DNA from: Rhodanobacter sp. Root480 | GTDB lineage: Bacteria; Pseudomonadota; Gammaproteobacteria; Xanthomonadales; Rhodanobacteraceae | Direction of reading: 5' to 3' | DNA: 64,000 nucleotides | Assembly (NCBI RefSeq): GCF_001426645.1 | Contig: NZ_LMEX01000004.1 | Span: 492-64,491 of the forward strand | Made by a program: the position numbers and the translations under genes | Shown: in pieces, positions 1-64,000 of the stretch | How positions within the stretch are numbered: position 1 is the first letter of the stretch | Layout of the letters: each line of letters starts with the position of its first letter | The notes under the pieces: model-generated | The model's database searches: none | Told to the model about the DNA's origin: nothing | Seen by the model: the letters and a program-made list of their open reading frames with translations, nothing else

Positions 1-748
1 TTTCATCGTCGATGACCAGGTCGCCATCGGCGATGCGCGAGGCCATCTTCACCGCGAAATCCGGCTCGCCACCGATGCTCTGCCGGATGCTGCGCATCGA
101 CAACCACACCAGCAGGATCACTAGCAAGGCCACCAGGCCCGCCTTGGCCAGGTTCACCATCAACGAGTGCTGGAACTGCGCGTCGATATCGTCGAAATAG
201 GCACCGGCACCAAAGTGCATGCCCCAGGGCTTGAACAGCTGCGAGTAGGTGATCTTGCCAACGACTTTGCCGGTACTGGGCTTGAGCCAGTCGTACCGGG
301 TGACACCGTGGCCATCACGCAGATCGGCGTCATGCATCGACTGGAACAGCGTATGGCCGTGCGGGTCGGTTTCGTCGCGAACGCTCTTGCCCAGCTTGTC
401 CAGCCATACCGGGTGCAGGGTCAGGACATAGTTGGCATCGAACGCGAACACGTACCCCGCGCCGTCGTCCCACCGCATCTGATGGATCTGGGCCAGCGCG
501 AGGCGCTGCGCCTCCGCCTCGCTGAATTCGCCCTTGCCAGCCCGGTCATGGAAGCTGGTGGCCACCGCAATCGCCGTCTGCACCTCGCTGCGCAGCGTGT
601 TCTGCAGGCCGTTCATCTGCAGCGCGCGACTCTCGAAGGCATTCATCACGGTGAGGCCGATCAATCCTGCGATCACCACCACGACCACGAGCACCACCCG
701 TGCATTGAGGCTCAGGCGGCTGAACGACCAGCGTTTCGGGAACGACAT
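1..748 (-). CDS. Methyl-accepting chemotaxis protein, N-terminal 249 residues (runs off left edge)
   Basis: Transmembrane chemoreceptor. My translation from the ATG at 748 gives a short basic N-terminus, a first membrane helix at about residues 17-34, a periplasmic region of about 160 residues with single-Cache features (DDGAGYVFAFD near 93-103, a later KPWGMHFGAGAYFDDI), a second membrane helix at about 200-216, and the start of a HAMP region with IGGEPDF near 224-230. The signalling domain lies beyond base 1. It is downstream of the second cheA on the same strand after a gap of 157 bp, so it probably feeds that CheA. Cache domains usually bind small organic ligands; the ligand cannot be told from sequence. 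Confidence 0.9.
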   Translation of the reverse strand, partial: MSFPKRWSFSRLSLNARVVLVVVVVIAGLIGLTVMNAFESRALQMNGLQNTLRSEVQTAIAVATSFHDRAGKGEFSEAEAQRLALAQIHQMRWDDGAGYVFAFDANYVLTLHPVWLDKLGKSVRDETDPHGHTLFQSMHDADLRDGHGVTRYDWLKPSTGKVVGKITYSQLFKPWGMHFGAGAYFDDIDAQFQHSLMVNLAKAGLVALLVILLVWLSMRSIRQSIGGEPDFAVKMASRIADGDLVIDDE

Positions 749-845
749 GACACGAACCTCAGAAACAGCAAATAACGCGAAGGAAGGTGCCAGCCGGCCG
801 CATCGCGACCTGCTGACGGTATCGGCGCCGATGCGCCGGGTATCT

Positions 846-857
846 GGAAACGTTTCC
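846..857. promoter_or_regulatory. 12-bp perfect palindrome upstream of the MCP gene
   Basis: GGAAACGTTTCC is a perfect inverted repeat in the gap between the cheA stop and the MCP start, about 100 bp upstream of the MCP ATG. The form resembles operators of LacI/GalR-type repressors, but no such regulator is visible in the window. The call as an operator is inference. Confidence 0.3.
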
Positions 858-905
858 GGCGGTGTGACGGGTATTCCCCGCGCGTCCGCCCTCACCGGTT
901 GAATG

Positions 906-2924
906 TCAGGCTGCTTTCCGGCGCTGCCCCTGGCTCTGGCCGAGCCGTACTACTCCACTTACATCCACGATCAACGCCACCGAGCCATCGCTGAGGATGG
1001 TGGCGCCGGAAATGCCCTGCACGCGCTGGTAATGCGCCTCCAGCGATTTCACCACCGCTTGTTGCTGGCCGAGCAGGTCGTCCACCAGCAGGCCCACGCG
1101 ACGGCCTTCCTCTTCCACCACCACCACGATGCCGTTCTCGATGCTGCTGACGGCATCGGCGCAACCGAATGCCTTGTACAGCCGCATCATCGGCAGGTAC
1201 TCGTCGCGGAACAGGAACACCTCACCACCGCCGGCGATGTTGCGCACCGTATCGGCCTTCAGGCGCAGCGATTCGACGATGGAGATCAACGGCACGATGT
1301 AGCGTTCGTCGCCCACTGCGGTGACCAGGCCGTCGATGATCGCCAACGTCAGCGGCAAGGCGATGGTGAAGGTGCTGCCCTTGCCAGTGACGCTGCGCAC
1401 GCCGACGGTGCCACCCAGATCACGCACGTTGCGGCGGACCACGTCCATGCCGACGCCGCGGCCGGAAAGGTCGGTGGCTTGCGCGGCGGTGGAGAAGCCG
1501 GGCTGGAAAATCAGCTCCGCCACCTCGGCATCGCTCAACTCCTGCCCCGCGGCGATCAGGCCGCGCTGCTGCGCCTTGGCGACGATGGCAGCATGGTTGA
1601 GTCCGGCGCCGTCGTCGCTGATCTGCACCACGATGTTGCCGCCTTCGTGGTACGCATTGAGTTTCAGTGTGCCGGTTTCGGACTTGCCTGCAGCCTTGCG
1701 CTTCTCGGGCGATTCCAGGCCGTGGTCGATCGCGTTGCGCACCAAGTGCACCAGCGGATCGCCGATCTTCTCCAGCACCGTCTTGTCCAGCTCGGTGTTT
1801 TCGCCGTGCAGTTCCAGCCGCACCTGCTTGCCGAGCTTGCGCTCCAGATCGCGCACCAGCCGCGGGAAGCGGTTGAACACCGACGCGATCGACAGCATGC
1901 GGATGCGCATCACGCTTTCCTGCAACTCGCGCGTGTTGCGCTCCAGTTGCACCAGGCCTTCGCGCAGGCGCTCCAGCTGCGACATGTCGAACTTTTCACC
2001 GATGTCGCTGAGCATGGACTGGGTGATCACCAGCTCGCCCATCATGTTGATCAGGGCGTCGACCTTGTCGATGCCCACACGGATCGAGCTGCCTTCACTG
2101 GATGCCACCGCCGTATCGCGAACCGCTCCCTTCGTGGCCGCCGCCGGGACTGGCGCGGCAGCGGGCGCGGCAGGTGCCGACGCTTCGCTGGTCGCCGCCA
2201 CGGGTGCCACATCCAGCGGCTTGATCGCCAGCACGCAGTCGCCGTCGAGCCAGTCGAACACGGCATCCACGTCGGCACGGGCCACGTCGCCATGCAGGCG
2301 CAGCTGCCAGCCGAGGTAGCACGTCGTGGGATCGAAATCGGCCAGTTGCGCCGGTGCGCCATCGACCAGGAAAGCACGCAGCACTTCGAGCCGACCGAGC
2401 TGTTGCAGCTCGCGGAATACGCGCAGCGGCTCGTTGCCCGTCTGCAGCAGGTGCGGCAGCGCGGAGAAGTCGATATCCCAGCCGGTGACCACCGCCTTGG
2501 GCGCCGCCGCGGCAACCACCGCCACCGCAGTCTCGCCACTGACCAGGCGCACCAGTTCGCCGCGCAAGGCTTCGCTCTCAGCGTTGGCCACGGGCTGGCC
2601 GCTGCGCGAGCGCGCCAGCATGCCGCGCAGGCAATCGACCGAGCGCAGCAGCAGGTCGATCAATTCGGTATCAATGCTGCGGCGTTCGCTGCGTACCTCT
2701 TCCAGCAGCGATTCGGCCACGTGGGTGAACGCCGCCACGTCGGTGAAACCGAACGTGGCGGCGCCGCCCTTGATGGAATGGGCGGCACGAAAGATGGTGT
2801 GCACCAGTTCGCCGTCGGTCGAGCCCGAATCCAGCGCCAGCAACGCCGCTTCCATCGCGTCGAGCCCTTCAAGACTCTCCTCGAAAAAGGTCTTGTGGAA
2901 CTGTGTCAGGTCGACCGAACTCAT
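906..2924 (-). CDS. cheA: Chemotaxis histidine kinase CheA (second chemosensory set)
   Basis: 672-residue CheA. Residues 1-100 form the Hpt domain with the phosphorylated His at about H49 (AAHSIKGGA). A linker of about 190 residues with an Ala/Pro-rich end follows, then the dimerisation helices, an ATPase core with N box HLVRNAIDHGLE, SDDGAGL and SGRGVGMDVV, and a CheW-like regulatory domain at the C-terminus. The ATG at 2924 is preferred over the longer in-frame extension because the family motif MSSVDLTQFHKTFFEES begins there. It lies 4 bp after cheY and is co-transcribed with STAS and cheY. This is distinct from the cheA at 8187-10094, so the cell has at least two CheA kinases. Confidence 0.96.
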   Translation of the reverse strand: MSSVDLTQFHKTFFEESLEGLDAMEAALLALDSGSTDGELVHTIFRAAHSIKGGAATFGFTDVAAFTHVAESLLEEVRSERRSIDTELIDLLLRSVDCLRGMLARSRSGQPVANAESEALRGELVRLVSGETAVAVVAAAAPKAVVTGWDIDFSALPHLLQTGNEPLRVFRELQQLGRLEVLRAFLVDGAPAQLADFDPTTCYLGWQLRLHGDVARADVDAVFDWLDGDCVLAIKPLDVAPVAATSEASAPAAPAAAPVPAAATKGAVRDTAVASSEGSSIRVGIDKVDALINMMGELVITQSMLSDIGEKFDMSQLERLREGLVQLERNTRELQESVMRIRMLSIASVFNRFPRLVRDLERKLGKQVRLELHGENTELDKTVLEKIGDPLVHLVRNAIDHGLESPEKRKAAGKSETGTLKLNAYHEGGNIVVQISDDGAGLNHAAIVAKAQQRGLIAAGQELSDAEVAELIFQPGFSTAAQATDLSGRGVGMDVVRRNVRDLGGTVGVRSVTGKGSTFTIALPLTLAIIDGLVTAVGDERYIVPLISIVESLRLKADTVRNIAGGGEVFLFRDEYLPMMRLYKAFGCADAVSSIENGIVVVVEEEGRRVGLLVDDLLGQQQAVVKSLEAHYQRVQGISGATILSDGSVALIVDVSGVVRLGQSQGQRRKAA

Positions 2925-2928
2925 CGTT

Positions 2929-3291
2929 TCAGCCCAGCACGCGCTTGACGGTAGCCAGCAGCTGTTCGGGATCGAACGGCTTGACCAGCCAGCCGGTGGC
3001 ACCGGCGGCCTTGCCTTCCATCTTCTTCTCGGTATGCGATTCGGTGGTCAGCATCAGGATCGGCACGCCCTTGTAGGCGTCCATCGCACGCAGCTCGCGC
3101 ACCATCGCGATGCCGTCCATCACCGGCATGTTCACGTCGGCCAGCACCAGGTCGAAACTGGAGCCACGCGCCACGTCCAGCGCCAGCTGGCCGTTTTCGG
3201 CTTCGGCCACTTCATGGCCGGCGCCACGCAGGGTGAAAGCCACCATGCCGCGCATCGAAGCCGAATCGTCTACCGCGAGAATCTTTGCCAT
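2929..3291 (-). CDS. cheY: CheY-like single-domain response regulator
   Basis: 120 residues, a stand-alone receiver. The acidic pair D8/D9, the phospho-acceptor D52 in LADVNMPVMDG, the Thr at T82 (LMLTTES) and the Lys at K104 (WLVKPF) are all present, so it should be phosphorylated normally. It sits between the STAS gene and cheA, 4 bp from cheA, and is presumably the output of that kinase. It differs clearly from the CheY at 10748-11143, which is next to cheZ and is the better candidate for the flagellar switch ligand. Confidence 0.93.
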   Translation of the reverse strand: MAKILAVDDSASMRGMVAFTLRGAGHEVAEAENGQLALDVARGSSFDLVLADVNMPVMDGIAMVRELRAMDAYKGVPILMLTTESHTEKKMEGKAAGATGWLVKPFDPEQLLATVKRVLG

Positions 3292-3305
3292 GCTGCTACC
3301 TCGGT

Positions 3306-3686
3306 TCAGGCCAGCTCGGGGGCTGGCATTTTCAAAGTCTGTGTCAGGCCGAGCACCTCGGCCGCTTCAGTCAGGACGGTGCTGGCCGATTGCCAGCTGG
3401 GCGCGCGCTGGCGTGCATCGAGCTCGCGCTGGAACACCACCAGCAACTGCAGCGCAGCGGTATCCACACGCTCCACCGCAGCGCCGTCCAGCACGATGGC
3501 GTCATGGTCCAGCGCGTCGATCAGTTGCTGCTTGAACGCGGCCTGGGCCGCGATGCGGAAATCCGCCGGCAGTGCCAGGGTCAACGGCGCGGCAACCTCG
3601 TCTGCCACCTCGACCGCCGGCGCTTCGGGAGCACCCGGATTGGCGGCGCCGCCCTGCCCTTTCTGCCTTGTCCGCTTGCCAGCCAT
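3306..3686 (-). CDS. STAS-domain (anti-anti-sigma factor-like) protein heading the second cheY-cheA operon
   Basis: 126 residues. After a basic, Pro/Ala-rich N-terminus of about 35 residues there is a STAS-like fold (about 38-120) with the core segment HDAIVLDGAAVERVDTAALQ. The position of the regulatory Ser of SpoIIAA-type proteins holds Thr (T76 in VDTAAL). It precedes cheY by 14 bp and cheA by one more gene. STAS proteins in this position are common in che2-type clusters, but their partner is generally unknown. A FliA-type promoter lies about 35 bp upstream of the start. Confidence 0.8.
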   Translation of the reverse strand: MAGKRTRQKGQGGAANPGAPEAPAVEVADEVAAPLTLALPADFRIAAQAAFKQQLIDALDHDAIVLDGAAVERVDTAALQLLVVFQRELDARQRAPSWQSASTVLTEAAEVLGLTQTLKMPAPELA

Positions 3687-3721
3687 GTCGAACCGCCCGC
3701 TCTTCCGTATCGATGTTTGGC

Positions 3722-3748
3722 TTATCGGCGGTGGCGGCGATCGCTTGA
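3722..3748 (-). promoter_or_regulatory. FliA (sigma28) promoter of STAS-cheY-cheA
   Basis: On the minus strand: TCAAGCGA - 11 bp - GCCGATAA. The -10 element is a perfect match to the GCCGATAA consensus, and the -35 carries the conserved TCAAG core. The STAS gene starts 36 bp downstream. This places the second chemosensory operon in the late flagellar class. Confidence 0.8.
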
Positions 3749-3784
3749 GCGCCAATGAGTGCGCTCCGTCACAATAAATCGAGC

Positions 3785-3811
3785 TCAAGTTTCCCCGGAG
3801 GTGGCCGATGC
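3785..3811 (+). promoter_or_regulatory. Candidate FliA promoter overlapping the RBS and start codon of the fliK-like gene
   Basis: TCAAGTTT - 11 bp - GCCGATGC on the plus strand, with the spacing of the other FliA sites in the window. The -35 is nearly identical to that of flgM. The -10 ends on the proposed ATG at 3808, so a transcript would begin inside the ORF. See the finding on this site. Confidence 0.45.
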
Positions 3812-5004
3812 CCTTCGAGACGACTCCATCCGAATGCCGTCCGCCACTGCCAGGACTTCTCTTGATCATCCAGCCCACCAGCCTTGCCGCGCTCACATGG
3901 GCCGGCGCCGCCGCCGGTACCACCGCGCAAAGCTGGCGCATCGGCACCGTGCTGTCGGCGCGGCCGCTTGGCGTGGATCCGCAGGGGCTGCTGGTGATGC
4001 AGGTAGGCGCCGCGACCGTGCAGGCGGATGTGCCGAGCGGCCAGCTGCCGCCGCAATTCCAGGTACGGGTATTGAGCCTCGGGGCACAGCCCCAGCTCGA
4101 AATATTGTCATCCCAACCGACCGCCGACCCCGCCGTCCAACGTGCGCTGCGCGAGCGGCTGCCACAGCAGAATGGCTACGCACCGCTGCTGGCCACGCTG
4201 GGCGCACTGGCGCAGCGGCCCGTGGTGCGCCAGTTGCCGCCGGCCCTGCGCACGGCGCTGGCCTTGCTTGAACAATCCGTCCGCACGCCGGCGGACGTTA
4301 CCCGCGGCGAAGGCCTGCGCGAGGCGATCAACCAGAGCGGGCTGTTCTTCGAATCGCGGCTGGCGCAACCGCAGGGCAACCATCCGGCGCTGGCCCAGGA
4401 TGACTGGAAAGGTGCCTTGCTGCGCCTGGCCGGCCTGCTCGACCAGCGCGCGGCCGCACCGCCCGCACCCAACCGCAGCGACACCGCGCCGCCGCTGCTG
4501 CAACGCGGCGTCCAGGCACAACCCCGGCTGCCGTTGCCGCAGCTTGCCGTCGACAACGATGTCGAGCCACTGATCAACCGGCTGCACGGCGACGTCAAGG
4601 CCGCGCTGGCGCGGGTGGAAGTGGCGCAACTGGACGCCGGCCCGCTGCCCGCCTGGATGATCGAGATTCCGCTGGAGGGCAAGGACGGCCGCGACGTGCT
4701 GCAGGTGCAACTGGAGTTCGTCAACGACGCCGCCGAAGGCAGCCAGGGCTGGACCCTGGGCTTCGCGCTGGACCTGCCGGCGCTGGGCCCGGTGCAGGGC
4801 GAACTGCAGTTGCGCGAACCGCGCCTGTCGGTACGACTGTGGGCCGAACACGCGGAAACCGCGCACAAGCTGGAACGCCAGTTCACGCCGTTGAAGCAGC
4901 GCCTGGCCGCCTGCGGCGTATTGCTGGATCAGCTCAGTTGCCAGGTGGGCATGCCGCAACCACCCGGTCGGCACAGCGCCCTGCTGCTGCAGGCCACCGC
5001 ATGA
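3808..5004 (+). CDS. FliK-like hook-length control paralogue
   Basis: 398 residues, Ala/Gln/Leu-rich. The N-terminal half is low-complexity and without motifs. The C-terminal 120 residues (from about 250) resemble the FliK C-terminal Flg_hook domain (alternating strands GELQLREPRLSVRLWAEH, then a helix ending in LAACGVLLDQLSCQVG). The ATG at 3808 has a strong CCGGAGGT 7 bp upstream. The stop overlaps the next start by 4 bp (ATGA), tying it to the FlhB-C-like gene, the natural partner of a FliK-type ruler. A true fliK is at 22265-23353, so this is a second FliK-domain protein; its role is not known. A TTG start near 3861 with AGGA before it is an alternative. Confidence 0.8.
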   Translation: MPFETTPSECRPPLPGLLLIIQPTSLAALTWAGAAAGTTAQSWRIGTVLSARPLGVDPQGLLVMQVGAATVQADVPSGQLPPQFQVRVLSLGAQPQLEILSSQPTADPAVQRALRERLPQQNGYAPLLATLGALAQRPVVRQLPPALRTALALLEQSVRTPADVTRGEGLREAINQSGLFFESRLAQPQGNHPALAQDDWKGALLRLAGLLDQRAAAPPAPNRSDTAPPLLQRGVQAQPRLPLPQLAVDNDVEPLINRLHGDVKAALARVEVAQLDAGPLPAWMIEIPLEGKDGRDVLQVQLEFVNDAAEGSQGWTLGFALDLPALGPVQGELQLREPRLSVRLWAEHAETAHKLERQFTPLKQRLAACGVLLDQLSCQVGMPQPPGRHSALLLQATA

Positions 5005-5258
5005 ACACGCCGTTGCCGCCGCCACAGCGCAAGGTCAGCCTGCGCCTGGGCAACAGCGCGAGCGAAACCAGGGCGATGCCGCCCGAATCGCTGGAAACGC
5101 TGCTCGCCCGCGCCCGCATGCTGGGCCTGCCCGTTCACCACGACCCGCAGATCGCGGCCCTGCTGGCCGCCCTGCGCATGCGCGACGACGTACCGACGCT
5201 GCTCTACGCCTCCGCTGCTTCAGTACTCGCCGCGGTCTACGACGCCGCCGAGGAATAG
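5001..5258 (+). CDS. Small FlhB C-terminal-domain homologue (export-switch-like, FhlB/YlqH type)
   Basis: 85 residues. It corresponds to the cytoplasmic C-terminal part of FlhB, the substrate-specificity switch of the flagellar export gate, without the membrane helices: RARMLGLPVHHDPQIAALLAALRM matches the family segment after the NPTH loop. The NPTH motif itself is absent, so no self-cleavage is expected. It overlaps the preceding fliK-like gene by 4 bp. In other bacteria such proteins can partly replace the FlhB C-terminus; its role here is inferred. Confidence 0.82.
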   Translation: MNTPLPPPQRKVSLRLGNSASETRAMPPESLETLLARARMLGLPVHHDPQIAALLAALRMRDDVPTLLYASAASVLAAVYDAAEE

Positions 5259-5278
5259 CTCACCCGGCCGCGACTTTT

Positions 5279-5377
5279 GCAGGAGCGCACCCTGCGGGCG
5301 ATGCTTTTGCGAATCCCGGCTTTCAACAGACGAATGTCTGGTCATCCCGAATCCCGCAAAGAGCTCGCGCACAGGGA
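5279..5377. repeat. REP-like inverted repeat in a convergent gap
   Basis: GCAGGAGCGCACCCTGCGGG on the left and GCGCACAGGGAACGCTCCTA on the right are inverted arms of the TGTAGGAGCGC repeat family. The region lies between two convergent genes (stops at 5258 and 5402), where such hairpins can act as bidirectional terminators or protect mRNA ends. Confidence 0.6.
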
Positions 5378-5401
5378 ACGCTCCTACCGGCGGGACCTGC
5401 C

Positions 5402-5791
5402 TCAGTGACCGGCGGTCTGCATTTGCCGGATCAGCAGGGCTTCGGCGTGGGTGACGCCGCAGCGCGCCACCAGTTCGTCGACGTCGGCGCCTTGCCGGGC
5501 CAGTTGCTGTGCCAATTCGTACGAGCCGGTGCTTTGCGGCGCCACGGGCTGCTTCTGTTCCAGCAGGCCCATGCGTCGCTCCATCCGGCCCAGCGCCGTA
5601 ACCAGCATCGATGTCGGCACGTCGGTGTGGCCGATGTGCGCCAGCTGTTGCGACAGCGTGGCGATGTCCTGGCGCATGGGCTCAAGCTGCTGCTGCAACT
5701 GGCGCACCTCGCGCCTTGCCAGCACCAGCAGCGCGCACTGGATCACCGCCAACACCAGCAGTACGACGACGGCGATCTCAAGCAGCATCAT
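5402..5791 (-). CDS. DUF2802 membrane-anchored protein
   Basis: 129 residues. One N-terminal membrane helix (about 4-24, LLEIAVVVLLVLAVIQCALL) is followed by a coiled coil (RREVRQLQQQLEPMRQDIATL) and a C-terminal helix-turn region (ARQGADVDELVARCGVTHAEALL), the usual DUF2802 pattern. The ATG pair at 5791/5788 begins at the helix. The start overlaps the end of cheW by 14 bp, so it is the last gene of the fliA-che-mot operon. DUF2802 genes often end this operon in gammaproteobacteria; the function is unknown. Confidence 0.8.
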   Translation of the reverse strand: MMLLEIAVVVLLVLAVIQCALLVLARREVRQLQQQLEPMRQDIATLSQQLAHIGHTDVPTSMLVTALGRMERRMGLLEQKQPVAPQSTGSYELAQQLARQGADVDELVARCGVTHAEALLIRQMQTAGH

Positions 5792-6257
5792 CGCTCTCCC
5801 CGCTGAGCCGGCACAGGCGACGCACGTCGAGCAGGGCCACGAAGCCGCCCTGCCAGTTGAGGATGCCGCTGACCGGGTCATCATGGCGGCTGGCGCGATC
5901 GGGCGGCGGCGGTGCGATCTCGGTGCCGTCGGTGTTCAGCAATTCGCCCACCTCATCGACCCGCAGGCCAACCTGATGGCTGCCGTGCGACAGCATCACC
6001 ACGCGCACTTGCGCCGGATCGGCGGCGGGCGAAGCGGGAAGGCCCAGCCGCAGGCGGCCATCGAGCACCGGCACGATGCGCCCGCGCAGATGCCGGATAC
6101 CCAGCAGATCGGGTGCGGAACCGGGCACCGGGGTCAGTTCACCGGCCCGGATCACCTCGCTCACCTCGACCAGCGGCGCCGCGTACAGCTGGCTGCCGAT
6201 CTGGAACGACAGCCAATGCCCGGAGTTCGGTTCGGACGTGGTGGCAACGGCATTCAT
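5778..6257 (-). CDS. cheW: Chemotaxis coupling protein CheW
   Basis: 159 residues, one CheW domain over nearly the full length: SFQIGSQLYAAPLVEVSEVI, then LLGIRHLRGRIVPVLDGRLRL, VGLRVDEVGELL, and the final SGILNWQGGFVALLDVRRL. It couples MCPs to CheA in arrays. The start at 6257 follows a gap of 28 bp from motD. It shares the operon with the flagellar cheA, so it most likely serves that kinase. Confidence 0.93.
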   Translation of the reverse strand: MNAVATTSEPNSGHWLSFQIGSQLYAAPLVEVSEVIRAGELTPVPGSAPDLLGIRHLRGRIVPVLDGRLRLGLPASPAADPAQVRVVMLSHGSHQVGLRVDEVGELLNTDGTEIAPPPPDRASRHDDPVSGILNWQGGFVALLDVRRLCRLSGESDDAA

Positions 6258-6285
6258 GCGTGTACTCCAGCGTTGCGGGACGCCA

Positions 6286-7443
6286 TCAATGAAGAGGTGC
6301 AGCCGGTGGATTGCGCCGCGGTGCCCCGCCCATCGGGGCGGCGCTGGCCGTGGGCACCCGCACCCCGGCCGCCGTCGGTGCCGGCACCACCGTGTCTGCG
6401 GCGCCTCCAGCGGACGGGGTTTCGACGGCGGTCGCAACCACCACCTGGCGCAGTGTAGGGCCAGCGGCCTGCGCCGCGGGGACTTCGCCGTCGGCCGCCG
6501 CGTCGCTGGCGGCGGTGACGCGTGCCGTGGGCAGCTCGCCGGGTATCGCGGAGGCGGCCATGACAACGCTTGGCTCGTCAGCGTGGGCGGCTTCGAGTTT
6601 GGGCGAATCGGTGTAGAACCGGCTCGGCGCATTGTGATCACTCAAGACCACCACCAGCACGCGCCGGTTGAGGTTGCGCCCCTCCGGCGTGCTGTTGTCG
6701 GCCGCCGGGCGCACCTCGCCCCAGCCGATGATGCCCAACCGGTCGGGATTGACGCCGTGCTCGGAAAACAGCCGCGCGACGGTGGCGGCACGCGCCGCCG
6801 ACAGCTCCCAGTTGGAGGGATAGAGCATGGTGCGGATGGGCACGTCGTCGGTGTAGCCCTCCACCCGCAACGGGTTGGCGAACGGCGCGAGGATCCCCGA
6901 CAGGCTGCGCAGGATCGCGCTGGCCGAGGGCGCGAGTTCGGCCACGCCGCTGGGAAACAGGATGTCGGTGCGGATCTCGATTTCCAGCCAGTCCTCGGTG
7001 CGACGCAGCACCACCTGCTGCTTGTCGATCAACGGCTGCAACGCCTTCTGCACCTGCTCGGCGATGTCTTTCAGGTTTTCCTGCGCGGTGGCCTGCTTGA
7101 AACCCGCATGCGCGCCACGGCCCTCGCCGTGCATCGGCACCGGATGGGGCGGAATGGGCACCGCGATCGGCACGATCGACGAACCGGGCTGGCCGGCGGG
7201 CGCCGCGATGGCCGGCTGGATATTGTGCGGGCGCACCTTGGTCGAGGGCATCGGCGCGATCACGTGACTGGAGCCGTTGAACGCCTCCACGATCGACTCG
7301 GACATCACCCGGTACTTGCCCTCGTTGACCACCGAGACGGCATACATCACCACGAAGAACGCCAGCAGCAACGTCATCAGGTCGGCATAGGGGATCGCCC
7401 ACGCCTCGTGATTCATGTGCTCCTCGTGGTGCTTCCTTCTCAC
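6286..7443 (-). CDS. motD: Flagellar stator protein MotD (MotB family)
   Basis: 385 residues. It starts with GTG at 7443, overlapping the motC stop by 4 bp. The N-terminal plug/membrane segment EAWAIPYADLMTLLLAFFVV carries the proton-carrying Asp at D21. The periplasmic OmpA-like peptidoglycan-binding domain runs from about 190 to 285 (VEGYTDDVPI, NWELSAARAATVARLF, GWGEVRPAADN, NRRVLVVVL). A C-terminal tail of about 100 residues rich in Ala, Thr and Pro is longer than in typical MotB. It pairs with MotC as a peptidoglycan-anchored stator. A second pair, motA/motB, would be outside the window if present. Confidence 0.92.
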   Translation of the reverse strand: MRRKHHEEHMNHEAWAIPYADLMTLLLAFFVVMYAVSVVNEGKYRVMSESIVEAFNGSSHVIAPMPSTKVRPHNIQPAIAAPAGQPGSSIVPIAVPIPPHPVPMHGEGRGAHAGFKQATAQENLKDIAEQVQKALQPLIDKQQVVLRRTEDWLEIEIRTDILFPSGVAELAPSASAILRSLSGILAPFANPLRVEGYTDDVPIRTMLYPSNWELSAARAATVARLFSEHGVNPDRLGIIGWGEVRPAADNSTPEGRNLNRRVLVVVLSDHNAPSRFYTDSPKLEAAHADEPSVVMAASAIPGELPTARVTAASDAAADGEVPAAQAAGPTLRQVVVATAVETPSAGGAADTVVPAPTAAGVRVPTASAAPMGGAPRRNPPAAPLH

Positions 7444-8180
7444 GGCAGGTAGCCCTGCAGCCGCGCCTCGATCTGCCGCGGGTTGTCGCCCTGGGCGATG
7501 GACACCAGGCCTTCGATGAGGATCTCGCGCATCTGCGACTGCTTGTTGATCAGGCTCTTCAGCCGCGCGGACATCGGCAGCATGAACATGTTGGCCAGCG
7601 CCACGCCGTAGATCGTGGCCACGAACGCCGCGGCAATGCCGTGGCCCAGCTTGCTTGGGTCGGCCAGGTTCTGCATCACCGCCATCAGGCCCATCACCGC
7701 GCCGATGATGCCCAGCGTGGGCGAATAGATGCCGGCGTTCTCGTATACCTTGGCGCCGGCCAGGTCGACGGCCTCGCGCGTCTGCAGGTCGACCTCGAGC
7801 ACGCTGCGGATCGCCTCCGGCTCACCACCGTCGACGAGCAGTTGCAGGCCCTTGCTGATGAAGCTATCGGACTCGGCCTCGATCTGCGGCTCCAGCCCCA
7901 GCAGACCCTGCCGGCGCGATATTTCGCTCCAGCCGATGATGCGGCTGATCAGGTCGCCGGGCTGATGCCGCGGCGGCTTGTAAACCATCGACATCATCTT
8001 CAACGCATGCTTCAGCACCTTGCCCTGGTTCTGCACCAGCAGCGCCGCGAGGGTGCCGAAAAACACGATCACGAACGCCGCAGGGTTCCACAATGCCGCC
8101 ACCGTGGACCCCTTCAGCACCGTGCCGAGGATGATCACGACGAAGCCAAGAATTGTGCCTATCAGGCTGACCATATCCAT
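7440..8180 (-). CDS. motC: Flagellar stator protein MotC (MotA family)
   Basis: 246 residues with four membrane helices (about 4-22, 32-50, 150-170, 182-203). The conserved segment YSPTLGIIGAVMGLM includes P154, equivalent to the Pro that shapes the MotA proton path. The cytoplasmic loop has the charged residues expected to contact FliG. The ATG at 8180 is 6 bp after cheA. MotC and MotD form a proton-driven stator unit. Confidence 0.94.
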   Translation of the reverse strand: MDMVSLIGTILGFVVIILGTVLKGSTVAALWNPAAFVIVFFGTLAALLVQNQGKVLKHALKMMSMVYKPPRHQPGDLISRIIGWSEISRRQGLLGLEPQIEAESDSFISKGLQLLVDGGEPEAIRSVLEVDLQTREAVDLAGAKVYENAGIYSPTLGIIGAVMGLMAVMQNLADPSKLGHGIAAAFVATIYGVALANMFMLPMSARLKSLINKQSQMREILIEGLVSIAQGDNPRQIEARLQGYLP

Positions 8181-8186
8181 GTCGTA

Positions 8187-10094
8187 TCAACCCACCGCGC
8201 GCAATGAGGGGAGCAATTGCCCGCGTTCGTCGGCGAGGCCGGCCAGGTCCAGCACCAGCGCCAACCGGCCATCGCCGGTCACCGTGGCGCCGGCTACGCC
8301 GGGGACGTCCTCGAACAGCGGGCCCAGTGGTTTGACCATGACATCCTCGCGACCGAGCACCGCATGCACCAGGCAACCCAGCCTTAGATGGCCGATGTGC
8401 AGCACCACCACGTGACGGCCGGCGGTCGTCGCCGAGCCGGTCCAGCCGGCCAGGTCGGCCAGCGGCAAGGCGCGGCCACGGTGGTTGGCCACCATGCGGC
8501 CGTCGAGCATGCGGTCCTGCCCGGCACTTAATTCGAAAACTTCCTCGACGTTGCCCATCGGCAGCGCCAGCAGGCGCTCGCCCACGCGCACCATCAGCAC
8601 GCGCAGGATCGCCAGCGTCAGCGGCACACTCAGTTCGAGTTCGCTGCCGTGGCCGAGGCGCGATTGCACCTTCAGGCTGCCACCCAGTTCCGCCACGCGG
8701 GTCTTGACCACATCCATGCCCACGCCGCGGCCGGAGATGTCGGACACCACCGCGGCGGTGCTGAAACCGGGGCGGAACACCAGCTCGTAGCACTCGACAT
8801 CGGACAGCCGCGCCGCCTCGTCGGTACTGATCAGGCCCTTCTCGATCGCCTTGCGGCGCAGCACGTTCGCATCCATGCCGCGACCATCGTCGCTGACGGA
8901 AATCACGATGTGTTCGCCGCGCTGGCTGGCGGACAGGCACACGCGCGCCTTGTCGGGCTTGCCGGTGCGCTTGCGTTCGTCGGGTGTCTCGACACCATGG
9001 TCGAGCGCGTTGCGCAGCAGGTGGATCAGCGGATCGGCCAGCGCTTCGACCAGGCTGCGATCGAGGTCGGTGCCCTCGCCTTCCAGCACCAGCTCCACGT
9101 TCTTGCCGAGCTGGCGCGCCAGGTCGCGCACGATGCGCGGAAAACGCTGGAACAGTCGCCCCACCGGCTGCATGCGCATGCCGAGTACGGCGGTCTGCAA
9201 TTCATCGGCGACACGATCGAGTTCATTGGCGGCGATCACCAACGCCTCGTCCGCGCTGTTCGCCGCGAGGCTGAGCAGGCGGTTGCGCACCAGCACCAGT
9301 TCACCGGCGCGATTGACCAACGCATCCAGCCGCGCGGTATCGACACGCACGGTGGTTTCCGCCGTAGCAGCATGACGCGCGGGTGCGGGTGCCGGTGCAG
9401 GCACGGCCGCGGGTGCCGGGGCGGGCACGGCGACGACGGGTGGCGCCGATGCAGGCGCCGCGCCGGGCTGGCCGCCCTGACCGTGCAAGGCATCCAGCAA
9501 GGCTTCGAATTCGTCATCGTCGATGGCGCTACCGGATGAAGGCGCGGGCACGACCGGAGCGACGGCGACCGGTGCCGGCTCGACCGTGCCGGGCGCGTTG
9601 CTGCCATACATCTTGTCCAGCAGCGCCTCGAACTCGCTGTCGTCGATGGCGGCGTTGCCACCGCTCGCCTCGACCGGGGCCGCGACGGGTGCCGGTGCGG
9701 CGACCGGCGTGGCCGCGGCGCGGTTCAATCGTTGCAGCAAGGCCGGTGGCGGCATCGCCAGCGGCGCGTCGGCGCCCAGCGCGGCCATCATGTCGTTGAG
9801 CAGGTCCAGCGCTTCGAGCAGCGCATCCATCAACGGTGCATCGAGAATCACGGCGCCGTTGCGGGCGCCGTTGAGCAGGTCCTCGGCGTGATGGCACAGA
9901 TGCACCATCGGCTCGATCGCCAGGAAACCCGCGCCGCCCTTGACCGTATGGAAGGCGCGGAACACCGCATTCAGCAACTCGCTGTCGTGCGGGTTCGCTT
10001 CCAGTCCGATCAACTGCTCGCCCAGCGCCTGTACCAGCTCACCGGCTTCGACCAGAAAATCCTGGCGCAGCTCGTTGTCGAACTCTGCGGTCAC
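8187..10094 (-). CDS. cheA: Flagellar chemotaxis histidine kinase CheA
   Basis: 635 residues, GTG start at 10094. Hpt domain 1-110 with the phospho-His near H49 (AFHTVKGGAG). A linker of about 130 residues, rich in Ala and Pro, carries two copies of an acidic peptide, IDDSEFEALLDKMYG near 150 and IDDDEFEALLDALHG near 191. Dimerisation helices follow (DTARLDALVNRAGELVLVRN), then an ATPase core (HLLRNALDHGVE, DDGRGM, SGRGVGMDVV) and a CheW-like domain. It lies 12 bp after cheZ in the fliA-cheYZA-motCD-cheW operon, so this is the kinase that controls the flagellar switch. Confidence 0.96.
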   Translation of the reverse strand: MTAEFDNELRQDFLVEAGELVQALGEQLIGLEANPHDSELLNAVFRAFHTVKGGAGFLAIEPMVHLCHHAEDLLNGARNGAVILDAPLMDALLEALDLLNDMMAALGADAPLAMPPPALLQRLNRAAATPVAAPAPVAAPVEASGGNAAIDDSEFEALLDKMYGSNAPGTVEPAPVAVAPVVPAPSSGSAIDDDEFEALLDALHGQGGQPGAAPASAPPVVAVPAPAPAAVPAPAPAPARHAATAETTVRVDTARLDALVNRAGELVLVRNRLLSLAANSADEALVIAANELDRVADELQTAVLGMRMQPVGRLFQRFPRIVRDLARQLGKNVELVLEGEGTDLDRSLVEALADPLIHLLRNALDHGVETPDERKRTGKPDKARVCLSASQRGEHIVISVSDDGRGMDANVLRRKAIEKGLISTDEAARLSDVECYELVFRPGFSTAAVVSDISGRGVGMDVVKTRVAELGGSLKVQSRLGHGSELELSVPLTLAILRVLMVRVGERLLALPMGNVEEVFELSAGQDRMLDGRMVANHRGRALPLADLAGWTGSATTAGRHVVVLHIGHLRLGCLVHAVLGREDVMVKPLGPLFEDVPGVAGATVTGDGRLALVLDLAGLADERGQLLPSLRAVG

Positions 10095-10106
10095 GGCTGG
10101 CGCACC

Positions 10107-10751
10107 TTAAAACCCGAATTCGCTGAGCAGGCGATCGGCGTCGTCCTGGCTGGATACCTTGACCACGCTGGCCGGCGCCTCGCTGCCTGCCAGCGCACCG
10201 GTGAGGCGCACCAGTTCAAGCAGGGACGATTCCACGCTCTCGATGAAGTTGACGACCTTCTTGATGCGCTGGCCGGACAGGTCCTGCCACGACTGCGCCA
10301 TCACCATGTCGGTCAGGCCCTCGCTGCAGCTGACCGCGAAATCGCGGGCCTCATGCGCCAACACCGCGGCCGGGTCGCTCTTGCTGTCGGTGAAGGACAG
10401 CACCTCATTCGCGTTGTGGGCCAGCGATTCGGCGGCCGGGCGCATGCGTTCGGCGAAGTCGATGCTGCGATGGGCGGCCTGGGCACTCATTTCCAGCACG
10501 TCATTGAGGTGCTTGCGCGCGTCGGCGACGCTGCCCGGAATGCCTTCGTTGGCCAGCTCGCCACCGAGCCGGCTCATCGCGCCGTGCAGGTCACGGGCCA
10601 GCTGGCCCAGCGCGCGGAACAGCCGCTTCTCGCGGTCGCGCACCATCACGTCCAGCGCCTGTTCGAAGGCGGGGCCGTCAGGGCTGTTGAGCAGGTCGCG
10701 CAGTTCGGGCGGCAGGTTCTCCGCGTTCAACAACGGCAGGATGGCGTTCAT
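10107..10751 (-). CDS. cheZ: CheY-P phosphatase CheZ
   Basis: 214 residues, long helical hairpin protein. The conserved helix segment [15 protein letters not shown] contains the Gln that enters the CheY active site. The extreme C-terminus [12 protein letters not shown] is the CheY-binding peptide, joined by a flexible linker. The start overlaps the cheY stop by 4 bp. It terminates the motor signal by dephosphorylating CheY. Confidence 0.95.
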
Positions 10752-11143
10752 GCATTGGCTCCGGCGGCAGCGATCCGTTCGAAGATCTTGCCGAGCTTTT
10801 CTTTCAAGGTGACCGCGGTGAACGGCTTGACGATGTAGCCATTCACGCCCGCCTGCGCGGCGGCGATGATCTGGTCACGGTTGTTCTCGGCGGTGACCAT
10901 CAACACCGGCAGCCCCTTGAGGGCCGGTTCGGCGCGGATCGCCCGCAACAGGTCGATGCCGGTCATGTTGGGCATGTTCCAGTCGGTCACGACCAGGTCG
11001 AACGGCTGGTTGCGCAACATGACCAGCGCGTTCTCGCCATCGTCGGCCTCCTGGATCAGCGGGTTGCTGAAACCCAGCTCGACCAGCAGGTTGCGGACGA
11101 TGCGCCGCATGGTGGAGAAGTCGTCCACCACCAGGATTTTCAT
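10748..11143 (-). CDS. cheY: Flagellar switch response regulator CheY
   Basis: 131 residues from the ATG at 11143; a TTG four codons upstream is possible, but [20 protein letters not shown] matches the family start. Acidic pair D7/D8, phospho-Asp D54 ([11 protein letters not shown]), T84 (LMVTAE) and K106 (YIVKPF) are all present. Phosphorylated CheY binds FliM/FliN and reverses or pauses rotation. It overlaps cheZ by 4 bp and lies about 100 bp downstream of fliA. Confidence 0.95.
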
Positions 11144-11245
11144 GTTCTTGTCCAAACCACGTTCTCCGTTTGTGCTTTTCGGGTCGAGCTACCGGACCTG
11201 GTTCGCCGGTGCCGTTTGTTCAGTCGTACCCGCTTGATCGCGTGT

Positions 11246-11974
11246 TCAATCGCGCCAGTCACCCAGCCGTGCGCGCAACCGGATCACCGCCTGGCCATGG
11301 ATCTGGCAGACGCGCGATTCGCTCACGCCGAGCACGGCGCCGATTTCCTTCAAGTTCAATTCCTGCTCGTAGTACAGCGACATCACCAGCTGCTCGCGCT
11401 CGGGCAAGCCCGTGATCGCGTCGGCCAGCGCATCGCGCATGCCCTGGTGTTCGATGCTGTCCGCCGGGCTCAGGCCCGATTCGTCGGCCACGTCGAGCGC
11501 GGCACTCTCCTCGCCGTCGTCCGGTGCGGTGAGGCTCAGCAACCGGGCGCAGGCCGCATCGGCCAGCACCTGGTGGTATTCCTCGGCACCGATGCCCAGG
11601 CGCTTCATCACTTCGGCGTCCTCCGCCTCGGTGCCGGTTTCGGCCTCGATCTGGCGTACCACCTCGGCCACTTCGCGGGTCTTGCGATGCACCGAGCGCG
11701 GGGTCCAGTCGGTGCGCCGCAGCTCGTCCAGCATGGCGCCACGGATACGGATGCCCGCATACGTCTCGAAGCTGGCGCCCCGGTCGAGGGCGTAATTGCG
11801 CGATGCTTCCAGCAAACCGATCATTCCCGCCTGGATCAAGTCGCCCACGTCAACGCTGGTCGGCAACCGCCCCATCAGGTGATAGGCGATGCGTCGCACC
11901 AGCGGTGCATGCCGACGTACCAGTTCGTCGGCGCTTTCGCGGGAATGTTGCAGATACTCCGATGCCACGTTCAT
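11246..11974 (-). CDS. fliA: Flagellar sigma factor FliA (sigma28)
   Basis: 242 residues. Sigma region 2 (LVRRHAPLVRRIAYHLMGRL, then GDLIQAGMIGLLEASRNY and FETYAGIRIRGAMLDELR), region 3, and region 4 helix-turn-helix (LNLKEIGAVLGVSESRVCQI) are complete. The ATG at 11974 is 1 bp after the flhG stop. It directs late genes from TCAAG/TAAAG-N11-GCCGATAA promoters, several of which are visible in this window. It is held inactive by FlgM (49951-50277) until the hook is built. Confidence 0.97.
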   Translation of the reverse strand: MNVASEYLQHSRESADELVRRHAPLVRRIAYHLMGRLPTSVDVGDLIQAGMIGLLEASRNYALDRGASFETYAGIRIRGAMLDELRRTDWTPRSVHRKTREVAEVVRQIEAETGTEAEDAEVMKRLGIGAEEYHQVLADAACARLLSLTAPDDGEESAALDVADESGLSPADSIEHQGMRDALADAITGLPEREQLVMSLYYEQELNLKEIGAVLGVSESRVCQIHGQAVIRLRARLGDWRD

Positions 11975-11975
11975 C

Positions 11976-12920
11976 TCACCACCCCGTTGACGACACAGGC
12001 TGACCGCCAAAGAAGGCGATGCGGCCATGGCCAGCGCGTTCGGGTTCTGCCCATGTATCGACCGCACCTGCCAATTGCTTGAATGCCATTGCCGAACGGC
12101 TCGATGGCCACAGGTCCACCACCGCGCACTGGCGGCGGATGGCCTGTCGCAGACGCTCGTCGTGCGGCACCCACCCGGTGAAATCGATCACCACGTCGAG
12201 AAAACGGTCGCTCACCCGCGAAAGCTTCTGGTGCAGCTGGCGCGCCTCGCCCTCGTTGCGCACCATGTTGGCGACCATGCGGAAACGGCGCACGCCGAAG
12301 TCGCGGCTGAGCACCTTGATCATGGCGTAAGCGTCGGTGAGGGAAGCGGGCTCATCGCACACCACCAACATCACGTCGTCGGTGGCGGCGGCAAACATCG
12401 CCACGCTGTCGGACAGCCCCGCGGCGGTGTCGACCAGCAGGTACTGCGGCGGGTGCGGCAGTTCGTCGAACGCGCGGATGACGGCCGCGTGCTCGCCGTT
12501 GTCCAGCTGCGCCAGGCGGCGTGCGCCGGAGCCGGCGGGAATCACGCGCAAACCGCGCGGCGCTTCCAGGATCAGGTCTTCCAACCCGCACTCGCCATCG
12601 AGCAGGTGGCCGATGTGGCGCGACGGCGTGAGGCCGAGCAGCACGTCGACATTGGCCAGGCCCATGTCGGCATCCAGCAGCATCACGTCGTGGCCGGCCA
12701 TCGACAGCGACATGCCCAGGTTCACCGATACGGTGCTCTTGCCCACGCCACCCTTGCCACCAGCGACGGCGATGGCGCGGCAGCGCCGGCGTGGCTTGCC
12801 CGGCATCTCGAGCAGGCCATCACCCTGCCCCGTGCCTGCCGGACCATTGGGTTCACCTGCCATCGCGGAAAACAGGTTCTTCAGACCGGAGGCCTGGTCC
12901 ATTGCAAATACTCCACTCAT
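11976..12920 (-). CDS. flhG: FlhG (FleN), MinD-type ATPase controlling flagellar number
   Basis: 314 residues. The N-terminal helix MDQASGLKNLF matches the DQAxxLR motif by which FlhG stimulates the FlhF GTPase. The deviant Walker A GGKGGVGKST is at 54-63 and the switch segment DADMGLANVD at 83-92. A C-terminal amphipathic region follows. It overlaps flhF by 4 bp. In polar flagellates FlhG limits flagella to one and binds FleQ; both partners are in this window. Confidence 0.95.
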   Translation of the reverse strand: MSGVFAMDQASGLKNLFSAMAGEPNGPAGTGQGDGLLEMPGKPRRRCRAIAVAGGKGGVGKSTVSVNLGMSLSMAGHDVMLLDADMGLANVDVLLGLTPSRHIGHLLDGECGLEDLILEAPRGLRVIPAGSGARRLAQLDNGEHAAVIRAFDELPHPPQYLLVDTAAGLSDSVAMFAAATDDVMLVVCDEPASLTDAYAMIKVLSRDFGVRRFRMVANMVRNEGEARQLHQKLSRVSDRFLDVVIDFTGWVPHDERLRQAIRRQCAVVDLWPSSRSAMAFKQLAGAVDTWAEPERAGHGRIAFFGGQPVSSTGW

Positions 12921-14275
12921 GCGCTGGCCACCGCGAGGCCAAACCGTTCTGCCATCAGACTCTCATCCGGCGCATTGCTTTTCAACGATTGCGCGGCACG
13001 GCACACCAGCGTGCGCGCGTTGGCCTCGGCAATGTCCTCGGGCACGCGTTGTCCATCGGTGGTGTAGTCGAGCGGCAAGCGGTGGCGGATCACCACCGAC
13101 AGCGCGCCGCCGAGGCTGGGCGCCTCATCCAGCTTGGTGAGAATGCAGGCCTGCGGCGCCAGCGGTTCGTAGGCGCGGATGGCTTGTTCCAACGCATCGG
13201 ACTGCGCATTCGCCGCCAGCACCAGGCAGGCGCGCAACCCGCCGGCGGCGGCAAGCACGTCCATCTGCTGGGCCATGCGCGGGTCGTTGCCGGCCACGCC
13301 GGCAGTATCCACCAGCACGGTCTGGCGACCCTGCAGCAGGCCGAGCACCTTGCGCAGGCTGGCCACGTCATGCGCGGGATACACGCGCACGCCGAGCAGC
13401 CGGCCGTAATGTTCGAGTTGGGCGGCGGCGCCGATGCGGTAATGGTCGGTGCTGATCAGTGCCACCTGGTCGGCGCCATGGCGAAGTACGGCACGCGCGG
13501 CCAGCTTGGCGATGGTGGTGGTCTTGCCCACGCCGGTGGGGCCGACCAGCGCGGTCACGCCGGCGGCGTCGGACAAGCCGCGCCCGCTGATCACCAGGCT
13601 GCGGCTGAGCATGCCCAGCGGCAGGTAGCGCGCCTGCTCGGCACTCAATTGATCGGGAAGTTCGGCAACCAGCGCACGCGCCACGTCGGCCTCGATGCCG
13701 AGCCGGGTCAGTTCGCGCAGTACCCGCGCGCGCTGCGGCTGGCGGCGGTCCATGTCGTTCCAGGCCAGGCTGGAAAGCTGCATCTCCAGCATCTCGCGCA
13801 TGCTGCCCAGTTCGGCGCGAAGGCGGGCGGTGTCCTGCGCCGTACGATCGTTCACCTGCTGCGCGGCGGCGACGGAATCCACGGCCACCAGCGGCGGCAT
13901 CGTGATCTGCGATTCCATGCGGCTCGGATACGGCCGGGGCGGCATCGCGGAAGGAGCCGGGCTGACCGCAGCGAGCGGACGAACCGGCGGCGCAACCGGC
14001 CGCGGTGCGGCGGCAACAGCGGCTATCGGTGCCATTTCGACCGGTGCCGTCTCAGGGACGACTGCGGCGGGCACGGCGTCGGATTCCTGCGCCGGCATGA
14101 CACTGTGCCGCGTGGCTTCGCGGATCAGCGCCTCGTCGTAGTCGATGGCGGCGATGACCTCGATGCCTTCGGCCAGCCGGCGGGTGGACAGGATCACCGC
14201 ATCGGGACCCTGCTCCTCGCGCACTTCGCGCATGGCCTGGCGCATGTCCTTGGCAACGAAACGCTTGATCTTCAT
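12917..14275 (-). CDS. flhF: FlhF, SRP-type GTPase fixing flagellar position
   Basis: 452 residues. N-terminal B domain (1-60, MKIKRFVAKDMRQAMREV), a Pro/Ala-rich linker (about 65-135), the N domain, and a GTPase domain with P-loop GPTGVGKTTT (from 245), STDHYRIGA and DTAG motifs, and the TKLDE segment. The ATG at 14275 matches the family start. It recruits the first basal-body proteins to the pole. Confidence 0.95.
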   Translation of the reverse strand: MKIKRFVAKDMRQAMREVREEQGPDAVILSTRRLAEGIEVIAAIDYDEALIREATRHSVMPAQESDAVPAAVVPETAPVEMAPIAAVAAAPRPVAPPVRPLAAVSPAPSAMPPRPYPSRMESQITMPPLVAVDSVAAAQQVNDRTAQDTARLRAELGSMREMLEMQLSSLAWNDMDRRQPQRARVLRELTRLGIEADVARALVAELPDQLSAEQARYLPLGMLSRSLVISGRGLSDAAGVTALVGPTGVGKTTTIAKLAARAVLRHGADQVALISTDHYRIGAAAQLEHYGRLLGVRVYPAHDVASLRKVLGLLQGRQTVLVDTAGVAGNDPRMAQQMDVLAAAGGLRACLVLAANAQSDALEQAIRAYEPLAPQACILTKLDEAPSLGGALSVVIRHRLPLDYTTDGQRVPEDIAEANARTLVCRAAQSLKSNAPDESLMAERFGLAVASA

Positions 14276-14290
14276 GGCGTGCTCCGGACA

Positions 14291-14325
14291 CGGGAATGGG
14301 GAATCGGGAATCGGGAATGGGCAAG
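14291..14325. repeat. GGGAATC tandem repeat unit
   Basis: Five runs of GGGAATC/GGGAATG in 35 bp in the 155-bp gap between flhA and flhF. The same unit occurs at 22232, 29074, 29267 and 52206. Nothing else is recognisable in this gap; I see no convincing promoter for flhF. Confidence 0.6.
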
Positions 14326-14430
14326 AGCCGATGCGTGGCGACCCGTCGCGGAGAGGTGAGGCTGTTCCTGTTTCCGCATGCCGCCATTCCTTGCCGAAGA
14401 TTCTCGATTCACGATGCCTGCTCCCGGTTC

Positions 14431-16521
14431 TTATTGACCCAGTGCCTGGACCAGCCGCACGCGGCGGTTGTCAGGCACTTCGTTGTAAGCGAGTACGTGC
14501 AGGTTTTGTGCCACATGGCGGGTAAAGCGTGCGAGCCATGGCCGCAACTGTGGCGCAACCAGCAAAACGGCCGGTTCGCCGGTGACTTCCTGGCGCCGCG
14601 CAGCGTCAGCGACGCTCTGCTGCAGGCGGTCGGCCAGGCCCGGTTCCACCGCGGCGCCAGCCACGCCGCCGCCGGACAGCGAATTCATCAGGATCTGTTC
14701 GAGCTCCGGCGCCAGCGTGATCACCGGCACCTCGGTGCCCAGGCCGGTGATCTCCTGCACGATCTGGCGACCCAGCGCCACGCGCACGGCGGCGGTCAGA
14801 ACGCCGGGATCCTGACTATGAGTGGCATGTTCCGCCAAGGATTCGACGATGCTGCGCATATTGCGGATCGGCACGCGCTCGGCCAGCAGGTTCTGCAGCA
14901 CCTTCACCACGGCGCCCAGGGTCAGCCGCTTCGGCACCAGGTCCTCGACCAGTTTCGGTGCGGTGGCAGCCAGGCGGTCCAGCAGCTGCTGCACGTCCTG
15001 GTGGCTGAGCAATTCGTGCGCGTGGTTTTGCAGGATATGCGACAGATGGGTGGCGATCACGGTGGCCGGGTCGACCACGGTGTAGCCGTAGCTCTGGGCC
15101 AGATCGCGCTGGCCGCTGTCGATCCACACCGCTTCCAGGCCGAACGCCGGGTCCCGCGTGGCGATGCCTTGCAGGGTGCCGTGCACCTGGCCGGGGTTGA
15201 TCGCCATCAGGCGCTCGGTGTGCACCTCCGACTCGCCCATCGGCACGCCCATCAGGGTGATGCGATAAGTGTTGGGGCCCAGATCCAGGTTGTCGCGGAT
15301 ATGCACCGCCGGCACCAGGAAGCCCAGCTCCTGCGACAGCTTGCGGCGCACGGACTTGATCCGCCCCATCAGCTCGCCGCCCTGGTGCGTGTCGACCAGC
15401 GGAATCAACCGGTAGCCCACCTCCAGGCCCAGCGGGTCGACGCTGGCCACGTCCTCCCAACCCAGTTCCAGACGCTCGGGCGCCGCGGTAGCTTGCGGCG
15501 CTTCGGCCACGGCTTCGGCCAATTGGGCGCGGCTATCGCGCTCGCGTTTCAGCAGCAGCCACGCGGCGCCGGCGCAGGCCGCGCCCAGCAGCAGGAAGGC
15601 CACGTTCGGCATGCCGGGGATCACGCCCATCACGGTCAGCACCGCAGCGGCCACGCCCAGCGCGCGCGGCTGGCCGAACACCTGGCCGAACACCTGCTTG
15701 CCCATGTCCTGGGATTTCGACACGCGGGTGACGATGATCGCCGCGGCCACCGACAGCATCAGCGCCGGCACCTGCGCCACCAGGCCGTCGCCGATGGTCA
15801 ACAAGGTGTAGGTGGAGGCGGCCTCACCGGCCGACAGGCCGTGCTGCATCACGCCGACGAAGAAGCCACCGACGATGTTGATGATCAGGATCAGGATGCC
15901 GGCGGTAGCATCGCCGCGCACGAATTTCGAGGCACCGTCCATCGAGCCGTAGAAGTCCGCCTCCTCGCGCACTTCCTGGCGGCGATCGCGCGCCTGTTCC
16001 TGGGTCAGCAGGCCGGCGTTCAAGTCGGCGTCGATCGCCATCTGCTTGCCGGGCATCGCGTCCAACGTGAACCGCGCGGTCACCTCCGACACGCGGGTGG
16101 CGCCCTTGGTCACCACCACGAAGTTGATGATGGTGATGATGATGAACACCACCAGGCCGACCGCGAAGTTGCCGCCGATGACGAACTCGCCAAACGCCTC
16201 GATCACCTTGCCGGCGGCGCCGGGGCCGTCATGGCCGTGCAGCAGCACCACACGGGTGGAGGCGATGTTCAGTGCCAGGCGCAGCAAGGTCGCCATCAGC
16301 ACCACGGTGGGAAACGCCGCGAACTCCAGCGGCCGCATCACGTAGACCACCGCCAGCAGGATCACCAGCGACAGCGCGATATTGAAGCTGAACAACATGT
16401 CGAGCAGGAACGGCGGCAGCGGCAACATCAGCATCGCCAGCATCACCAGCATCATCACTGGTGCGCCAATTCCCCGTCGGGCGAAGTGTTTGAAATTGCC
16501 TAGTACGTCTGCACCCGTCAT
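14431..16521 (-). CDS. flhA: Flagellar export gate protein FlhA
   Basis: 696 residues. About eight membrane helices in residues 20-310, the conserved FHIPEP-type loop with RFTLDAMPGKQMAIDADLNAG near 150, and a cytoplasmic C-terminal domain of about 350 residues that forms the nonameric ring binding chaperone-substrate complexes. It lies 12 bp after flhB. The start ATG at 16521 gives the usual family length. Confidence 0.97.
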   Translation of the reverse strand: MTGADVLGNFKHFARRGIGAPVMMLVMLAMLMLPLPPFLLDMLFSFNIALSLVILLAVVYVMRPLEFAAFPTVVLMATLLRLALNIASTRVVLLHGHDGPGAAGKVIEAFGEFVIGGNFAVGLVVFIIITIINFVVVTKGATRVSEVTARFTLDAMPGKQMAIDADLNAGLLTQEQARDRRQEVREEADFYGSMDGASKFVRGDATAGILILIINIVGGFFVGVMQHGLSAGEAASTYTLLTIGDGLVAQVPALMLSVAAAIIVTRVSKSQDMGKQVFGQVFGQPRALGVAAAVLTVMGVIPGMPNVAFLLLGAACAGAAWLLLKRERDSRAQLAEAVAEAPQATAAPERLELGWEDVASVDPLGLEVGYRLIPLVDTHQGGELMGRIKSVRRKLSQELGFLVPAVHIRDNLDLGPNTYRITLMGVPMGESEVHTERLMAINPGQVHGTLQGIATRDPAFGLEAVWIDSGQRDLAQSYGYTVVDPATVIATHLSHILQNHAHELLSHQDVQQLLDRLAATAPKLVEDLVPKRLTLGAVVKVLQNLLAERVPIRNMRSIVESLAEHATHSQDPGVLTAAVRVALGRQIVQEITGLGTEVPVITLAPELEQILMNSLSGGGVAGAAVEPGLADRLQQSVADAARRQEVTGEPAVLLVAPQLRPWLARFTRHVAQNLHVLAYNEVPDNRRVRLVQALGQ

Positions 16522-16533
16522 GGATTTGACTCG

Positions 16534-17673
16534 TCATGTGTCGCGATAAGGCCCCATCAGTTCAGGATCGACGTCGGGGACCGGTGCCGCGGGCGGTGTC
16601 TCGCCCTGCGCCGTTGCTTGCTTCAGCTGGTAGACGTAGGCCAGTACCTGCGCCACCGCCACGTACAGGGCGGCAGGAATTTCCCGCCCTATTTCCGTGG
16701 TTGCATACAAGGCGCGTGCCAACGGCGGCGCTTCGACCATCGGAATGTGATGGGAGCCCGCCACCAGGCGGATTTGCTGGGCCAGCACGTCCACGCCCTT
16801 GGCGATCACCCGGGGCGCGCCCATGTGGCCATCGTCGTAGCGCAGCGCCACCGCGAAGTGGGTGGGGTTGACCACCACCACGTCGGCTTTGGGCAGGTCT
16901 TCCATCATGCGGCGGCGTGCCTGCGCCTGCTGCACCTGGCGGATGCGCCCCTTCATCTCGGGGTTGCCCTCGCTCTCCTTCATCTCGTCCTTGATTTCCT
17001 GCTTGGTCATGCGCAGGTTCTTGCTGTGGTCGTACTTCTGGTAGAGCGCGTCGATGCCGCCGATCAGCGCCAGCATCGAGCCGAACCATAGCGCGGCCCT
17101 GCCCATCAGGCTGATCGACTGGGCAATGCCGGCCGTCACCGAGCCGCTGCCAGTCGCCTGCAGCTCGCCCTGCCAGTGGCGCAGCAGCAAGGCCAGCACC
17201 GCGCCGATAAACAACAGTTTCAGCAGTGCCTTGCCCAGCTCCACCAGGCCACGCATGGCGAAAATCTTGCCCAGCCCCTTGATCGGGTCGAGCCGCTCGA
17301 ACTTCGGCTCCAGCGCCTTGGCGCTGAAATTCAGCCCGCCCAGCAACAAGGGCGCCGCCACCGTGGCCAGCATCGTCGCCGCCGCCACCGGCCAGAACAG
17401 CGCCATCGCCTCGTGCATCGCCGCCACCAGCGCGCGGCCGGGCAACGCGTCGGAAAACAGCGCATCGCGCGAATAGTGCAACCCCAGCGAAAAAATCCGC
17501 TGCGCATGCAGGTACGCGCTGGGGCCGCTGCTCATCAAGGCCGCCACGCCAGCCAGCACCACCATCGCGCCGGACAGATCGCGCGATCGCGGAACCTCGC
17601 CCTTTTCGCGGGATTCGCGAAGGCGTTTTTCGGTAGGTTGTTCGGTTTTTTCCTGGTCGCTGTCGTCAGCCAC
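16534..17673 (-). CDS. flhB: Flagellar export switch protein FlhB
   Basis: 379 residues, GTG start at 17673 with AGGGAG 7 bp before it. The N-terminus is TEQPTEKRLRESREKGEVPRS, followed by four membrane helices and the cytoplasmic domain with the self-cleavage motif NPTH in VVVVNPTHFAVALRY. Cleavage at NPTH allows the switch from hook to filament substrates under FliK control. It lies 4 bp after fliR. Confidence 0.97.
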   Translation of the reverse strand: MADDSDQEKTEQPTEKRLRESREKGEVPRSRDLSGAMVVLAGVAALMSSGPSAYLHAQRIFSLGLHYSRDALFSDALPGRALVAAMHEAMALFWPVAAATMLATVAAPLLLGGLNFSAKALEPKFERLDPIKGLGKIFAMRGLVELGKALLKLLFIGAVLALLLRHWQGELQATGSGSVTAGIAQSISLMGRAALWFGSMLALIGGIDALYQKYDHSKNLRMTKQEIKDEMKESEGNPEMKGRIRQVQQAQARRRMMEDLPKADVVVVNPTHFAVALRYDDGHMGAPRVIAKGVDVLAQQIRLVAGSHHIPMVEAPPLARALYATTEIGREIPAALYVAVAQVLAYVYQLKQATAQGETPPAAPVPDVDPELMGPYRDT

Positions 17674-17677
17674 GGCG

Positions 17678-18448
17678 TCAGCTCCCTATGAGGTTGCGCA
17701 TTAGCGACCAGGCGTCGCCCTGCAAGGCCTCGAACGCACCGGGCAGGCTGCGCAGCGACAACCACAACGCAACGAAACCCAGCGACACGGTGATCGGAAA
17801 ACCCACCGCGAACAGGTTCATCGACGGCGCCGCGCGGCTGATCGCCGCAAAGCCGATGTTCACCACCAGCAGCGACGTCATCGCCGGCAACGCCACCCGC
17901 ACCGAGCCGGCAAACAGCTCCGCGCCAAAACTGGCCACCGCGTGCAGGCCATTGGCGTTGATCGCCGGCACGCCCGGCGGCAAGGTATGAAAGCTGTCGG
18001 CAAGCAGCGCAATCAAGCGCAAGTGGCCGTCCATCACCAGAAACAGCAGCGTCACCAGTATCAGGTAGAACTGGCTCAACACCGGCGAGCTGCCGCCGGC
18101 CTGCGGATTCACCACTTCGGCGAAACCCAGGCTCATGCTCTGCGCAATCAGGGTCCCGCCCAGCGACACCGCCTCGAACACCAGCTTCAACACGAAACCG
18201 ATGGCCGCGCCGATCAACACCTGCCCCGCCATCGTCGCCACGCCTTCGGCGCTCAGCGGATCGATCGTGGCCGAGGCCATCGGCGCCAGCACCAGCGTCA
18301 ACACCACCACCACGCCCACCCGGATCCGCGCCGAGATCACCGTGGCGCTGAAAACCGGCGCCACCAGGCACAGCCCGCTGACCCGCGCCAACGCCCAGAA
18401 CAGGCTACCCATCCAGGCCGGCAGCTGCGCCAGATCCAGCCCTGTCAT
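17678..18448 (-). CDS. fliR: Flagellar export gate protein FliR
   Basis: 256 residues, six to eight hydrophobic segments throughout. The start at 18448 gives MTGLDLAQLPAWMGSLFWAL, as in the family, and overlaps the fliQ stop by 4 bp. It forms the export channel with FliP and FliQ. Confidence 0.95.
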   Translation of the reverse strand: MTGLDLAQLPAWMGSLFWALARVSGLCLVAPVFSATVISARIRVGVVVVLTLVLAPMASATIDPLSAEGVATMAGQVLIGAAIGFVLKLVFEAVSLGGTLIAQSMSLGFAEVVNPQAGGSSPVLSQFYLILVTLLFLVMDGHLRLIALLADSFHTLPPGVPAINANGLHAVASFGAELFAGSVRVALPAMTSLLVVNIGFAAISRAAPSMNLFAVGFPITVSLGFVALWLSLRSLPGAFEALQGDAWSLMRNLIGS

Positions 18449-18714
18449 CTGATCGCACTCGGCAGGCTTTCGATCAACTGCTTGGTGAACTGCACCAGCA
18501 CCCGCAGCATCCACGGCCCGGTGACCAAGGCCACCAGCGCCATCGCAATCAGCTTGGGGATGAAGCTCAGGGTCATCTCGTTGATCTGCGTGGCCGCCTG
18601 GATCACGCCGATCAGCAGGCCCACGGCCAGCGCAGTCAGCAACAACGGCGCAGCCACCAGCATCGCCACATACAGCGCGTGCTGGCCAAACTCCATGACG
18701 GATTCAGGCGTCAT
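18445..18714 (-). CDS. fliQ: Flagellar export gate protein FliQ
   Basis: 89 residues, the normal length, with two membrane helices (about 13-37 and 50-74). The ATG at 18714 (MTPESVMEFGQHALYVAML) is preferred over an upstream in-frame extension made of repeat DNA. It is co-translated with fliR but separated from fliP by 280 bp of repeats, which is unusual for these genes. Confidence 0.95.
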   Translation of the reverse strand: MTPESVMEFGQHALYVAMLVAAPLLLTALAVGLLIGVIQAATQINEMTLSFIPKLIAMALVALVTGPWMLRVLVQFTKQLIESLPSAIR

Positions 18715-18740
18715 GGGTTGCTCCGTGGTGTGCACACCCC

Positions 18741-18975
18741 TGTAGGAGCGCACCCTGTGCGCGATGCTCTTGCTCTGGATTTTTGTAGGAGCGACTTCAG
18801 TCGCGACGCTTTTGGTTGGTCGAGCAAGAGCGAGAGCTCTCGATCGCCGTTGGCGCTCGAAGGCGATCGAAAGCTTTTGCTCTTGCTTGACCAGAGAGCG
18901 TCGCGACTGAAGTCGCTCCTACAGGTCATCGGTGCGACACAAGCAAAAGCATCGCGCACAGGGTGCGCTCCTACA
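18741..18975. repeat. Nested REP-type inverted repeats between fliP and fliQ
   Basis: The outer arms begin TGTAGGAGCGCACCCTGTGC at 18741 and end with the matching inverse at 18975. The inner arms begin TGTAGGAGCGACTTCAGTCG at 18784 and end with the inverse at 18923. The whole could fold into one long nested hairpin within the fliP-fliQ transcript. Confidence 0.85.
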
Positions 18976-18994
18976 GATGGCGTAGCCTGCGCGG

Positions 18995-19741
18995 TCACGT
19001 GTAGAAGCTCCCGGCCAGGGTGCCGAGCAGCAGCGTCCAGCCATCGACCAGCACGAACAGCATGATCTTGAACGGTAGCGAGATGATCATGGGTGAGACC
19101 ATCATCATGCCCATCGACATCAGCACGCTGGCCACCACCAGATCGATGATCAGGAACGGCACGAACAGCAGGAAGCCCATCTGGAACGCCGTCTTCAACT
19201 CGCTGGTGAGGAAGGCCGGCATCGCCACCTTGAACGGCACGTCGGCCTTGCTGGCGTACGGTTTTTCCTTGGCCAGCCGGGTGAACAACTGCAGATCCGC
19301 ATCGCGGGTCTGGTCCAGCATGAAGTGCTTGAACGGCGCGGTGGCCGCCGGCAGCGCCAGCTCGGCGCTGAGGTTGCCATCCATGTACGGCTTCACACCC
19401 TCGTCGTAGGCCTTGGTCAGCACCGGCGACATCACGAACAACGTGAGGAACAGCGCCAGCCCCAGCAGCACCTGATTGGGTGGCGTGGACTGCGTGCCCA
19501 ATGCCTGGCGCAGGAAACCCAGCACGATGATGATGCGAGTGAACGACGTCATCATCAGCAGGATCGCCGGCAACAGCGTCAGCGCCGTCATCAGCGCAAG
19601 CACCTGCAGCGACAGCGTCCAGTTCTTGGCGCCGTCGGCGGCGGTCTGCACGTTCAACACCGGGATGCCCGGCGTCACCGCCCACGCGCCCAGCGGCAGC
19701 ACCACCAGCAGTGCTGCGATGATCCAGCGCCAACGCTTCAT
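18995..19741 (-). CDS. fliP: Flagellar export gate protein FliP
   Basis: 248 residues. Signal-peptide-like N-terminus cleaved near AWAV (about residue 21), four further membrane helices, and the conserved FTRIIIVLGFLRQALGTQ and FLIIDLVVASVLMSMGMMM segments. The start overlaps fliO by 4 bp. It forms the core of the export channel. Confidence 0.97.
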   Translation of the reverse strand: MKRWRWIIAALLVVLPLGAWAVTPGIPVLNVQTAADGAKNWTLSLQVLALMTALTLLPAILLMMTSFTRIIIVLGFLRQALGTQSTPPNQVLLGLALFLTLFVMSPVLTKAYDEGVKPYMDGNLSAELALPAATAPFKHFMLDQTRDADLQLFTRLAKEKPYASKADVPFKVAMPAFLTSELKTAFQMGFLLFVPFLIIDLVVASVLMSMGMMMVSPMIISLPFKIMLFVLVDGWTLLLGTLAGSFYT

Positions 19742-20121
19742 GAGCGGCGCTTCCAGCGTGCCAGCAGGTCGCTGGCACTGGGCAGGGGCTTGATCGGCTC
19801 CGGCTCGCTTGGCGCGGGCACTTCACCGTCGTACACGTGCAGCGTGCGGGTACCGCCTGCGCCCATGCTTACCAGCAGGCGCTTGCCGTCGGCATCGATC
19901 AGCAACAGGCGCTCGCGCGCGCCCACCGCGAAGGTTTCCACGCAGCGGATGCGGCGCCCACCCATGCCGGGGCGACGCTGCAACCGGCGGGTGAGCCAGC
20001 CGGCCACAACGATCAACGCAATGATGCCGAACAGGCTCAGGATCACCCGCACCAGTTCGCTGGCGGGGTCGAATTCGGCGGCGGCTGGTGCGACCGCCAG
20101 CATGAGGGCCAGGGTATTCAT
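19738..20121 (-). CDS. fliO: Flagellar biosynthesis protein FliO
   Basis: 127 residues. One membrane helix (about 24-43) and a cytoplasmic domain with VETFAVGARERLLLIDADGKRLLV, typical of FliO. It helps the FliP ring assemble. It overlaps both neighbours by 4 bp, as expected for translational coupling. Confidence 0.93.
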   Translation of the reverse strand: MNTLALMLAVAPAAAEFDPASELVRVILSLFGIIALIVVAGWLTRRLQRRPGMGGRRIRCVETFAVGARERLLLIDADGKRLLVSMGAGGTRTLHVYDGEVPAPSEPEPIKPLPSASDLLARWKRRS

Positions 20122-20468
20122 CGCAGTTTGCGCACGCGTTCCGCGGGGCTGATCACGTCGGTCAGGCGGATGCCGAACTTCTCGTTGATTACCACCACTT
20201 CTCCGTGCGCCACCAGGGTGCCATTGACGAACACATCCAGCGGTTCGCCGGCGGCACGATCCAGTTCCACCACCGAGCCCTGGTTGAGCTGCAGCAGGTT
20301 GCGGATGCTGATGCGGGTGCGCCCCACTTCCATCGCCAGGGTCACCGGCACATCCAGGATCATGTCGAGGTTGACCTCGCCCAGGCCGCCGGGGAGGTTC
20401 TGCAGGGAATCGAACTGGACGCGTTCGCTCGGGTCGGCAACCGCGCTGTCTTCGGTGGACTGGTTCAT
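20118..20468 (-). CDS. fliN: Flagellar switch protein FliN
   Basis: 116 residues. A short acidic N-terminus is followed by the SpoA/SPOA domain: LDVPVTLAMEVGRTRISIRN, GSVVELDRAAGEPLDVFVNG, FGIRLTDVI. It forms the C-ring base with FliM and binds CheY-P and the FliH export complex. It overlaps fliM and fliO by 4 bp. Confidence 0.96.
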   Translation of the reverse strand: MNQSTEDSAVADPSERVQFDSLQNLPGGLGEVNLDMILDVPVTLAMEVGRTRISIRNLLQLNQGSVVELDRAAGEPLDVFVNGTLVAHGEVVVINEKFGIRLTDVISPAERVRKLR

Positions 20469-21481
20469 GCTGGCTTCTTCTCTGTCTGGTGATCGCCGGA
20501 CATGCGCCTTTCGCGCCGCCCGGCCTGGGTATGGAAACGCACCGCATTGCGGCCGTTGGATTGGCCGTAGCTGCCGCGGAACACCGGCACGTCCTCGGCA
20601 TAGACGGTGGTCAGTTCGGGCAACTGGATCGGGATGACGTCGCCCGGACGCAGGTGCAGGAACTCGCCGATGCTGAGCCGCGTTTCGAGCAGCAGCGAAC
20701 TCAGCGCCACCTCGGCGTCGAGCACTTCCTCATGCAGGAACTCGGCCCAGCGATCGTCGCGATCGACCCGATCGCTCTGCACGCCGGCGTCCAGCAAGGT
20801 GCGGATCGGCTCGACCATGGCGTACGGCAAGGTAAGATGGATTTCGCCGCCACCGCCATCGAGCTCGACGTGGAAGCGCGACACCACCACCGTCTCGGTG
20901 GGACTGACGATGTTGGCGAACTGCGGGTTGATCTCGGAGTTGATGTATTCGAAATCCAGCCCCAGCACCGGTGCCCACGCTTCGGTCATCGCGCCGAACA
21001 GCTCGGTCAGCATGATCTGGATGACGCGGTTTTCGGTGGCGGTGAAATCGCGGCCTTCGATGCGCGCGTGGTAGCGGCCATCGCCACCGAAGAAGTTGTC
21101 GATCACGGTGAACACCAGCCGCGGCTCGAATACCACCAGCGCACTGCCGCGCAGCGGCTTGATACGCACCAGGTTCAAATTGCTGGGCACCGCCAGGCCA
21201 TGCACGTACTCGGTGAACTTCACCATCTTCACGCCCAGCACCGACACTTCGCAGGTCTTGCGCAACACGTTGAAGATCGCGGTGCGGAAGAATCGCGCAA
21301 AACGGTCGTTGACCATTTCCAGCGTGGGCAGGCGCCCGCGCACCAGCCGGTCCTGCTGGGTGAAGTCGTACGAAAGCACGGTGCCCGGCGGCAGCGGCTC
21401 GTCGGTGCCGGTGGTGACATCGCCACCTTCGACGCCGTCCAGCAACGCGTCGATTTCGTCCTGGGAAAGCAGATCGCTCAT
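20465..21481 (-). CDS. fliM: Flagellar switch protein FliM
   Basis: 338 residues. The N-terminal CheY-binding peptide LSQDEIDALLDGV is at residues 5-17, followed by the middle domain with GGDGRY and a C-terminal SPOA domain fused to the FliN-like fold. It lies 13 bp after fliL and overlaps fliN. Confidence 0.97.
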   Translation of the reverse strand: MSDLLSQDEIDALLDGVEGGDVTTGTDEPLPPGTVLSYDFTQQDRLVRGRLPTLEMVNDRFARFFRTAIFNVLRKTCEVSVLGVKMVKFTEYVHGLAVPSNLNLVRIKPLRGSALVVFEPRLVFTVIDNFFGGDGRYHARIEGRDFTATENRVIQIMLTELFGAMTEAWAPVLGLDFEYINSEINPQFANIVSPTETVVVSRFHVELDGGGGEIHLTLPYAMVEPIRTLLDAGVQSDRVDRDDRWAEFLHEEVLDAEVALSSLLLETRLSIGEFLHLRPGDVIPIQLPELTTVYAEDVPVFRGSYGQSNGRNAVRFHTQAGRRERRMSGDHQTEKKPA

Positions 21482-21494
21482 CGCGGCGTCCCGG

Positions 21495-21986
21495 TCACTG
21501 CATCACGAAGCTGGTGAAGTACAACGCATCCACGCCGGGCCTTCCCAGGCGCGCCTGCACGATCTTGCGCACCGCCGCCAGCGCCTGCGCCTGCAGCTTG
21601 TCGCGACCGGCGGTATTGCTGATGATCGAGTATTCCTGGCTGCTGAAAAGCGACACCAGCGCATCACGGATCACCGGGTCGGCGGCCTTGGCCGCGGCCA
21701 GCGCATCGGCGTCATGCGACATCAGCGTGATGCCCACCTGCAGATAGCGCAGCGACTCATCGTCGCGAAAATTGACCACGAACGGCGGATCGAGCGGCAG
21801 GTACAGCTCCGCCTTCGACGCCGGGTTGGCGTTCTTGGCCTCGGCCTTGGCGTGCATCGTCTTGTAGGCGAAGCCGCCACCGCCAAGCGCCAACAGCAGC
21901 AGCACCAGGCCGATGATCATCGCGAGGGGACTTTTCTTCTTCGGTGCAGGTGGTGCCTCAACCCGCCCTTCGTCGGCTACAGCCAT
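21495..21986 (-). CDS. fliL: Flagellar basal-body associated protein FliL
   Basis: 163 residues. A cytoplasmic tail with KKKSP, one membrane helix (about 19-41, LAMIIGLVLLLLALGGGGFA), and a periplasmic stomatin-like domain (LYLPLDPPFVVNFRD, LRYLQVGITLMSHD, RDALVSLFSSQEYSII). FliL rings surround stators and raise torque. It is first in the fliLMNOPQR-flhBA set, and a sigma54 promoter lies 60 bp upstream. Confidence 0.94.
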   Translation of the reverse strand: MAVADEGRVEAPPAPKKKSPLAMIIGLVLLLLALGGGGFAYKTMHAKAEAKNANPASKAELYLPLDPPFVVNFRDDESLRYLQVGITLMSHDADALAAAKAADPVIRDALVSLFSSQEYSIISNTAGRDKLQAQALAAVRKIVQARLGRPGVDALYFTSFVMQ

Positions 21987-22016
21987 GGAAAACCTCGGTC
22001 TCAGTTTCAGGGGAAA

Positions 22017-22032
22017 GCCCGTGCAACCGGGC
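22017..22032. promoter_or_regulatory. Leader inverted repeat of fliL
   Basis: GCCCG and CGGGC separated by 6 nt, starting within a few bases of the predicted sigma54 transcription start. It is comparable in position to inverted repeats in the fliE and flgB leaders. Confidence 0.4.
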
Positions 22033-22045
22033 GATGCCCATCAGA

Positions 22046-22061
22046 AGCAAACCGTGTGCCA
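22046..22061 (-). promoter_or_regulatory. Sigma54 promoter of fliL operon
   Basis: TGGCACACGGTTTGCT on the minus strand: GG at -24 and GC at -12 with the required 10 bp between them, and nearly all consensus positions. fliL starts 60 bp downstream. Confidence 0.88.
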
Positions 22062-22231
22062 TCGGCGAAAAGCGCATGGCAGCTAGGATCTGGCGGAGAC
22101 GCGCGGGCAACGTGGCGCTTTCTTGACGCCTGGCGGCAGGTTGACGTGACGCTTTGGTGCCGGGATGGGAATTCGCAGGGACGACAAAACTGTGGGACAG
22201 GAACATGCATGCCCGTGGCGGGCGCTGCTTT

Positions 22232-22263
22232 GCGATTCCCTATTCCCTATTCTCCGTTCCCGC
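22232..22263. repeat. GGGAATA tandem repeat unit near the fliK stop
   Basis: GCGATTCCCTATTCCCTATT and following bases are the inverse form of the GGGAATC unit. It abuts the fliK stop at 22265. The rest of the 278-bp gap holds the fliL promoter. Confidence 0.55.
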
Positions 22264-22264
22264 C

Positions 22265-23353
22265 TCAGGCAAACGCATCCAGCAAGCCGACCGAAACGGG
22301 TGATGCCGCCAGGCCATGGATGTCGCCGACGTCATCGATTCCAGCGCCTTCGGCGGTTTGATGCTCACCACCGTTGTGGCTGCCGCGGTCGTGCTGGCCG
22401 ACTTCGGTGTGGCCCAGCGAGAGTCCGTGCTGGCCCAGCATCTGGTCGAGCTGCGGCAGGCTTTGCTGCACGGCGGCTACCGCGCCGGGGTGTTGCGCGT
22501 TGAACACCACGTCGACCCGACCGTGGTTGACGCTGACCTTGATGTCGAGCTGGCCCAAATCCTCCGGATTCAACCGGATGCGTGCCTGCTTGACGTCCTG
22601 CCCACCCAGCCAGGCCACTTGCTGGCCAAGCTCCTGGGCAAAGCCGTGGCCGCCCGCGGGTGTGGGAATCTGCAATTGATGCACCGTCGGCGCCGCCTGG
22701 GTGCCGGTGCTGTGCGACGTCAGCGCGGCGGCTGGCTGGGTCGCCGCATCGCCGGGTTTGTCGACGGCGGCGAGCCGGGTTTCGCTGGCGGCGAGCCGGG
22801 CCTCGCCCGCGGCAAGCATGATCCCGGCACCTGGCGGCAAGGCCGTGATGTCTGCGGTCGCGTTGGCGGCGGTACCAGTGGCGGCCGTGTTCAATTTCAG
22901 CAGGGCCGCCGCGCCGGCGTCGCCAGCCACGGCCTTGCCGGCGAAACCGACCTTCGCGTCGGCAAGGCCAGCAAGCGGCGGTCGCAAGGTGGTGGTGGCA
23001 GGCCCGAGCAGGGCCAGCATCGCACTGGCCAGCGCCGCGGCCGGGGTGTCGCCATCGGCCGGCGCGTCGTCGTCGATGTCCTTGGTGATCGCGGTTGTCT
23101 CGACCGCGGTGCCGGCGACGGCCTTGGCGGATACGGCCGCCGGCGCGCTCGCGGCAGGCGGCGTGTCCGCCGTCTTGCCGGCCTGATCACCGGACGGCGC
23201 CTTCTTGCCGTCGTCAGCGGGCGAGGCCTGCTTCTGGCGGGCGGCGTCGAGTTGCTGATCGAACTTGCCGGGGCTGGATGCCGCTTCGCGCGGCTCGGGC
23301 GTCGGTGTGGCGCGCGGAACGGCGGCGGGGAGAACAGCGGCGGTAGCGGTCAT
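22265..23353 (-). CDS. fliK: Hook-length control protein FliK
   Basis: 362 residues. Ala/Thr/Pro-rich, low-complexity N-terminal ruler region (1-230). The C-terminal Flg_hook domain (about 240-320) has RIRLNPEDLGQLDIKVSV and GRVDVVFNAQHPGAVAAVQQSLPQL. The C-terminal tail is His/Gly-rich. FliK measures the hook and triggers FlhB switching. It is last in the fliEFGHIJK run. A second FliK-domain protein lies at 3808-5004. Confidence 0.93.
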   Translation of the reverse strand: MTATAAVLPAAVPRATPTPEPREAASSPGKFDQQLDAARQKQASPADDGKKAPSGDQAGKTADTPPAASAPAAVSAKAVAGTAVETTAITKDIDDDAPADGDTPAAALASAMLALLGPATTTLRPPLAGLADAKVGFAGKAVAGDAGAAALLKLNTAATGTAANATADITALPPGAGIMLAAGEARLAASETRLAAVDKPGDAATQPAAALTSHSTGTQAAPTVHQLQIPTPAGGHGFAQELGQQVAWLGGQDVKQARIRLNPEDLGQLDIKVSVNHGRVDVVFNAQHPGAVAAVQQSLPQLDQMLGQHGLSLGHTEVGQHDRGSHNGGEHQTAEGAGIDDVGDIHGLAASPVSVGLLDAFA

Positions 23354-23487
23354 GGCGAAGTGACTCCGTCAGCAGTGGCGTACGTGGGCGACAACAGGCC
23401 GTGCGCACGCCGGGTAGCGAAAAACAGGCGGCAGGTGCGCGCCCGGCGCACCCTCCATACCCCGAATGAAAGGCAAGATCCGCGCCA

Positions 23488-23913
23488 TCAGCGTGGCCGC
23501 CGGTATTGCATGCGTTCGTCGATCTCGGCCTGCTCGTGGCGGTCGGCGGCCTGGCGCTCCTCTTCGAGGCAATGTTCGATCACGCTGTCGAGCGCGCTTT
23601 CGCGCGCATGCGCCTGGTGCCAGCGGCCGCGCACCTGGTCGAGCAGGCGCTGCAGGCGGGCAACCTCGCTGGTCTGCTGCGCGATCGCCTGGTCGATGCG
23701 CTCGACGAATTTCTGACGGTTCAGCAGCGCACTCACGGTCAGGCTGCCGTCGCCGTTGCTGGCGTATTCCTGGCGGTAGCGCTTCAGCTCGCCCAACTGG
23801 TGCTCGCCCTTGGCCAACTGCTGCTGTTGCAAGGCCAGTTGCGCCAGCGCCTCCTCGGTGCGTTGTTTCGCCTGATCCACCGCCGGCTGCAATTGCACTG
23901 CGCGCGAACTCAT
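23488..23913 (-). CDS. fliJ: Flagellar export chaperone-escort FliJ
   Basis: 141 residues, almost entirely a two-helix coiled coil ([22 protein letters not shown], then [20 protein letters not shown]). It overlaps fliI by 4 bp. FliJ sits in the FliI ATPase ring and links it to FlhA. Confidence 0.92.
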
Positions 23914-25277
23914 CCGGGCACCTGCTCGGCCAGTTCATCGAGTTTGGTGATGGCCATCTCGAGCGTCATCGGTTCATCCACCTCCTGCTGCAGGAAGGCG
24001 CGCAGTTGCGGCCACATGTCGATGGCCAGATCGACCTGCGGGTCGGAGCCTTTCTGGTACGCGCCCACGGCGATCAGGTCGCGCTGCTGGCGATAGGCGG
24101 AATAGACCTGGCGGAAACGCTGCGCCGCGCGCAGATGCTCGCGTGCCACCACGGCGGGCATCACGCGGCTGATCGACGCCTCGATGTCGATGGCCGGGTA
24201 ATGCCCGGCTTCGGCCAGGTCGCGTGACAGCACGATATGGCCGTCCAGAATGGCGCGCGCCGCATCCGCGATCGGATCGTGGCGGTAATCATCGCCCTCG
24301 GTAAGCACGGTGTAGAACGCGGTGATCGAACCGCGGCCGTCCGCATCGTTGCCGGCGCGCTCGACCAGTGCCGGCATCATCGCGAATACCGAGGGCGGGT
24401 AACCCTTGGTGGCCGGCGGCTCGCCGATGGCCAGCGCGATCTCGCGTTGGGCCTGGGCGTAGCGGGTGATCGAGTCCATCAGCAGCAGCACGCGCATGCC
24501 GCGGTCGCGGAACCACTCGGCGATGGCGGTGGCGTACTGCGCGCCGCGCAAGCGTTTCAGCGGCGGCGCGTCGGCCGGCGCGGCCACGATCACGGCACGG
24601 CGGCGGCCTTCCTCGCCCAGCGTGTGCTCGACGAATTCCTTCACCTCGCGGCCGCGCTCGCCGATCAGCCCCACCACCACCACGTCGGCGTTGGTGTAGC
24701 GCGTCATCATGCCCAGCAGGGTGGATTTGCCCACGCCGGAGCCGGCGAACAGGCCCAGCCGCTGGCCGCGGCCCACGGTGAGCAAGGCATTGATCGCACG
24801 CACGCCCACGTCCAGCGGCGCATCGATGGGCTTGCGCGCCATCGGGTTGATCGGCTCGCTCTTCAGCGCCGCGTGTTCATCGGATTCCAGCGGGCCCAGG
24901 CCATCCAGTGGTATGCCATCGGCGCCCACCACACGGCCCAGCAGCGCATGACCCACCGGCAGGCCGCGGGTGTGTGCGCAGGGGCGGACGCGGGCGTTGG
25001 GCAATACGCCGTGCATGTCGCCGACCGGCATCAGCAGCAGCCGTTCGTCGGCAAAGCCCACGACTTCGGTATCCAGTTGCGCGCCGTCGGCGGTGTCGAC
25101 CAGGCAGCGCGCGCCGAGCGCCGCTTCGCAACCTTCCGCCTCCAGCGTCAATCCCACGACCCGCCGCAGGCAGCCTTCGACCGCCAGCGTACGCACGGTC
25201 TCCGCGCGCGCCGTGCGCCGGGCCAGCTTCTGCTGCCACGACAGCTGCCGCGCGACGGTGTCGACCTGGGCATTCAT
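23910..25277 (-). CDS. fliI: Flagellum-specific ATPase FliI
   Basis: 455 residues, F1-beta/T3SS ATPase family. Walker A GSGVGKST at 179-186, [13 protein letters not shown], the Walker [19 protein letters not shown], and the [16 protein letters not shown] segment are present. The ATG at 25277 overlaps fliH by 4 bp. It energises unloading of export substrates. Confidence 0.97.
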
Positions 25278-25897
25278 GCGCCAGCCTCGTCGTCCACATC
25301 GTCACCGAGCACCGCATCGACCACCGCGGCCAGGCGTGCTTCGACGGTGGCATCGAGGCGGGAACGTTCGCTTTCCAGCTGGCAGCCGCCGCGCGTCAGG
25401 CTGGCGTCCGCGTGCAGTTGCCAATGGCTTTCGACCGCGCCCAGCTCGCGCAGCAAGGCCAGGTCATCGGGGTGAAGATGCACGCGCAGGTCGCGCGTGG
25501 CCGCGGGCAAGGCCGCGGCGGCCTGGCGCACGGCTTTGGCGATCAGGTCGGGGGACAATTGCAGCTCGCGCGCCACGACGCGCCGCGCCATCACGATCGC
25601 CAGCCGCGCCAGCTCCTGCTCGGTGCGGTCGTCGAGTGCCTGCAGCGGACGGGCGGCGGCCTCGCACAGTGCGTCGAAGCGCACCATGTTCTGTTGCAAT
25701 TGCTGTCGCGCGGCAGCCAGCCCTTCGGCACGGCCGGCGGCATAGCCTTCCTCGCGCGCCTGCTGCTCCAGCGCTTCGAGATCGCGCACGGTCGGCTGCG
25801 GCGGGTCGTCCTTGCGGCGGTTCGGCAACTCGCCGTTGCCCACGTTGGGCAATTCCCAACGCTGCACATCAGGCCCGTTGCCGACGACCGCGACCAT
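25274..25897 (-). CDS. fliH: Flagellar export regulator FliH
   Basis: 207 residues. Charged N-terminus, long helical middle ([20 protein letters not shown] with the spaced Gly/Ala pattern of FliH), and a C-terminal V-ATPase E-subunit-like domain. The start overlaps the fliG stop by one base (TGATG). It binds and restrains FliI and docks it to FliN. Confidence 0.93.
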
Positions 25898-26907
25898 CAG
25901 ACGAACTCATCGCCGCTGGAGGACAGGTTGAGCTGGCCGGCATCGGACAGCTTGCGGGCGATCACCAGCACCTCCTTCTGCGCCGCGTCGACGTCGCTCA
26001 GGCGCACCGGACCCTTCACTTCCAGGTCGTCGCGCATCATGTCGGCGGCGCGCTTGGACATGTTGGCGAAGATCTTTTCGCGGATGGCCGGTTCGGCGCC
26101 CTTCAATGCGGTGATCAGCGTGCCCGACGGCACTTCGCGCAGCAGCGTCTGCATGCCGCGGTCGTCCAGCTCGGCCAGGTCCTCGAACACGAACATCAAG
26201 TCCTCGATACGCCCGCTGAGGGCCTCGTCGTGAGTACGGATGGCACCCATCAACTCGGTTTCGCGACTGGACTCCATCGCATTGAGGATGTCGGCGGCGG
26301 CCTTGAGCCCGCCCACGTTGGCGGACTTCAGTTTCTTGGTGGTGCCGGAGAACTGACGCTCCATGATTTCATCGAGCTCGTTCAGCGCATGCGGCTGCAC
26401 GCCGTCGAGCGTGGCGATGCGCATCACCGCGTCGCTGCGCACGCGCTCGGGCAGGTAGCCAAGTACCTCGGCGGCCTGGTCCGGTTCGAGATGCGCCAGC
26501 ACCAGCGCGATGATCTGCGGATGCTCCTGGTTGATCATCTCGGCGATGGCGCGGCTCTCCATCCACTTCAGCGATTCCAGGCCCTTGCTGCTGCGACCCA
26601 GCAGGATGCGGTCGATCAGGCCGCCAGCCTTGTTCTCGCCCAACGCGTTGACGAGGATCTTGCGGATGTACTCCTCGGTGCCCACGCCCAGCGCGGTCTG
26701 CTGGCCCATGTCGGCGTCGAGCTTGTCCAGCACCACCTCGACCTGCTCGCGCGATACACCGGACAGGGCGGCCATGGCCGACCCCACCGCCTGCACGTCG
26801 CGCGCGCTGAGGTGCTTGAGCACTTCGGCAGCGTCCTCTTCGCCCAGCGTCAGCAGCAGAATGGCCGCACGCTGCGCACCGGAAATCTTGGATTGATCAA
26901 CTGCCAT
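25897..26907 (-). CDS. fliG: Flagellar rotor protein FliG
   Basis: 336 residues with FliG N, M and C domains. The middle domain has the EHPQ motif (QEHPQIIALVLAHL). The C-terminal torque helix (GAEPAIREKIFANMSKRAADMMRDDLE) keeps the charged residues that face the stator. The start overlaps fliF by 11 bp. Confidence 0.97.
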   Translation of the reverse strand: MAVDQSKISGAQRAAILLLTLGEEDAAEVLKHLSARDVQAVGSAMAALSGVSREQVEVVLDKLDADMGQQTALGVGTEEYIRKILVNALGENKAGGLIDRILLGRSSKGLESLKWMESRAIAEMINQEHPQIIALVLAHLEPDQAAEVLGYLPERVRSDAVMRIATLDGVQPHALNELDEIMERQFSGTTKKLKSANVGGLKAAADILNAMESSRETELMGAIRTHDEALSGRIEDLMFVFEDLAELDDRGMQTLLREVPSGTLITALKGAEPAIREKIFANMSKRAADMMRDDLEVKGPVRLSDVDAAQKEVLVIARKLSDAGQLNLSSSGDEFV

Positions 26908-28603
26908 CTTCGCTCACCCAGTTCTTTACCACCTGAGCCACCTGTTTCGGATTTTCGGTCACCATCCGGCGAGCCGCTCCCACGCGTTGCTCGTAGGCAA
27001 GCGCGGGTGTGTTGTGCAACCGCGCCGGCTCGTCCGCGTCCTGCGGTTCGTCATCGACGCGTACGGAAATCTGCGGCATCGGCGACGGCAATGCACGCGC
27101 CGGAGCCTCCCCTCGCAACAGCCCTTTCAACAGCGGTCGCAGCACGCCGAACGCTACCAGAAGCGCCAGCAGGATACCGACGCCCTGCTTGATCAGATCC
27201 ATCATGCCTGGCCGTTGCCAGAACGGCGTATCCGGCAAGGCCTCGGGCGAGGGACCGCGCTGGAACGACTGGTTGACCACGCTGACGCTGTCGCCGCGCG
27301 CGGCGTTGAAGCCCACGGCGTTCTTGGTCAGGTCGGTGAGGTGTTGCAACTCCTGCGCGGTGAACGGCACGCTGGTGGCCGGCTTCGGATCGCCGCCCTC
27401 GGTGGTGCCGCCGCTGACCAGCTTGTTGTCCAGCACCACCGCCACGGTGAGCCGCGCCAACCGCCCGGCCGGATCGCTGACATGGCTGATGGTGCGGTCC
27501 AGTTCGTAATTGCGGGTGGCACTGCTGGACGTATCGGCGGTGCTGGTGGTCGTGGTGGTGGTGCCGGTGGCCGCCTTCGGATCGGGCTTGGCGTTGGCGG
27601 CGCCCGCATCCGGATTGGCCGCGGTCGGCTGGGCCACCAACGCGGGCGGCTGGTTGCTCAGCGCGCCGGGCACGCCGCCCTGGGCGCCATCGCCGCGGCG
27701 TTCGCTGCTGGTCTGCTCGCTGCGCAGCGCCGGGTGGTCGTGGCCGAAGGTTTCGGTGGCTTTCTCGGTCTGGCTGAAATCCAGATCCGCATACACCTGC
27801 GCCCGCACCCTGCCCGGCCCCACCAGCGGGGTCAGCAATTGTTCGATGCGTTCGGCGTAGGTGTTCTCGATACGGGTGGAAAGGCGCAGGCGGCTGTCGC
27901 CGATGGCGCCGGGGCTGTCCGGGTCGGTGGTGAGCAACTGGCCCTGCTGGTCGATCACCGACACCTGGCGCGTATCCAGATCCGGCACGCTGGCAGACAC
28001 CAGGTGCACGATCGCCGCCACCTGGCCGGCGTCCAACTGGCGGCCCGGGTACAGCGTCACCAGCACCGAGGCGGTGGCCGGGCGGTTGTCGCGGATGAAG
28101 GCCGACGGCTTAGGCAAGGCCAGGTGCACGCGCGCGGAGCGTACCGACTGCAGCCCGCCGATGGTGTTGCCCAGGTCGGTCTCCAGCAGTTGCTGGTAAC
28201 GGGTGCGCTCGGCCAGGTCGCTCATGCCGAACGGCGAATCGCCACCCGTGGCGGTGGATGAGGCCGTGCCCTGAGGCAGGCCCTGGCCGGCAAGTTTCAG
28301 CCGCAGCGCGGCCAGGTCGGCGGCCGGCGCCATGATCGACGAGCCATCGCTGCTGAGCTTGAACGGCGTGTTGGTGGATTGCAGCTGCTGCGTGATCGCG
28401 GCGGCGTCGTTCTGCCCGAGCCCCGCATACAGCAAGCCGTAGTTCGGCCCGCGCGACCACAGCACCACGGCAACCCCCAGCGCCACCGCGCCGGCCACGG
28501 CCACCAGCAACATGAGCTGGCGCGCCGCCGGGTTGCGGGAAAGCTGCTTGAAGGTATCAAGGCGACCGTTGTTGTCGGTGGTCGCGATGCCGTTGTCGGC
28601 CAT
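26897..28603 (-). CDS. fliF: Flagellar MS-ring protein FliF
   Basis: 568 residues. Two membrane helices (about 30-50 and 455-475) flank the periplasmic ring-building motifs (YGLLYAGLGQNDAAAITQQL, YQQLLETDLGNTIGGLQSVRSARVHLA). A low-complexity Thr/Ala/Gly segment near 330-355 precedes RNYELDRTISHV. The C-terminal cytoplasmic tail, which binds FliG, ends in QVAQVVKNWVSEDGS. The fliG start overlaps it. Confidence 0.96.
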   Translation of the reverse strand: MADNGIATTDNNGRLDTFKQLSRNPAARQLMLLVAVAGAVALGVAVVLWSRGPNYGLLYAGLGQNDAAAITQQLQSTNTPFKLSSDGSSIMAPAADLAALRLKLAGQGLPQGTASSTATGGDSPFGMSDLAERTRYQQLLETDLGNTIGGLQSVRSARVHLALPKPSAFIRDNRPATASVLVTLYPGRQLDAGQVAAIVHLVSASVPDLDTRQVSVIDQQGQLLTTDPDSPGAIGDSRLRLSTRIENTYAERIEQLLTPLVGPGRVRAQVYADLDFSQTEKATETFGHDHPALRSEQTSSERRGDGAQGGVPGALSNQPPALVAQPTAANPDAGAANAKPDPKAATGTTTTTTSTADTSSSATRNYELDRTISHVSDPAGRLARLTVAVVLDNKLVSGGTTEGGDPKPATSVPFTAQELQHLTDLTKNAVGFNAARGDSVSVVNQSFQRGPSPEALPDTPFWQRPGMMDLIKQGVGILLALLVAFGVLRPLLKGLLRGEAPARALPSPMPQISVRVDDEPQDADEPARLHNTPALAYEQRVGAARRMVTENPKQVAQVVKNWVSEDGS

Positions 28604-28650
28604 GGGGCTGCTCGTTTTCTATGAAGGGAGTCGGCGGTGGACGAAGTGCG

Positions 28651-28986
28651 TCAGACCGGCATGTTCATGATGTCCTTGTACGCATCGACGAGCTTGTTGC
28701 GCACGGTGACCATGCTGCGCAATGACAAGTCGGCCTTCTGCATCGCGATCATGGTGCGGCCCAGATCCGCGCCGGCATCGCCGCGCTCGAAACTTGCCGC
28801 CATGCGGCCCGCTTCCATCTGGGTCTGCCCCACCGACGCGATCGACTGCTTCAGCAAGGCGGAAAAATCAGGCTGGCCCGCCTGCCCCACTGCCGGAGCC
28901 GCCTTGAACGCGGATTCCGCCGGACGCACCTGCGCCGTCATCTGGCGCATCTGGGCAAGCAGGTTGTTGACTTCGATCGTACTCAT
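28651..28986 (-). CDS. fliE: Rod-MS ring junction protein FliE
   Basis: 111 residues. The N-terminal helix (STIEVNNLLAQMRQM) and C-terminal region (MIAMQKADLSLRSMVTVRNKLVDAYKDIM) are typical. The ATG at 28986 is chosen because the extension to 29043 lies in leader DNA. It is the first gene of fliEFGHIJK, 66 bp from a sigma54 promoter. Confidence 0.95.
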   Translation of the reverse strand: MSTIEVNNLLAQMRQMTAQVRPAESAFKAAPAVGQAGQPDFSALLKQSIASVGQTQMEAGRMAASFERGDAGADLGRTMIAMQKADLSLRSMVTVRNKLVDAYKDIMNMPV

Positions 28987-29020
28987 GGCTGCCTCATCTA
29001 CAGCGGGCGGGTGACGAAAT

Positions 29021-29036
29021 CCCGACACGTGTCGGG
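29021..29036. promoter_or_regulatory. 16-bp perfect palindrome in the fliE leader
   Basis: CCCGACACGTGTCGGG, perfectly self-complementary, lies between the sigma54 promoter and fliE, about 5-20 bases after the predicted transcription start. It could be a protein-binding site or an RNA hairpin. Confidence 0.55.
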
Positions 29037-29051
29037 TTTGCATGAGGTGGA

Positions 29052-29067
29052 TGCACGAGGCGTGCCA
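29052..29067 (-). promoter_or_regulatory. Sigma54 promoter of fliE operon
   Basis: TGGCACGCCTCGTGCA on the minus strand: perfect -24 TGGCACG, -12 GTGC, with 10 bp between GG and GC. fliE starts 66 bp downstream. FleQ, encoded just upstream, is the expected activator. Confidence 0.85.
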
Positions 29068-29073
29068 GTTGTT

Positions 29074-29300
29074 GCCGGGAATCGGGAATCGGGAATGGGG
29101 AATCGCAAAGGCGTGGTGTTGGCGGCTTTTGTCAGCCAGATCGCCTTTCCCAAGCGTTTGCCCCGAGCGAAAGCCGGAGTCGAGGCGTGTCTGCCGGCGC
29201 GAATCACGCTCGGCGTGAACAGGGATGACAGCGAAACCGCAAGAGTCCGCTCGCGGCGACGCTCTTGCGATTCCCTATTCCCCATTCCCGATTCCCGGCC
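29074..29300. repeat. MITE-like element with GGGAATC inverted ends, between fleQ and fliE
   Basis: The left end at 29074-29107 and the right end at 29267-29300 are inverted copies of the GGGAATC/GGGAATG tandem unit ending in GAATCGC. They flank about 160 bp with no ORF I can support. The right end touches the fleQ stop codon, and the left end is 7 bp from the fliE -24 element. Together with the promoter and palindrome this accounts for the 314-bp gap. Confidence 0.6.
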
Positions 29301-30731
<1,431 letters not shown>

Positions 30732-31083
30732 GGTGATACCCCTGTTGCCTTTTGCTGTGGCCTGACCCCTCGCGGGAGGCCGTTCATCGATGCGGCGGGT
30801 TTACGTCGCCGGGCTCGATGGACACATTGCAACAAGGGGGCCAACGACGACTTTTTGGTGACGGCAAAACGTCGTGTGTCAGCTTTTCATCCCTCCGGCA
30901 CGCCGCCGGAGTGGCCGGGAAAAGGCCGGGAACCGCGCTAAATGATTGAATCAATTAGCGTTGAATTTATAGAGGGAGGAAACACGATCGACATCGTCGT
31001 CGTGACGCGAGCGTCAACAAAGGTTCGCGCCAGCAAGGCGAAGTGTGACCGTGGTCACGGCCTGACACCTGTCCGCAACTGCC
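30732..31083. other. 352-bp regulatory gap upstream of fleQ
   Basis: There is no gene here. It holds an AT-rich stretch (30936-30980) unlike its surroundings, including the near-perfect palindrome listed separately and a TATAAA-like sequence on the minus strand near 30968. This is the likely location of the fleQ promoter, but I could not place -35/-10 elements with confidence. Confidence 0.6.
30936..30960. promoter_or_regulatory. 25-bp AT-rich inverted repeat upstream of fleQ
   Basis: CGCTAAATGATT and AATCAATTAGCG are arms around a central G, with one mismatch pair. It lies 205 bp upstream of the fleQ start. The size and symmetry suit a dimeric regulator; the identity is unknown. Confidence 0.5.
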
Positions 31084-31632
31084 TCAGGACGTCAGTTGGC
31101 GCGTTTCTGCCACTTTGCGTCGGTGATGGCGAAAAACCAGTCGCTCAATCGCGTCACCCAGCACGTCACCCGGCGCGGCGAACACCACAAACACATGGCC
31201 GTTGTCCAACCGACGCTCCACCCTGGCCGCCAGCTCCAGCGGCAGGCTGCGGCATACATCGAAACGCAACCGCACTACCAAGGTATCACCCGGCACCAGC
31301 GCCGCAGGCAGCACCGCACCGACGGCGTTGAAGCGCAGGGCCTGCCGTGGCGGCAGCACGCTGGCGGGTACCAGCAGGTGATTGACGATATCGACCAGTG
31401 CGGTGAGCTTGGCGTCCATCCGCTGGATCTCCAGCATCAGCGGACTGTCATCGTCGGTTTCGGCGTAACGCTCTTCCAGTGCAGCGACCGCAGACAAAGT
31501 GTTGAGGTTGCGCTCGGCCAGCCGCGCCTGGTGCGCCTGGGCGTCTGGCCAGGGCATGGCTTCGCTGTCCACATGCAGGCTCTCGTCACAGCTCACGCGC
31601 TGCTCGAACTCGTCCCAGCTATTGGCATCCAT
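31084..31632 (-). CDS. Atypical PilZ-like protein in the flagellar cluster
   Basis: 182 residues. The N-terminal 90 residues are charged and helical (QAHQARLAERNLNTLSAVAA, EIQRMDAKLTALVDIVNHLL), suggesting an oligomerising coiled coil. The C-terminal 90 residues resemble a PilZ barrel (LRFNAVGAVLPAALVPGDTL, VVRLRFDVCRSLPLELAARV, HVFVVFAAP). The canonical c-di-GMP residues are not clear: an RxxxR-like RQALR is present, but the D/NxSxxG motif reads NAVG. Xanthomonads have tetrameric non-canonical PilZ proteins of this layout (XC6012); that parallel is from memory. It sits downstream of fliT and upstream of fleQ. Confidence 0.7.
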   Translation of the reverse strand: MDANSWDEFEQRVSCDESLHVDSEAMPWPDAQAHQARLAERNLNTLSAVAALEERYAETDDDSPLMLEIQRMDAKLTALVDIVNHLLVPASVLPPRQALRFNAVGAVLPAALVPGDTLVVRLRFDVCRSLPLELAARVERRLDNGHVFVVFAAPGDVLGDAIERLVFRHHRRKVAETRQLTS

Positions 31633-31709
31633 CGTGATCCCCGGTCATATGGTGGCGTGGGCTGAGTGTAGCGGCGGCGGAGCGGCGGGGCGGCGGTGAA
31701 CCGTGAACC

Positions 31710-31787
31710 TGTAGGAGCGACTTCAGTCGCGATGCTCTTGCTCGGGATCTCCAAAGCAGAAGCATCGCGACTGAAGTCGCTCCTACA
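31710..31787. repeat. REP hairpin between fliT and the PilZ gene
   Basis: The left arm TGTAGGAGCGACTTCAGTCG and its inverse ending at 31787 enclose a short loop region. It is the same family as 18784-18923, 38696-38768 and 52129-52198. Confidence 0.85.
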
Positions 31788-31806
31788 ACAACGCTTCGAT
31801 ACCCGC

Positions 31807-32106
31807 CTAGGCCTGCGCGTAGGCGCGGATCGCGCGCGCCTGGCCGCTCTGGCGCTGCCATTGTGCGGCAGCCTCGTCGCGGGCCTGGCGCACCAGGGTG
31901 CGCAGCTCGCGGTCGCAGGCCAGGATTTCGCCCAGTTGCTCAACCACGTCGGCGGAATGCTCGCGACGCAGCAATGGCTCGCGCTGGGCTTCCAAGCTGG
32001 CCAGCTGTTCCCATTCCTGCGCCTGGGCGGCACTGAGCATGTCGCGGCTCAGCTGCAAGGCCTGTTCAACGATGCTGCTTTCGCTGGACATGGCGGAGGC
32101 ACTCAT
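31807..32106 (-). CDS. fliT: FliT-like flagellar chaperone
   Basis: 99 residues, all helical. VEQALQLSRDMLSAAQAQEWEQLASLEAQREPLL matches the FliT pattern of a helix with WEQL followed by ERE/QRE. The start overlaps fliS by 4 bp. FliT binds the FliD cap and, in enterics, FlhD4C2, which is absent here. The assignment rests on position and pattern, since FliT sequences are poorly conserved. Confidence 0.78.
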   Translation of the reverse strand: MSASAMSSESSIVEQALQLSRDMLSAAQAQEWEQLASLEAQREPLLRREHSADVVEQLGEILACDRELRTLVRQARDEAAAQWQRQSGQARAIRAYAQA

Positions 32107-32510
32107 GCGCTGGCGGCGCGTTGGGTTGCGGACGGGGCGATCTGCACCCAGCTGTCACGCACTTGCTGCAGCAGCTTGCTGACTTCGTCGATGAGGCTGG
32201 CGTCGTCGCGCAGGTTGGCCTGCAGCAGGCGGCGGCTCATGTATTCGTAAAGCGAATCGAGCCGGCCGGTGTTCACCGGGTCGACCTTGAGATCCAGGCT
32301 GTCGCGCAGCCCGCCGATGATCTCGATGCAACGGCCGATGGCTTCGCCCTTGGCGGCCACTTCCCCGCGCATCATGTGTGCGCGCGCCTTGATGAGGCGC
32401 TCCAGCGCGCCGTCCATCAGCAACGTGATCAGGCCATGCGGGTCAGCCGACTCCACACCGCCGTGCGAGCGAATCTGTTGGTAGGCGCCTGCGCCGTAGC
32501 CGAATCCCAT
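32103..32510 (-). CDS. fliS: Flagellin export chaperone FliS
   Basis: 135 residues. The N-terminal YQQI segment (GAYQQIRSHG), the ADPHGLITLLMDGALERLIKA helix and DSLYEYMSRRLLQANL are typical. It keeps flagellin unfolded for export. It lies 29 bp after fliD and overlaps fliT. Confidence 0.95.
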   Translation of the reverse strand: MGFGYGAGAYQQIRSHGGVESADPHGLITLLMDGALERLIKARAHMMRGEVAAKGEAIGRCIEIIGGLRDSLDLKVDPVNTGRLDSLYEYMSRRLLQANLRDDASLIDEVSKLLQQVRDSWVQIAPSATQRAASA

Positions 32511-32539
32511 GACTGCATCTCCTGCGAATAGGTTTGGGG

Positions 32540-33934
32540 TTACTTCTTGTTGACGTTGTTCAATGCATCGAACTGCTGTTGCAGGTAGCTGCTCGTGCTG
32601 TTGAGCTTGGACATCAACGTGTCCAGCGCACTGAACTGCGCCTGGTAGCGCGCGGTGAGGTCAGCCATGCGGGTGTTCAGCGTGGTCTGTTGCACCGAAA
32701 GGTCTTTCAGTTGCTGGCTGATGCTGTCGGTGCGGCTGTTCAGCACGCCGTTGCTGCCAACCCACTGGTCGAGCTGGCTGTTGAGCTTCGCGGCAAAGCC
32801 GTCGTCGCCGCCGAACAGCTTGCCGGCGAGCTTGCCACCGTCACTCATGGCCTTGGTCAGCGCATCCTTGTCCAGCTTGAGCGTGCCATCCACCTGCAGC
32901 GAGATGCCCAGCTCGGACAGCGAACTGCCATTGGCGCTGCCGCCAACCAGTCGCGCCAACGTGTTGCTGATGCCGTTGATGGTGGCATCGCCGATCATGG
33001 CGCCGGCGGTTTTGCTGGTGGCGTCGTACTTGGTGAGGTTCTGGTAGATCCCCACGAAGCTGTTGTAGGTATTGACCAGATTGGTCAGCGCGCTGGTGGC
33101 CTTGCTGTTGTCGTTGGCCACGGTCACGGTGGTCTCGCCAGCCTTGACCAAGTTGAACGTGAGTCCATCGACGGCGCCGGCAACGCTGTTGGTGGCGCTG
33201 TGGCCGGCCAGGCCATCGATGGTGTACTCGGCGTCCTGCGCCACGGTGATCACGTTGAGCGCGTTGCCGCTGCTGGCGGCCGCATCGTAGTTCAGTGCCG
33301 CCAGGCCGCCATCGCCACCCGTACTGCTGACGGTGAAGCCGTTGGCGACGCCGGTGCGGCTGCCGCTCAGAACCAGATGGGCGCCGTCGGTGCCGTTGAC
33401 GATGGTGGCGGTGACGCCGGGGTTGTCGCTGGCCTTGTTGATCGCATCGCGTACCTGCGCCAGCGAGTTGTTGCCATCGCTGAGGTCCAGGCTCATCGAT
33501 TGCTCACCCACCGTGAGGGTGAGCGTACCGGTACCTACTGCGGCACTGCTGTTGGCAAACGCGGCCGAGGAGGCCTTGAGCGAGGTAGCCAACTGGCTCA
33601 CATCGATCTTGTAGCTACCGCTGACCGGACTGCCGCTGCTGATGGCGCTCAGCACATCAGCATCGCCCGCGCTCACTGTGCGCGCGTTGAAGGCGCTGCC
33701 ATCGGTGAGGGAGGCCATGGCTGATTGCAGCGCGGAAAGCGCGGCGCCGATCTGGCCCAGTCCGGACAACTGGGTATTGGCCAGGGCGGCCTGGTTGGTG
33801 ATCTGGTCCTGCTGCGGCGCCTTCTTGGCAGCCACCAGCTTGTCCACCAACGTGGCGACGTCCAGGCCGGAACCCACACCCATGGAGGTCAGCAAACCCG
33901 TGGTGGGTGTGGTGGAGCCTACCGTGATAGCCAT
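32540..33934 (-). CDS. fliD: Filament cap protein FliD
   Basis: 464 residues. N-terminal domain (GVGSGLDVATLVDKLVAAKKAP), a central Ala/Ser/Thr/Gly-rich region, and a C-terminal coiled coil (RTDSISQQLKDLSVQQTTLNTRM, then LMSKLNSTSSYLQQQFDALN). The pentameric cap helps flagellin polymerise. It lies 65 bp after fliC, beyond a hairpin; no own promoter is evident. Confidence 0.95.
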   Translation of the reverse strand: MAITVGSTTPTTGLLTSMGVGSGLDVATLVDKLVAAKKAPQQDQITNQAALANTQLSGLGQIGAALSALQSAMASLTDGSAFNARTVSAGDADVLSAISSGSPVSGSYKIDVSQLATSLKASSAAFANSSAAVGTGTLTLTVGEQSMSLDLSDGNNSLAQVRDAINKASDNPGVTATIVNGTDGAHLVLSGSRTGVANGFTVSSTGGDGGLAALNYDAAASSGNALNVITVAQDAEYTIDGLAGHSATNSVAGAVDGLTFNLVKAGETTVTVANDNSKATSALTNLVNTYNSFVGIYQNLTKYDATSKTAGAMIGDATINGISNTLARLVGGSANGSSLSELGISLQVDGTLKLDKDALTKAMSDGGKLAGKLFGGDDGFAAKLNSQLDQWVGSNGVLNSRTDSISQQLKDLSVQQTTLNTRMADLTARYQAQFSALDTLMSKLNSTSSYLQQQFDALNNVNKK

Positions 33935-33959
33935 GGATATCGATTCCTGTAATGGGGAA

Positions 33960-33986
33960 GACGGCTGCGGACTATCCGCAGCCGTC
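33960..33986 (-). terminator. Hairpin after fliC
   Basis: GACGGCTGCGGA and TCCGCAGCCGTC pair perfectly over 12 bp with a 3-nt loop, 13 bp past the fliC stop. No strong U-run follows (TTCCCC), so it may be an attenuating or mRNA-stabilising structure that lowers fliD relative to fliC. Confidence 0.7.
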
Positions 33987-33999
33987 TCGGGTCAAGCAG

Positions 34000-35433
34000 T
34001 TACTGCAGCAGCTTCAACACGCTCTGCGTGCTGGCGTTGGCCTGCGCCAGCACCGAGACACCGGCCTGTTGCAGGATGTTGGCGCTGGACATGTTCGCGG
34101 TTTCCGCGGCGAAGTCGGCATCCTGGATCTGGCTGCGCGACGCGCTCAGGTTCTGCGAAATGGTCTGCAGGTTGGCGATGGTGGAGGTGAAGCGGTTCTG
34201 CACCGCACCCAGGTCGCTGCGCATGGCGCTGATGGTGGACAGCGCCGAGTCGATGCGGCTGATGGTTTCATTCGCACCGGCCACGGTCTTGATGCTGGCA
34301 CCGGCGAGCGAACCGCCCGGCGTGTAGGAGCCTGCCGTCAGCTTGCTTGCCGTGGCACCCGCCGCCGAACCACCGATGACCAGGGTCTCCTGCGACGTCA
34401 GCTGCAGTTTGTTGTCGGCGTCCACCGACGCGTGCAAGCCGTCGAGGCCCTTGGAGTTGATCGCGTCAGCCAGCTCCTGCACACCGTGATAGGTTTTCGC
34501 GTCGAGAGCCACCGCCGAGCCGTCGCCCACCTGGAAGGTGAGATCGTTCGCAGCGAGCTTGATGTCACCGACGCTGTCGGCCGAACCCGCCACGGTACCC
34601 GTCGCCAGGGCAGTCGTACCGATCTTGCCAGCGGCAGCCTGGGCGCCGGTGTATGTCAGGGCGCCACCCGTGGTGGCCGCGGCAAGAACAAGGTTGCCGG
34701 TGGTCGCATCGACGGTCGCCACGGTGCCCGTTCCGCCCGCCTTCACGACGGCCTCGTTGATCGCCGTCGCCAAGGCCTCCACCGAGGTGTAAGTGCCCTT
34801 GGCCACGTTTGCCGTCGTGGCTACACCGGTACCGCCACCATCGGCCAGATTGACGACGAGGTCGCCGTCGATCTTCACGCCGGCGGAAAATGCCGCGCTG
34901 CTGCCGGTTTTGGCGATCAAGCCAATCTGGCTGGCACCGGCGCCCTGCTCCAGGTTCACCGAAATCGTCTCGCCCACGTTGGCGCCGATCTGGAACGCCG
35001 CCGTACCGAACGAGCCATCCAGCACATGGCGACCGTTGAACGTGGTCTGCGTGGAGATGCGGGTGATCTCGGCCAGACGCTGCTGCACTTCGGCATCGAG
35101 CGCGGCGCGGTCGCTGTCGGAGTTGGTGGCGTTGGCGGACTGCACGGCCAGCGTACGGATACGCTGCATGTTGTTGGTCACCTCGTTCAGCGCCGACTCG
35201 GTGGTCTGCGCCAGCGAGATGCCGTCACTGGCATTCGCCACGGCCTGGTTCAGGCCGTTGATCTGGGTGGTGAAGCGGGTGGAAATGGCGAGGCCGGCGG
35301 CATCGTCTTTCGCGCTGTTGATGCGCATGCCGGACGACAGGCGCTCGATCGCGGTGGACAGCTTGCTCTGCGACGTGGCCAGGTTTTTCTGGGCATTCAG
35401 CGAGCTGATGTTGGTAATAACGCTCATGACCAT
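34000..35433 (-). CDS. fliC: Flagellin FliC
   Basis: 477 residues from the ATG at 35433, which has GGAGA 7 bp upstream; the ATG two codons later (MSVITNISSLNAQ) is nearer the usual family start but poorly spaced. Conserved D0/D1 ends: SLNAQKNLATSQSKLSTAIE with RLSSGMRINSAKDDAAGLAI, and the C-terminal ASTQSVLKLLQ. The middle is Ala/Thr/Gly-rich and variable. It is the only flagellin gene in the window. A FliA promoter lies about 95 bp upstream. Confidence 0.96.
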   Translation of the reverse strand: MVMSVITNISSLNAQKNLATSQSKLSTAIERLSSGMRINSAKDDAAGLAISTRFTTQINGLNQAVANASDGISLAQTTESALNEVTNNMQRIRTLAVQSANATNSDSDRAALDAEVQQRLAEITRISTQTTFNGRHVLDGSFGTAAFQIGANVGETISVNLEQGAGASQIGLIAKTGSSAAFSAGVKIDGDLVVNLADGGGTGVATTANVAKGTYTSVEALATAINEAVVKAGGTGTVATVDATTGNLVLAAATTGGALTYTGAQAAAGKIGTTALATGTVAGSADSVGDIKLAANDLTFQVGDGSAVALDAKTYHGVQELADAINSKGLDGLHASVDADNKLQLTSQETLVIGGSAAGATASKLTAGSYTPGGSLAGASIKTVAGANETISRIDSALSTISAMRSDLGAVQNRFTSTIANLQTISQNLSASRSQIQDADFAAETANMSSANILQQAGVSVLAQANASTQSVLKLLQ

Positions 35434-35526
35434 GGGAGTATCTCCGAATCGGGGTTGTGTGCCGACGATGGCCGGCCCAGACAATCGGACGGGGATTCAC
35501 TCGGGAATGCCTCCGCCTTGTTCAGT

Positions 35527-35553
35527 GTTTCGACTCAACACATCGGAACTTGA
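35527..35553 (-). promoter_or_regulatory. FliA promoter of fliC
   Basis: TCAAGTTC - 11 bp - GTCGAAAC on the minus strand. The -35 is good and the -10 moderate (5 of 8 against GCCGATAA), with the correct spacing. It lies just downstream of the flgL stop and gives a leader of about 87 nt. Confidence 0.7.
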
Positions 35554-35559
35554 GTCTTG

Positions 35560-36762
35560 TCAACGCAAATAATCAAATAATTTTGACCCTTGCACCTTGG
35601 TAAAGGTCTGCTGCGCAGCCTGCAACGCGGTGGTTTGCGCGCCGAGCTGGCTGATTGCGTCGTAGTAGTTGACACTTTGCACGTCTGAAAGCGCGCTCTT
35701 GTACTGCAGGCTCAAGTCATCGTTGAGCCCCGACTGCTGGTCCAGCGCATTCATCCGTGCCCCCACCTTGCCGCGGGTACGCGAAATGTTGTCGATCGCC
35801 TGATCGAGGCTGGAAAACTGGGTGTTGATGGCGTTCTGCATCTTGCTGTCGCCGCCATTGGGCGTCTGCAGCACATTGATGATGTTGTCCAGCGTGGCGA
35901 ACACGCTTTGCGGTTGCGATGCGCCCAGTGCAAAGCTGTCGCCCACGTCGGGCGTGCCCTGGAAGGCAACCTGCGCGCCGCGGAACGTGATGCTGCCGCC
36001 CTTGATCGGGTCGTAGGTACCGGTGTCCAGCACGGTGCCGACACCGTCCTGCACTTCAAACGTATCGGCCGCGGTGAACACGATGCTGTAGCTGCCGCCA
36101 TCCCACGCCGAAGGGTTGGCGTTGGGGTTGCTGACGCTGGTGCTGCCCGCCACCACGCTGCCGGTATTGGCGGTGCCGGCGCTGACGGCAAACGTGCCGT
36201 TGCCGCTGGGAATATTGACGAACACCGCGCTGCCCGGATCGCCGGTGGCGATCTGCAGGCCGGGACCGGCGGCGACCATGCGCTGCCCGTCGTCACCCAC
36301 GTAGGTGACGCTGCCTTGCGAGGCGAACGGCTCGGTGCCGGTGCGGTTGCCGGCGAAAATGTAGTCGCCCTGGCCATCCTTGCTGTTGGCCTGGCCCAGC
36401 AACTGCTGGCGCAACTGCACCATCTCGGCGGCGATGTCGCCGCGGGTTTCATCCGTCTGCGAACCGTTGGCCGCCTGCAGCAGCAGCGTGCGCACGCGAC
36501 CCAACACGTTGGTGACGTTGGACAGGCTCTGGTCTTCCAGCCCCAGTCGCGCGTTGGCCGAGGTGATGTTGCGCTGGTACTGCGCGTTGTCGGCACCGAG
36601 ATGGGTAAGGTCTACCGCGCGCGCCGCGCCGACCGGATCGTCGGAGGGCTGGTTGATGCGCTTGCCCGTGCTCAACTGCGTGCTGAGGTTGGACAGGTCG
36701 CTTTGCCGATCCATCATGCTGCCGACCGACTGCTGCTGCATCCAGCTGGTGGAAACTCGCAT
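35560..36762 (-). CDS. flgL: Hook-filament junction protein FlgL
   Basis: 400 residues. Flagellin-like ends: RVSTSWMQQQSVGSMMDRQS with LSNLSTQLSTGKRINQPSDD at the N-terminus, and LDQQSGLNDDLSLQYKSALS near the C-terminus. It lies 3 bp after flgK. Confidence 0.95.
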   Translation of the reverse strand: MRVSTSWMQQQSVGSMMDRQSDLSNLSTQLSTGKRINQPSDDPVGAARAVDLTHLGADNAQYQRNITSANARLGLEDQSLSNVTNVLGRVRTLLLQAANGSQTDETRGDIAAEMVQLRQQLLGQANSKDGQGDYIFAGNRTGTEPFASQGSVTYVGDDGQRMVAAGPGLQIATGDPGSAVFVNIPSGNGTFAVSAGTANTGSVVAGSTSVSNPNANPSAWDGGSYSIVFTAADTFEVQDGVGTVLDTGTYDPIKGGSITFRGAQVAFQGTPDVGDSFALGASQPQSVFATLDNIINVLQTPNGGDSKMQNAINTQFSSLDQAIDNISRTRGKVGARMNALDQQSGLNDDLSLQYKSALSDVQSVNYYDAISQLGAQTTALQAAQQTFTKVQGSKLFDYLR

Positions 36763-36765
36763 GGC

Positions 36766-38628
36766 TTACCCCTGCACGGCGCTGAGCAGCGCGGTGAACA
36801 TGCTGTTGGCGGTGGTGATGACCTGCGCCGACGCCTGATAGGCCTGCTGGAAACGCACCAGGTTGGCGGCCTCCTCGTCCAGGTTCACGCCCGAGACGCT
36901 TTGCTGCGATCCGTAGGCCTGGTTATAGACGGCTGTTTGCGTGGTCTTCTCGTCGTTGGCCACGGCGCCGGCACTGCCGACCTGGCCCACCAGCTGGCTG
37001 TAGGCACCGCCCACGCTGGTGACGCCGCCGTTGAGCACACCCAGGTTGGCCACCTTGCCGAGCATCAGCGCGTTGGTGTTGTCGCCCTGCGCGTTGCTGT
37101 TTGGCGTCAGGGTGAAGCTGTCGCCGTTCTGCGGCGTGCCGCTGAATTGCAGGTTCCAGCCGTTGGCGTTGATCGGCTGCCCCGGTGTGTAGGTTTGTAC
37201 GGCGCCGCCGTCCACGGTGTACGTGGTGGCGGAGGTGAACTGCACGACACCGCCGCTGAGCGCGCCGCCATCGAGGCTGGCGCTGGCCGTGGCGGTACCG
37301 GTGTTGTTGATGCCGTTCTTGATGGCCAGTGGCGCGGCGGCGGCAACCTTGTCCGGGTTGGTGATCACTACCGCGAGACTGGCGGCCGCATTGCGGCTGG
37401 GCTGGATGCGGAAACTGTCGCCGGCCACGGCACCGGCCGGCACCACCATGCTCAGGCCGCCTGCCGTGAACGGATCGGCGGCGGTACCGGTGCCGCCCAT
37501 CGCCACGTTGTTGCCATTGGTGTCTCGCAGCGACCAGGCACCACCGGCGTAGCTGAGGGTGTAATCGGCGCCGGTGAGCTTGCTGATGTCGCTGATGCTG
37601 GCGTCCACGTTGCCGGTGCCGTTGTTGCTGCTGGCTGCCTGCGCGGTGGGGCCGGCCACGCTGAAAAACTGGCCGCCCACGTCGCCGTTCAGATCCACGC
37701 CCTGCATGTGCTGGGCGTTGAAGGCGCTGGCCAGTGCCTGCGCGGTGCGACCCAACTGGGTCTGCGCCGGGTCCAGCACGCTGCTGCGGAAATCCATCAA
37801 GGCGCCCAGGGCGCCGCCGCTGATGCGCCCGCTCAGCACGCTGCCCGAAGCCGCGCCCACCACTTCCTGGCGGGTGGCGTCGTAAACGTTCGGCGCAGTG
37901 GCCAGCGGGTATGACTGCGTGTCCGACACCAGCGCCTGGCCGTTGCCCACGAACACGTTGATGGTGTTGTCGTTCTGCGGCACCACCGTGATGCCCACCT
38001 GCGCCGCCAGGTCTTTCACCAGGGCGTCGCGCTTGTCGAGCAGGTCGGAGGGCGGCGTGCCGCCGGTGGCCACGGACGAGCGGATCAGGCCGTTCAACTT
38101 GGCGATCGAGTCGCTGTAGCTGTTGATCGAATTGACGGCGTCGCCGATCTGCTGCTGCACCTGGCTGGAGAGCTGGTTGAACTGGCCGGACAGCGACTGG
38201 AACGTGCTCACCAACCCGCCTGCGCGCGCCAGCAAGACCTGGCGCGAGGCGGTATCCGACGGCGCATTGGCGGTGTCGTTGACCGCGCCGAAAAAGCTGT
38301 CGAGCGAGGTCTGCAGGTTGCTGCTGCCGGACAACTGGTTGTTGATCTGGCCGGTGAGGCCGGCCATGGTGTCGGCGCGGCTGGAGCTGGACGTGGCCGA
38401 CCACAGCGAGGTGTTGAGGAACTGGCTGTACGCGCGCTGCACCGCCACCGTGTTGACGCCGCTGCCGATGAAATAGCCGCCCACACCCTGCGGCAGCGCG
38501 GTACCGAACGACGCCTGCTGACGGCTGTAGCCGTTGGTGTTGACGTTCGCCACGTTGTGGCCGACGGTGCTCAGGCCAACCTGGGCGGCGAGCAGGCCGG
38601 AGACGCCGGTGTTGAGCATGTCAACCAT
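36766..38628 (-). CDS. flgK: Hook-filament junction protein FlgK
   Basis: 620 residues. N-terminal LNTGVSGLLAAQVGLSTVGH followed by NVANVNTNGYSRQ. The C-terminal segment has VNLDEEAANLVRFQQAYQAS and ends in TANSMFTALLSAVQG. The ATG at 38628 has GAGGA 6 bp upstream; the longer ORF extends into repeat DNA. Confidence 0.96.
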   Translation of the reverse strand: MVDMLNTGVSGLLAAQVGLSTVGHNVANVNTNGYSRQQASFGTALPQGVGGYFIGSGVNTVAVQRAYSQFLNTSLWSATSSSSRADTMAGLTGQINNQLSGSSNLQTSLDSFFGAVNDTANAPSDTASRQVLLARAGGLVSTFQSLSGQFNQLSSQVQQQIGDAVNSINSYSDSIAKLNGLIRSSVATGGTPPSDLLDKRDALVKDLAAQVGITVVPQNDNTINVFVGNGQALVSDTQSYPLATAPNVYDATRQEVVGAASGSVLSGRISGGALGALMDFRSSVLDPAQTQLGRTAQALASAFNAQHMQGVDLNGDVGGQFFSVAGPTAQAASSNNGTGNVDASISDISKLTGADYTLSYAGGAWSLRDTNGNNVAMGGTGTAADPFTAGGLSMVVPAGAVAGDSFRIQPSRNAAASLAVVITNPDKVAAAAPLAIKNGINNTGTATASASLDGGALSGGVVQFTSATTYTVDGGAVQTYTPGQPINANGWNLQFSGTPQNGDSFTLTPNSNAQGDNTNALMLGKVANLGVLNGGVTSVGGAYSQLVGQVGSAGAVANDEKTTQTAVYNQAYGSQQSVSGVNLDEEAANLVRFQQAYQASAQVITTANSMFTALLSAVQG

Positions 38629-38672
38629 GGATCTTCCTCGGTGTGCCGGATACACGGCAACGCACGCCACCG

Positions 38673-38699
38673 TTAACGGCGAGAGATGCGATAGCTGTA
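38673..38699 (-). promoter_or_regulatory. Weak candidate FliA promoter of flgKL
   Basis: The -10 GCCGTTAA is a 7/8 match on the minus strand, but the -35 at the right distance (TACAGCTA) lacks TCAAG. It lies about 45 bp upstream of flgK. flgKL are often FliA targets, so it is noted with low confidence. Confidence 0.3.
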
Positions 38700-38768
38700 G
38701 GAGCGACTTCAGTCGCGATGCTTCCATCGGATTCGCGCAAGTGCGTCGCGGCTGAAGCCGCTCCTACA
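38696..38768. repeat. REP hairpin between flgJ and flgK
   Basis: TGTAGGAGCGACTTCAGTCG at the left and its inverse (with CGGC/GCCG changes) ending at 38768. Confidence 0.85.
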
Positions 38769-38790
38769 ACAGCGTTCGCGATGCGCCGGT

Positions 38791-39888
38791 TCATTGCGCC
38801 ACCCCATCCAGATGCAGCGCCGCCAAGGCCTCGCGCATCTGCGGGCTGTTGGCGATGGCGGTGATCTTCTGCGCATACGACGGGTCGGTGGCGTAGCCGC
38901 CGCGCACCAGCGCGTGGGCGAAGCCGGCGATGTTTTCGCCCTGGCCCAGGGCGCGGGCGTAGCGTGGGCTGTCGCTGATCAGGCGGGCGTAGTCGGCGAA
39001 CGAATCGGACGGCGAATCGTAGGCACGGAACTGGTCGCGCTTGCGTACGGCCACGCCGTTTTCGTATTCAAGCGTGGGCACGGTGACCTTGTCGCCGTCC
39101 CAGCTGCTGCCGGCCTTGATGCCGAACAGGTTGTTGCTGCTGCTGCCGTCGCCACCGCGGGGCAGGTGTTTGCCCCAGCCGGTTTCCAGCGCCGCCTGCG
39201 CCAGCAGCGCGCGGGTGGAGACACCCAGCTTCTGCGCAGCCGCGGCGGCGTGCGGCGCCAGCGCACGCACGAAATTCACCGGGTCGCCACCGGGCAGCAA
39301 GCGGGCGGCAGTGCCGGCCACGTTCGCCGCGCCCTGGGCCAGCTTGTCCAGCGTGTCGCGCCAGCCGGGGTTGGTGTCGGTGACGGACGGCATGGCGTTG
39401 GAGGCGGCGTCGTTGTCGGCATTGCTGCCCAGTTGCAGCAGCGCGCGCACGTTGGCGTTCATCACCTCACTGACGTTGCGCGCCGTCCTTGTGCCGGGCG
39501 CGCTTGCACTCAACGCCTGCGTGGCGGCCAGGTCGGCGGGCGTCAGCGCGGCCGGCGCGGCATCGGGCTTTCCGCCCAGCTGGCGGATCAGCATCTTCGC
39601 GATGCCCAGGCCGTTGCGGCCATTGGCCAGGGTCAACGACAGCTGCTGGTCGAACATGTCGCGGTACGAATCGCCCGCCTTGCTGTCGCCGATGCCCTCG
39701 CCGATCGAGGCGTTGGCGTCGCGCATCGACTTCAACATCATCTGCGTAAAGATCGACTCGAACTGCTTGGCCACCGCCGGCAACGCCGCCTTGCCGCCAT
39801 CGCTGCGCGCTTGCGCGCGCAACTGCTGGAAGCCGGACATTTCGGTCCAGGTATCGAGGGCAGGATTGTTGGGGTTGATGGCTGTCAT
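38791..39888 (-). CDS. flgJ: Rod-cap and peptidoglycan hydrolase FlgJ
   Basis: 365 residues. The N-terminal rod-binding domain (AVAKQFESIFTQMMLKSMRD) and C-terminal glucosaminidase domain (about 215-365) with AQAALETGWGKHLP, where the Glu is catalytic, and SSNNLFGIKAGSSWDGDKV. This is the two-domain form seen in gammaproteobacteria. It lies 16 bp after flgI. Confidence 0.96.
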   Translation of the reverse strand: MTAINPNNPALDTWTEMSGFQQLRAQARSDGGKAALPAVAKQFESIFTQMMLKSMRDANASIGEGIGDSKAGDSYRDMFDQQLSLTLANGRNGLGIAKMLIRQLGGKPDAAPAALTPADLAATQALSASAPGTRTARNVSEVMNANVRALLQLGSNADNDAASNAMPSVTDTNPGWRDTLDKLAQGAANVAGTAARLLPGGDPVNFVRALAPHAAAAAQKLGVSTRALLAQAALETGWGKHLPRGGDGSSSNNLFGIKAGSSWDGDKVTVPTLEYENGVAVRKRDQFRAYDSPSDSFADYARLISDSPRYARALGQGENIAGFAHALVRGGYATDPSYAQKITAIANSPQMREALAALHLDGVAQ

Positions 39889-39904
39889 GATCTTGACGGT
39901 TTGA

Positions 39905-41377
39905 TCAAATCACCACGAGCTCTGCATGAAGCGCGCCAGCCTGCTTCAATGCCTGCAGGATCGAGATCAGGTCGCTGGGCGCGGCGCCCACCTGGTTCAC
40001 GGCGCGCACGATGGTGTCCAGGCTCACGCCCGGGCCGAACTTGAACATGTGGCCGTTGTCTTCGCTGACCTGCACGTTGCTGCTGGGCACGATCGCGGTC
40101 TGGCCTTGGCTGAACGGCGCCGGCTGGCTGACCAGCGGCTGCTCGCCGATGGTCACCTGGATGGCGCCATGCGATACCGCCGCCGCACTCACCCGCACGT
40201 CCGAACCGATCACCACGGTGCCGGTGCGCGAGTTGACCACCACCCGCGCCGGCGCATCGCCGGGCTGCACTTCAAGACTCTGGATCGCACCCATCCACGC
40301 CACTTTCTGCGACGGGTCCTGCGGCCCGCGCACGGATACCGAACCGCCATCGATCGCCTGCGCGGTACCGGCGCCGTAGGCCTGGTTGATCGCCGTGGCG
40401 ATGCGCGCGGCCGTGGTGAAATCGGCGGTATTGAGGTTCAGTGTCAAATTGCCGCCACCGGAAAACGACGATGGCACGGTGCGCTCCACCGAGGCGCCAT
40501 TGGGAATGCGCCCGCTGGCGGAAATGTTCACCTGCACGCTGGAGCCGCTCTTGCCCTGCGCACTGATGCCGCCCACCACCACGCTGCCCTGCCCGATCGC
40601 GTAGACGTTGCCGTCGGCACCGCGCAGCGGGGTCATCAGCAGCTGGCCGCCGCGGATGCTCTTGGCGTTGCCGATCGAGGCCACGGTGACGTCGATCGCC
40701 TGGCCGGGCTTGGCGAACGGCGGCAACTCCGCCGTCACCATCACCGCGGCCGCGTTCTTCAACTGCGGTCGCGCATTCGCCGGCACGGTGATGCCGAACT
40801 GCTGCAACATGTTTTCCAGGCTCTGCGTGGTGAACGGGGCCTGCGTGGTCTGGTCACCACTGCCATCCAGGCCTACGACCAAGCCGTAGCCGATCAGCTG
40901 GTTGCTGCGCACGCCGGCGACCTGGGCGAGGTCGCGGATCTTGTCGGCGTGAGCGGGGGCGATGAACAACAGCAACAGTGCGAGGGAGGCGGCGATGAGG
41001 CCCCTCCCCCTGCGTGCAGGGGGAGGCTGGGAGGGGGTGAAGCTTTTGATCTTGTGCACCAGAGCAAGAGCACCCCTCCCCAACCCTCCCCTGCGAGCAG
41101 GGGAGGGAGCAAGAGCGGAAGTGCAGCCGAATACGAAGCGCAGACCTGCCCCCTCTCCCCGGCGGGGAGAGGGCTGGGGAGAGGGGGCGGGCTTGCGAAA
41201 GTGTCCGATGAGGCGGCGGCTGAACTTGGAAAGCGCGTTGTAGATGGAGGTGAGGGAGATTGGGGCACCCTCTCCCCAACCCTCTCCCCGGGGGGGAGAG
41301 GGGGCGAGCGTGCCGTGCAGGTTCGTGCCTTCGTGCTTCGGGGCAGCCGTGAGGCTTATGGACGTATGGACGTTCAT
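39905..41377 (-). CDS. flgI: P-ring protein FlgI with repeat-derived N-terminal extension
   Basis: The reading frame is open for 490 codons from an ATG at 41377, directly after the flgH stop (TAAATG). Normal FlgI begins only about residue 120: signal peptide [18 protein letters not shown], then [21 protein letters not shown] and the rest of the P-ring protein. The first 120 residues are encoded by four GC-rich palindromes and spacers (41003-41303) and read, for example, [13 protein letters not shown]. An internal GTG at 41059 would give 384 residues with an intact export signal, and is the likelier functional start. The maximal ORF is given. Confidence 0.85.
41003..41303. repeat. Cluster of four GC-rich palindromes inside the flgI 5' region
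   Basis: CCTCCCCCTGC/GCAGGGGGAGG at 41003-41026; CCCTCCCCTGC/GCAGGGGAGGG at 41085-41108; CCCTCTCCCC/GGGGAGAGGG at about 41151-41173; and a like pair at about 41280-41303. These belong to a widespread class of intergenic repeats. Confidence 0.8.
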
Positions 41378-42058
41378 TTAGAAAGGCATCCATTTGGAAT
41401 TGAAGAACCGCGACAACCAGCCGCGCGTATTGGCATCGGCCAGCGTGCCGCGGCCGGTGTAGCTGATGCGGGCGTCGGCAACGCGGGTTGACGGCACCAC
41501 GTTGTCCTGGCCGATGTCCTGCGGGCGCACGATGCCGGAGATGCGCACCAGCTCCTGGCCCTGGTTGATGGTCAGCCACTTTTCGCCGCGTATCAGCAGA
41601 TTGCCGTTGGTGAGGCGCTGCGCCACCGTGACAGTGAGTTGTCCGACCAGTTGATTGCTTTGGGTGCTGGAGCCGGCGCCGTCGAAGGTGCGCTCGCCAT
41701 CCAGCCCGATGTCCGCCACCTTGCCGCCGATCGACAAGGCATGGCCGAGGACGGTGGGCGAGGCGATGTTCGCCTTGTCGCTCTTGCTGGTGGTGGTGGT
41801 GGCCTTCTTGCTGGCCTGGGTGCTTTCCACCAGGGCCACCGTGAGGATGTCGCCGACGCGGTGCGCGCGCGGGTCGGCGAACAACTCCATGTTCTGCTGG
41901 TCGTGATAGATCGACCCGTCCGCCTGCGCCACCGTCGGCTGCGCGGGCGGCGGCGTGGGCGCCCATTGCGCGTCGTCGCGCGCGGTGGGGCCACCAGCGC
42001 AACCGGCCAGCAGGGCCAGGGCGCAAAGAGCGGTCAGGGTTCGGCAACGGGTGAACAT
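41378..42058 (-). CDS. flgH: L-ring lipoprotein FlgH
   Basis: 226 residues from the ATG at 42058 (a GTG one codon upstream is possible). Signal peptide with lipobox LLAGC, acylated Cys at residue 20. It then has SIYHDQQNMELFADPRAHRVGDILTV and the conserved C-terminal GIVRPQDIGQDN. It forms the outer-membrane bushing. Confidence 0.95.
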   Translation of the reverse strand: MFTRCRTLTALCALALLAGCAGGPTARDDAQWAPTPPPAQPTVAQADGSIYHDQQNMELFADPRAHRVGDILTVALVESTQASKKATTTTSKSDKANIASPTVLGHALSIGGKVADIGLDGERTFDGAGSSTQSNQLVGQLTVTVAQRLTNGNLLIRGEKWLTINQGQELVRISGIVRPQDIGQDNVVPSTRVADARISYTGRGTLADANTRGWLSRFFNSKWMPF

Positions 42059-42069
42059 CACGGCATCAC

Positions 42070-42855
42070 TCAGAGTTTGTTGGTCAGGTACTGCAGCATC
42101 GAGTCGGCAGCCGACACGGCCTTGGAGTTCATTTCGTAGGTGCGCTGGGTCTGGATCATGTTGACCATCTGCTCGACCACGTTGACGTTGGAGCTTTCCA
42201 GCGCACCCGACTCCAGCGTGCCCAGCCCGTTGAGTCCGGGCTGGCCGATCTGCGGCGAGCCGCTGGACGCGGTTTCCAGGTAGAGGTTGTCGCCGTTGGG
42301 CTGCAGGCCGGCCGGGTTGATGAAGTCGGCCAGCTGCACGGTGCCGATCTGCTGGGTGGCGGCCTGGCCGGCCAGGCTCACGCTGACGGTGCCGTCGCTG
42401 CCGATGGTGATGCTCTGCGCGTTGGCCGGGATGCTGATCGGCGGATCGATGGAGTAGCCGTTGGCGGTGACGATCTGGCCGTTCTCATCCTGGTGCAGCG
42501 AGCCGTCGCGGGTGTAGGCGATGGTGCCGTCGGGCATCGTCACCTGCAGGAAGCCGCGGCCCTGGATGGCCACGTCCAGCGCGTTGCCGGTCTGCTCGAT
42601 GTTGCCCTGGGTGAACAGCTTCTCGCTGCCGACCACGCGCACGCCGGTACCCAGCATCAGGCCCGAGGGCGCCTGGGTCTGCTCGGTGGTCTGGCCGCCG
42701 GGCTGGCGCAGGTTCTGGTAGACCAGGTCCTGGAACGAGGCGCGGGCGCTCTTGTAGCCGGTGGTGTTGGCGTTGGCCAGGTTGTTGGAAATCACGTCCA
42801 TGCGCGTTTGCTGCGCATCGAGGCCGGTCTTGGCTACCCACAGGGAAGAGAACAT
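42070..42855 (-). CDS. flgG: Distal rod protein FlgG
   Basis: 261 residues, the usual length. The N-terminus is [20 protein letters not shown] followed by [12 protein letters not shown], and the C-terminus [20 protein letters not shown]. It lies 44 bp after flgF. Confidence 0.96.
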
Positions 42856-42899
42856 GTCATTGACTCCGTTTGGACGTCTGGGTGTCTATGTGAAAGTGA

Positions 42900-43640
42900 T
42901 CAGGCCATCTGCAGCAGCCGCGAGGCTGACTGCGCGTTTTCGTCGGCGCTCTTGATCGAGCGGATCTGCAATTCGTACTGACGCGACAGCTGGATCATCT
43001 GCACCAGCGTTTCGGAAGGGTTGACGTTGCTCGACTCCAGCGCGCCCGACTTCAAGGTGACCGCTGGGTCCGCGGGGGCGTTGCCGCCACCGACCAGGTG
43101 CATCAGGCCGTCGGTGCCCTGCTGCAGTTGATCCACGCCGGGATTGACCAGCTTGAGGCGGCCGACCGCAGCGATGGTTTCGGGCGTCTGGCCCATCGGC
43201 ACCACCGACAGCGTGCCGTCGGCGCCGATCGACATCTGCGTGCTTTGCGGCACGGTGATCGGTCCGCCGTCACCCATCACAGGGTTGCCGCGGTCATCGG
43301 TGAGCAGGCCATCGGCGGTGAGTTGCAGGCTGCCTGCGCGTGTGTACGCCTCGCTGCCGTCGGGTGCCTGCACCGCGATCCAGCCCTCGCCCTGCACCGC
43401 CACGTCCAGCTCGCGACCGGTGTCGATCTGGCCGCCCTGGCGCATGTCGACGCCCTGCCCGTAGGCCACGCCGTTGACGCGCGTGGGCAGGCCCTGCCCC
43501 TGCACCGCCAGCGGCTGGAACGCGGACATCTGCGCCTTGAAACCGACCGTGTCGGCGTTGGCGAGGTTGTGCGCCACCTCCGACTGCGCCCGCATCATCT
43601 GCGTGGCGCCGGTCATGGCTACATAGAGGGAATGGTCCAT
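42900..43640 (-). CDS. flgF: Proximal rod protein FlgF
   Basis: 246 residues. MDHSLYVAMTGATQMMRAQS, AHNLANADTVGFK, and a C-terminal LESSNVNPSETLVQMIQLSR. Middle domain as in FlgG. It lies 35 bp after flgE. Confidence 0.95.
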   Translation of the reverse strand: MDHSLYVAMTGATQMMRAQSEVAHNLANADTVGFKAQMSAFQPLAVQGQGLPTRVNGVAYGQGVDMRQGGQIDTGRELDVAVQGEGWIAVQAPDGSEAYTRAGSLQLTADGLLTDDRGNPVMGDGGPITVPQSTQMSIGADGTLSVVPMGQTPETIAAVGRLKLVNPGVDQLQQGTDGLMHLVGGGNAPADPAVTLKSGALESSNVNPSETLVQMIQLSRQYELQIRSIKSADENAQSASRLLQMA

Positions 43641-43675
43641 GGGTCAGGTTCCGTGGGTCAGCGAAGGGCCGGGGC

Positions 43676-44896
43676 TCAGTTGCCGATGTTGATGATGGTC
43701 TGGGTCAACTTGTTGTCGGCCTGGATCACCTGCGCATTGGCCTGGTAGTTGCGCTGCGCCTTGATCATGTTGACCAGCTGCGCGGTGAGGTCGGAGGTGT
43801 TGGAAGCCTCCAGCGCACCGGCCTGCACCACGCCGTAGGTACCGTTGCCGGCCGCACCCATCACCGGCGTACCGGAGTCGTAGGACGCCGCCCAGTTGGT
43901 GTTGTCCAGCTGACGCAGGCCCTGCTGGTTGGAGAACTGCGCCAGCGCAAGCTGCCCCAGCGAGGTGGTCTGGCCGTTTGAATACTTCGCCTGCACCACG
44001 CCCTCGGCGGACACGTCGATGCTGGACAGGATGCCGGTGGGGTAGCCGTCCGGATTGATCGCACTGGCGGCGTAGGTGTTGCCGAACTGGGTGGCCTTGG
44101 CCAGGTCCAGGCTCAGCTGCATCGGGTCCGAACCGGGGCTGACGTTCACTGCACCGAAGTTCAGCTTGCCGCCCACCGGCGCCACCAGCCCGCCGCTACT
44201 GTTGAAGGTGAGCTGCTGCGACGCGCCGGCCTGCTGGCCGTCGATATACAGGCTGGCGTTCCACACATTGGCCGCCGCGTCCTTGACGAAATACACGGTG
44301 CCGCTGTGGGTGGCGCCGAGCGAGTCGTAGGCCGTGAACGGGGTCGACTGATTGAAGCTGGTTGCATCGTTGGGGTCGAACGCCACCGCCGGCGGGGTAG
44401 CGTCCGAGGGCAGGTTCAGCGACATCTGCACGTTGCCGGTGGCCTTGGCCGCGTTCTGCGAGGTCAGCAGTTGCAGGTCGGACAACGTGCTGTTGTCGAA
44501 GGTGCCGTTGGCGTTGGCCGGAAAGATCTGCAGGCGCTGGCCGGCGGAGTTGGTGACAAAGCCGCTCGGGTCCTTCTGGAACGCACCGGCCCGGGTGTAG
44601 GAGTAGCCCTTGCCGTCCTTCAGGGTGAAAAAGCCGTCGCCGCTGATCGCGAAATCCAGGCTGTTGTCGGTGGTCTCGATGCTGCCGGCGGTGAACTGCT
44701 GGGCCACATTGGTCAGCCGCACGCCGCTGCCGATCTTGGTGGCGCTGAGGTTGGGGCCGGCAGCGCTGAACAGCTCGGCGAACTGGCCACGCGAGCCCTT
44801 GAAGCCGGTGGTGGCGGTGTTGGCGATATTGTTGGCGGTGACCTCGAGATCGGCGGATGCCGCGTTGAGGCCGCTCAGTGCGATATTGAAAGCCAT
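43676..44896 (-). CDS. flgE: Hook protein FlgE
   Basis: 406 residues. ALSGLNAASADLEVTANNIA and NTATTGFKGSRGQFAELFS at the N-terminus; C-terminal LEASNTSDLTAQLVNMIKAQ and RNYQANAQVIQ. The hook is polymerised with FlgD as cap. It lies 37 bp after flgD. Confidence 0.96.
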   Translation of the reverse strand: MAFNIALSGLNAASADLEVTANNIANTATTGFKGSRGQFAELFSAAGPNLSATKIGSGVRLTNVAQQFTAGSIETTDNSLDFAISGDGFFTLKDGKGYSYTRAGAFQKDPSGFVTNSAGQRLQIFPANANGTFDNSTLSDLQLLTSQNAAKATGNVQMSLNLPSDATPPAVAFDPNDATSFNQSTPFTAYDSLGATHSGTVYFVKDAAANVWNASLYIDGQQAGASQQLTFNSSGGLVAPVGGKLNFGAVNVSPGSDPMQLSLDLAKATQFGNTYAASAINPDGYPTGILSSIDVSAEGVVQAKYSNGQTTSLGQLALAQFSNQQGLRQLDNTNWAASYDSGTPVMGAAGNGTYGVVQAGALEASNTSDLTAQLVNMIKAQRNYQANAQVIQADNKLTQTIINIGN

Positions 44897-44933
44897 CGGG
44901 AAATTCCTTAAGTGTTGTAGCCCCGTGGGGCCG

Positions 44934-45581
44934 TCAGTTGATCTGCGCGACCTGACTCAGCAGGACCCCACCAAAACCGTCCACATCCAGATAGGCGCCA
45001 TCAGCGCCGGTCATCCCCACGCCGGCCACCTTGCCGCTGACGTAGGTCGGCACCGCGGTGTTGCCCGCCTGCGCCTTGAGGCCGTACGTGGCGTTCGCCA
45101 GCACGGTGCCGTCATCGCCCTTGCCGTCCCAGTGGAACGACGCCAGGCCCGATGCCGGCGTACCCAGGTTCAACGTGCGCAGCACGTTGCCGGCCGCATC
45201 GGTGATCTGCACCAGCACGGTGCCGCCGCCATCGGGCACGTTCACCGCGCCATCCAGGCCGCCGTCCTGCAACTTGCCCGCGGCCGACGGCACGGTGACG
45301 CTGCGCCCGACCATGCTGCTGGCCTGCAACAGCTGGTTGCCCTGCATCGAGGCGCTCAGCGCATCGAACGAAGTCTTCAACGACTGCGTCGCGGACACCT
45401 GGCCGATCTGCGCCAGCTGGCTGACCATCTGCGATGAATCCATCGGCTGGGTCGGGTCCTGGTTGCGCATCTGCTGAACCAGCAGGCTCAGGAAATCGGA
45501 CTGGCTGAGTGCCTTGTCCTTGCTGCTGGTCGCCGCGGTGGCCGCCGCCGAACCCACGCCGTTGATTGCCATGTCGCTCAT
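44934..45581 (-). CDS. flgD: Hook cap protein FlgD
   Basis: 215 residues. The N-terminal SQSDFLSLLVQQMRNQDPTQPMDSSQM signature is split by an FLxLL pattern; a Tudor-like/FNIII region follows (ITDAAGNVLRTLNLG, FHWDGKGDDGTVL). The start is at 45581 or at the ATG three codons in. Confidence 0.94.
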   Translation of the reverse strand: MSDMAINGVGSAAATAATSSKDKALSQSDFLSLLVQQMRNQDPTQPMDSSQMVSQLAQIGQVSATQSLKTSFDALSASMQGNQLLQASSMVGRSVTVPSAAGKLQDGGLDGAVNVPDGGGTVLVQITDAAGNVLRTLNLGTPASGLASFHWDGKGDDGTVLANATYGLKAQAGNTAVPTYVSGKVAGVGMTGADGAYLDVDGFGGVLLSQVAQIN

Positions 45582-45606
45582 TTCATGTGCCTCGAAAGGG
45601 GTTGCA

Positions 45607-46026
45607 TCACTTGCCCAGATCCAATGTCTTCTGCATCAGCTGGCGGGTGGAATTCATGACCTCGACGTTGTTCTGGTACGAACGCGAGGCGGAAATCATG
45701 TTGACCAGCTCATCGACCGGGTTGACGTTGCTGGAGAAGACATAGCCGTCGGCGTTGGCCAGCGGGTTGCCCGGCTCGTAGCGGCTGGGAATCGCCGCCT
45801 GGCTCTCGGTGACGCCAAGCACCTGCACGCCCTGGCCGTTGTCGACCGCCTGGCTGCCGAACTGCTTCTGCACCGCCGCAAACAGCGGCTGGCGCGAGCG
45901 ATAGGCCGCTTCCGGCGTACTGGCCACGCTGTCGGCGTTGGCGAGGTTGCTGGCCACGGTGTTGAGCCGGGTCGACTGGGCGGCCATGCCGGAGCCGGCC
46001 ACGTTGAATATGGAGAAAAGAGACAT
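45607..46026 (-). CDS. flgC: Proximal rod protein FlgC
   Basis: 139 residues. SIFNVAGSGMAAQSTRLNTV, ASNLANADSVAS, and the C-terminal VDELVNMISASRSYQNNVEV. The start overlaps the flgB stop by one base. Confidence 0.95.
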   Translation of the reverse strand: MSLFSIFNVAGSGMAAQSTRLNTVASNLANADSVASTPEAAYRSRQPLFAAVQKQFGSQAVDNGQGVQVLGVTESQAAIPSRYEPGNPLANADGYVFSSNVNPVDELVNMISASRSYQNNVEVMNSTRQLMQKTLDLGK

Positions 46027-46439
46027 CAGCCTTGGCCCTCGATGGCGGTGCGCAACATGCGGATCTGCGCCGTGATGAAGGAAAGGCTCGCCTGGTAATG
46101 CACGCCATTGGCGGCAAAGGCGGCCTGCTCGACCTGCTCGTCGACGGTGTTGCCGTCCATGCTGGGTTGGGTGGGATTGCGCCAGGACAGCTGCGTGGCG
46201 GCCGCCGTCGTCGAACCGGCACCGATCTGCCCGGGTGTGGGCGCCTGCAACGCCACGTTGCCCGCCGCACCCGCGCTGTCACTGGCCGCGGCCAGCACCT
46301 TGCGGAAATCGATGTCGCGCGCCTGGAATCCCGGCGTGTCCGCATTGGCCAGGTTGTTGGCCAGAACTTCGGTACGGTTCTGCCACAGGTCCAGGGCCCG
46401 GGTATGGATGCCAAACAGGTTGTCGGGGGTCAGGCTCAT
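46026..46439 (-). CDS. flgB: Proximal rod protein FlgB
   Basis: 137 residues from the ATG at 46439, with GGAG 7 bp upstream. MSLTPDNLFGIHTRALDLWQ and LANNLANADTPGFQARDIDF are typical. It is first of the flgBCDEFGHIJ operon; a sigma54 promoter lies 37 bp upstream. Confidence 0.95.
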   Translation of the reverse strand: MSLTPDNLFGIHTRALDLWQNRTEVLANNLANADTPGFQARDIDFRKVLAAASDSAGAAGNVALQAPTPGQIGAGSTTAAATQLSWRNPTQPSMDGNTVDEQVEQAAFAANGVHYQASLSFITAQIRMLRTAIEGQG

Positions 46440-46445
46440 CGTTCG

Positions 46446-46470
46446 CTCCGCGTGCTGTTGCCGCACGGAG
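46446..46470. promoter_or_regulatory. Leader inverted repeat covering the flgB Shine-Dalgarno region
   Basis: CTCCGCGTGC and GCACGGAG with a 7-nt loop. On the mRNA the 3' arm contains the GGAG used for flgB, so the hairpin could limit ribosome access. It begins at the predicted sigma54 start point. Confidence 0.45.
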
Positions 46471-46475
46471 CAGGA

Positions 46476-46491
46476 GGCAAATTGCATGCCA
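46476..46491 (-). promoter_or_regulatory. Sigma54 promoter of flgB operon
   Basis: TGGCATGCAATTTGCC on the minus strand, GG and GC exactly 10 bp apart, close to consensus. flgB starts 37 bp downstream. Confidence 0.88.
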
Positions 46492-46594
46492 CCGCGTTGA
46501 AAGCCTTGCTGGGACTGGGTTTGCGGGAATTTGCCCGGCGCGTCGGAAAGAAGGCGCAGGGCTGGAGACGGTTTGTTGACGCTGTCGGAAGAGC

Positions 46595-46720
46595 GCCCCA
46601 TTCCGCCCTTCGGGCACCTCCCCCCGTTGCACGGGGGAAGGGAGTGACAGGACTCCTCGAAACAGCCAGCTTCCTTCCCCCACTTGCGGGGGAAGGTGCC
46701 CGACAGGGCGGAAGGGGGGC
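46595..46720. repeat. GC-rich nested inverted repeat after cheV
   Basis: The outer arms CCCCATTCCGCCCTTCGGGC / inverse and inner arms CACCTCCCCC / GGGGGAAGGTG occupy the gap up to 2 bp from the cheV stop. It may serve as the cheV transcription terminator. Confidence 0.65.
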
Positions 46721-46722
46721 TT

Positions 46723-47655
46723 TTACGCCTCTTCGTCGTGCTCCGGCAACAAATCCAGCACCGCCTTGGCCAGCAAGTCAGGCTGGAACTTCGCCACGAA
46801 GCGGTCGGCGTTCACCTCTTTCACCATCGCCTCGTTGAACAGCCCGCTGAGCGAGCTGTGCAGCACCACCTTGAGCTGGCGCAGGGACGGGGTTTCGCGG
46901 ATGGCGCGGGTCAGCGCGTAACCATCGAGCCGCGGCATCTCGATATCGGACACCACCAGCTTCACACCGTCGGCGGGATCGGCATCCACCAGTTCCAGCA
47001 GCCGCTCCAGCGCCTCGCGGCCATCCTGCGCCACCACGCATTCGATATTCATCTGCTTGAACAAGGCCACCAGCCGGCGCCGGGCGATCACCGAATCGTC
47101 CACCACCATGATCCGGCGCGGGTTGAGCATGGTGTCGTCGGAAAGGCGCTGCATCTGCGCCGACAGCTCGGCCGGGCCCGAGTCGATGCTGGCCAGCACG
47201 TGCTCCACGTCGATCACCGCCATCAGCGCACCGTCGATGCGGGTCACCGCATTCACCCGCGCGCCAAACCCCAGCGCGCCAGATGGCGCCACCAGCGATT
47301 CGCCATCGCAATGCACCATCCGTTGCAGGTCGGACACCAGGAAACCCTGCATCGAGCGGCTGAACTCGGTGACCATCAGGTGGGCCGAATCCACGTCGCG
47401 CAACGGCGCATAGCCCAGCGCCGCGGCCAGGTCGATCACCGGAATGGTCTGGCCGCGGTAATCGCAGCTGCCGGCCAGCAATTCATGCACACCGTGCATG
47501 CGCTCCAGCGGCGGCCGGCGCAGCACCTCGCGCACCTTGAACACATTGATGCCGAACAATTGCTGGTCGCCCAGCGTGAACAGCAGCATCGCCACCCGGT
47601 TGTGCCCGGCCAGCCGGGTATGCCGTTCCACCGTGTCCAGTAGCGTGCCGCTCAT
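46723..47655 (-). CDS. cheV: CheV, coupling protein fused to a receiver domain
   Basis: 310 residues. CheW domain at 1-160 (LLFTLGDQQLFGINVFKVRE, YRGQTIPVIDLAAALGY) and a receiver at about 180-305 with the acidic pair in MVVDDSVIARR, phospho-Asp in VSDIEMPRLDG, and the Lys in FVAKFQP. CheV tunes array sensitivity. A FliA promoter lies about 45 bp upstream. Confidence 0.95.
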   Translation of the reverse strand: MSGTLLDTVERHTRLAGHNRVAMLLFTLGDQQLFGINVFKVREVLRRPPLERMHGVHELLAGSCDYRGQTIPVIDLAAALGYAPLRDVDSAHLMVTEFSRSMQGFLVSDLQRMVHCDGESLVAPSGALGFGARVNAVTRIDGALMAVIDVEHVLASIDSGPAELSAQMQRLSDDTMLNPRRIMVVDDSVIARRRLVALFKQMNIECVVAQDGREALERLLELVDADPADGVKLVVSDIEMPRLDGYALTRAIRETPSLRQLKVVLHSSLSGLFNEAMVKEVNADRFVAKFQPDLLAKAVLDLLPEHDEEA

Positions 47656-47700
47656 GCAGATTCCTCGACGCCCAACCGCACCGCGCGGTTCCAGTTGAAT

Positions 47701-47727
47701 CTATCGGCCATCAGGCGGCGCACTTGA
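47701..47727 (-). promoter_or_regulatory. FliA promoter of cheV
   Basis: TCAAGTGC - 11 bp - GCCGATAG on the minus strand; the -10 matches 7 of 8. It lies 46 bp upstream of cheV. Confidence 0.8.
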
Positions 47728-47761
47728 GGCAGCACCCATGCGCCACGCCCAAGGGGCAAGG

Positions 47762-47777
47762 TGGCATATGACTTGCT
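47762..47777 (+). promoter_or_regulatory. Sigma54 promoter of the MCP-flgA operon
   Basis: TGGCATATGACTTGCT: GG (63-64) and GC (75-76) exactly 10 bp apart, near consensus. The predicted start point falls inside the adjoining FliA -35 element. Confidence 0.82.
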
Positions 47778-47780
47778 TGC

Positions 47781-47807
47781 TCAAGTTTCGATGACAGTTG
47801 ACGATTC
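47781..47807 (+). promoter_or_regulatory. FliA promoter of the MCP-flgA operon
   Basis: TCAAGTTT - 11 bp - GACGATTC: strong -35, moderate -10 (5 of 8). It lies 3 bp downstream of the sigma54 element. Confidence 0.6.
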
Positions 47808-47848
47808 ATCCATAGCACCCTTGCCTATTTAAAGGTCACCGTTTGCCC

Positions 47849-49153
47849 ATGAGCTTGATTTGGAACTCGCACCTCACCGCCCTGGTGCAGGCAGCCGCCG
47901 CTGGCGACGAGAAGCAGGTCGCGGCGTTGCGACGCAAGTATCCGCGCACCGCGCGGGTGATCGCGCCGCTGCTGGCCCGTGCCGCCAGCCAGCCGCCGGC
48001 GGCGGTTGCGCTGCAGGCCATGGAGCAGCAAAGCCTGGTGCTGGCCGCGGTGCAGCAGCTTTCGCGCGAGCAGAGCGCGCTGGACAAGGCCGCCACCGAA
48101 AGCCGCGGCAGCGTCGATCGCTTGACGGATGGCAGCGCCGGGATCTCGACGGCACTGCGCCAGATCGGCACCGATCTGGACCTGGCCGCCAAGGCCGGGC
48201 AGGCCGGCGAAGGCAGCGTCAGTGAACTCGACGGCCAGTTGCGCCTGCTGCGCAGCGCGCTGTCGGCGATGAACCGCAACCAGAGCCGGCTGGCCGAACA
48301 GGTGGCGCAGATCCGCAAACTTACCGGTGTGGTGCAGGAAATCGCCCACCAGACCAACCTGGTGGCGCTTAACGCCGCCATCGAAGCCGCCCGCGCCGGC
48401 GAGGCGGGCCGCGGCTTTGCCGTGGTCGCCGACGAGGTGAAGCAGCTGGCGGAAAAAACCACGCTTACCACCACCGAGATCGAGACCGTCACCGGCTCCA
48501 TCGGTGATTTCTCGTTGCAACTGGACGGCGACGTGCAGCATGGCCTGCAACAACTGGAGCGTGCGCAGACCGGCGTCGGCCAGGCCACCACCGCCCTGCA
48601 CGATGGCGGAGAAGCCCTGCGCACGGCCCACGGCCGCGTGGCCGGCGTGCTGCAAAACCATGACGCGCAACATGCGCGCGCCACCACCGCGCAGGCCGCC
48701 CTGGGCGCGCTGCAGCGCCGCGGTATCGAGGCACGGCGCCAGGCCGAATCACTCAACCGCGCCGCATTGCTGGCGCACCGGCTGGGCCTGGACTGGCTGG
48801 AAAGCGAAAGCGGCAACGACGCGGCAAGCCTCAGCCTGACCGTGCGCGAGAGCGCCGCAAGCCTGCGCCAGGCCATGGAGCTGGCCCTGCTCGACCCCAG
48901 CGCGCTGGACCGGCGCTGGTTCGACACCCATTCCCTCAACCGCACCGTCCGTCGCCTGACCGCCCAGCACCCGGACAAACCGGCCAGTGCGGCGCTCGAC
49001 GAAAGCGGCACCCTGCTGTGCGAACAGAGCCAGCGCTTCATCACCCTGGTCTGCGACGGCCAGCTGGAGGAAGCTTCGCAACTGTCGCAACAACTGGAAG
49101 CCGGACGCGAGGCATTGCTGGCCCAGTTGGGCACGCTGCTGGCGGAAGCATGA
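47849..49153 (+). CDS. Soluble methyl-accepting chemotaxis protein
   Basis: 434 residues with no membrane helix or signal peptide. The signalling hairpin tip is [20 protein letters not shown] followed by [17 protein letters not shown] near 165-195; helical regions lie on both sides. About 190 C-terminal residues carry no domain I recognise; the zinc-binding CZB motif is not present. The ATG at 47849 is used; a TTG at 47843 has a better-spaced AAAGG. Its stop overlaps flgA by 4 bp, an unusual pairing. It is expressed from tandem sigma54 and FliA promoters. Confidence 0.88.
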
Positions 49154-49872
49154 AGCAAGGCGCGCCAGGTTCCCGCCTCCAGCACACCACCATGTGGTGC
49201 GTGCTGGCGTGGGCGGGCATCTGCGCCACTCCCGCCTGGGCGGCCCAGCCGCCCGACGCCATACGAGCCGCCGCCGAGCAGGCCGTGCGTGAACACTACG
49301 CAATGCCCGGCAACCGCGTCGTGGTGCACACCGAAGCGCTCGACATGCGATTGAAGCTGGACGACTGCGCGCAACCGCTGATCGCCACCGTACCCGACCG
49401 CGCCACTCCGCCCTCACACATGAGCGTGCAGGTGCAATGCACGCAGCCACGCCACTGGAGCGTGCGGGTGCCGGTGAAGCTGGAGCTGTTCCGGACCGTG
49501 CTGGTGACCAGCCACGCGTTGCAACGCGGCGACGGCCTCAGCCTGGCCGACGTACGCCCGGAAGAGCGCGACATCACCCGTCTCGGTTACGGCTACGTGG
49601 AAAACCTGCAACAGGTGGCCGGCCGAACCTTGTCGCGGGCACTGCCAAAAGACACCGTACTGAGCCCCGGCGCACTGGGCGGACGACGCATGGTGCGCGC
49701 GGGCGACCATGTACAGGTAGTAGCCCGGCTCGGTAGCATTGAGGTTCGTGCCGACGGTGTGGCGCTGGGCAGCGGCGACAATGGCGCCCGCCTGCGCGTT
49801 CGCAACGAAAACTCCGGCAAGATCGTCGACGCCATGGTCAGCGCGCCCGGCGTGGTCACCGCCCTGCCCTGA
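49150..49872 (+). CDS. flgA: P-ring assembly chaperone FlgA
   Basis: 240 residues. Signal peptide to about residue 32 (CATPAWA). Periplasmic SAF-type domain: [51 protein letters not shown], and the ending [19 protein letters not shown]. It escorts FlgI. It is translationally coupled to the soluble MCP. Confidence 0.95.
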
Positions 49873-49886
49873 CCGTCAACCGCCAC

Positions 49887-49913
49887 TAAAGTTTCCCCCG
49901 GTCCGGCCGATCT
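49887..49913 (+). promoter_or_regulatory. FliA promoter of flgMN
   Basis: TAAAGTTT - 11 bp - GCCGATCT: the -35 matches the consensus fully and the -10 6 of 8. It lies 38 bp upstream of flgM, so FliA drives its own inhibitor once released. Confidence 0.85.
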
Positions 49914-49950
49914 GTCAGACACAGGGTTCATATTGCAGCGAGAAGGATCG

Positions 49951-50277
49951 ATGACCACTTCCATTCAAAACAATGGTTTGCCGAATTTTCCCCAGGCAAC
50001 CGGCGCCACCGGGAATGCATCGGCATCGGCCTCCACCACCGCTGCCGCCGGCAGCAGCGCCGCCGTAACGCCTCAGTCGGACGATCAACTCAAGTTGACC
50101 GATTCAGCCCGGGCACTGCAGGAAGCCGCGCGCCTGGACACGTCGTCCGCCATCGACACCAAGCGGGTCGAACAGATCCGCGAGGCACTGGCCAACGGCA
50201 ATTACCAGATCGACGCCGGCCGGATCGCGGACCGCATGCTGTCATTCGAGCGCCAGATCGGCGCAGGTGCCGTATGA
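49951..50277 (+). CDS. flgM: Anti-sigma28 factor FlgM
   Basis: 108 residues. Disordered Ala/Ser/Thr-rich N-terminus and the conserved C-terminal FliA-binding part (DQLKLTDSARALQEAARL, RVEQIREALANGNYQIDAGR, IADRML). The ATG at 49951 follows AGAAGGA. It is secreted once the hook is complete, freeing FliA. Confidence 0.94.
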   Translation: MTTSIQNNGLPNFPQATGATGNASASASTTAAAGSSAAVTPQSDDQLKLTDSARALQEAARLDTSSAIDTKRVEQIREALANGNYQIDAGRIADRMLSFERQIGAGAV

Positions 50278-50720
50278 ACCGGCCGCTGCAGGGCGAACTG
50301 AGCGATGCACTGGGTGCCGTACTCAGCGACATGCAGCAGGCCATCACGCAGCTGACGCAAGTGCTGGAGAACGAGCGCACGGCCTTGAATGCCGGCAACA
50401 GCGACGCGCTCGGTGAAGCCGGCGCCAGCAAACAGAAGCTCATGCTGCAGCTGGAGCAGCTCGACGCGGAGCGGCAACAGTTGAGCCGCGAAGCGCCCGC
50501 CGCCGCGGCCAGGCTGGACGCCACCTGGTCACAGGTGCTGCTGGCCCTGCGCCACTGCCAGCAACTCAACCAGAGCAACGGCCGCGCCGTGAACCAGCGC
50601 CTTGGCCAGGTACGCCAGGCACTGTCGGTACTGACCGGACACGCCGGCGAAACCGGCTTGTATGGCCCCACCGGCGGACTCCGCGGCGGCCTCCGATCAC
50701 AAGTGCTGGCTCAGGCCTGA
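50274..50720 (+). CDS. flgN: FlgK/FlgL export chaperone FlgN
   Basis: 148 residues, helical, with the FlgN pattern (LLEELRALL-like MQQAITQLTQVLENERTALN, then KQKLMLQLEQLDAERQQL, LLALRHCQQLNQSNGRAVNQ). It overlaps flgM by 4 bp. Confidence 0.88.
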   Translation: MNRPLQGELSDALGAVLSDMQQAITQLTQVLENERTALNAGNSDALGEAGASKQKLMLQLEQLDAERQQLSREAPAAAARLDATWSQVLLALRHCQQLNQSNGRAVNQRLGQVRQALSVLTGHAGETGLYGPTGGLRGGLRSQVLAQA

Positions 50721-50811
50721 CCATGATGCAGTCCGCTTCATCGCAGACTGTGCCGCCCTTGTCGCAAAAACGTAGCACGCGTGTTTTCGTATTTATCGCG
50801 ATTGAAGAAGC

Positions 50812-52107
50812 ATGAGCAAACTCGACGTTTCCCCGAACGGCTCTCTCCCTATGTCTGCTTTGCCCGACGCCGCCAACATCCCCCTGCCCATAGCGATGAC
50901 CACCCCGCTACCGGTATTGCGCGTACCCATGCTGGACCGTGAGCGGCAGTTGTTTGCCTACGAAATCACCTTCCATCGCGAACCGGACGACGAACAGACC
51001 CTGCTGCAACGCGTACTTTCCACGCTGACCGACGGCGCGCTCACCCGGCTGGTTCGCGGCAATCGTGCCTTCCTCAACCTGCCCACCGAACTGCTGCCCG
51101 AAGATTCCGACGTGCTGCTGCACCAGCCGCGCATCGGCCTGCTGCTGCAGCCGCAGGTAGCCGACAACACCCCGCTGATGAAGCGTCTGCAGCTGATGTC
51201 GCAGCGCGGCTGCCAGCTGATGCTCGATGCCGGCGACCTGGAGCTGGATGGCAGCCTGGCGATCGAATCGCTGATGCAGATAGTGCAGTTCGTGCGGCTG
51301 GACGCCACCTTGCTGTCGCCCGAGGTACTGCGCCAGCGCACCGAGCTGCTGCACGCCCGCGGCATCTGGGTGGTTGCCGATCAGGTCAACGATCACGCCA
51401 CTTACGAGCGTTGCCTGGAACTGCCCCTGCAGGCAATCCAGGGTCGCTACCTGCTGATTCCGCAGCCGGTGGCCGTGCCGGTGCTCACCGCCAGCCGCCT
51501 CAGCATGCTGCGCCTGATGCGCGCGCTGCAGGAAAACAATCCGGGGCCGGTGGAGCTTGGCAACATCATCCGCGACGATGCGGTGCTCAGCTACAAGCTG
51601 CTCAGCTGCGTCAATTCCGCTTATTTCGCGTTGCCGCGGCAACTGAAGTCGGTGCAGCAGGCGGCGATCTTCTTCGGCGTCACCCGCATGCGCAACTGGA
51701 TCGACACGATGTCGTTGTGCAGCATGGACGATCGACCGCCCGAGCTGCTGCGCGCCGCGTTGATCCGCGCCCACATGTGCGAAAAGCTGGCCAGCGGCAT
51801 GCCGCACGGCCACGAGGAAATGGCCTTCACCGTAGGCCTGTTCTCGCTGCTGGACACGCTGATGTGCGCGCCGATGGAGTTCCTGCTCACCCACCTGCGG
51901 CTGGTACCGGAAATCAGCGACGCGCTGACCCGCCGCGCCGGTCCGTTCGGGGAGCTGCTGGATCAGATCCTGGCGTGGGAAGCGGGCAAGATGACCAGCG
52001 AACACGCGCAGCCGCAGCGCATCCAGCGCATGGCCACCATCTATCTCGAAGCCGCGCAGTGGGCTGACCAGGTCTACGCCAGCGCCAACGGCCAGGCCGA
52101 GAACTGA
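50812..52107 (+). CDS. EAL-like/HDOD domain protein (YuxH type)
   Basis: 431 residues. The N-terminal half resembles a degenerate EAL domain (LDRERQLFAYEITFH, LLEPEDS-like, LDAGDLELDGS, VRLDATLLSPEVLRQR): the EAL signature and metal ligands are missing, so c-di-GMP hydrolysis is not expected. The C-terminal HDOD domain is at about 225-420 (LGNIIRDDAVLSYKLLSCVN, SVQQAAIFFGVTRMRNWI). Such proteins act as signalling scaffolds. RBS GAAGAAG precedes the ATG. Confidence 0.85.
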   Translation: MSKLDVSPNGSLPMSALPDAANIPLPIAMTTPLPVLRVPMLDRERQLFAYEITFHREPDDEQTLLQRVLSTLTDGALTRLVRGNRAFLNLPTELLPEDSDVLLHQPRIGLLLQPQVADNTPLMKRLQLMSQRGCQLMLDAGDLELDGSLAIESLMQIVQFVRLDATLLSPEVLRQRTELLHARGIWVVADQVNDHATYERCLELPLQAIQGRYLLIPQPVAVPVLTASRLSMLRLMRALQENNPGPVELGNIIRDDAVLSYKLLSCVNSAYFALPRQLKSVQQAAIFFGVTRMRNWIDTMSLCSMDDRPPELLRAALIRAHMCEKLASGMPHGHEEMAFTVGLFSLLDTLMCAPMEFLLTHLRLVPEISDALTRRAGPFGELLDQILAWEAGKMTSEHAQPQRIQRMATIYLEAAQWADQVYASANGQAEN

Positions 52108-52128
52108 TCCGCGAGACCCCGCGGGATA

Positions 52129-52236
52129 TGTAGGAGCGACTTCAGTCGCGACGCTTTTGCTTCGAGGCGAAGCGTGTCGCGACTGAAGTCGCTCCTACCA
52201 TTCGCTCTTGCGAATCCCCAATCCCCAATCCCGCCC
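52129..52236. repeat. REP hairpin followed by a GGGAAT-type unit
   Basis: TGTAGGAGCGACTTCAGTCG and its inverse end at 52198; ATCCCCAATCCCCAATCCC follows to 52236. They lie between two convergent genes (stops at 52107 and 52238). Confidence 0.8.
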
Positions 52237-52237
52237 C

Positions 52238-53314
52238 TCAACTGGTATGCCGCAAATACCAGATCGTCGCCAGCACGCTCAGCAGTGCCACCAGCAGCCA
52301 GCACAGCATGGGTAGCGTGTCGCTGCCCAGCCACAACACCGTCGCCGTGGCGCTGACCACCAGTGTGCCCACCGCCAGCGACAGCGGAAAATCACGCTGG
52401 ATCCCGCGGTGGCCCGACAGCATCAGGTACGCGCCCAGCGCGGCGAGAAGCACGGCAAGCACCCGCCACAGGTAGATGAACGTGGGTGGTTCGGGCAGGT
52501 CGGGGAACATGTCCAGCAACGAGCGGTCGCCCACTTCCACCGCAAAGCCCTTGCCGTCGGTGGTCTTCGTCGCGGGCACCAGGCGGTCGCCATCGATGCG
52601 CGCCACCACGGTCACGTGCTGCAGCGGAACCTCCTCCCAACTCACCCGCAAATCGCCGCGGTGCGGATCGCCGGGGTTGGCGCTGGTCACGAGATAGCCG
52701 TTGTACGGCACGAAGGTGGCCGCGAGATTGGCCGGCAATGACTTCACGTCCGGCTCCACGCGCTGCACGCCGGGCAGCGCGTGGAGCAGGCTGCGGTCCA
52801 GCGCGAAGCCGCCCAATTGCACCCGGTCGGCGTCGAACTGGCGCGCGGCGATCGGGAACGCGCCCGGATTGGCGTGCCCGGCCGGTCGCTCGAACTTGCT
52901 GGAATCGACCGGCTGATCCACCCAGTCCAGCTCGTAGTCGGTATTGCCGCCGAAGCGGACCTCGCGCCACTGGAACATTTCCACGTGGCGGATCAGCACG
53001 GGCGTATCCCGGCGCAGGTTGAACTCCGGATCACGCGGCGCCACCACCACCCGCGGCACCCCGCTCAACCGCGCGAGATAGCCGGCCTGGCCCGCTTGCG
53101 GCAGGGCGGAGGCGCCCAGGTCCACCAGCTGCCCACCATGGCGGCTCATTGCTTCGCGATAGGTGATGATGCCGCGCTCGGTGGTCGCGGCCCAGCCGAT
53201 GCCGGCCAGCAACAGCAACGCCCCCACCAGCCGCAACAGGCGCCCGCGCATGGCGTCGTCCCATGCCGGCAACATCAGCCCGGCGCCCCAGGCAAAAAGA
53301 ACGGACGCGAACAT
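52238..53314 (-). CDS. TMEM43 family membrane protein
   Basis: 358 residues. N-terminal membrane helix (about 27-43), a large lumenal/periplasmic domain with the family segment DYELDWVDQPVDSSKFERPA, and three C-terminal helices (about 283-302, 308-330, 334-353). TMEM43-like proteins are known from bacteria to man, where the protein sits in the inner nuclear/ER membrane; the bacterial function is unknown. Its downstream neighbour is convergent. The start could also be further in, at MRGRLLRLVG. Confidence 0.8.
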   Translation of the reverse strand: MFASVLFAWGAGLMLPAWDDAMRGRLLRLVGALLLLAGIGWAATTERGIITYREAMSRHGGQLVDLGASALPQAGQAGYLARLSGVPRVVVAPRDPEFNLRRDTPVLIRHVEMFQWREVRFGGNTDYELDWVDQPVDSSKFERPAGHANPGAFPIAARQFDADRVQLGGFALDRSLLHALPGVQRVEPDVKSLPANLAATFVPYNGYLVTSANPGDPHRGDLRVSWEEVPLQHVTVVARIDGDRLVPATKTTDGKGFAVEVGDRSLLDMFPDLPEPPTFIYLWRVLAVLLAALGAYLMLSGHRGIQRDFPLSLAVGTLVVSATATVLWLGSDTLPMLCWLLVALLSVLATIWYLRHTS

Positions 53315-53558
53315 CCCCGGCGCGCATGTCGACGAACGACGCGCACTCGAACGCCTGTGGCTGCGATATTGCCTGCGGGCGGGACCAGTTCCGTCACAAA
53401 TTGATACTCCACTGCCACGAACACGGGACGATCAACGACCGACAGCCGAAAATGGCGCCGGGCGCGGCCATAACCCCGTCTCAAGCAAGGTATGGGCCAA
53501 GCAGGCCGCGGACGATCGCCACCCGCACCAAGCGCGATCGTTCCGGACCGCCAGCCGC

Positions 53559-55304
53559 CTATTGCACTCTGCCCGATCCGGAGGGCCGACGCGGATCGCT
53601 GGCGGCATCAAGCTTGTTGGTCCGATGGTCCCACGTCACCACGTTCATGAAGCCCCACGGCTTGCGGTCGTTCAAGGTGTAACCCATCGCGGTGAGGTCG
53701 GCGCTGGTGGCCTTGTCGAACATGCCCGGCTCCACGTCCACCACGTCGGGCAGGAACTGGTGATGGAAGCGCTTGTGCGCCACGATCTGCTGCGCGCTTT
53801 CGCCATCGATGAAATGCAGGATGCCTTCCAGCACCTGGGTGATGATGGTGGAACCGCCGGGCGAACCGATCACCGCGCTGCGGTCGGCGCCGATCACCAG
53901 GCTCGGCGACATCGACGACAGCATCCGCTTGCCGCCTTCCGGCGCGTTCGCCGCGCTGCCGAGCAGGCCGTAGACGTTCGGCTTGCCGGGCACCAGCGCG
54001 AAATCGTCCATCTCGTCGTTCAGCAGCACGCCGGTGCCCTCGGCCACGAAGGTGGAGCCGAGGATGTAATTCACGGTGGACGTCACCGCGGCCATGTTGC
54101 CGTCCTTGTCGATGATCGAGAAGTGCGTGGTATGCATGCCCGGATCGCGCGCGGTCCGGTGCGGCAACATCGATGAAGGCGTGGCCTTGCCCGGCAGGAT
54201 GCTCTGGCGCAGGCCGTCGGCGTAGAACGGCGACAGCAGCATGTCCAGCGGCATCTTCACGAAATCCGGGTCGCCCAGGTAGTCGTTGTGGTCGCGGAAC
54301 GCGCGGCGCATCGCCTCCACGATCAGGTGCACGCGATGGGCCTGGTCCAGCTTGTCCAGCTCGAAGCCGGACAGGATGTTGAGGATCTCGGCGATCGCCA
54401 CGCCGCCGGACGACGGTGGTGGCGCCGTGATGATGCGATAGCCGCGGTAATCGACGCTGATCGGCTGGCGTTCCTTGGCCTGGTAGCTCTCAAGGTCGGC
54501 CAGGGTCCAGTTGCCGCCGGCGGCGCGCACCGCGTCCACCAGCTTCTTCGCCGTCGGGCCGCGATAGAAGCCGTCGTTGCCATGCGCGGCAATCGCTTCC
54601 AGCGTCTTCGCCTGGTCCGGGTCGCGCCACAGCTTCCCTTCCACCGGCGGGTTGCCGTCGGGCAGGAATTTGGCCGCCGAAGCGGGCCAGCGCCGCAGGT
54701 CTTTCTGCTGCCCCGCGATCGCCTCGCGCAGCCGCGGGTCAGGCTTGAAGCCGTCGCGGGCCAGCCGGATCGCAGGCGCCAGCGACTGGGCCAGCGACAG
54801 CCTTCCATAACGCTCGGCGATCAGCACCAGACCGGCCGGCTCGCCGGGAATGCCCGCCGAAAGCGGCCCCTTCAACGCCGCATCGCGATTGGGTGTGCCG
54901 TCGGGGTTGAGGTAATCCTTGGGGTCGACAGCCGCGGGTGCCGTCTCGCGCGCGTCGATGAAAACGTTGTGGCCATCCTTCGCCCGATGCAGCACGGCCA
55001 TGAAGCCGCCGCCGATGCCCGAGCTTTCCGGCTCCACCACCGACAGGGTGGCCGCCACCGCCACCGCGGCGTCGAACGCGTTGCCGCCCTTGGCCAGGAT
55101 CTCCAGCCCCGCGTCGGTCGCCAGGAAGTTCGCGCTGGCGACGGCGGAATGCCCCGGGCGCTGGTCCGGTTGCGCCACCGCAGTGGTTGTCGCCGGCGTC
55201 GTTCGGGGTGCGCCATCGGCAGCCAGCGCCGCGCCGCAGGTAAACAGCAGGCTGGCCAGGAATACGCGTGAGGGCAGCACGGACCAACGCGGCGAAAAAA
55301 TCAT
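53559..55304 (-). CDS. ggt: Gamma-glutamyltransferase
   Basis: 581 residues. Signal peptide to about residue 29 (ALAADG), large subunit with LATDAGLEILAKGGNAFDAA and ESSGIGGGFMAVLH, and the autoprocessing/catalytic Thr at T392 in HTTHFSIIDKDGN, then GVLLNDEMDDF and SSMSPSLVIG. It cleaves gamma-glutamyl bonds such as those of glutathione in the periplasm. It overlaps the ferredoxin gene by 4 bp. Confidence 0.95.
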   Translation of the reverse strand: MIFSPRWSVLPSRVFLASLLFTCGAALAADGAPRTTPATTTAVAQPDQRPGHSAVASANFLATDAGLEILAKGGNAFDAAVAVAATLSVVEPESSGIGGGFMAVLHRAKDGHNVFIDARETAPAAVDPKDYLNPDGTPNRDAALKGPLSAGIPGEPAGLVLIAERYGRLSLAQSLAPAIRLARDGFKPDPRLREAIAGQQKDLRRWPASAAKFLPDGNPPVEGKLWRDPDQAKTLEAIAAHGNDGFYRGPTAKKLVDAVRAAGGNWTLADLESYQAKERQPISVDYRGYRIITAPPPSSGGVAIAEILNILSGFELDKLDQAHRVHLIVEAMRRAFRDHNDYLGDPDFVKMPLDMLLSPFYADGLRQSILPGKATPSSMLPHRTARDPGMHTTHFSIIDKDGNMAAVTSTVNYILGSTFVAEGTGVLLNDEMDDFALVPGKPNVYGLLGSAANAPEGGKRMLSSMSPSLVIGADRSAVIGSPGGSTIITQVLEGILHFIDGESAQQIVAHKRFHHQFLPDVVDVEPGMFDKATSADLTAMGYTLNDRKPWGFMNVVTWDHRTNKLDAASDPRRPSGSGRVQ

Positions 55305-55561
55305 GCAGCAGGCTCCATCGCCATCAGCTGGCGATACTTGAGATCGAGTTGATCATGCGACTCGATGTGCTCGGGGTCGGTGATGATGCACTCGACCGGG
55401 CAGACCACCATGCACTGCGGTTCGTCGTGATGGCCCACGCACTCGGTGCACAGGGCCGGGTCGATCACGTAGAACTGTTCGCCCAGCGAGATCGCCTTGT
55501 TGGGGCAGGCCGGTTCGCAAACATCGCAATTGACGCAGGTGTCGAGGATTTTCAGGGACAT
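55301..55561 (-). CDS. YfhL-type 4Fe-4S ferredoxin
   Basis: 86 residues. First cluster Cys 9, 12, 15, 19 (CVNCDVCEPACP); second Cys 38, 41, 50, 54 with the longer loop CTECVGHHDEPQC typical of the YfhL/Alvin ferredoxin. The C-terminal helix is present. It is translationally coupled to ggt. Confidence 0.93.
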   Translation of the reverse strand: MSLKILDTCVNCDVCEPACPNKAISLGEQFYVIDPALCTECVGHHDEPQCMVVCPVECIITDPEHIESHDQLDLKYRQLMAMEPAA

Positions 55562-55621
55562 GGGAAAGCCGACGGGCGAGGGATGGGCCGCGAAAGCGCG
55601 TGCCCGTCCCCGCCCGCCTGA

Positions 55622-56741
<1,120 letters not shown>

Positions 56742-56778
56742 TTAACGGATGCACCGGCGGCATGGCGCGGCGTGCCGG

Positions 56779-57357
56779 TCAGGCACGGCGATAAAGCGCC
56801 CCGCGCGCATCGCCGGCATGGCTCTCCCGTTGCAGTTGCCAGTTCGGCGGCAGGGTCGGCGTCACCGCGCGCGGCGATTCCACGTAGATCAACGCCGCCG
56901 TGGCCAGCCAGCCACCCTGTTCCAGTTGCTGCGCCAGCGCTTCCCACAACCCCAGCGCAAACGGTGGGTCCAGCAAGACCAGATCATGCGGCCGCCCCGT
57001 CCCACGCAGGAAAGCCTCCGCATCCATTGCCGCCACCGCGCCGCCGGCCTGCTTGAGCCGGGCCAGATTCTGCTCGATCGCCCGCGCCGCCCGCGCCTCA
57101 CGCTCGACGAACTGCACGCTGGCTGCACCGCGCGACAACGCCTCGATGCCCAGCGCGCCCGTACCCGCGCACAAATCAAGCACACGCGCACCGGCGATGG
57201 TGGGGGCCAGCCAGTTGAACAGGGTCTCCCGCAGCCGCTCGGCCGTGGGCCGCAGGCCCGGCATGTCCGCCACATCGAGCCGCGAATTGCGCAGGTTGCC
57301 GCCGATGATGCGGATGCGACCGGGGGCCCCCTGGCGGGCAGTGCTCACCAGCGCCAC
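56779..57357 (-). CDS. rsmD: 16S rRNA (guanine966-N2)-methyltransferase RsmD
   Basis: 192 residues, GTG start. RIIGGNLRNSRLDV, GLRPTAERLRETLFNWL, SAM motif LDLCAGTGALGIEALSRGA, and the catalytic DPPF. Next to coaD and divergent from ftsY, as in many proteobacteria. Confidence 0.95.
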   Translation of the reverse strand: MALVSTARQGAPGRIRIIGGNLRNSRLDVADMPGLRPTAERLRETLFNWLAPTIAGARVLDLCAGTGALGIEALSRGAASVQFVEREARAARAIEQNLARLKQAGGAVAAMDAEAFLRGTGRPHDLVLLDPPFALGLWEALAQQLEQGGWLATAALIYVESPRAVTPTLPPNWQLQRESHAGDARGALYRRA

Positions 57358-57458
57358 CCATCGCGGCGGCAGGCATGCGGGACGGCCGAAACATCCTCAG
57401 CGGGCAGTACAGGTTGGGGTGATAGCATGCCGCCCATTGTCTTTGAATCGCGCCCGCA

Positions 57459-58583
57459 ATGCTCAAATTCTGGAAGAAAAAGCCGACCGAAACCGCATCG
57501 GCCACAACGGAGGACGCGCAGGAGCCGCAGGTCGACACCAAGGCCGATGTCGTCGCCGCCGAAAGCCATCCGCAGGATTTGCCGGTAGCGCTGACCGAGG
57601 CACCCGCGTCCGACGAACAAGCTGCCGCCGCAGAAACGGCCGTGGCCGTCAGCGCCGAGGCGCCGGCCAAACGCAGCTGGCGCGAGCGCCTGGCGGGAAA
57701 CTCGTTCGCCCGCGGCCTCGGCACCTTGTTCGTGCGCAATCCCAAGCTCGACGACGATCTGCTGGATGAGCTGGAAACCACGCTGATCACCGCCGACGTG
57801 GGCGTGGAAGCCAGCACCGCGTTGGTGGAAGCCCTGCGCAAACGCATGCACAAGCGCGAATTCGCCGATGCGCCAGCCCTGCTCGACGCGCTGCGCCAGG
57901 CGTTGGTTGCGCTGCTGCAGCCCGTCGAGAAACCGCTGCAGGTATCGGGCAAGCAGCCGTTCGTGGTGCTGGTGGTGGGCATCAACGGTGCCGGCAAGAC
58001 CACCACCATCGGCAAGCTGGCGCGCCGCTGGAGCGACGAGAAGCACGCGGTGATGCTGGCCGCCGGCGACACCTTCCGCGCGGCCGCCGTGGAGCAGCTG
58101 AAAACCTGGGGCGAACGCAACAAGGTGCCGGTCATTTCGCAAGGCCAGGACGCCGACGCGGCCAGCGTGATCTTCGACGCCCTGCAGGCTGCGCGTTCAC
58201 GCGGCGCCGATGTACTCATCGCCGATACCGCCGGCCGGCTGCATACGCAGGGCGGCTTGATGGACGAGCTGGGCAAGATCGCCCGCGTGCTGAAGAAGAT
58301 CGACGCCGACGCGCCGCACGAGGTGTTGATGGTGATCGACGGCACCACTGGCCAGAACGCGGTCAACCAGGTACGCCAGTTTCGCGAGATCGTGGGTGTC
58401 ACCGGCCTGGTGGTGACCAAGCTGGACGGCACCGCCAAAGGCGGCGTGGTGTTCGCGCTGGCGCGCGAGTTCGGCTTGCCCATCCGCTTCGTGGGGCTGG
58501 GCGAAAGCGCCACCGACCTGCGCACCTTCGACGCCCAGGCCTATGTCGACGGCCTGCTGCCGGCCAGCCTCGGTCGTGATTGA
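57459..58583 (+). CDS. ftsY: Signal recognition particle receptor FtsY
   Basis: 374 residues. Acidic Ala/Glu-rich A domain (1-70), N domain, and GTPase G domain with P-loop GINGAGKTTT (from 174), DTFRAAAVEQLKTW, DTAGRL and TKLDGTAKGG, ending in VGLGESATDLRTFD. Confidence 0.97.
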   Translation: MLKFWKKKPTETASATTEDAQEPQVDTKADVVAAESHPQDLPVALTEAPASDEQAAAAETAVAVSAEAPAKRSWRERLAGNSFARGLGTLFVRNPKLDDDLLDELETTLITADVGVEASTALVEALRKRMHKREFADAPALLDALRQALVALLQPVEKPLQVSGKQPFVVLVVGINGAGKTTTIGKLARRWSDEKHAVMLAAGDTFRAAAVEQLKTWGERNKVPVISQGQDADAASVIFDALQAARSRGADVLIADTAGRLHTQGGLMDELGKIARVLKKIDADAPHEVLMVIDGTTGQNAVNQVRQFREIVGVTGLVVTKLDGTAKGGVVFALAREFGLPIRFVGLGESATDLRTFDAQAYVDGLLPASLGRD

Positions 58584-58599
58584 GCCGGCGCCCATCCGG

Positions 58600-58629
58600 G
58601 GCCGCCAGCGCCACGTGCCGGTGGCGGCC
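58600..58629 (+). terminator. Inverted repeat after ftsY
   Basis: GGCCGCCA and TGGCGGCC form an 8-bp stem with a 14-nt loop just past ftsY. There is no U-run, so only a weak terminator candidate. Confidence 0.35.
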
Positions 58630-58653
58630 ATCTTGCCGGCGCGAGGCTGAGCG

Positions 58654-59736
58654 ATGAGCCCACGGTTGCGACGGATACTTGCGATCGTCGGCGCCAGCGC
58701 CCTGGCGGTGTTGCTGCTGCTGGTGGGCTCGGTCTATTTCCTGCTGCAGCCCGATCGCTTCACCGCGATGTTGCAGAACCAGGCCGCCAACGCGGGGCTG
58801 GAACTCAACCTTTCGCGCCCGGCCAGCCCGTCGTTGTTCCCGCGCCCAGCGCTGGACCTGCACGGCATCACCATCAACGCGCAAGGGGCGAACCGCCCCA
58901 TCCTGCTGGCTTCCGGCGGGCGCCTGGCGCTGCCCTGGCGCACCTTGCTCGGCGGCCCCACGGTCATCACCCGGCTGGAGATCAACTCGCCCCGCGTGGA
59001 TCTCGATGCACTGCAAGCCTGGATCAACGCGCTGCCCGCGCGCGGCCCGGACACGCCGCCAGACATTCCGCGCATCGACACTGGCGTCAGCATCGATCAC
59101 GGCAGCGTGGTGCGCGGCGATCAGCTGCTGCTGGGCAATCTTTCGCTGGAAGCGGGCAGCCTCGCGTCCGGCGTGCCATTCCCGCTCAGCATTTCCGCCA
59201 ACACCGCCGACGGCATGCCGCTCCAGCTGCGCCTCTCGGCCACGCCGCGCATCCAGGGCAACGCGCTGCAACTGGAAAACATTGCCCTGTACCTTTCGCA
59301 AGGCGTCGCCACCCACATGCAACTGGCCGGCAGCGCACGCTGGCATGGCGCCGCCGATGCTGCCGCCAGCCTCGCCGGCACACTCGACCATGCGACGGCC
59401 GGGCAATACGCGATTTCGCTGGCGTTGACCCCCGCCAACCAGAGCAAACCGCTGCTGCTTTCGCTGAAGCTCGACGGCCCGGACAACCACGCCGACCTGC
59501 AACTGCCGCCGCTGGCGCTGGCACGCTGGTGGCGCCACGTGGGCAGTGGCGACAACACCCAGCTGACCGTGCCACCGGGAAGCGGCCGCGCCGACATCGC
59601 GAAAATCGACATGGGCGGCATCACCATCGAAGGCCTCACATTGCGTGCCGGTGACGAAGTGCCCGCAGCGGCCAGTGCCGCCGCCCCGGCATCACCCGCC
59701 CCCGTGCGGGGAAAAAAGCCGGCGGTTTCCAGGTGA
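58654..59736 (+). CDS. Short AsmA-like membrane-anchored protein
   Basis: 360 residues. One N-terminal helix (about 8-32, ILAIVGASALAVLLLLVGSV) followed by an AsmA-type beta-rich periplasmic domain (FLLQPDRFTAMLQNQAANAG, LNLSRPASPSLFPRPALDLH). About half the length of AsmA. It overlaps mutY by 4 bp. Confidence 0.78.
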   Translation: MSPRLRRILAIVGASALAVLLLLVGSVYFLLQPDRFTAMLQNQAANAGLELNLSRPASPSLFPRPALDLHGITINAQGANRPILLASGGRLALPWRTLLGGPTVITRLEINSPRVDLDALQAWINALPARGPDTPPDIPRIDTGVSIDHGSVVRGDQLLLGNLSLEAGSLASGVPFPLSISANTADGMPLQLRLSATPRIQGNALQLENIALYLSQGVATHMQLAGSARWHGAADAAASLAGTLDHATAGQYAISLALTPANQSKPLLLSLKLDGPDNHADLQLPPLALARWWRHVGSGDNTQLTVPPGSGRADIAKIDMGGITIEGLTLRAGDEVPAAASAAAPASPAPVRGKKPAVSR

Positions 59737-60803
59737 CCCGCAGCACGACCCGAGGCGCGCCGACCGTCGCGGCGCGCCTGCTTCACTGGTTCGACCAGCA
59801 TGGCCGCAAGGACCTGCCATGGCAGTCGGGCGATGCTGACGGCCGCGACGCCTACCGCGTGTGGCTGTCGGAAATCATGCTGCAGCAGACCCAGGTCGCC
59901 ACGGTCATCGGTTATTTCCAGCGCTTCACCGAAGCCTTGCCCACGCTGCGCGACCTGGCCACCGCGGACGAAGACACCGTGCTGGCGCTGTGGTCCGGCC
60001 TCGGCTACTACCGCCGCGCGCGCTTCCTGCACCGCGCCGCGCAGATCTGCGTGGAGCAGCACGGCGGCGAACTGCCGCGCGATTTCGTCGCCCTCAGCGC
60101 CCTGCCCGGCATCGGCCGCTCCACTGCCGGCGCGATCCTGGCGCAAGCCCATGGCCTGCGCTTCGCCATTCTCGACGGCAACGTGAAGCGCGTGCTGACC
60201 CGCTACCACGGCATCCACGGCCACCCCGGCCAGAGCGCGGTGGAAAAGTTGCTGTGGCTGCACGCCGAAAGCCACACGCCAACCGCGCGGCTGGCCGATT
60301 ACACGCAAGCCATCATGGATCTGGGCGCCACCCTCTGCGTGCGCTCGCGCCCGCGCTGCGACGCTTGCCCGCTGGCCAGCGACTGCATTGCCTACCGCGA
60401 CAACCTCACCGCGGAACTGCCCAGCCGCAAACCATCGAAAGCCCTGCTCACCCGCGCCACCGTGATGCTCGTGCTGCGCGACCGCGATGGCCGCGTGCTG
60501 CTGGAACGACGCGGCCCGCAAGGCGTCTGGTCGGGCCTGTGGAGCCTGCCCGAAGCCGCCAGCACCGACGACGCCTGGCGCCTCGCGCAACGGCACGCAC
60601 GGATCGACGACGCCCAGGCGCTGGCCCCCTTCACCCACGTCTTCAGCCACTACCGGCTCGCGATCGAGCCGCTGCTGTTCGATCGGACGACGGCACACGC
60701 CGCCATCGCCGATAATCCCGACCTGCGCTGGTGCAGCGCCACCGAACTGGCCGCACTCGGCCTGCCGGCGCCAGTCCGCACCCTGCTGCAGAACACCGCG
60801 TAG
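59733..60803 (+). CDS. mutY: Adenine DNA glycosylase MutY
   Basis: 356 residues, GTG start overlapping the previous stop. Catalytic E47 (WLSEIMLQQTQV), helix-hairpin-helix LPGIGRSTAGAI, D148 (ILDGNVKRVL), and the 4Fe-4S cysteines 202, 209, 212, 218. A C-terminal NUDIX-like domain recognises 8-oxoG opposite A. Confidence 0.97.
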   Translation: MTRSTTRGAPTVAARLLHWFDQHGRKDLPWQSGDADGRDAYRVWLSEIMLQQTQVATVIGYFQRFTEALPTLRDLATADEDTVLALWSGLGYYRRARFLHRAAQICVEQHGGELPRDFVALSALPGIGRSTAGAILAQAHGLRFAILDGNVKRVLTRYHGIHGHPGQSAVEKLLWLHAESHTPTARLADYTQAIMDLGATLCVRSRPRCDACPLASDCIAYRDNLTAELPSRKPSKALLTRATVMLVLRDRDGRVLLERRGPQGVWSGLWSLPEAASTDDAWRLAQRHARIDDAQALAPFTHVFSHYRLAIEPLLFDRTTAHAAIADNPDLRWCSATELAALGLPAPVRTLLQNTA

Positions 60804-60892
60804 ACACGCATTCGTGCGCGATGCGCTTGATACCGATCAGGGCGCAACGCAGCGCACTCCCGCAGAATTCCGCGAAGCTTCCAGGAAACCCC

Positions 60893-61171
60893 ATGACCCG
60901 TACCATTCACTGCGCCAAGCTCGACGCCGACGCCGAAGGCCTCGACTTCGCCCCCTGGCCCGGCCCGCTGGGCCAGCGCATCTACGCCGAAATCTCCAAG
61001 CCCGCCTGGCAGCAATGGCTGGCGCGCCAGACCATCCTCATCAACGAGTACCGACTCAACCCGCTCGACGCCGAAGCGCGCAAGTACCTGAGCGGGGAAA
61101 TGGAGAAATTCCTGTTCGGCGGCGAGTCCGCCATGCCTCCCGGCTTCGTCCCGCCAGACACGGAGTCTTGA
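60893..61171 (+). CDS. yggX: Probable Fe(II)-trafficking protein YggX
   Basis: 92 residues. MTRTIHCAKLDADAEGLDFA, PLGQRIYAEISKPAWQQWL and the final FLFGGESAMPPGFVPP are typical of the family, including Cys 7. RBS AGGA is 7 bp upstream. Downstream of mutY, as in many gammaproteobacteria. Confidence 0.95.
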   Translation: MTRTIHCAKLDADAEGLDFAPWPGPLGQRIYAEISKPAWQQWLARQTILINEYRLNPLDAEARKYLSGEMEKFLFGGESAMPPGFVPPDTES

Positions 61172-61253
61172 CGAAAACCCGCACATTCGGTCTAATGCGC
61201 GGCTCCCACGCATCATTGGCAACCGCACGGTTCGCCCATGGTTCCAGGTTTCC

Positions 61254-61329
61254 GGCCGGGTAGCTCAGTTGGTAGAGCAGGGGATTGAAAATCCCCGTGT
61301 CGGCGGTTCGATTCCGTCCCCGGCCACCA
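61254..61329 (+). tRNA. tRNA-Phe (GAA)
   Basis: 76 nt with encoded CCA. Acceptor GGCCGGG/CCCGGCC, D-arm TAGCTCAGTTGGTAGAGCA, anticodon loop TTGAAAA with anticodon GAA, T-arm GGCGG-TTCGATT-CCGTC. Confidence 0.98.
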
Positions 61330-61335
61330 TGCATG

Positions 61336-61366
61336 AAAAGGGCTCGCAGCGATGCGGGCCCTTTTT
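61336..61366 (+). terminator. Rho-independent terminator after tRNA-Phe
   Basis: AAAAGGGCTCGCA / TGCGGGCCCTTTTT with a 4-nt loop and a T-run. Confidence 0.88.
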
Positions 61367-61412
61367 CTTTGTGTCTGACGCGCAGCGCCATCGGCATGGC
61401 TGCAGGTAAACG

Positions 61413-61688
61413 TCAGGTGGCGTCGGAAGGCGAATACCCCGTGTTGTGGTGGCCGCCATAGGCGAGCAGCTCTTCGAGGCCGAGCGTGGCGTCGGGGGCG
61501 CGGAGTTGGTGCTCGGTAGCCGGCAACGGTGCGGTTTTCGACATCAGCGCCGCCGCCATGGCGGCGCTTTCAGCGACAACCGGCGATTTGTTGCGCTGCC
61601 GGTCGGTCAACTGCGCCGTACCCGGCAAGGTGTCTCGACTGTTGTCGACGCCGGCGGCACCGAATTGCGGAAGATTGGTGTTGCCCAT
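61413..61688 (-). CDS. Small hypothetical protein
   Basis: 91 residues from the ATG at 61688, which has GGAG 7 bp upstream. MGNTNLPQFGAAGVDNSRDT, a middle Ala-rich helix, and a Gly/His-containing tail. Polar, no membrane helix, no domain recognised. The ORF extends upstream, but there it overlaps the promoter region of the PepSY gene. Confidence 0.5.
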   Translation of the reverse strand: MGNTNLPQFGAAGVDNSRDTLPGTAQLTDRQRNKSPVVAESAAMAAALMSKTAPLPATEHQLRAPDATLGLEELLAYGGHHNTGYSPSDAT

Positions 61689-61870
61689 GCGAACGCTCCA
61701 AAGGCGTCGGTATCTACCGATCGTTGCCAGTCTCGCACCGGTGACGTCTCGGCGACGTGGATAACGTACGGGATGCGGCTTTTTGCCGCCTGTTCGCCCT
61801 GACATTCTGTTCACCGCGACTTGATCGACGGCGCTCAACACTCGCGCTTCGTCCATTACGAGGAGTCGAC

Positions 61871-62329
61871 ATGACACAGACGAACTTGCACGGCACGCGG
61901 ACCGCCGCGTGGATGAAAATCGGTGCCGCTGCGCTGGCTTTCGGGCTTGGTCTGGGCGTTTCCGCGGCGGCGCTCGCACAGTCGATGACGACACCGCAGG
62001 TGCAGGCCAAATTGACCGCGCAGGGTTACACGAAGATCCATGACGTGGAGTTCAAGGACGGCATGTGGCACGCCGACGCGAAAAGCGCGGATGGCAACGA
62101 CGTGGATGTGCGCATCGACCCGGCCACCGGCAAGGTGTACCCGGAGGACGAGGTATCGAAGTTGAGCGAGGCGGATGTGCGCGCGTCGCTGTCCACCCAG
62201 GGTTATACCGATGTCCACGACGTGGACTTCGATGACGGCGTCTGGAAGGCCAAGGCAAAAAATGCAGCGGGCAACAAGGTGGAGCTGCGGCTGGACCCGA
62301 GCAACGGCCAGGTCATCGGCAAGGACTGA
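61871..62329 (+). CDS. Secreted PepSY-domain protein with two repeats
   Basis: 152 residues. Signal peptide to about 36 (AAALAQ), then two PepSY-like repeats of about 55 residues: VQAKLTAQGYTKIHDVEFKD ... DVRIDPATGKVY and VRASLSTQGYTDVHDVDFDD ... ELRLDPSNGQVIG. RBS GAGGAG is 5 bp upstream. PepSY proteins often bind metal or inhibit proteases; the role is unknown. Confidence 0.88.
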   Translation: MTQTNLHGTRTAAWMKIGAAALAFGLGLGVSAAALAQSMTTPQVQAKLTAQGYTKIHDVEFKDGMWHADAKSADGNDVDVRIDPATGKVYPEDEVSKLSEADVRASLSTQGYTDVHDVDFDDGVWKAKAKNAAGNKVELRLDPSNGQVIGKD

Positions 62330-62345
62330 GTCCCGCTCCAACCGT

Positions 62346-62377
62346 CGCCATCGGAGGCCTCAGTGCCTTCGATGGCG
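62346..62377 (+). terminator. Hairpin after the PepSY gene
   Basis: CGCCATCG and CGATGGCG plus AGGC/GCCT form a 12-bp stem, with no U-run. Confidence 0.5.
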
Positions 62378-62752
62378 CGCCCTGGCCACCCTGCCCTTCG
62401 GCGCGCCAGCCACCCTCCGGGGGCGCCCCATTTGCGCCAACACCTAAAGTTTTGCCAATAATGGCCGCTCAGGTATCCGTGCACCCATCGCCCGATGGAT
62501 GTTTGTGCCGGAGCCGGCAGGGGCAGGTTTGAAACCGGAAGCTGGACGAGAAACAGCGTTGATGGGGAAGCTGCGGCCATGGCCGACTCACTATCGGCAC
62601 GGATCGGGCCGCGGGGAAGCTTTGTCTTTAACGATGGCTGAGCAAAATCAGCCGGAGTCACGTTCAGCATGACTGTGGTCATCCACCCGTCGACGGCGCC
62701 ATGCGTTGTTGGCCCTGCTGTGCGCGCCTTGCCCTGTGCAAGGCGCGCCAGC
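62378..62752. other. Intergenic region upstream of the propeller gene
   Basis: I see no gene, tRNA or repeat of the families found elsewhere. An in-frame ATG at 62669 could extend the following ORF. I checked for a c-di-GMP riboswitch and found no match to its conserved core. Confidence 0.5.
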
Positions 62753-64000
62753 ATGGCGTGGATGAAAATCGCCACTTTGCTGGCCTCGCTGTGGCTTTGC
62801 GCGTACCCAGCCAACGCGGAATCCACCATCGAGAGCAAACACGCCGCCGAGGCCGGCGTGCCGTTGCTGCAGAACTTCAGCCCGCTCGATTACGGCGCCG
62901 CACCACAGAACTGGGCGGTGACGCAGGACCGGCGCGGCGTGATCTACGTGGGCAACAGCGATGATGGCGTGCTGGAATACGACGGCACCCGCTGGCGCCG
63001 CATCCCCGTGCCCAACCAGAGCTCCGTGCGTTCACTGGCGGTCGACGCCAACGGCCGCGTGTACGTGGGGTGCATCGGCGAGTTCGGCTACCTCGAACCC
63101 GATGTGCATGGCCGCATGCACTACGTCTCCCTGCTCGACCGCGTCGCCCCTGCCTATCGCAATTTCGCCGACGTGTGGCGTATTTTCGTCACCGACGACG
63201 GGGTCTATTTTGGCACGGTGGCCCAGTTGTTCCGCTTGCGCGACAAGCATATGGACGTCTGGACGGCCACCACCCCGTTCGATTATTTCTTCAAGGTGCG
63301 CGACCGGTTCTACGTGCGCGCCGAGGGTCGCGGGCTGATGGAGGTCGTTGGTGACCAACTGAAGATGGTCAAGGGTGGCGCGCGTTTTGCGCACGAAAGG
63401 ATCCACGCGCTGGTGGCCTGGGGCGACGAGGCCGACCACGACGGGCCGCTGCTGGTCGGCACCCGCGAACGGGGCTGGCTTGTGCTGGACAACGGCCGCC
63501 TTGCCGCCTGGCCCAACGAGACAAACAAGATCCTGCGCGACGACCAGCTGTACGACGCGCAATGGCTTGCCAATGGCACCCTGGCCGTCGGCACACTGCA
63601 GGGCGGCGTGCTGCTGGTCGACCGCATGGGCCACCTGCTGGAGCGGCTACGCCGCAACGAAGGCCTCATCAACGACACCGTCCTGTCGATGTTCCAGGAC
63701 CGGGAGCATGGCTTGTGGCTGGCACTGGACAACGGCCTCAGCCGCCTCGACGTGGCATCCCCGCTGACCCTGTTTTCGCGCAACTCCGGACTGGACGGCA
63801 CCGTGCTGGCGATGCAGCGTTTCCGGGGCGAGCTCTACGTCGGTACCACCAAGGGCCTGTTCCTGCTGCACAGCGGGGTCGACGGCAACGCGGAGTTCGC
63901 GGCGCTGGATGGTGTCCGCGCGCAGGTCTGGAGCTTTCTGGACATGGGCGACTCGCTGCTGGCGGCGACTTCGCAAGGTGTGGTTGAAGTGAGGAATGGC
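62753..64000 (+). CDS. Exported beta-propeller sensor protein (partial, cut at right edge)
   Basis: 416 codons visible. Signal peptide or N-terminal anchor (MKIATLLASLWLCAYPANA), then two-component-regulator-type propeller repeats: APQNWAVTQDRRGVIYVGNS, VLEYDGTRWRRI, SVRSLAVDANGRVYVGCIGE, VLSMFQDREHGLWLALDNGL. This is the periplasmic sensor half of hybrid kinases, diguanylate cyclases or LuxR-type regulators; the output domain is outside. An ATG at 62669 is an alternative start. Confidence 0.8.
   Translation, partial: MAWMKIATLLASLWLCAYPANAESTIESKHAAEAGVPLLQNFSPLDYGAAPQNWAVTQDRRGVIYVGNSDDGVLEYDGTRWRRIPVPNQSSVRSLAVDANGRVYVGCIGEFGYLEPDVHGRMHYVSLLDRVAPAYRNFADVWRIFVTDDGVYFGTVAQLFRLRDKHMDVWTATTPFDYFFKVRDRFYVRAEGRGLMEVVGDQLKMVKGGARFAHERIHALVAWGDEADHDGPLLVGTRERGWLVLDNGRLAAWPNETNKILRDDQLYDAQWLANGTLAVGTLQGGVLLVDRMGHLLERLRRNEGLINDTVLSMFQDREHGLWLALDNGLSRLDVASPLTLFSRNSGLDGTVLAMQRFRGELYVGTTKGLFLLHSGVDGNAEFAALDGVRAQVWSFLDMGDSLLAATSQGVVEVRNG

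Follow-up and report, generated by a model that had tools for sequence, protein, structure and literature searches.

A conserved composite of sigma54 and FliA promoter elements upstream of a soluble MCP gene and flgA in the family of Rhodanobacter

The MCP-flgA locus and its promoter elements

The window, by which we mean the whole 64,000-nucleotide stretch of Rhodanobacter sp. Root480 DNA analysed here, carries a gene for a soluble MCP that is followed by flgA, flgM and flgN and has cheV as its neighbour on the other side (Table 1). The highest 19-residue hydropathy value of the MCP is 1.23, it shares 99% identity with a protein of Rhodanobacter fulvus Jip2, and structure prediction renders it all-helical with helical ends (pLDDT 87.6, pTM 0.53); its signalling tip is invariant among 24 aligned sequences. 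Among the genomes compared, this soluble MCP was found only in the host's family, the 35 others having no ortholog. Genes for FliA and for a sigma54 activator of the FleQ type are present in the window, and the genome encodes RpoN (TIGR02395, 474.8 bits, above the cut-off).

Upstream of the MCP gene and flgA, a sigma54 element and a FliA-type element stand in tandem within 46 bp. The preliminary description of this DNA had read a near-consensus GG-N10-GC sigma54 element followed after 3 bp by the -35 and -10 of a FliA promoter; the two elements and their order are indeed read in the sequence, and recur in 75 of 76 loci of the family (see below), but the gap between them is 4 bp. Against TGGCAC-N5-TTGC, the element TGGCATATGACTTGC has a single mismatch, and it has the GG-N10-GC form of a sigma54 promoter. 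The FliA-type element, TCAAGTTT-N11-GACGATTC, differs at one position from TMAAGTTT-N11-GCCGAT and by sequence qualifies as a FliA promoter; compared with the full consensus TMAAGTTT-N11-GCCGATAA it has three mismatches, all of them within the -10, GACGATTC. For Pseudomonas aeruginosa, the FliA consensus is given as TAAAGTTT-N11-GCCGATAA in the part of the source used here (PMC7286023). At the distances usual for the two kinds of promoter (12 nt for sigma54), transcription is predicted to start at about position 47788 from the sigma54 element, which is the end of the FliA -35, and at about 47814 from the FliA element; the ATG of the MCP gene lies 41 bp downstream of the end of the FliA -10.

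Table 1 Features of the MCP-flgA locus and related genes (positions are those of the window)
Feature	Position	Strand	Basis or remark
sigma54 (-24/-12) element TGGCATATGACTTGC	47762..47776	+	GG 47763-47764, N10, GC 47775-47776
Spacer TTGC, 4 bp, between sigma54 -12 and FliA -35	47777..47780	+	read in sequence
FliA (sigma28) -35 TCAAGTTT	47781..47788	+	motif scan of window and genome
FliA (sigma28) -10 GACGATTC, N11 after -35	47800..47807	+	motif scan of window
Soluble MCP, 434 aa	47849..49153	+	domain search: MCPsignal PF00015 only, no transmembrane-like stretch
flgA, P-ring chaperone	49150..49872	+	ATG overlaps MCP stop (ATGA)
flgM FliA-type promoter TAAAGTTT-N11-GCCGATCT	49887..49913	+	no core mismatch; directly behind flgA
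flgM (anti-sigma28)	49951..50277	+	PF04316
flgN	50274..50720	+	PF05130
cheV, divergent neighbour	46723..47655	-	CheW and response-regulator domains
cheV FliA-type promoter TCAAGTGC-N11-GCCGATAG	47701..47727	-	motif scan
sigma54 element without FliA -35 behind it (comparison)	46477..46491	-	before a gene with Flg_bb_rod PF00460, which we take to be flgB
fleQ-type sigma54 activator	29301..30731	-	PF06490, PF00158
fliA (sigma28)	11246..12067	-	TIGR02479, 274.4 bits; sigma70 regions 2-4

The locus has two further FliA-type elements. In that of cheV, the -35 and the sigma54 element of the composite are about 35 bp apart, and the divergent cheV and MCP units might influence each other. Since flgM lies behind a strong FliA-type promoter of its own, FliA would drive the gene for the anti-sigma factor that acts on it. 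Between positions 47600 and 50850, a simple consensus scan returned no match to a sigma70-type promoter. Over the same interval there are two terminator-like matches, one on each strand and both inside the MCP gene, where shuffled sequence gives a mean of 3.0; the plus-strand match (48488-48508) is weak and is the only one on that strand before flgM. As the matches are fewer than in shuffled sequence, we take neither as real.

As a motif on its own, the sigma54 match is within chance expectation: when up to two mismatches are allowed, the window has 87 matches against a shuffle mean of 115. The FliA motif, by comparison, occurs six times in the window when up to three mismatches are allowed, where shuffles give a mean of 0.10, and the FliA element of the composite is one of only five sites in the 3.67-Mb genome within one mismatch of TMAAGTTT-N11-GCCGAT. 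Looser FliA matches mean little, because at up to two mismatches the genome holds 39 sites for the pattern and 28 for the reversed pattern. By chance, a TGGC-N7-TTGC motif should fall 0-12 bp upstream of any of the five sites, on the same strand, about 0.004 times (5 x 13 x 248 per strand / 3.67 Mb). Behind five other sigma54-like sites near flagellar genes of the window, which were picked by hand, TCAAG is absent.

Elsewhere in the window, a FliA-type site with no core mismatch (3785-3811) stands at the start of a FliK-type Flg_hook frame (3808-5004) whose first ATG falls within the FliA -10; the true start may lie further in, or the hook-length gene may be driven by FliA from a very short leader. 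Another FliA-type site, at 62445-62471 and with one core mismatch, precedes by about 200 bp a frame that extends from 62669 off the window.

Conservation of the composite in the host's family

A search of 147 genomes of the family with the MCP protein yielded 76 ortholog loci, with search scores of 129-875 bits (G087, in which the gene is split between contigs, was omitted). In all 76 loci flgA follows the MCP gene; the ATGA overlap of the two genes is found in 63, seven more have the genes 2 nt apart, two slightly further apart, and four could not be placed. By a strict expression, both elements occur at the same place, 3-6 bp apart, in 75 of the 76 loci, which represent 19 genera. The spacer is 4 bp long in 48 of these composites, 3 bp in 14, 5 bp in 11 and 6 bp in two, and the FliA -35 and -10 are separated by N11 in 74 of the 75. 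The sole exception, locus L080 of genome G006, has a sigma54-like site with no FliA element, which indicates that the promoter pair is not indispensable. With its sigma54-like site alone, L080 is a natural comparison locus.

Because the strict expression fixes many letters, we put weight on those letters that it leaves free. Across the 75 composites, the free letters of the sigma54 element carry 2.0 bits (A5) and 1.2 bits (C6), the TTT of the -35 carries 1.0, 1.0 and 0.5 bits, and in the -10 the first letter, a G, carries 1.3 bits and the second 0.7 bits, whereas the flanks are unconserved, with means of 0.15 bits over the 20 bases upstream and 0.21 bits over the 25 downstream. A relaxed scoring, which fixed only the GG and the GC and tolerated no more than four mismatches against the sigma54 consensus, was applied to 75 loci; L079, which lies outside this set, carries the composite by the strict expression. 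Under the relaxed scoring, the sigma54 element has at most one mismatch to TGGCAC-N5-TTGC in 75/75 loci, and in 74 of the 75 it is followed, after 3-6 bp, by a FliA element that is no more than four mismatches away from TMAAGTTT and GCCGAT. When the FliA element is scored with 14 letters compared and two free (maximum 16), 65 of the 75 composites reach at least 13; mononucleotide shuffling of the 60 bases that follow the sigma54 element attains this level in 0.3% of cases. The element is weaker in all 11 loci of genus g11 (12-13 of 16) and in three of the eight of genus g22.

Across the family composites, between 11 and 112 bp separate the -10 from the assumed ATG, and identity among the MCPs falls to 37%. 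Nine loci (L039, L051, L052 and L055-L060) have no cheV match in the retrieved DNA, which reaches about 2 kb upstream, and have the composite intact. In a collection of named genomes that overlaps the 76 loci, the composite is present at 68 of 71 MCP loci, and the three without it are distant MCP matches rather than orthologs. We regard conservation as the decisive evidence, and at the level of sequence it confirms both promoter elements as real.

Whole-genome scans registered the pattern only; position at the MCP gene was checked for the retrieved loci. The composite pattern gave 77 sites in 76 of the 147 family genomes, against four for the reversed pattern. Of the MCP-flgA form are 74 of the 77, comprising 73 at retrieved loci and one in G087, and the remaining three, found in G017, G137 and G132, resemble chance matches. 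When the distance to the -10 was set to N14-15 in place of N16, a single one of the 147 genomes matched. A sample of the order gave matches in 95 of 398 genomes; by hand count, a site of the composite form is present in 83 of 125 family genomes and six further family sites look like chance, while among 273 genomes of other families ten match and none of these sites begins TGGCA[C/T]. In a sample of the class, 15 of 369 genomes match, with 16 sites between them: one is the window's own, 13 fall within open frames of 120 codons or more, and two (L091 and L096) lie outside such frames.

Three loose versions of a FleQ-like dyad, modelled on that of Pseudomonas, were found upstream of 1, 0 and 1 of the 75 family composites, against shuffle means of 0.1, 0.1 and 2.5; the site in the host may differ from the Pseudomonas form. 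The commonest words shared upstream of the 75 composites are those of the cheV FliA promoter.

flgA loci that have no MCP gene and the order of events

Among 200 genomes of the order, 60 yielded a flgA match, and 35 of these 60 belong to other families. As a comparison set of flgA loci with no MCP gene we used 34 of the 35 outside-family loci (G633, with a flgA match of 20 bits, was omitted) together with that of the family member G017, whose flgA is only 26% identical, making 35 in all. flgB is present at 34 of these loci, cheV at 28 (the match at L201 being spurious) and the MCP gene at none; the best match to the MCP anywhere in the 35 genomes scores 71.6 bits and covers part of the protein. 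In the 450 bp that precede flgA, the best sigma54-like site has no or one mismatch at 29 loci and two mismatches at six. Behind these sites the FliA element is at shuffle level, with one of 35 scoring 12 and none scoring 13 or more. That flgA is made by an early route, as had been suggested for the host, gains support from this sigma54-like site with no FliA element and from the listing of Pseudomonas flgA in class II (PMC8036289, Table 1, the part of that paper used here).

The other promoters of the locus are common to both groups. The FliA-type promoter of flgM scores at least 13 at all 76 family loci (and there, in fact, at least 14 of 16) and at 30 of 34 others, and that of cheV scores at least 13 at 61 of 67 family loci and at 26 of 28 others, the spurious L201 counted. 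For this reason the sigma54-flgA, FliA-flgM and FliA-cheV promoters look old, and the MCP gene and the second FliA promoter look new. In a CheV plus FlgA tree of 94 loci (67 from the family and 27 others), the deepest branch of the family, L079, has the composite, L080 is nested inside the family, and the length of the spacer requires at least six changes. The likely history, as read from these sequences, is that the MCP gene was inserted behind an old sigma54-flgA promoter and that a FliA promoter was then grafted onto the sigma54 start. The split of the family has a support of only 40 and both L079 and L080 are long branches, so this order of gain is likely rather than proven. The MCP gene and the FliA element, moreover, arise jointly a single time, so that their association counts as one event.

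Readings of the overlap

The sigma54 start predicted within the FliA -35, at its end, agrees with the preliminary description, and the competition envisaged there fits this geometry, by which the two holoenzymes should exclude each other. We consider it probable that the composite is a true double promoter, consisting of an ancestral early sigma54 promoter and a late FliA promoter grafted onto it, which overlap such that one polymerase loads at a time. The sigma54 element, presumably activated by FleQ, would be the ancestral promoter of flgA, and the MCP gene would have entered between the two in an ancestor of the family. Sigma54 polymerase with FleQ would make an early MCP-flgA transcript, perhaps continuing into flgMN, and FlgA would be available in time for the P ring. 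A FliA promoter added at the sigma54 start would let the receptor gene, with the remainder of the operon, be transcribed late as well, FliA polymerase taking over the same 46 bp after export of FlgM and keeping the receptor supplied. At the overlap itself, FleQ-driven early firing, damping of FliA by a parked sigma54 polymerase when FleQ is off, and late replacement by FliA polymerase may each occur.

It had further been proposed that flgA is served by the early promoter and the receptor by the late one. We do not retain this division by promoter choice alone: both promoters precede both genes, the genes overlap in 63 of the 76 loci, and neither terminator-like match is credited. Each promoter should therefore yield both products, and the receptor would simply also be made early. 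A separate candidate, that a long sigma54 leader masks the ribosome site and a short FliA leader frees it, was likewise rejected, the long leader being the less accessible in 41 of 75 loci with no trend.

The comparisons with published systems that follow refer to those parts of the cited papers that we drew on. In E. coli and Salmonella, complex flagellar promoters are described for fliAZY, fliDST and fliLMNOPQR, along with overlapping flgAMN and flgMN operons (PMC4183435), and flgA is assigned to classes II and III (PMC8036289, Table 1). The present locus resembles these in that an operon would be read early and again by FliA, and in that flgA lies upstream of an flgMN that is also transcribed separately. 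It differs in that early transcription there depends on sigma70 and FlhDC, whereas the element in that role here is of the sigma54 type; its polymerase depends on an activator and can rest on DNA in an inactive state. The composite may thus work like the hybrid early/late promoters of E. coli but is not a member of that class. In Pseudomonas, flgA is listed in class II only (sigma54 and FleQ), and flgMN and che genes in class IV (FliA) (PMC8036289, Table 1); placing flgA under sigma54 is shared with the present locus, whereas the fusion of a FliA element to the sigma54 one is not. The flgA promoter of Vibrio cholerae is described as requiring neither of the two sigma factors (PMC3930126). The fliS-fliTX-flgZ operon of Xanthomonas oryzae, which requires RpoN2, FleQ and FliA, is likewise a flagellar operon tied to all three regulators; its authors suggest that RpoN2 and FleQ act via FliA, and the parts of the paper used here describe no second promoter (PMC5550985).

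Sigma54 polymerase of E. coli can repress overlapping sigma70 promoters in vitro (PMC4551910). Earlier cases of competition at overlaps, including that of Zafar 2014, are cited in a study whose own data are consistent with competition at intergenic sites, and which found no effect of sigma54 bound inside genes (PMC4591121). The composite is like these cases in having overlapping promoters for sigma54 and a sigma70-family factor that would compete for binding; it is unlike them in that the partner is the flagellar FliA instead of sigma70 and in that the arrangement is conserved at one locus in a family. Early/late flagellar double promoters and repression of overlapping promoters by sigma54 are therefore known from E. 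coli, and what is new is the sigma54/FliA composite at MCP-flgA, of which we found no description in a search of full-text literature whose scope took in few subscription journals.

Two variants of the double-promoter reading, whose odds overlap with its own, concern what the overlap does. In one, the overlap is a by-product of packing: the two promoters are additive, and exclusion is of no regulatory consequence since the sigma factors act at different times. The changes in spacer length (3-6 bp, with at least six changes on the tree) argue that exact phasing is not required, and in E. coli, by RNA-seq under the conditions used, genes with dual FlhDC/FliA regulation responded little or not at all when fliA was deleted (PMC4183435, in part). 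In all 75 composites, however, the elements have stayed 3-6 bp apart despite unconserved flanks and a -10-to-ATG distance that varies from 11 to 112 bp, and they have done so also in the nine loci with no adjoining cheV; we put this variant at somewhat less than an even chance. In the other, sigma54 polymerase parked in a closed complex blocks FliA until FleQ fires it or sigma54 leaves, and late expression is delayed. The preliminary description had considered FliA occupancy shutting the early promoter; given the repression seen with sigma54 polymerase at overlapping sigma70 promoters, blocking of FliA by an inactive sigma54 polymerase is at least as likely (PMC4551910, in part). All locally repressing sigma54 motifs in that work have C at -12, with competition against sigma70 polymerase in vitro, and a GC is present at -12 in 75/75 composites; the GC is, however, plain sigma54 consensus and was required by the search, which makes it weak evidence, and we lean against this variant while thinking it possible.

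Readings in which a single promoter works fare less well. MCP genes are commonly FliA-dependent, and the FliA element here is among the five sites of the genome within one mismatch, as would be expected if only the FliA promoter were active and the sigma54 element were a relic of the old flgA promoter. A relic would hardly keep within one mismatch of consensus in 75/75 loci while the flanks drift and MCP identity falls to 37%, and L080 retains its sigma54-like site with no FliA element; we hold this reading to be improbable. The converse, that only the sigma54 promoter works and the FliA-like element is either fortuitous or a conserved site of another kind, could appeal to the three positions, all in the -10 GACGATTC, at which the window's site departs from the full consensus. 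We judge it the least credible, as the -35 and -10 are conserved jointly at N11 in 74 of 75 composites against a shuffle rate of 0.3%, and as the FliA score is at shuffle level at the 35 flgA loci that have no MCP gene.

If the double promoter that we favour operates as proposed, it may go further and be a hand-over device, in which the parked sigma54 polymerase both primes an early burst of FlgA and holds the FliA promoter shut, such that the operon changes its polymerase and does not just add a start. Such a device would be family-wide and would have arisen as the receptor gene was inserted, a late promoter being grafted onto the old early promoter; we offer this extension as speculation and rather doubt it. 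Taken together, the composite represents a natural and repeatedly sampled fusion of sigma54 and FliA promoters at a nearly fixed distance, with 75 loci in 19 genera and 35 comparison loci that have no second promoter. Two questions thereby become accessible to experiment: whether a late flagellar promoter is timed by an inactive sigma54 polymerase, and in what way a gene that enters a flagellar operon gains a new place in the order of expression.
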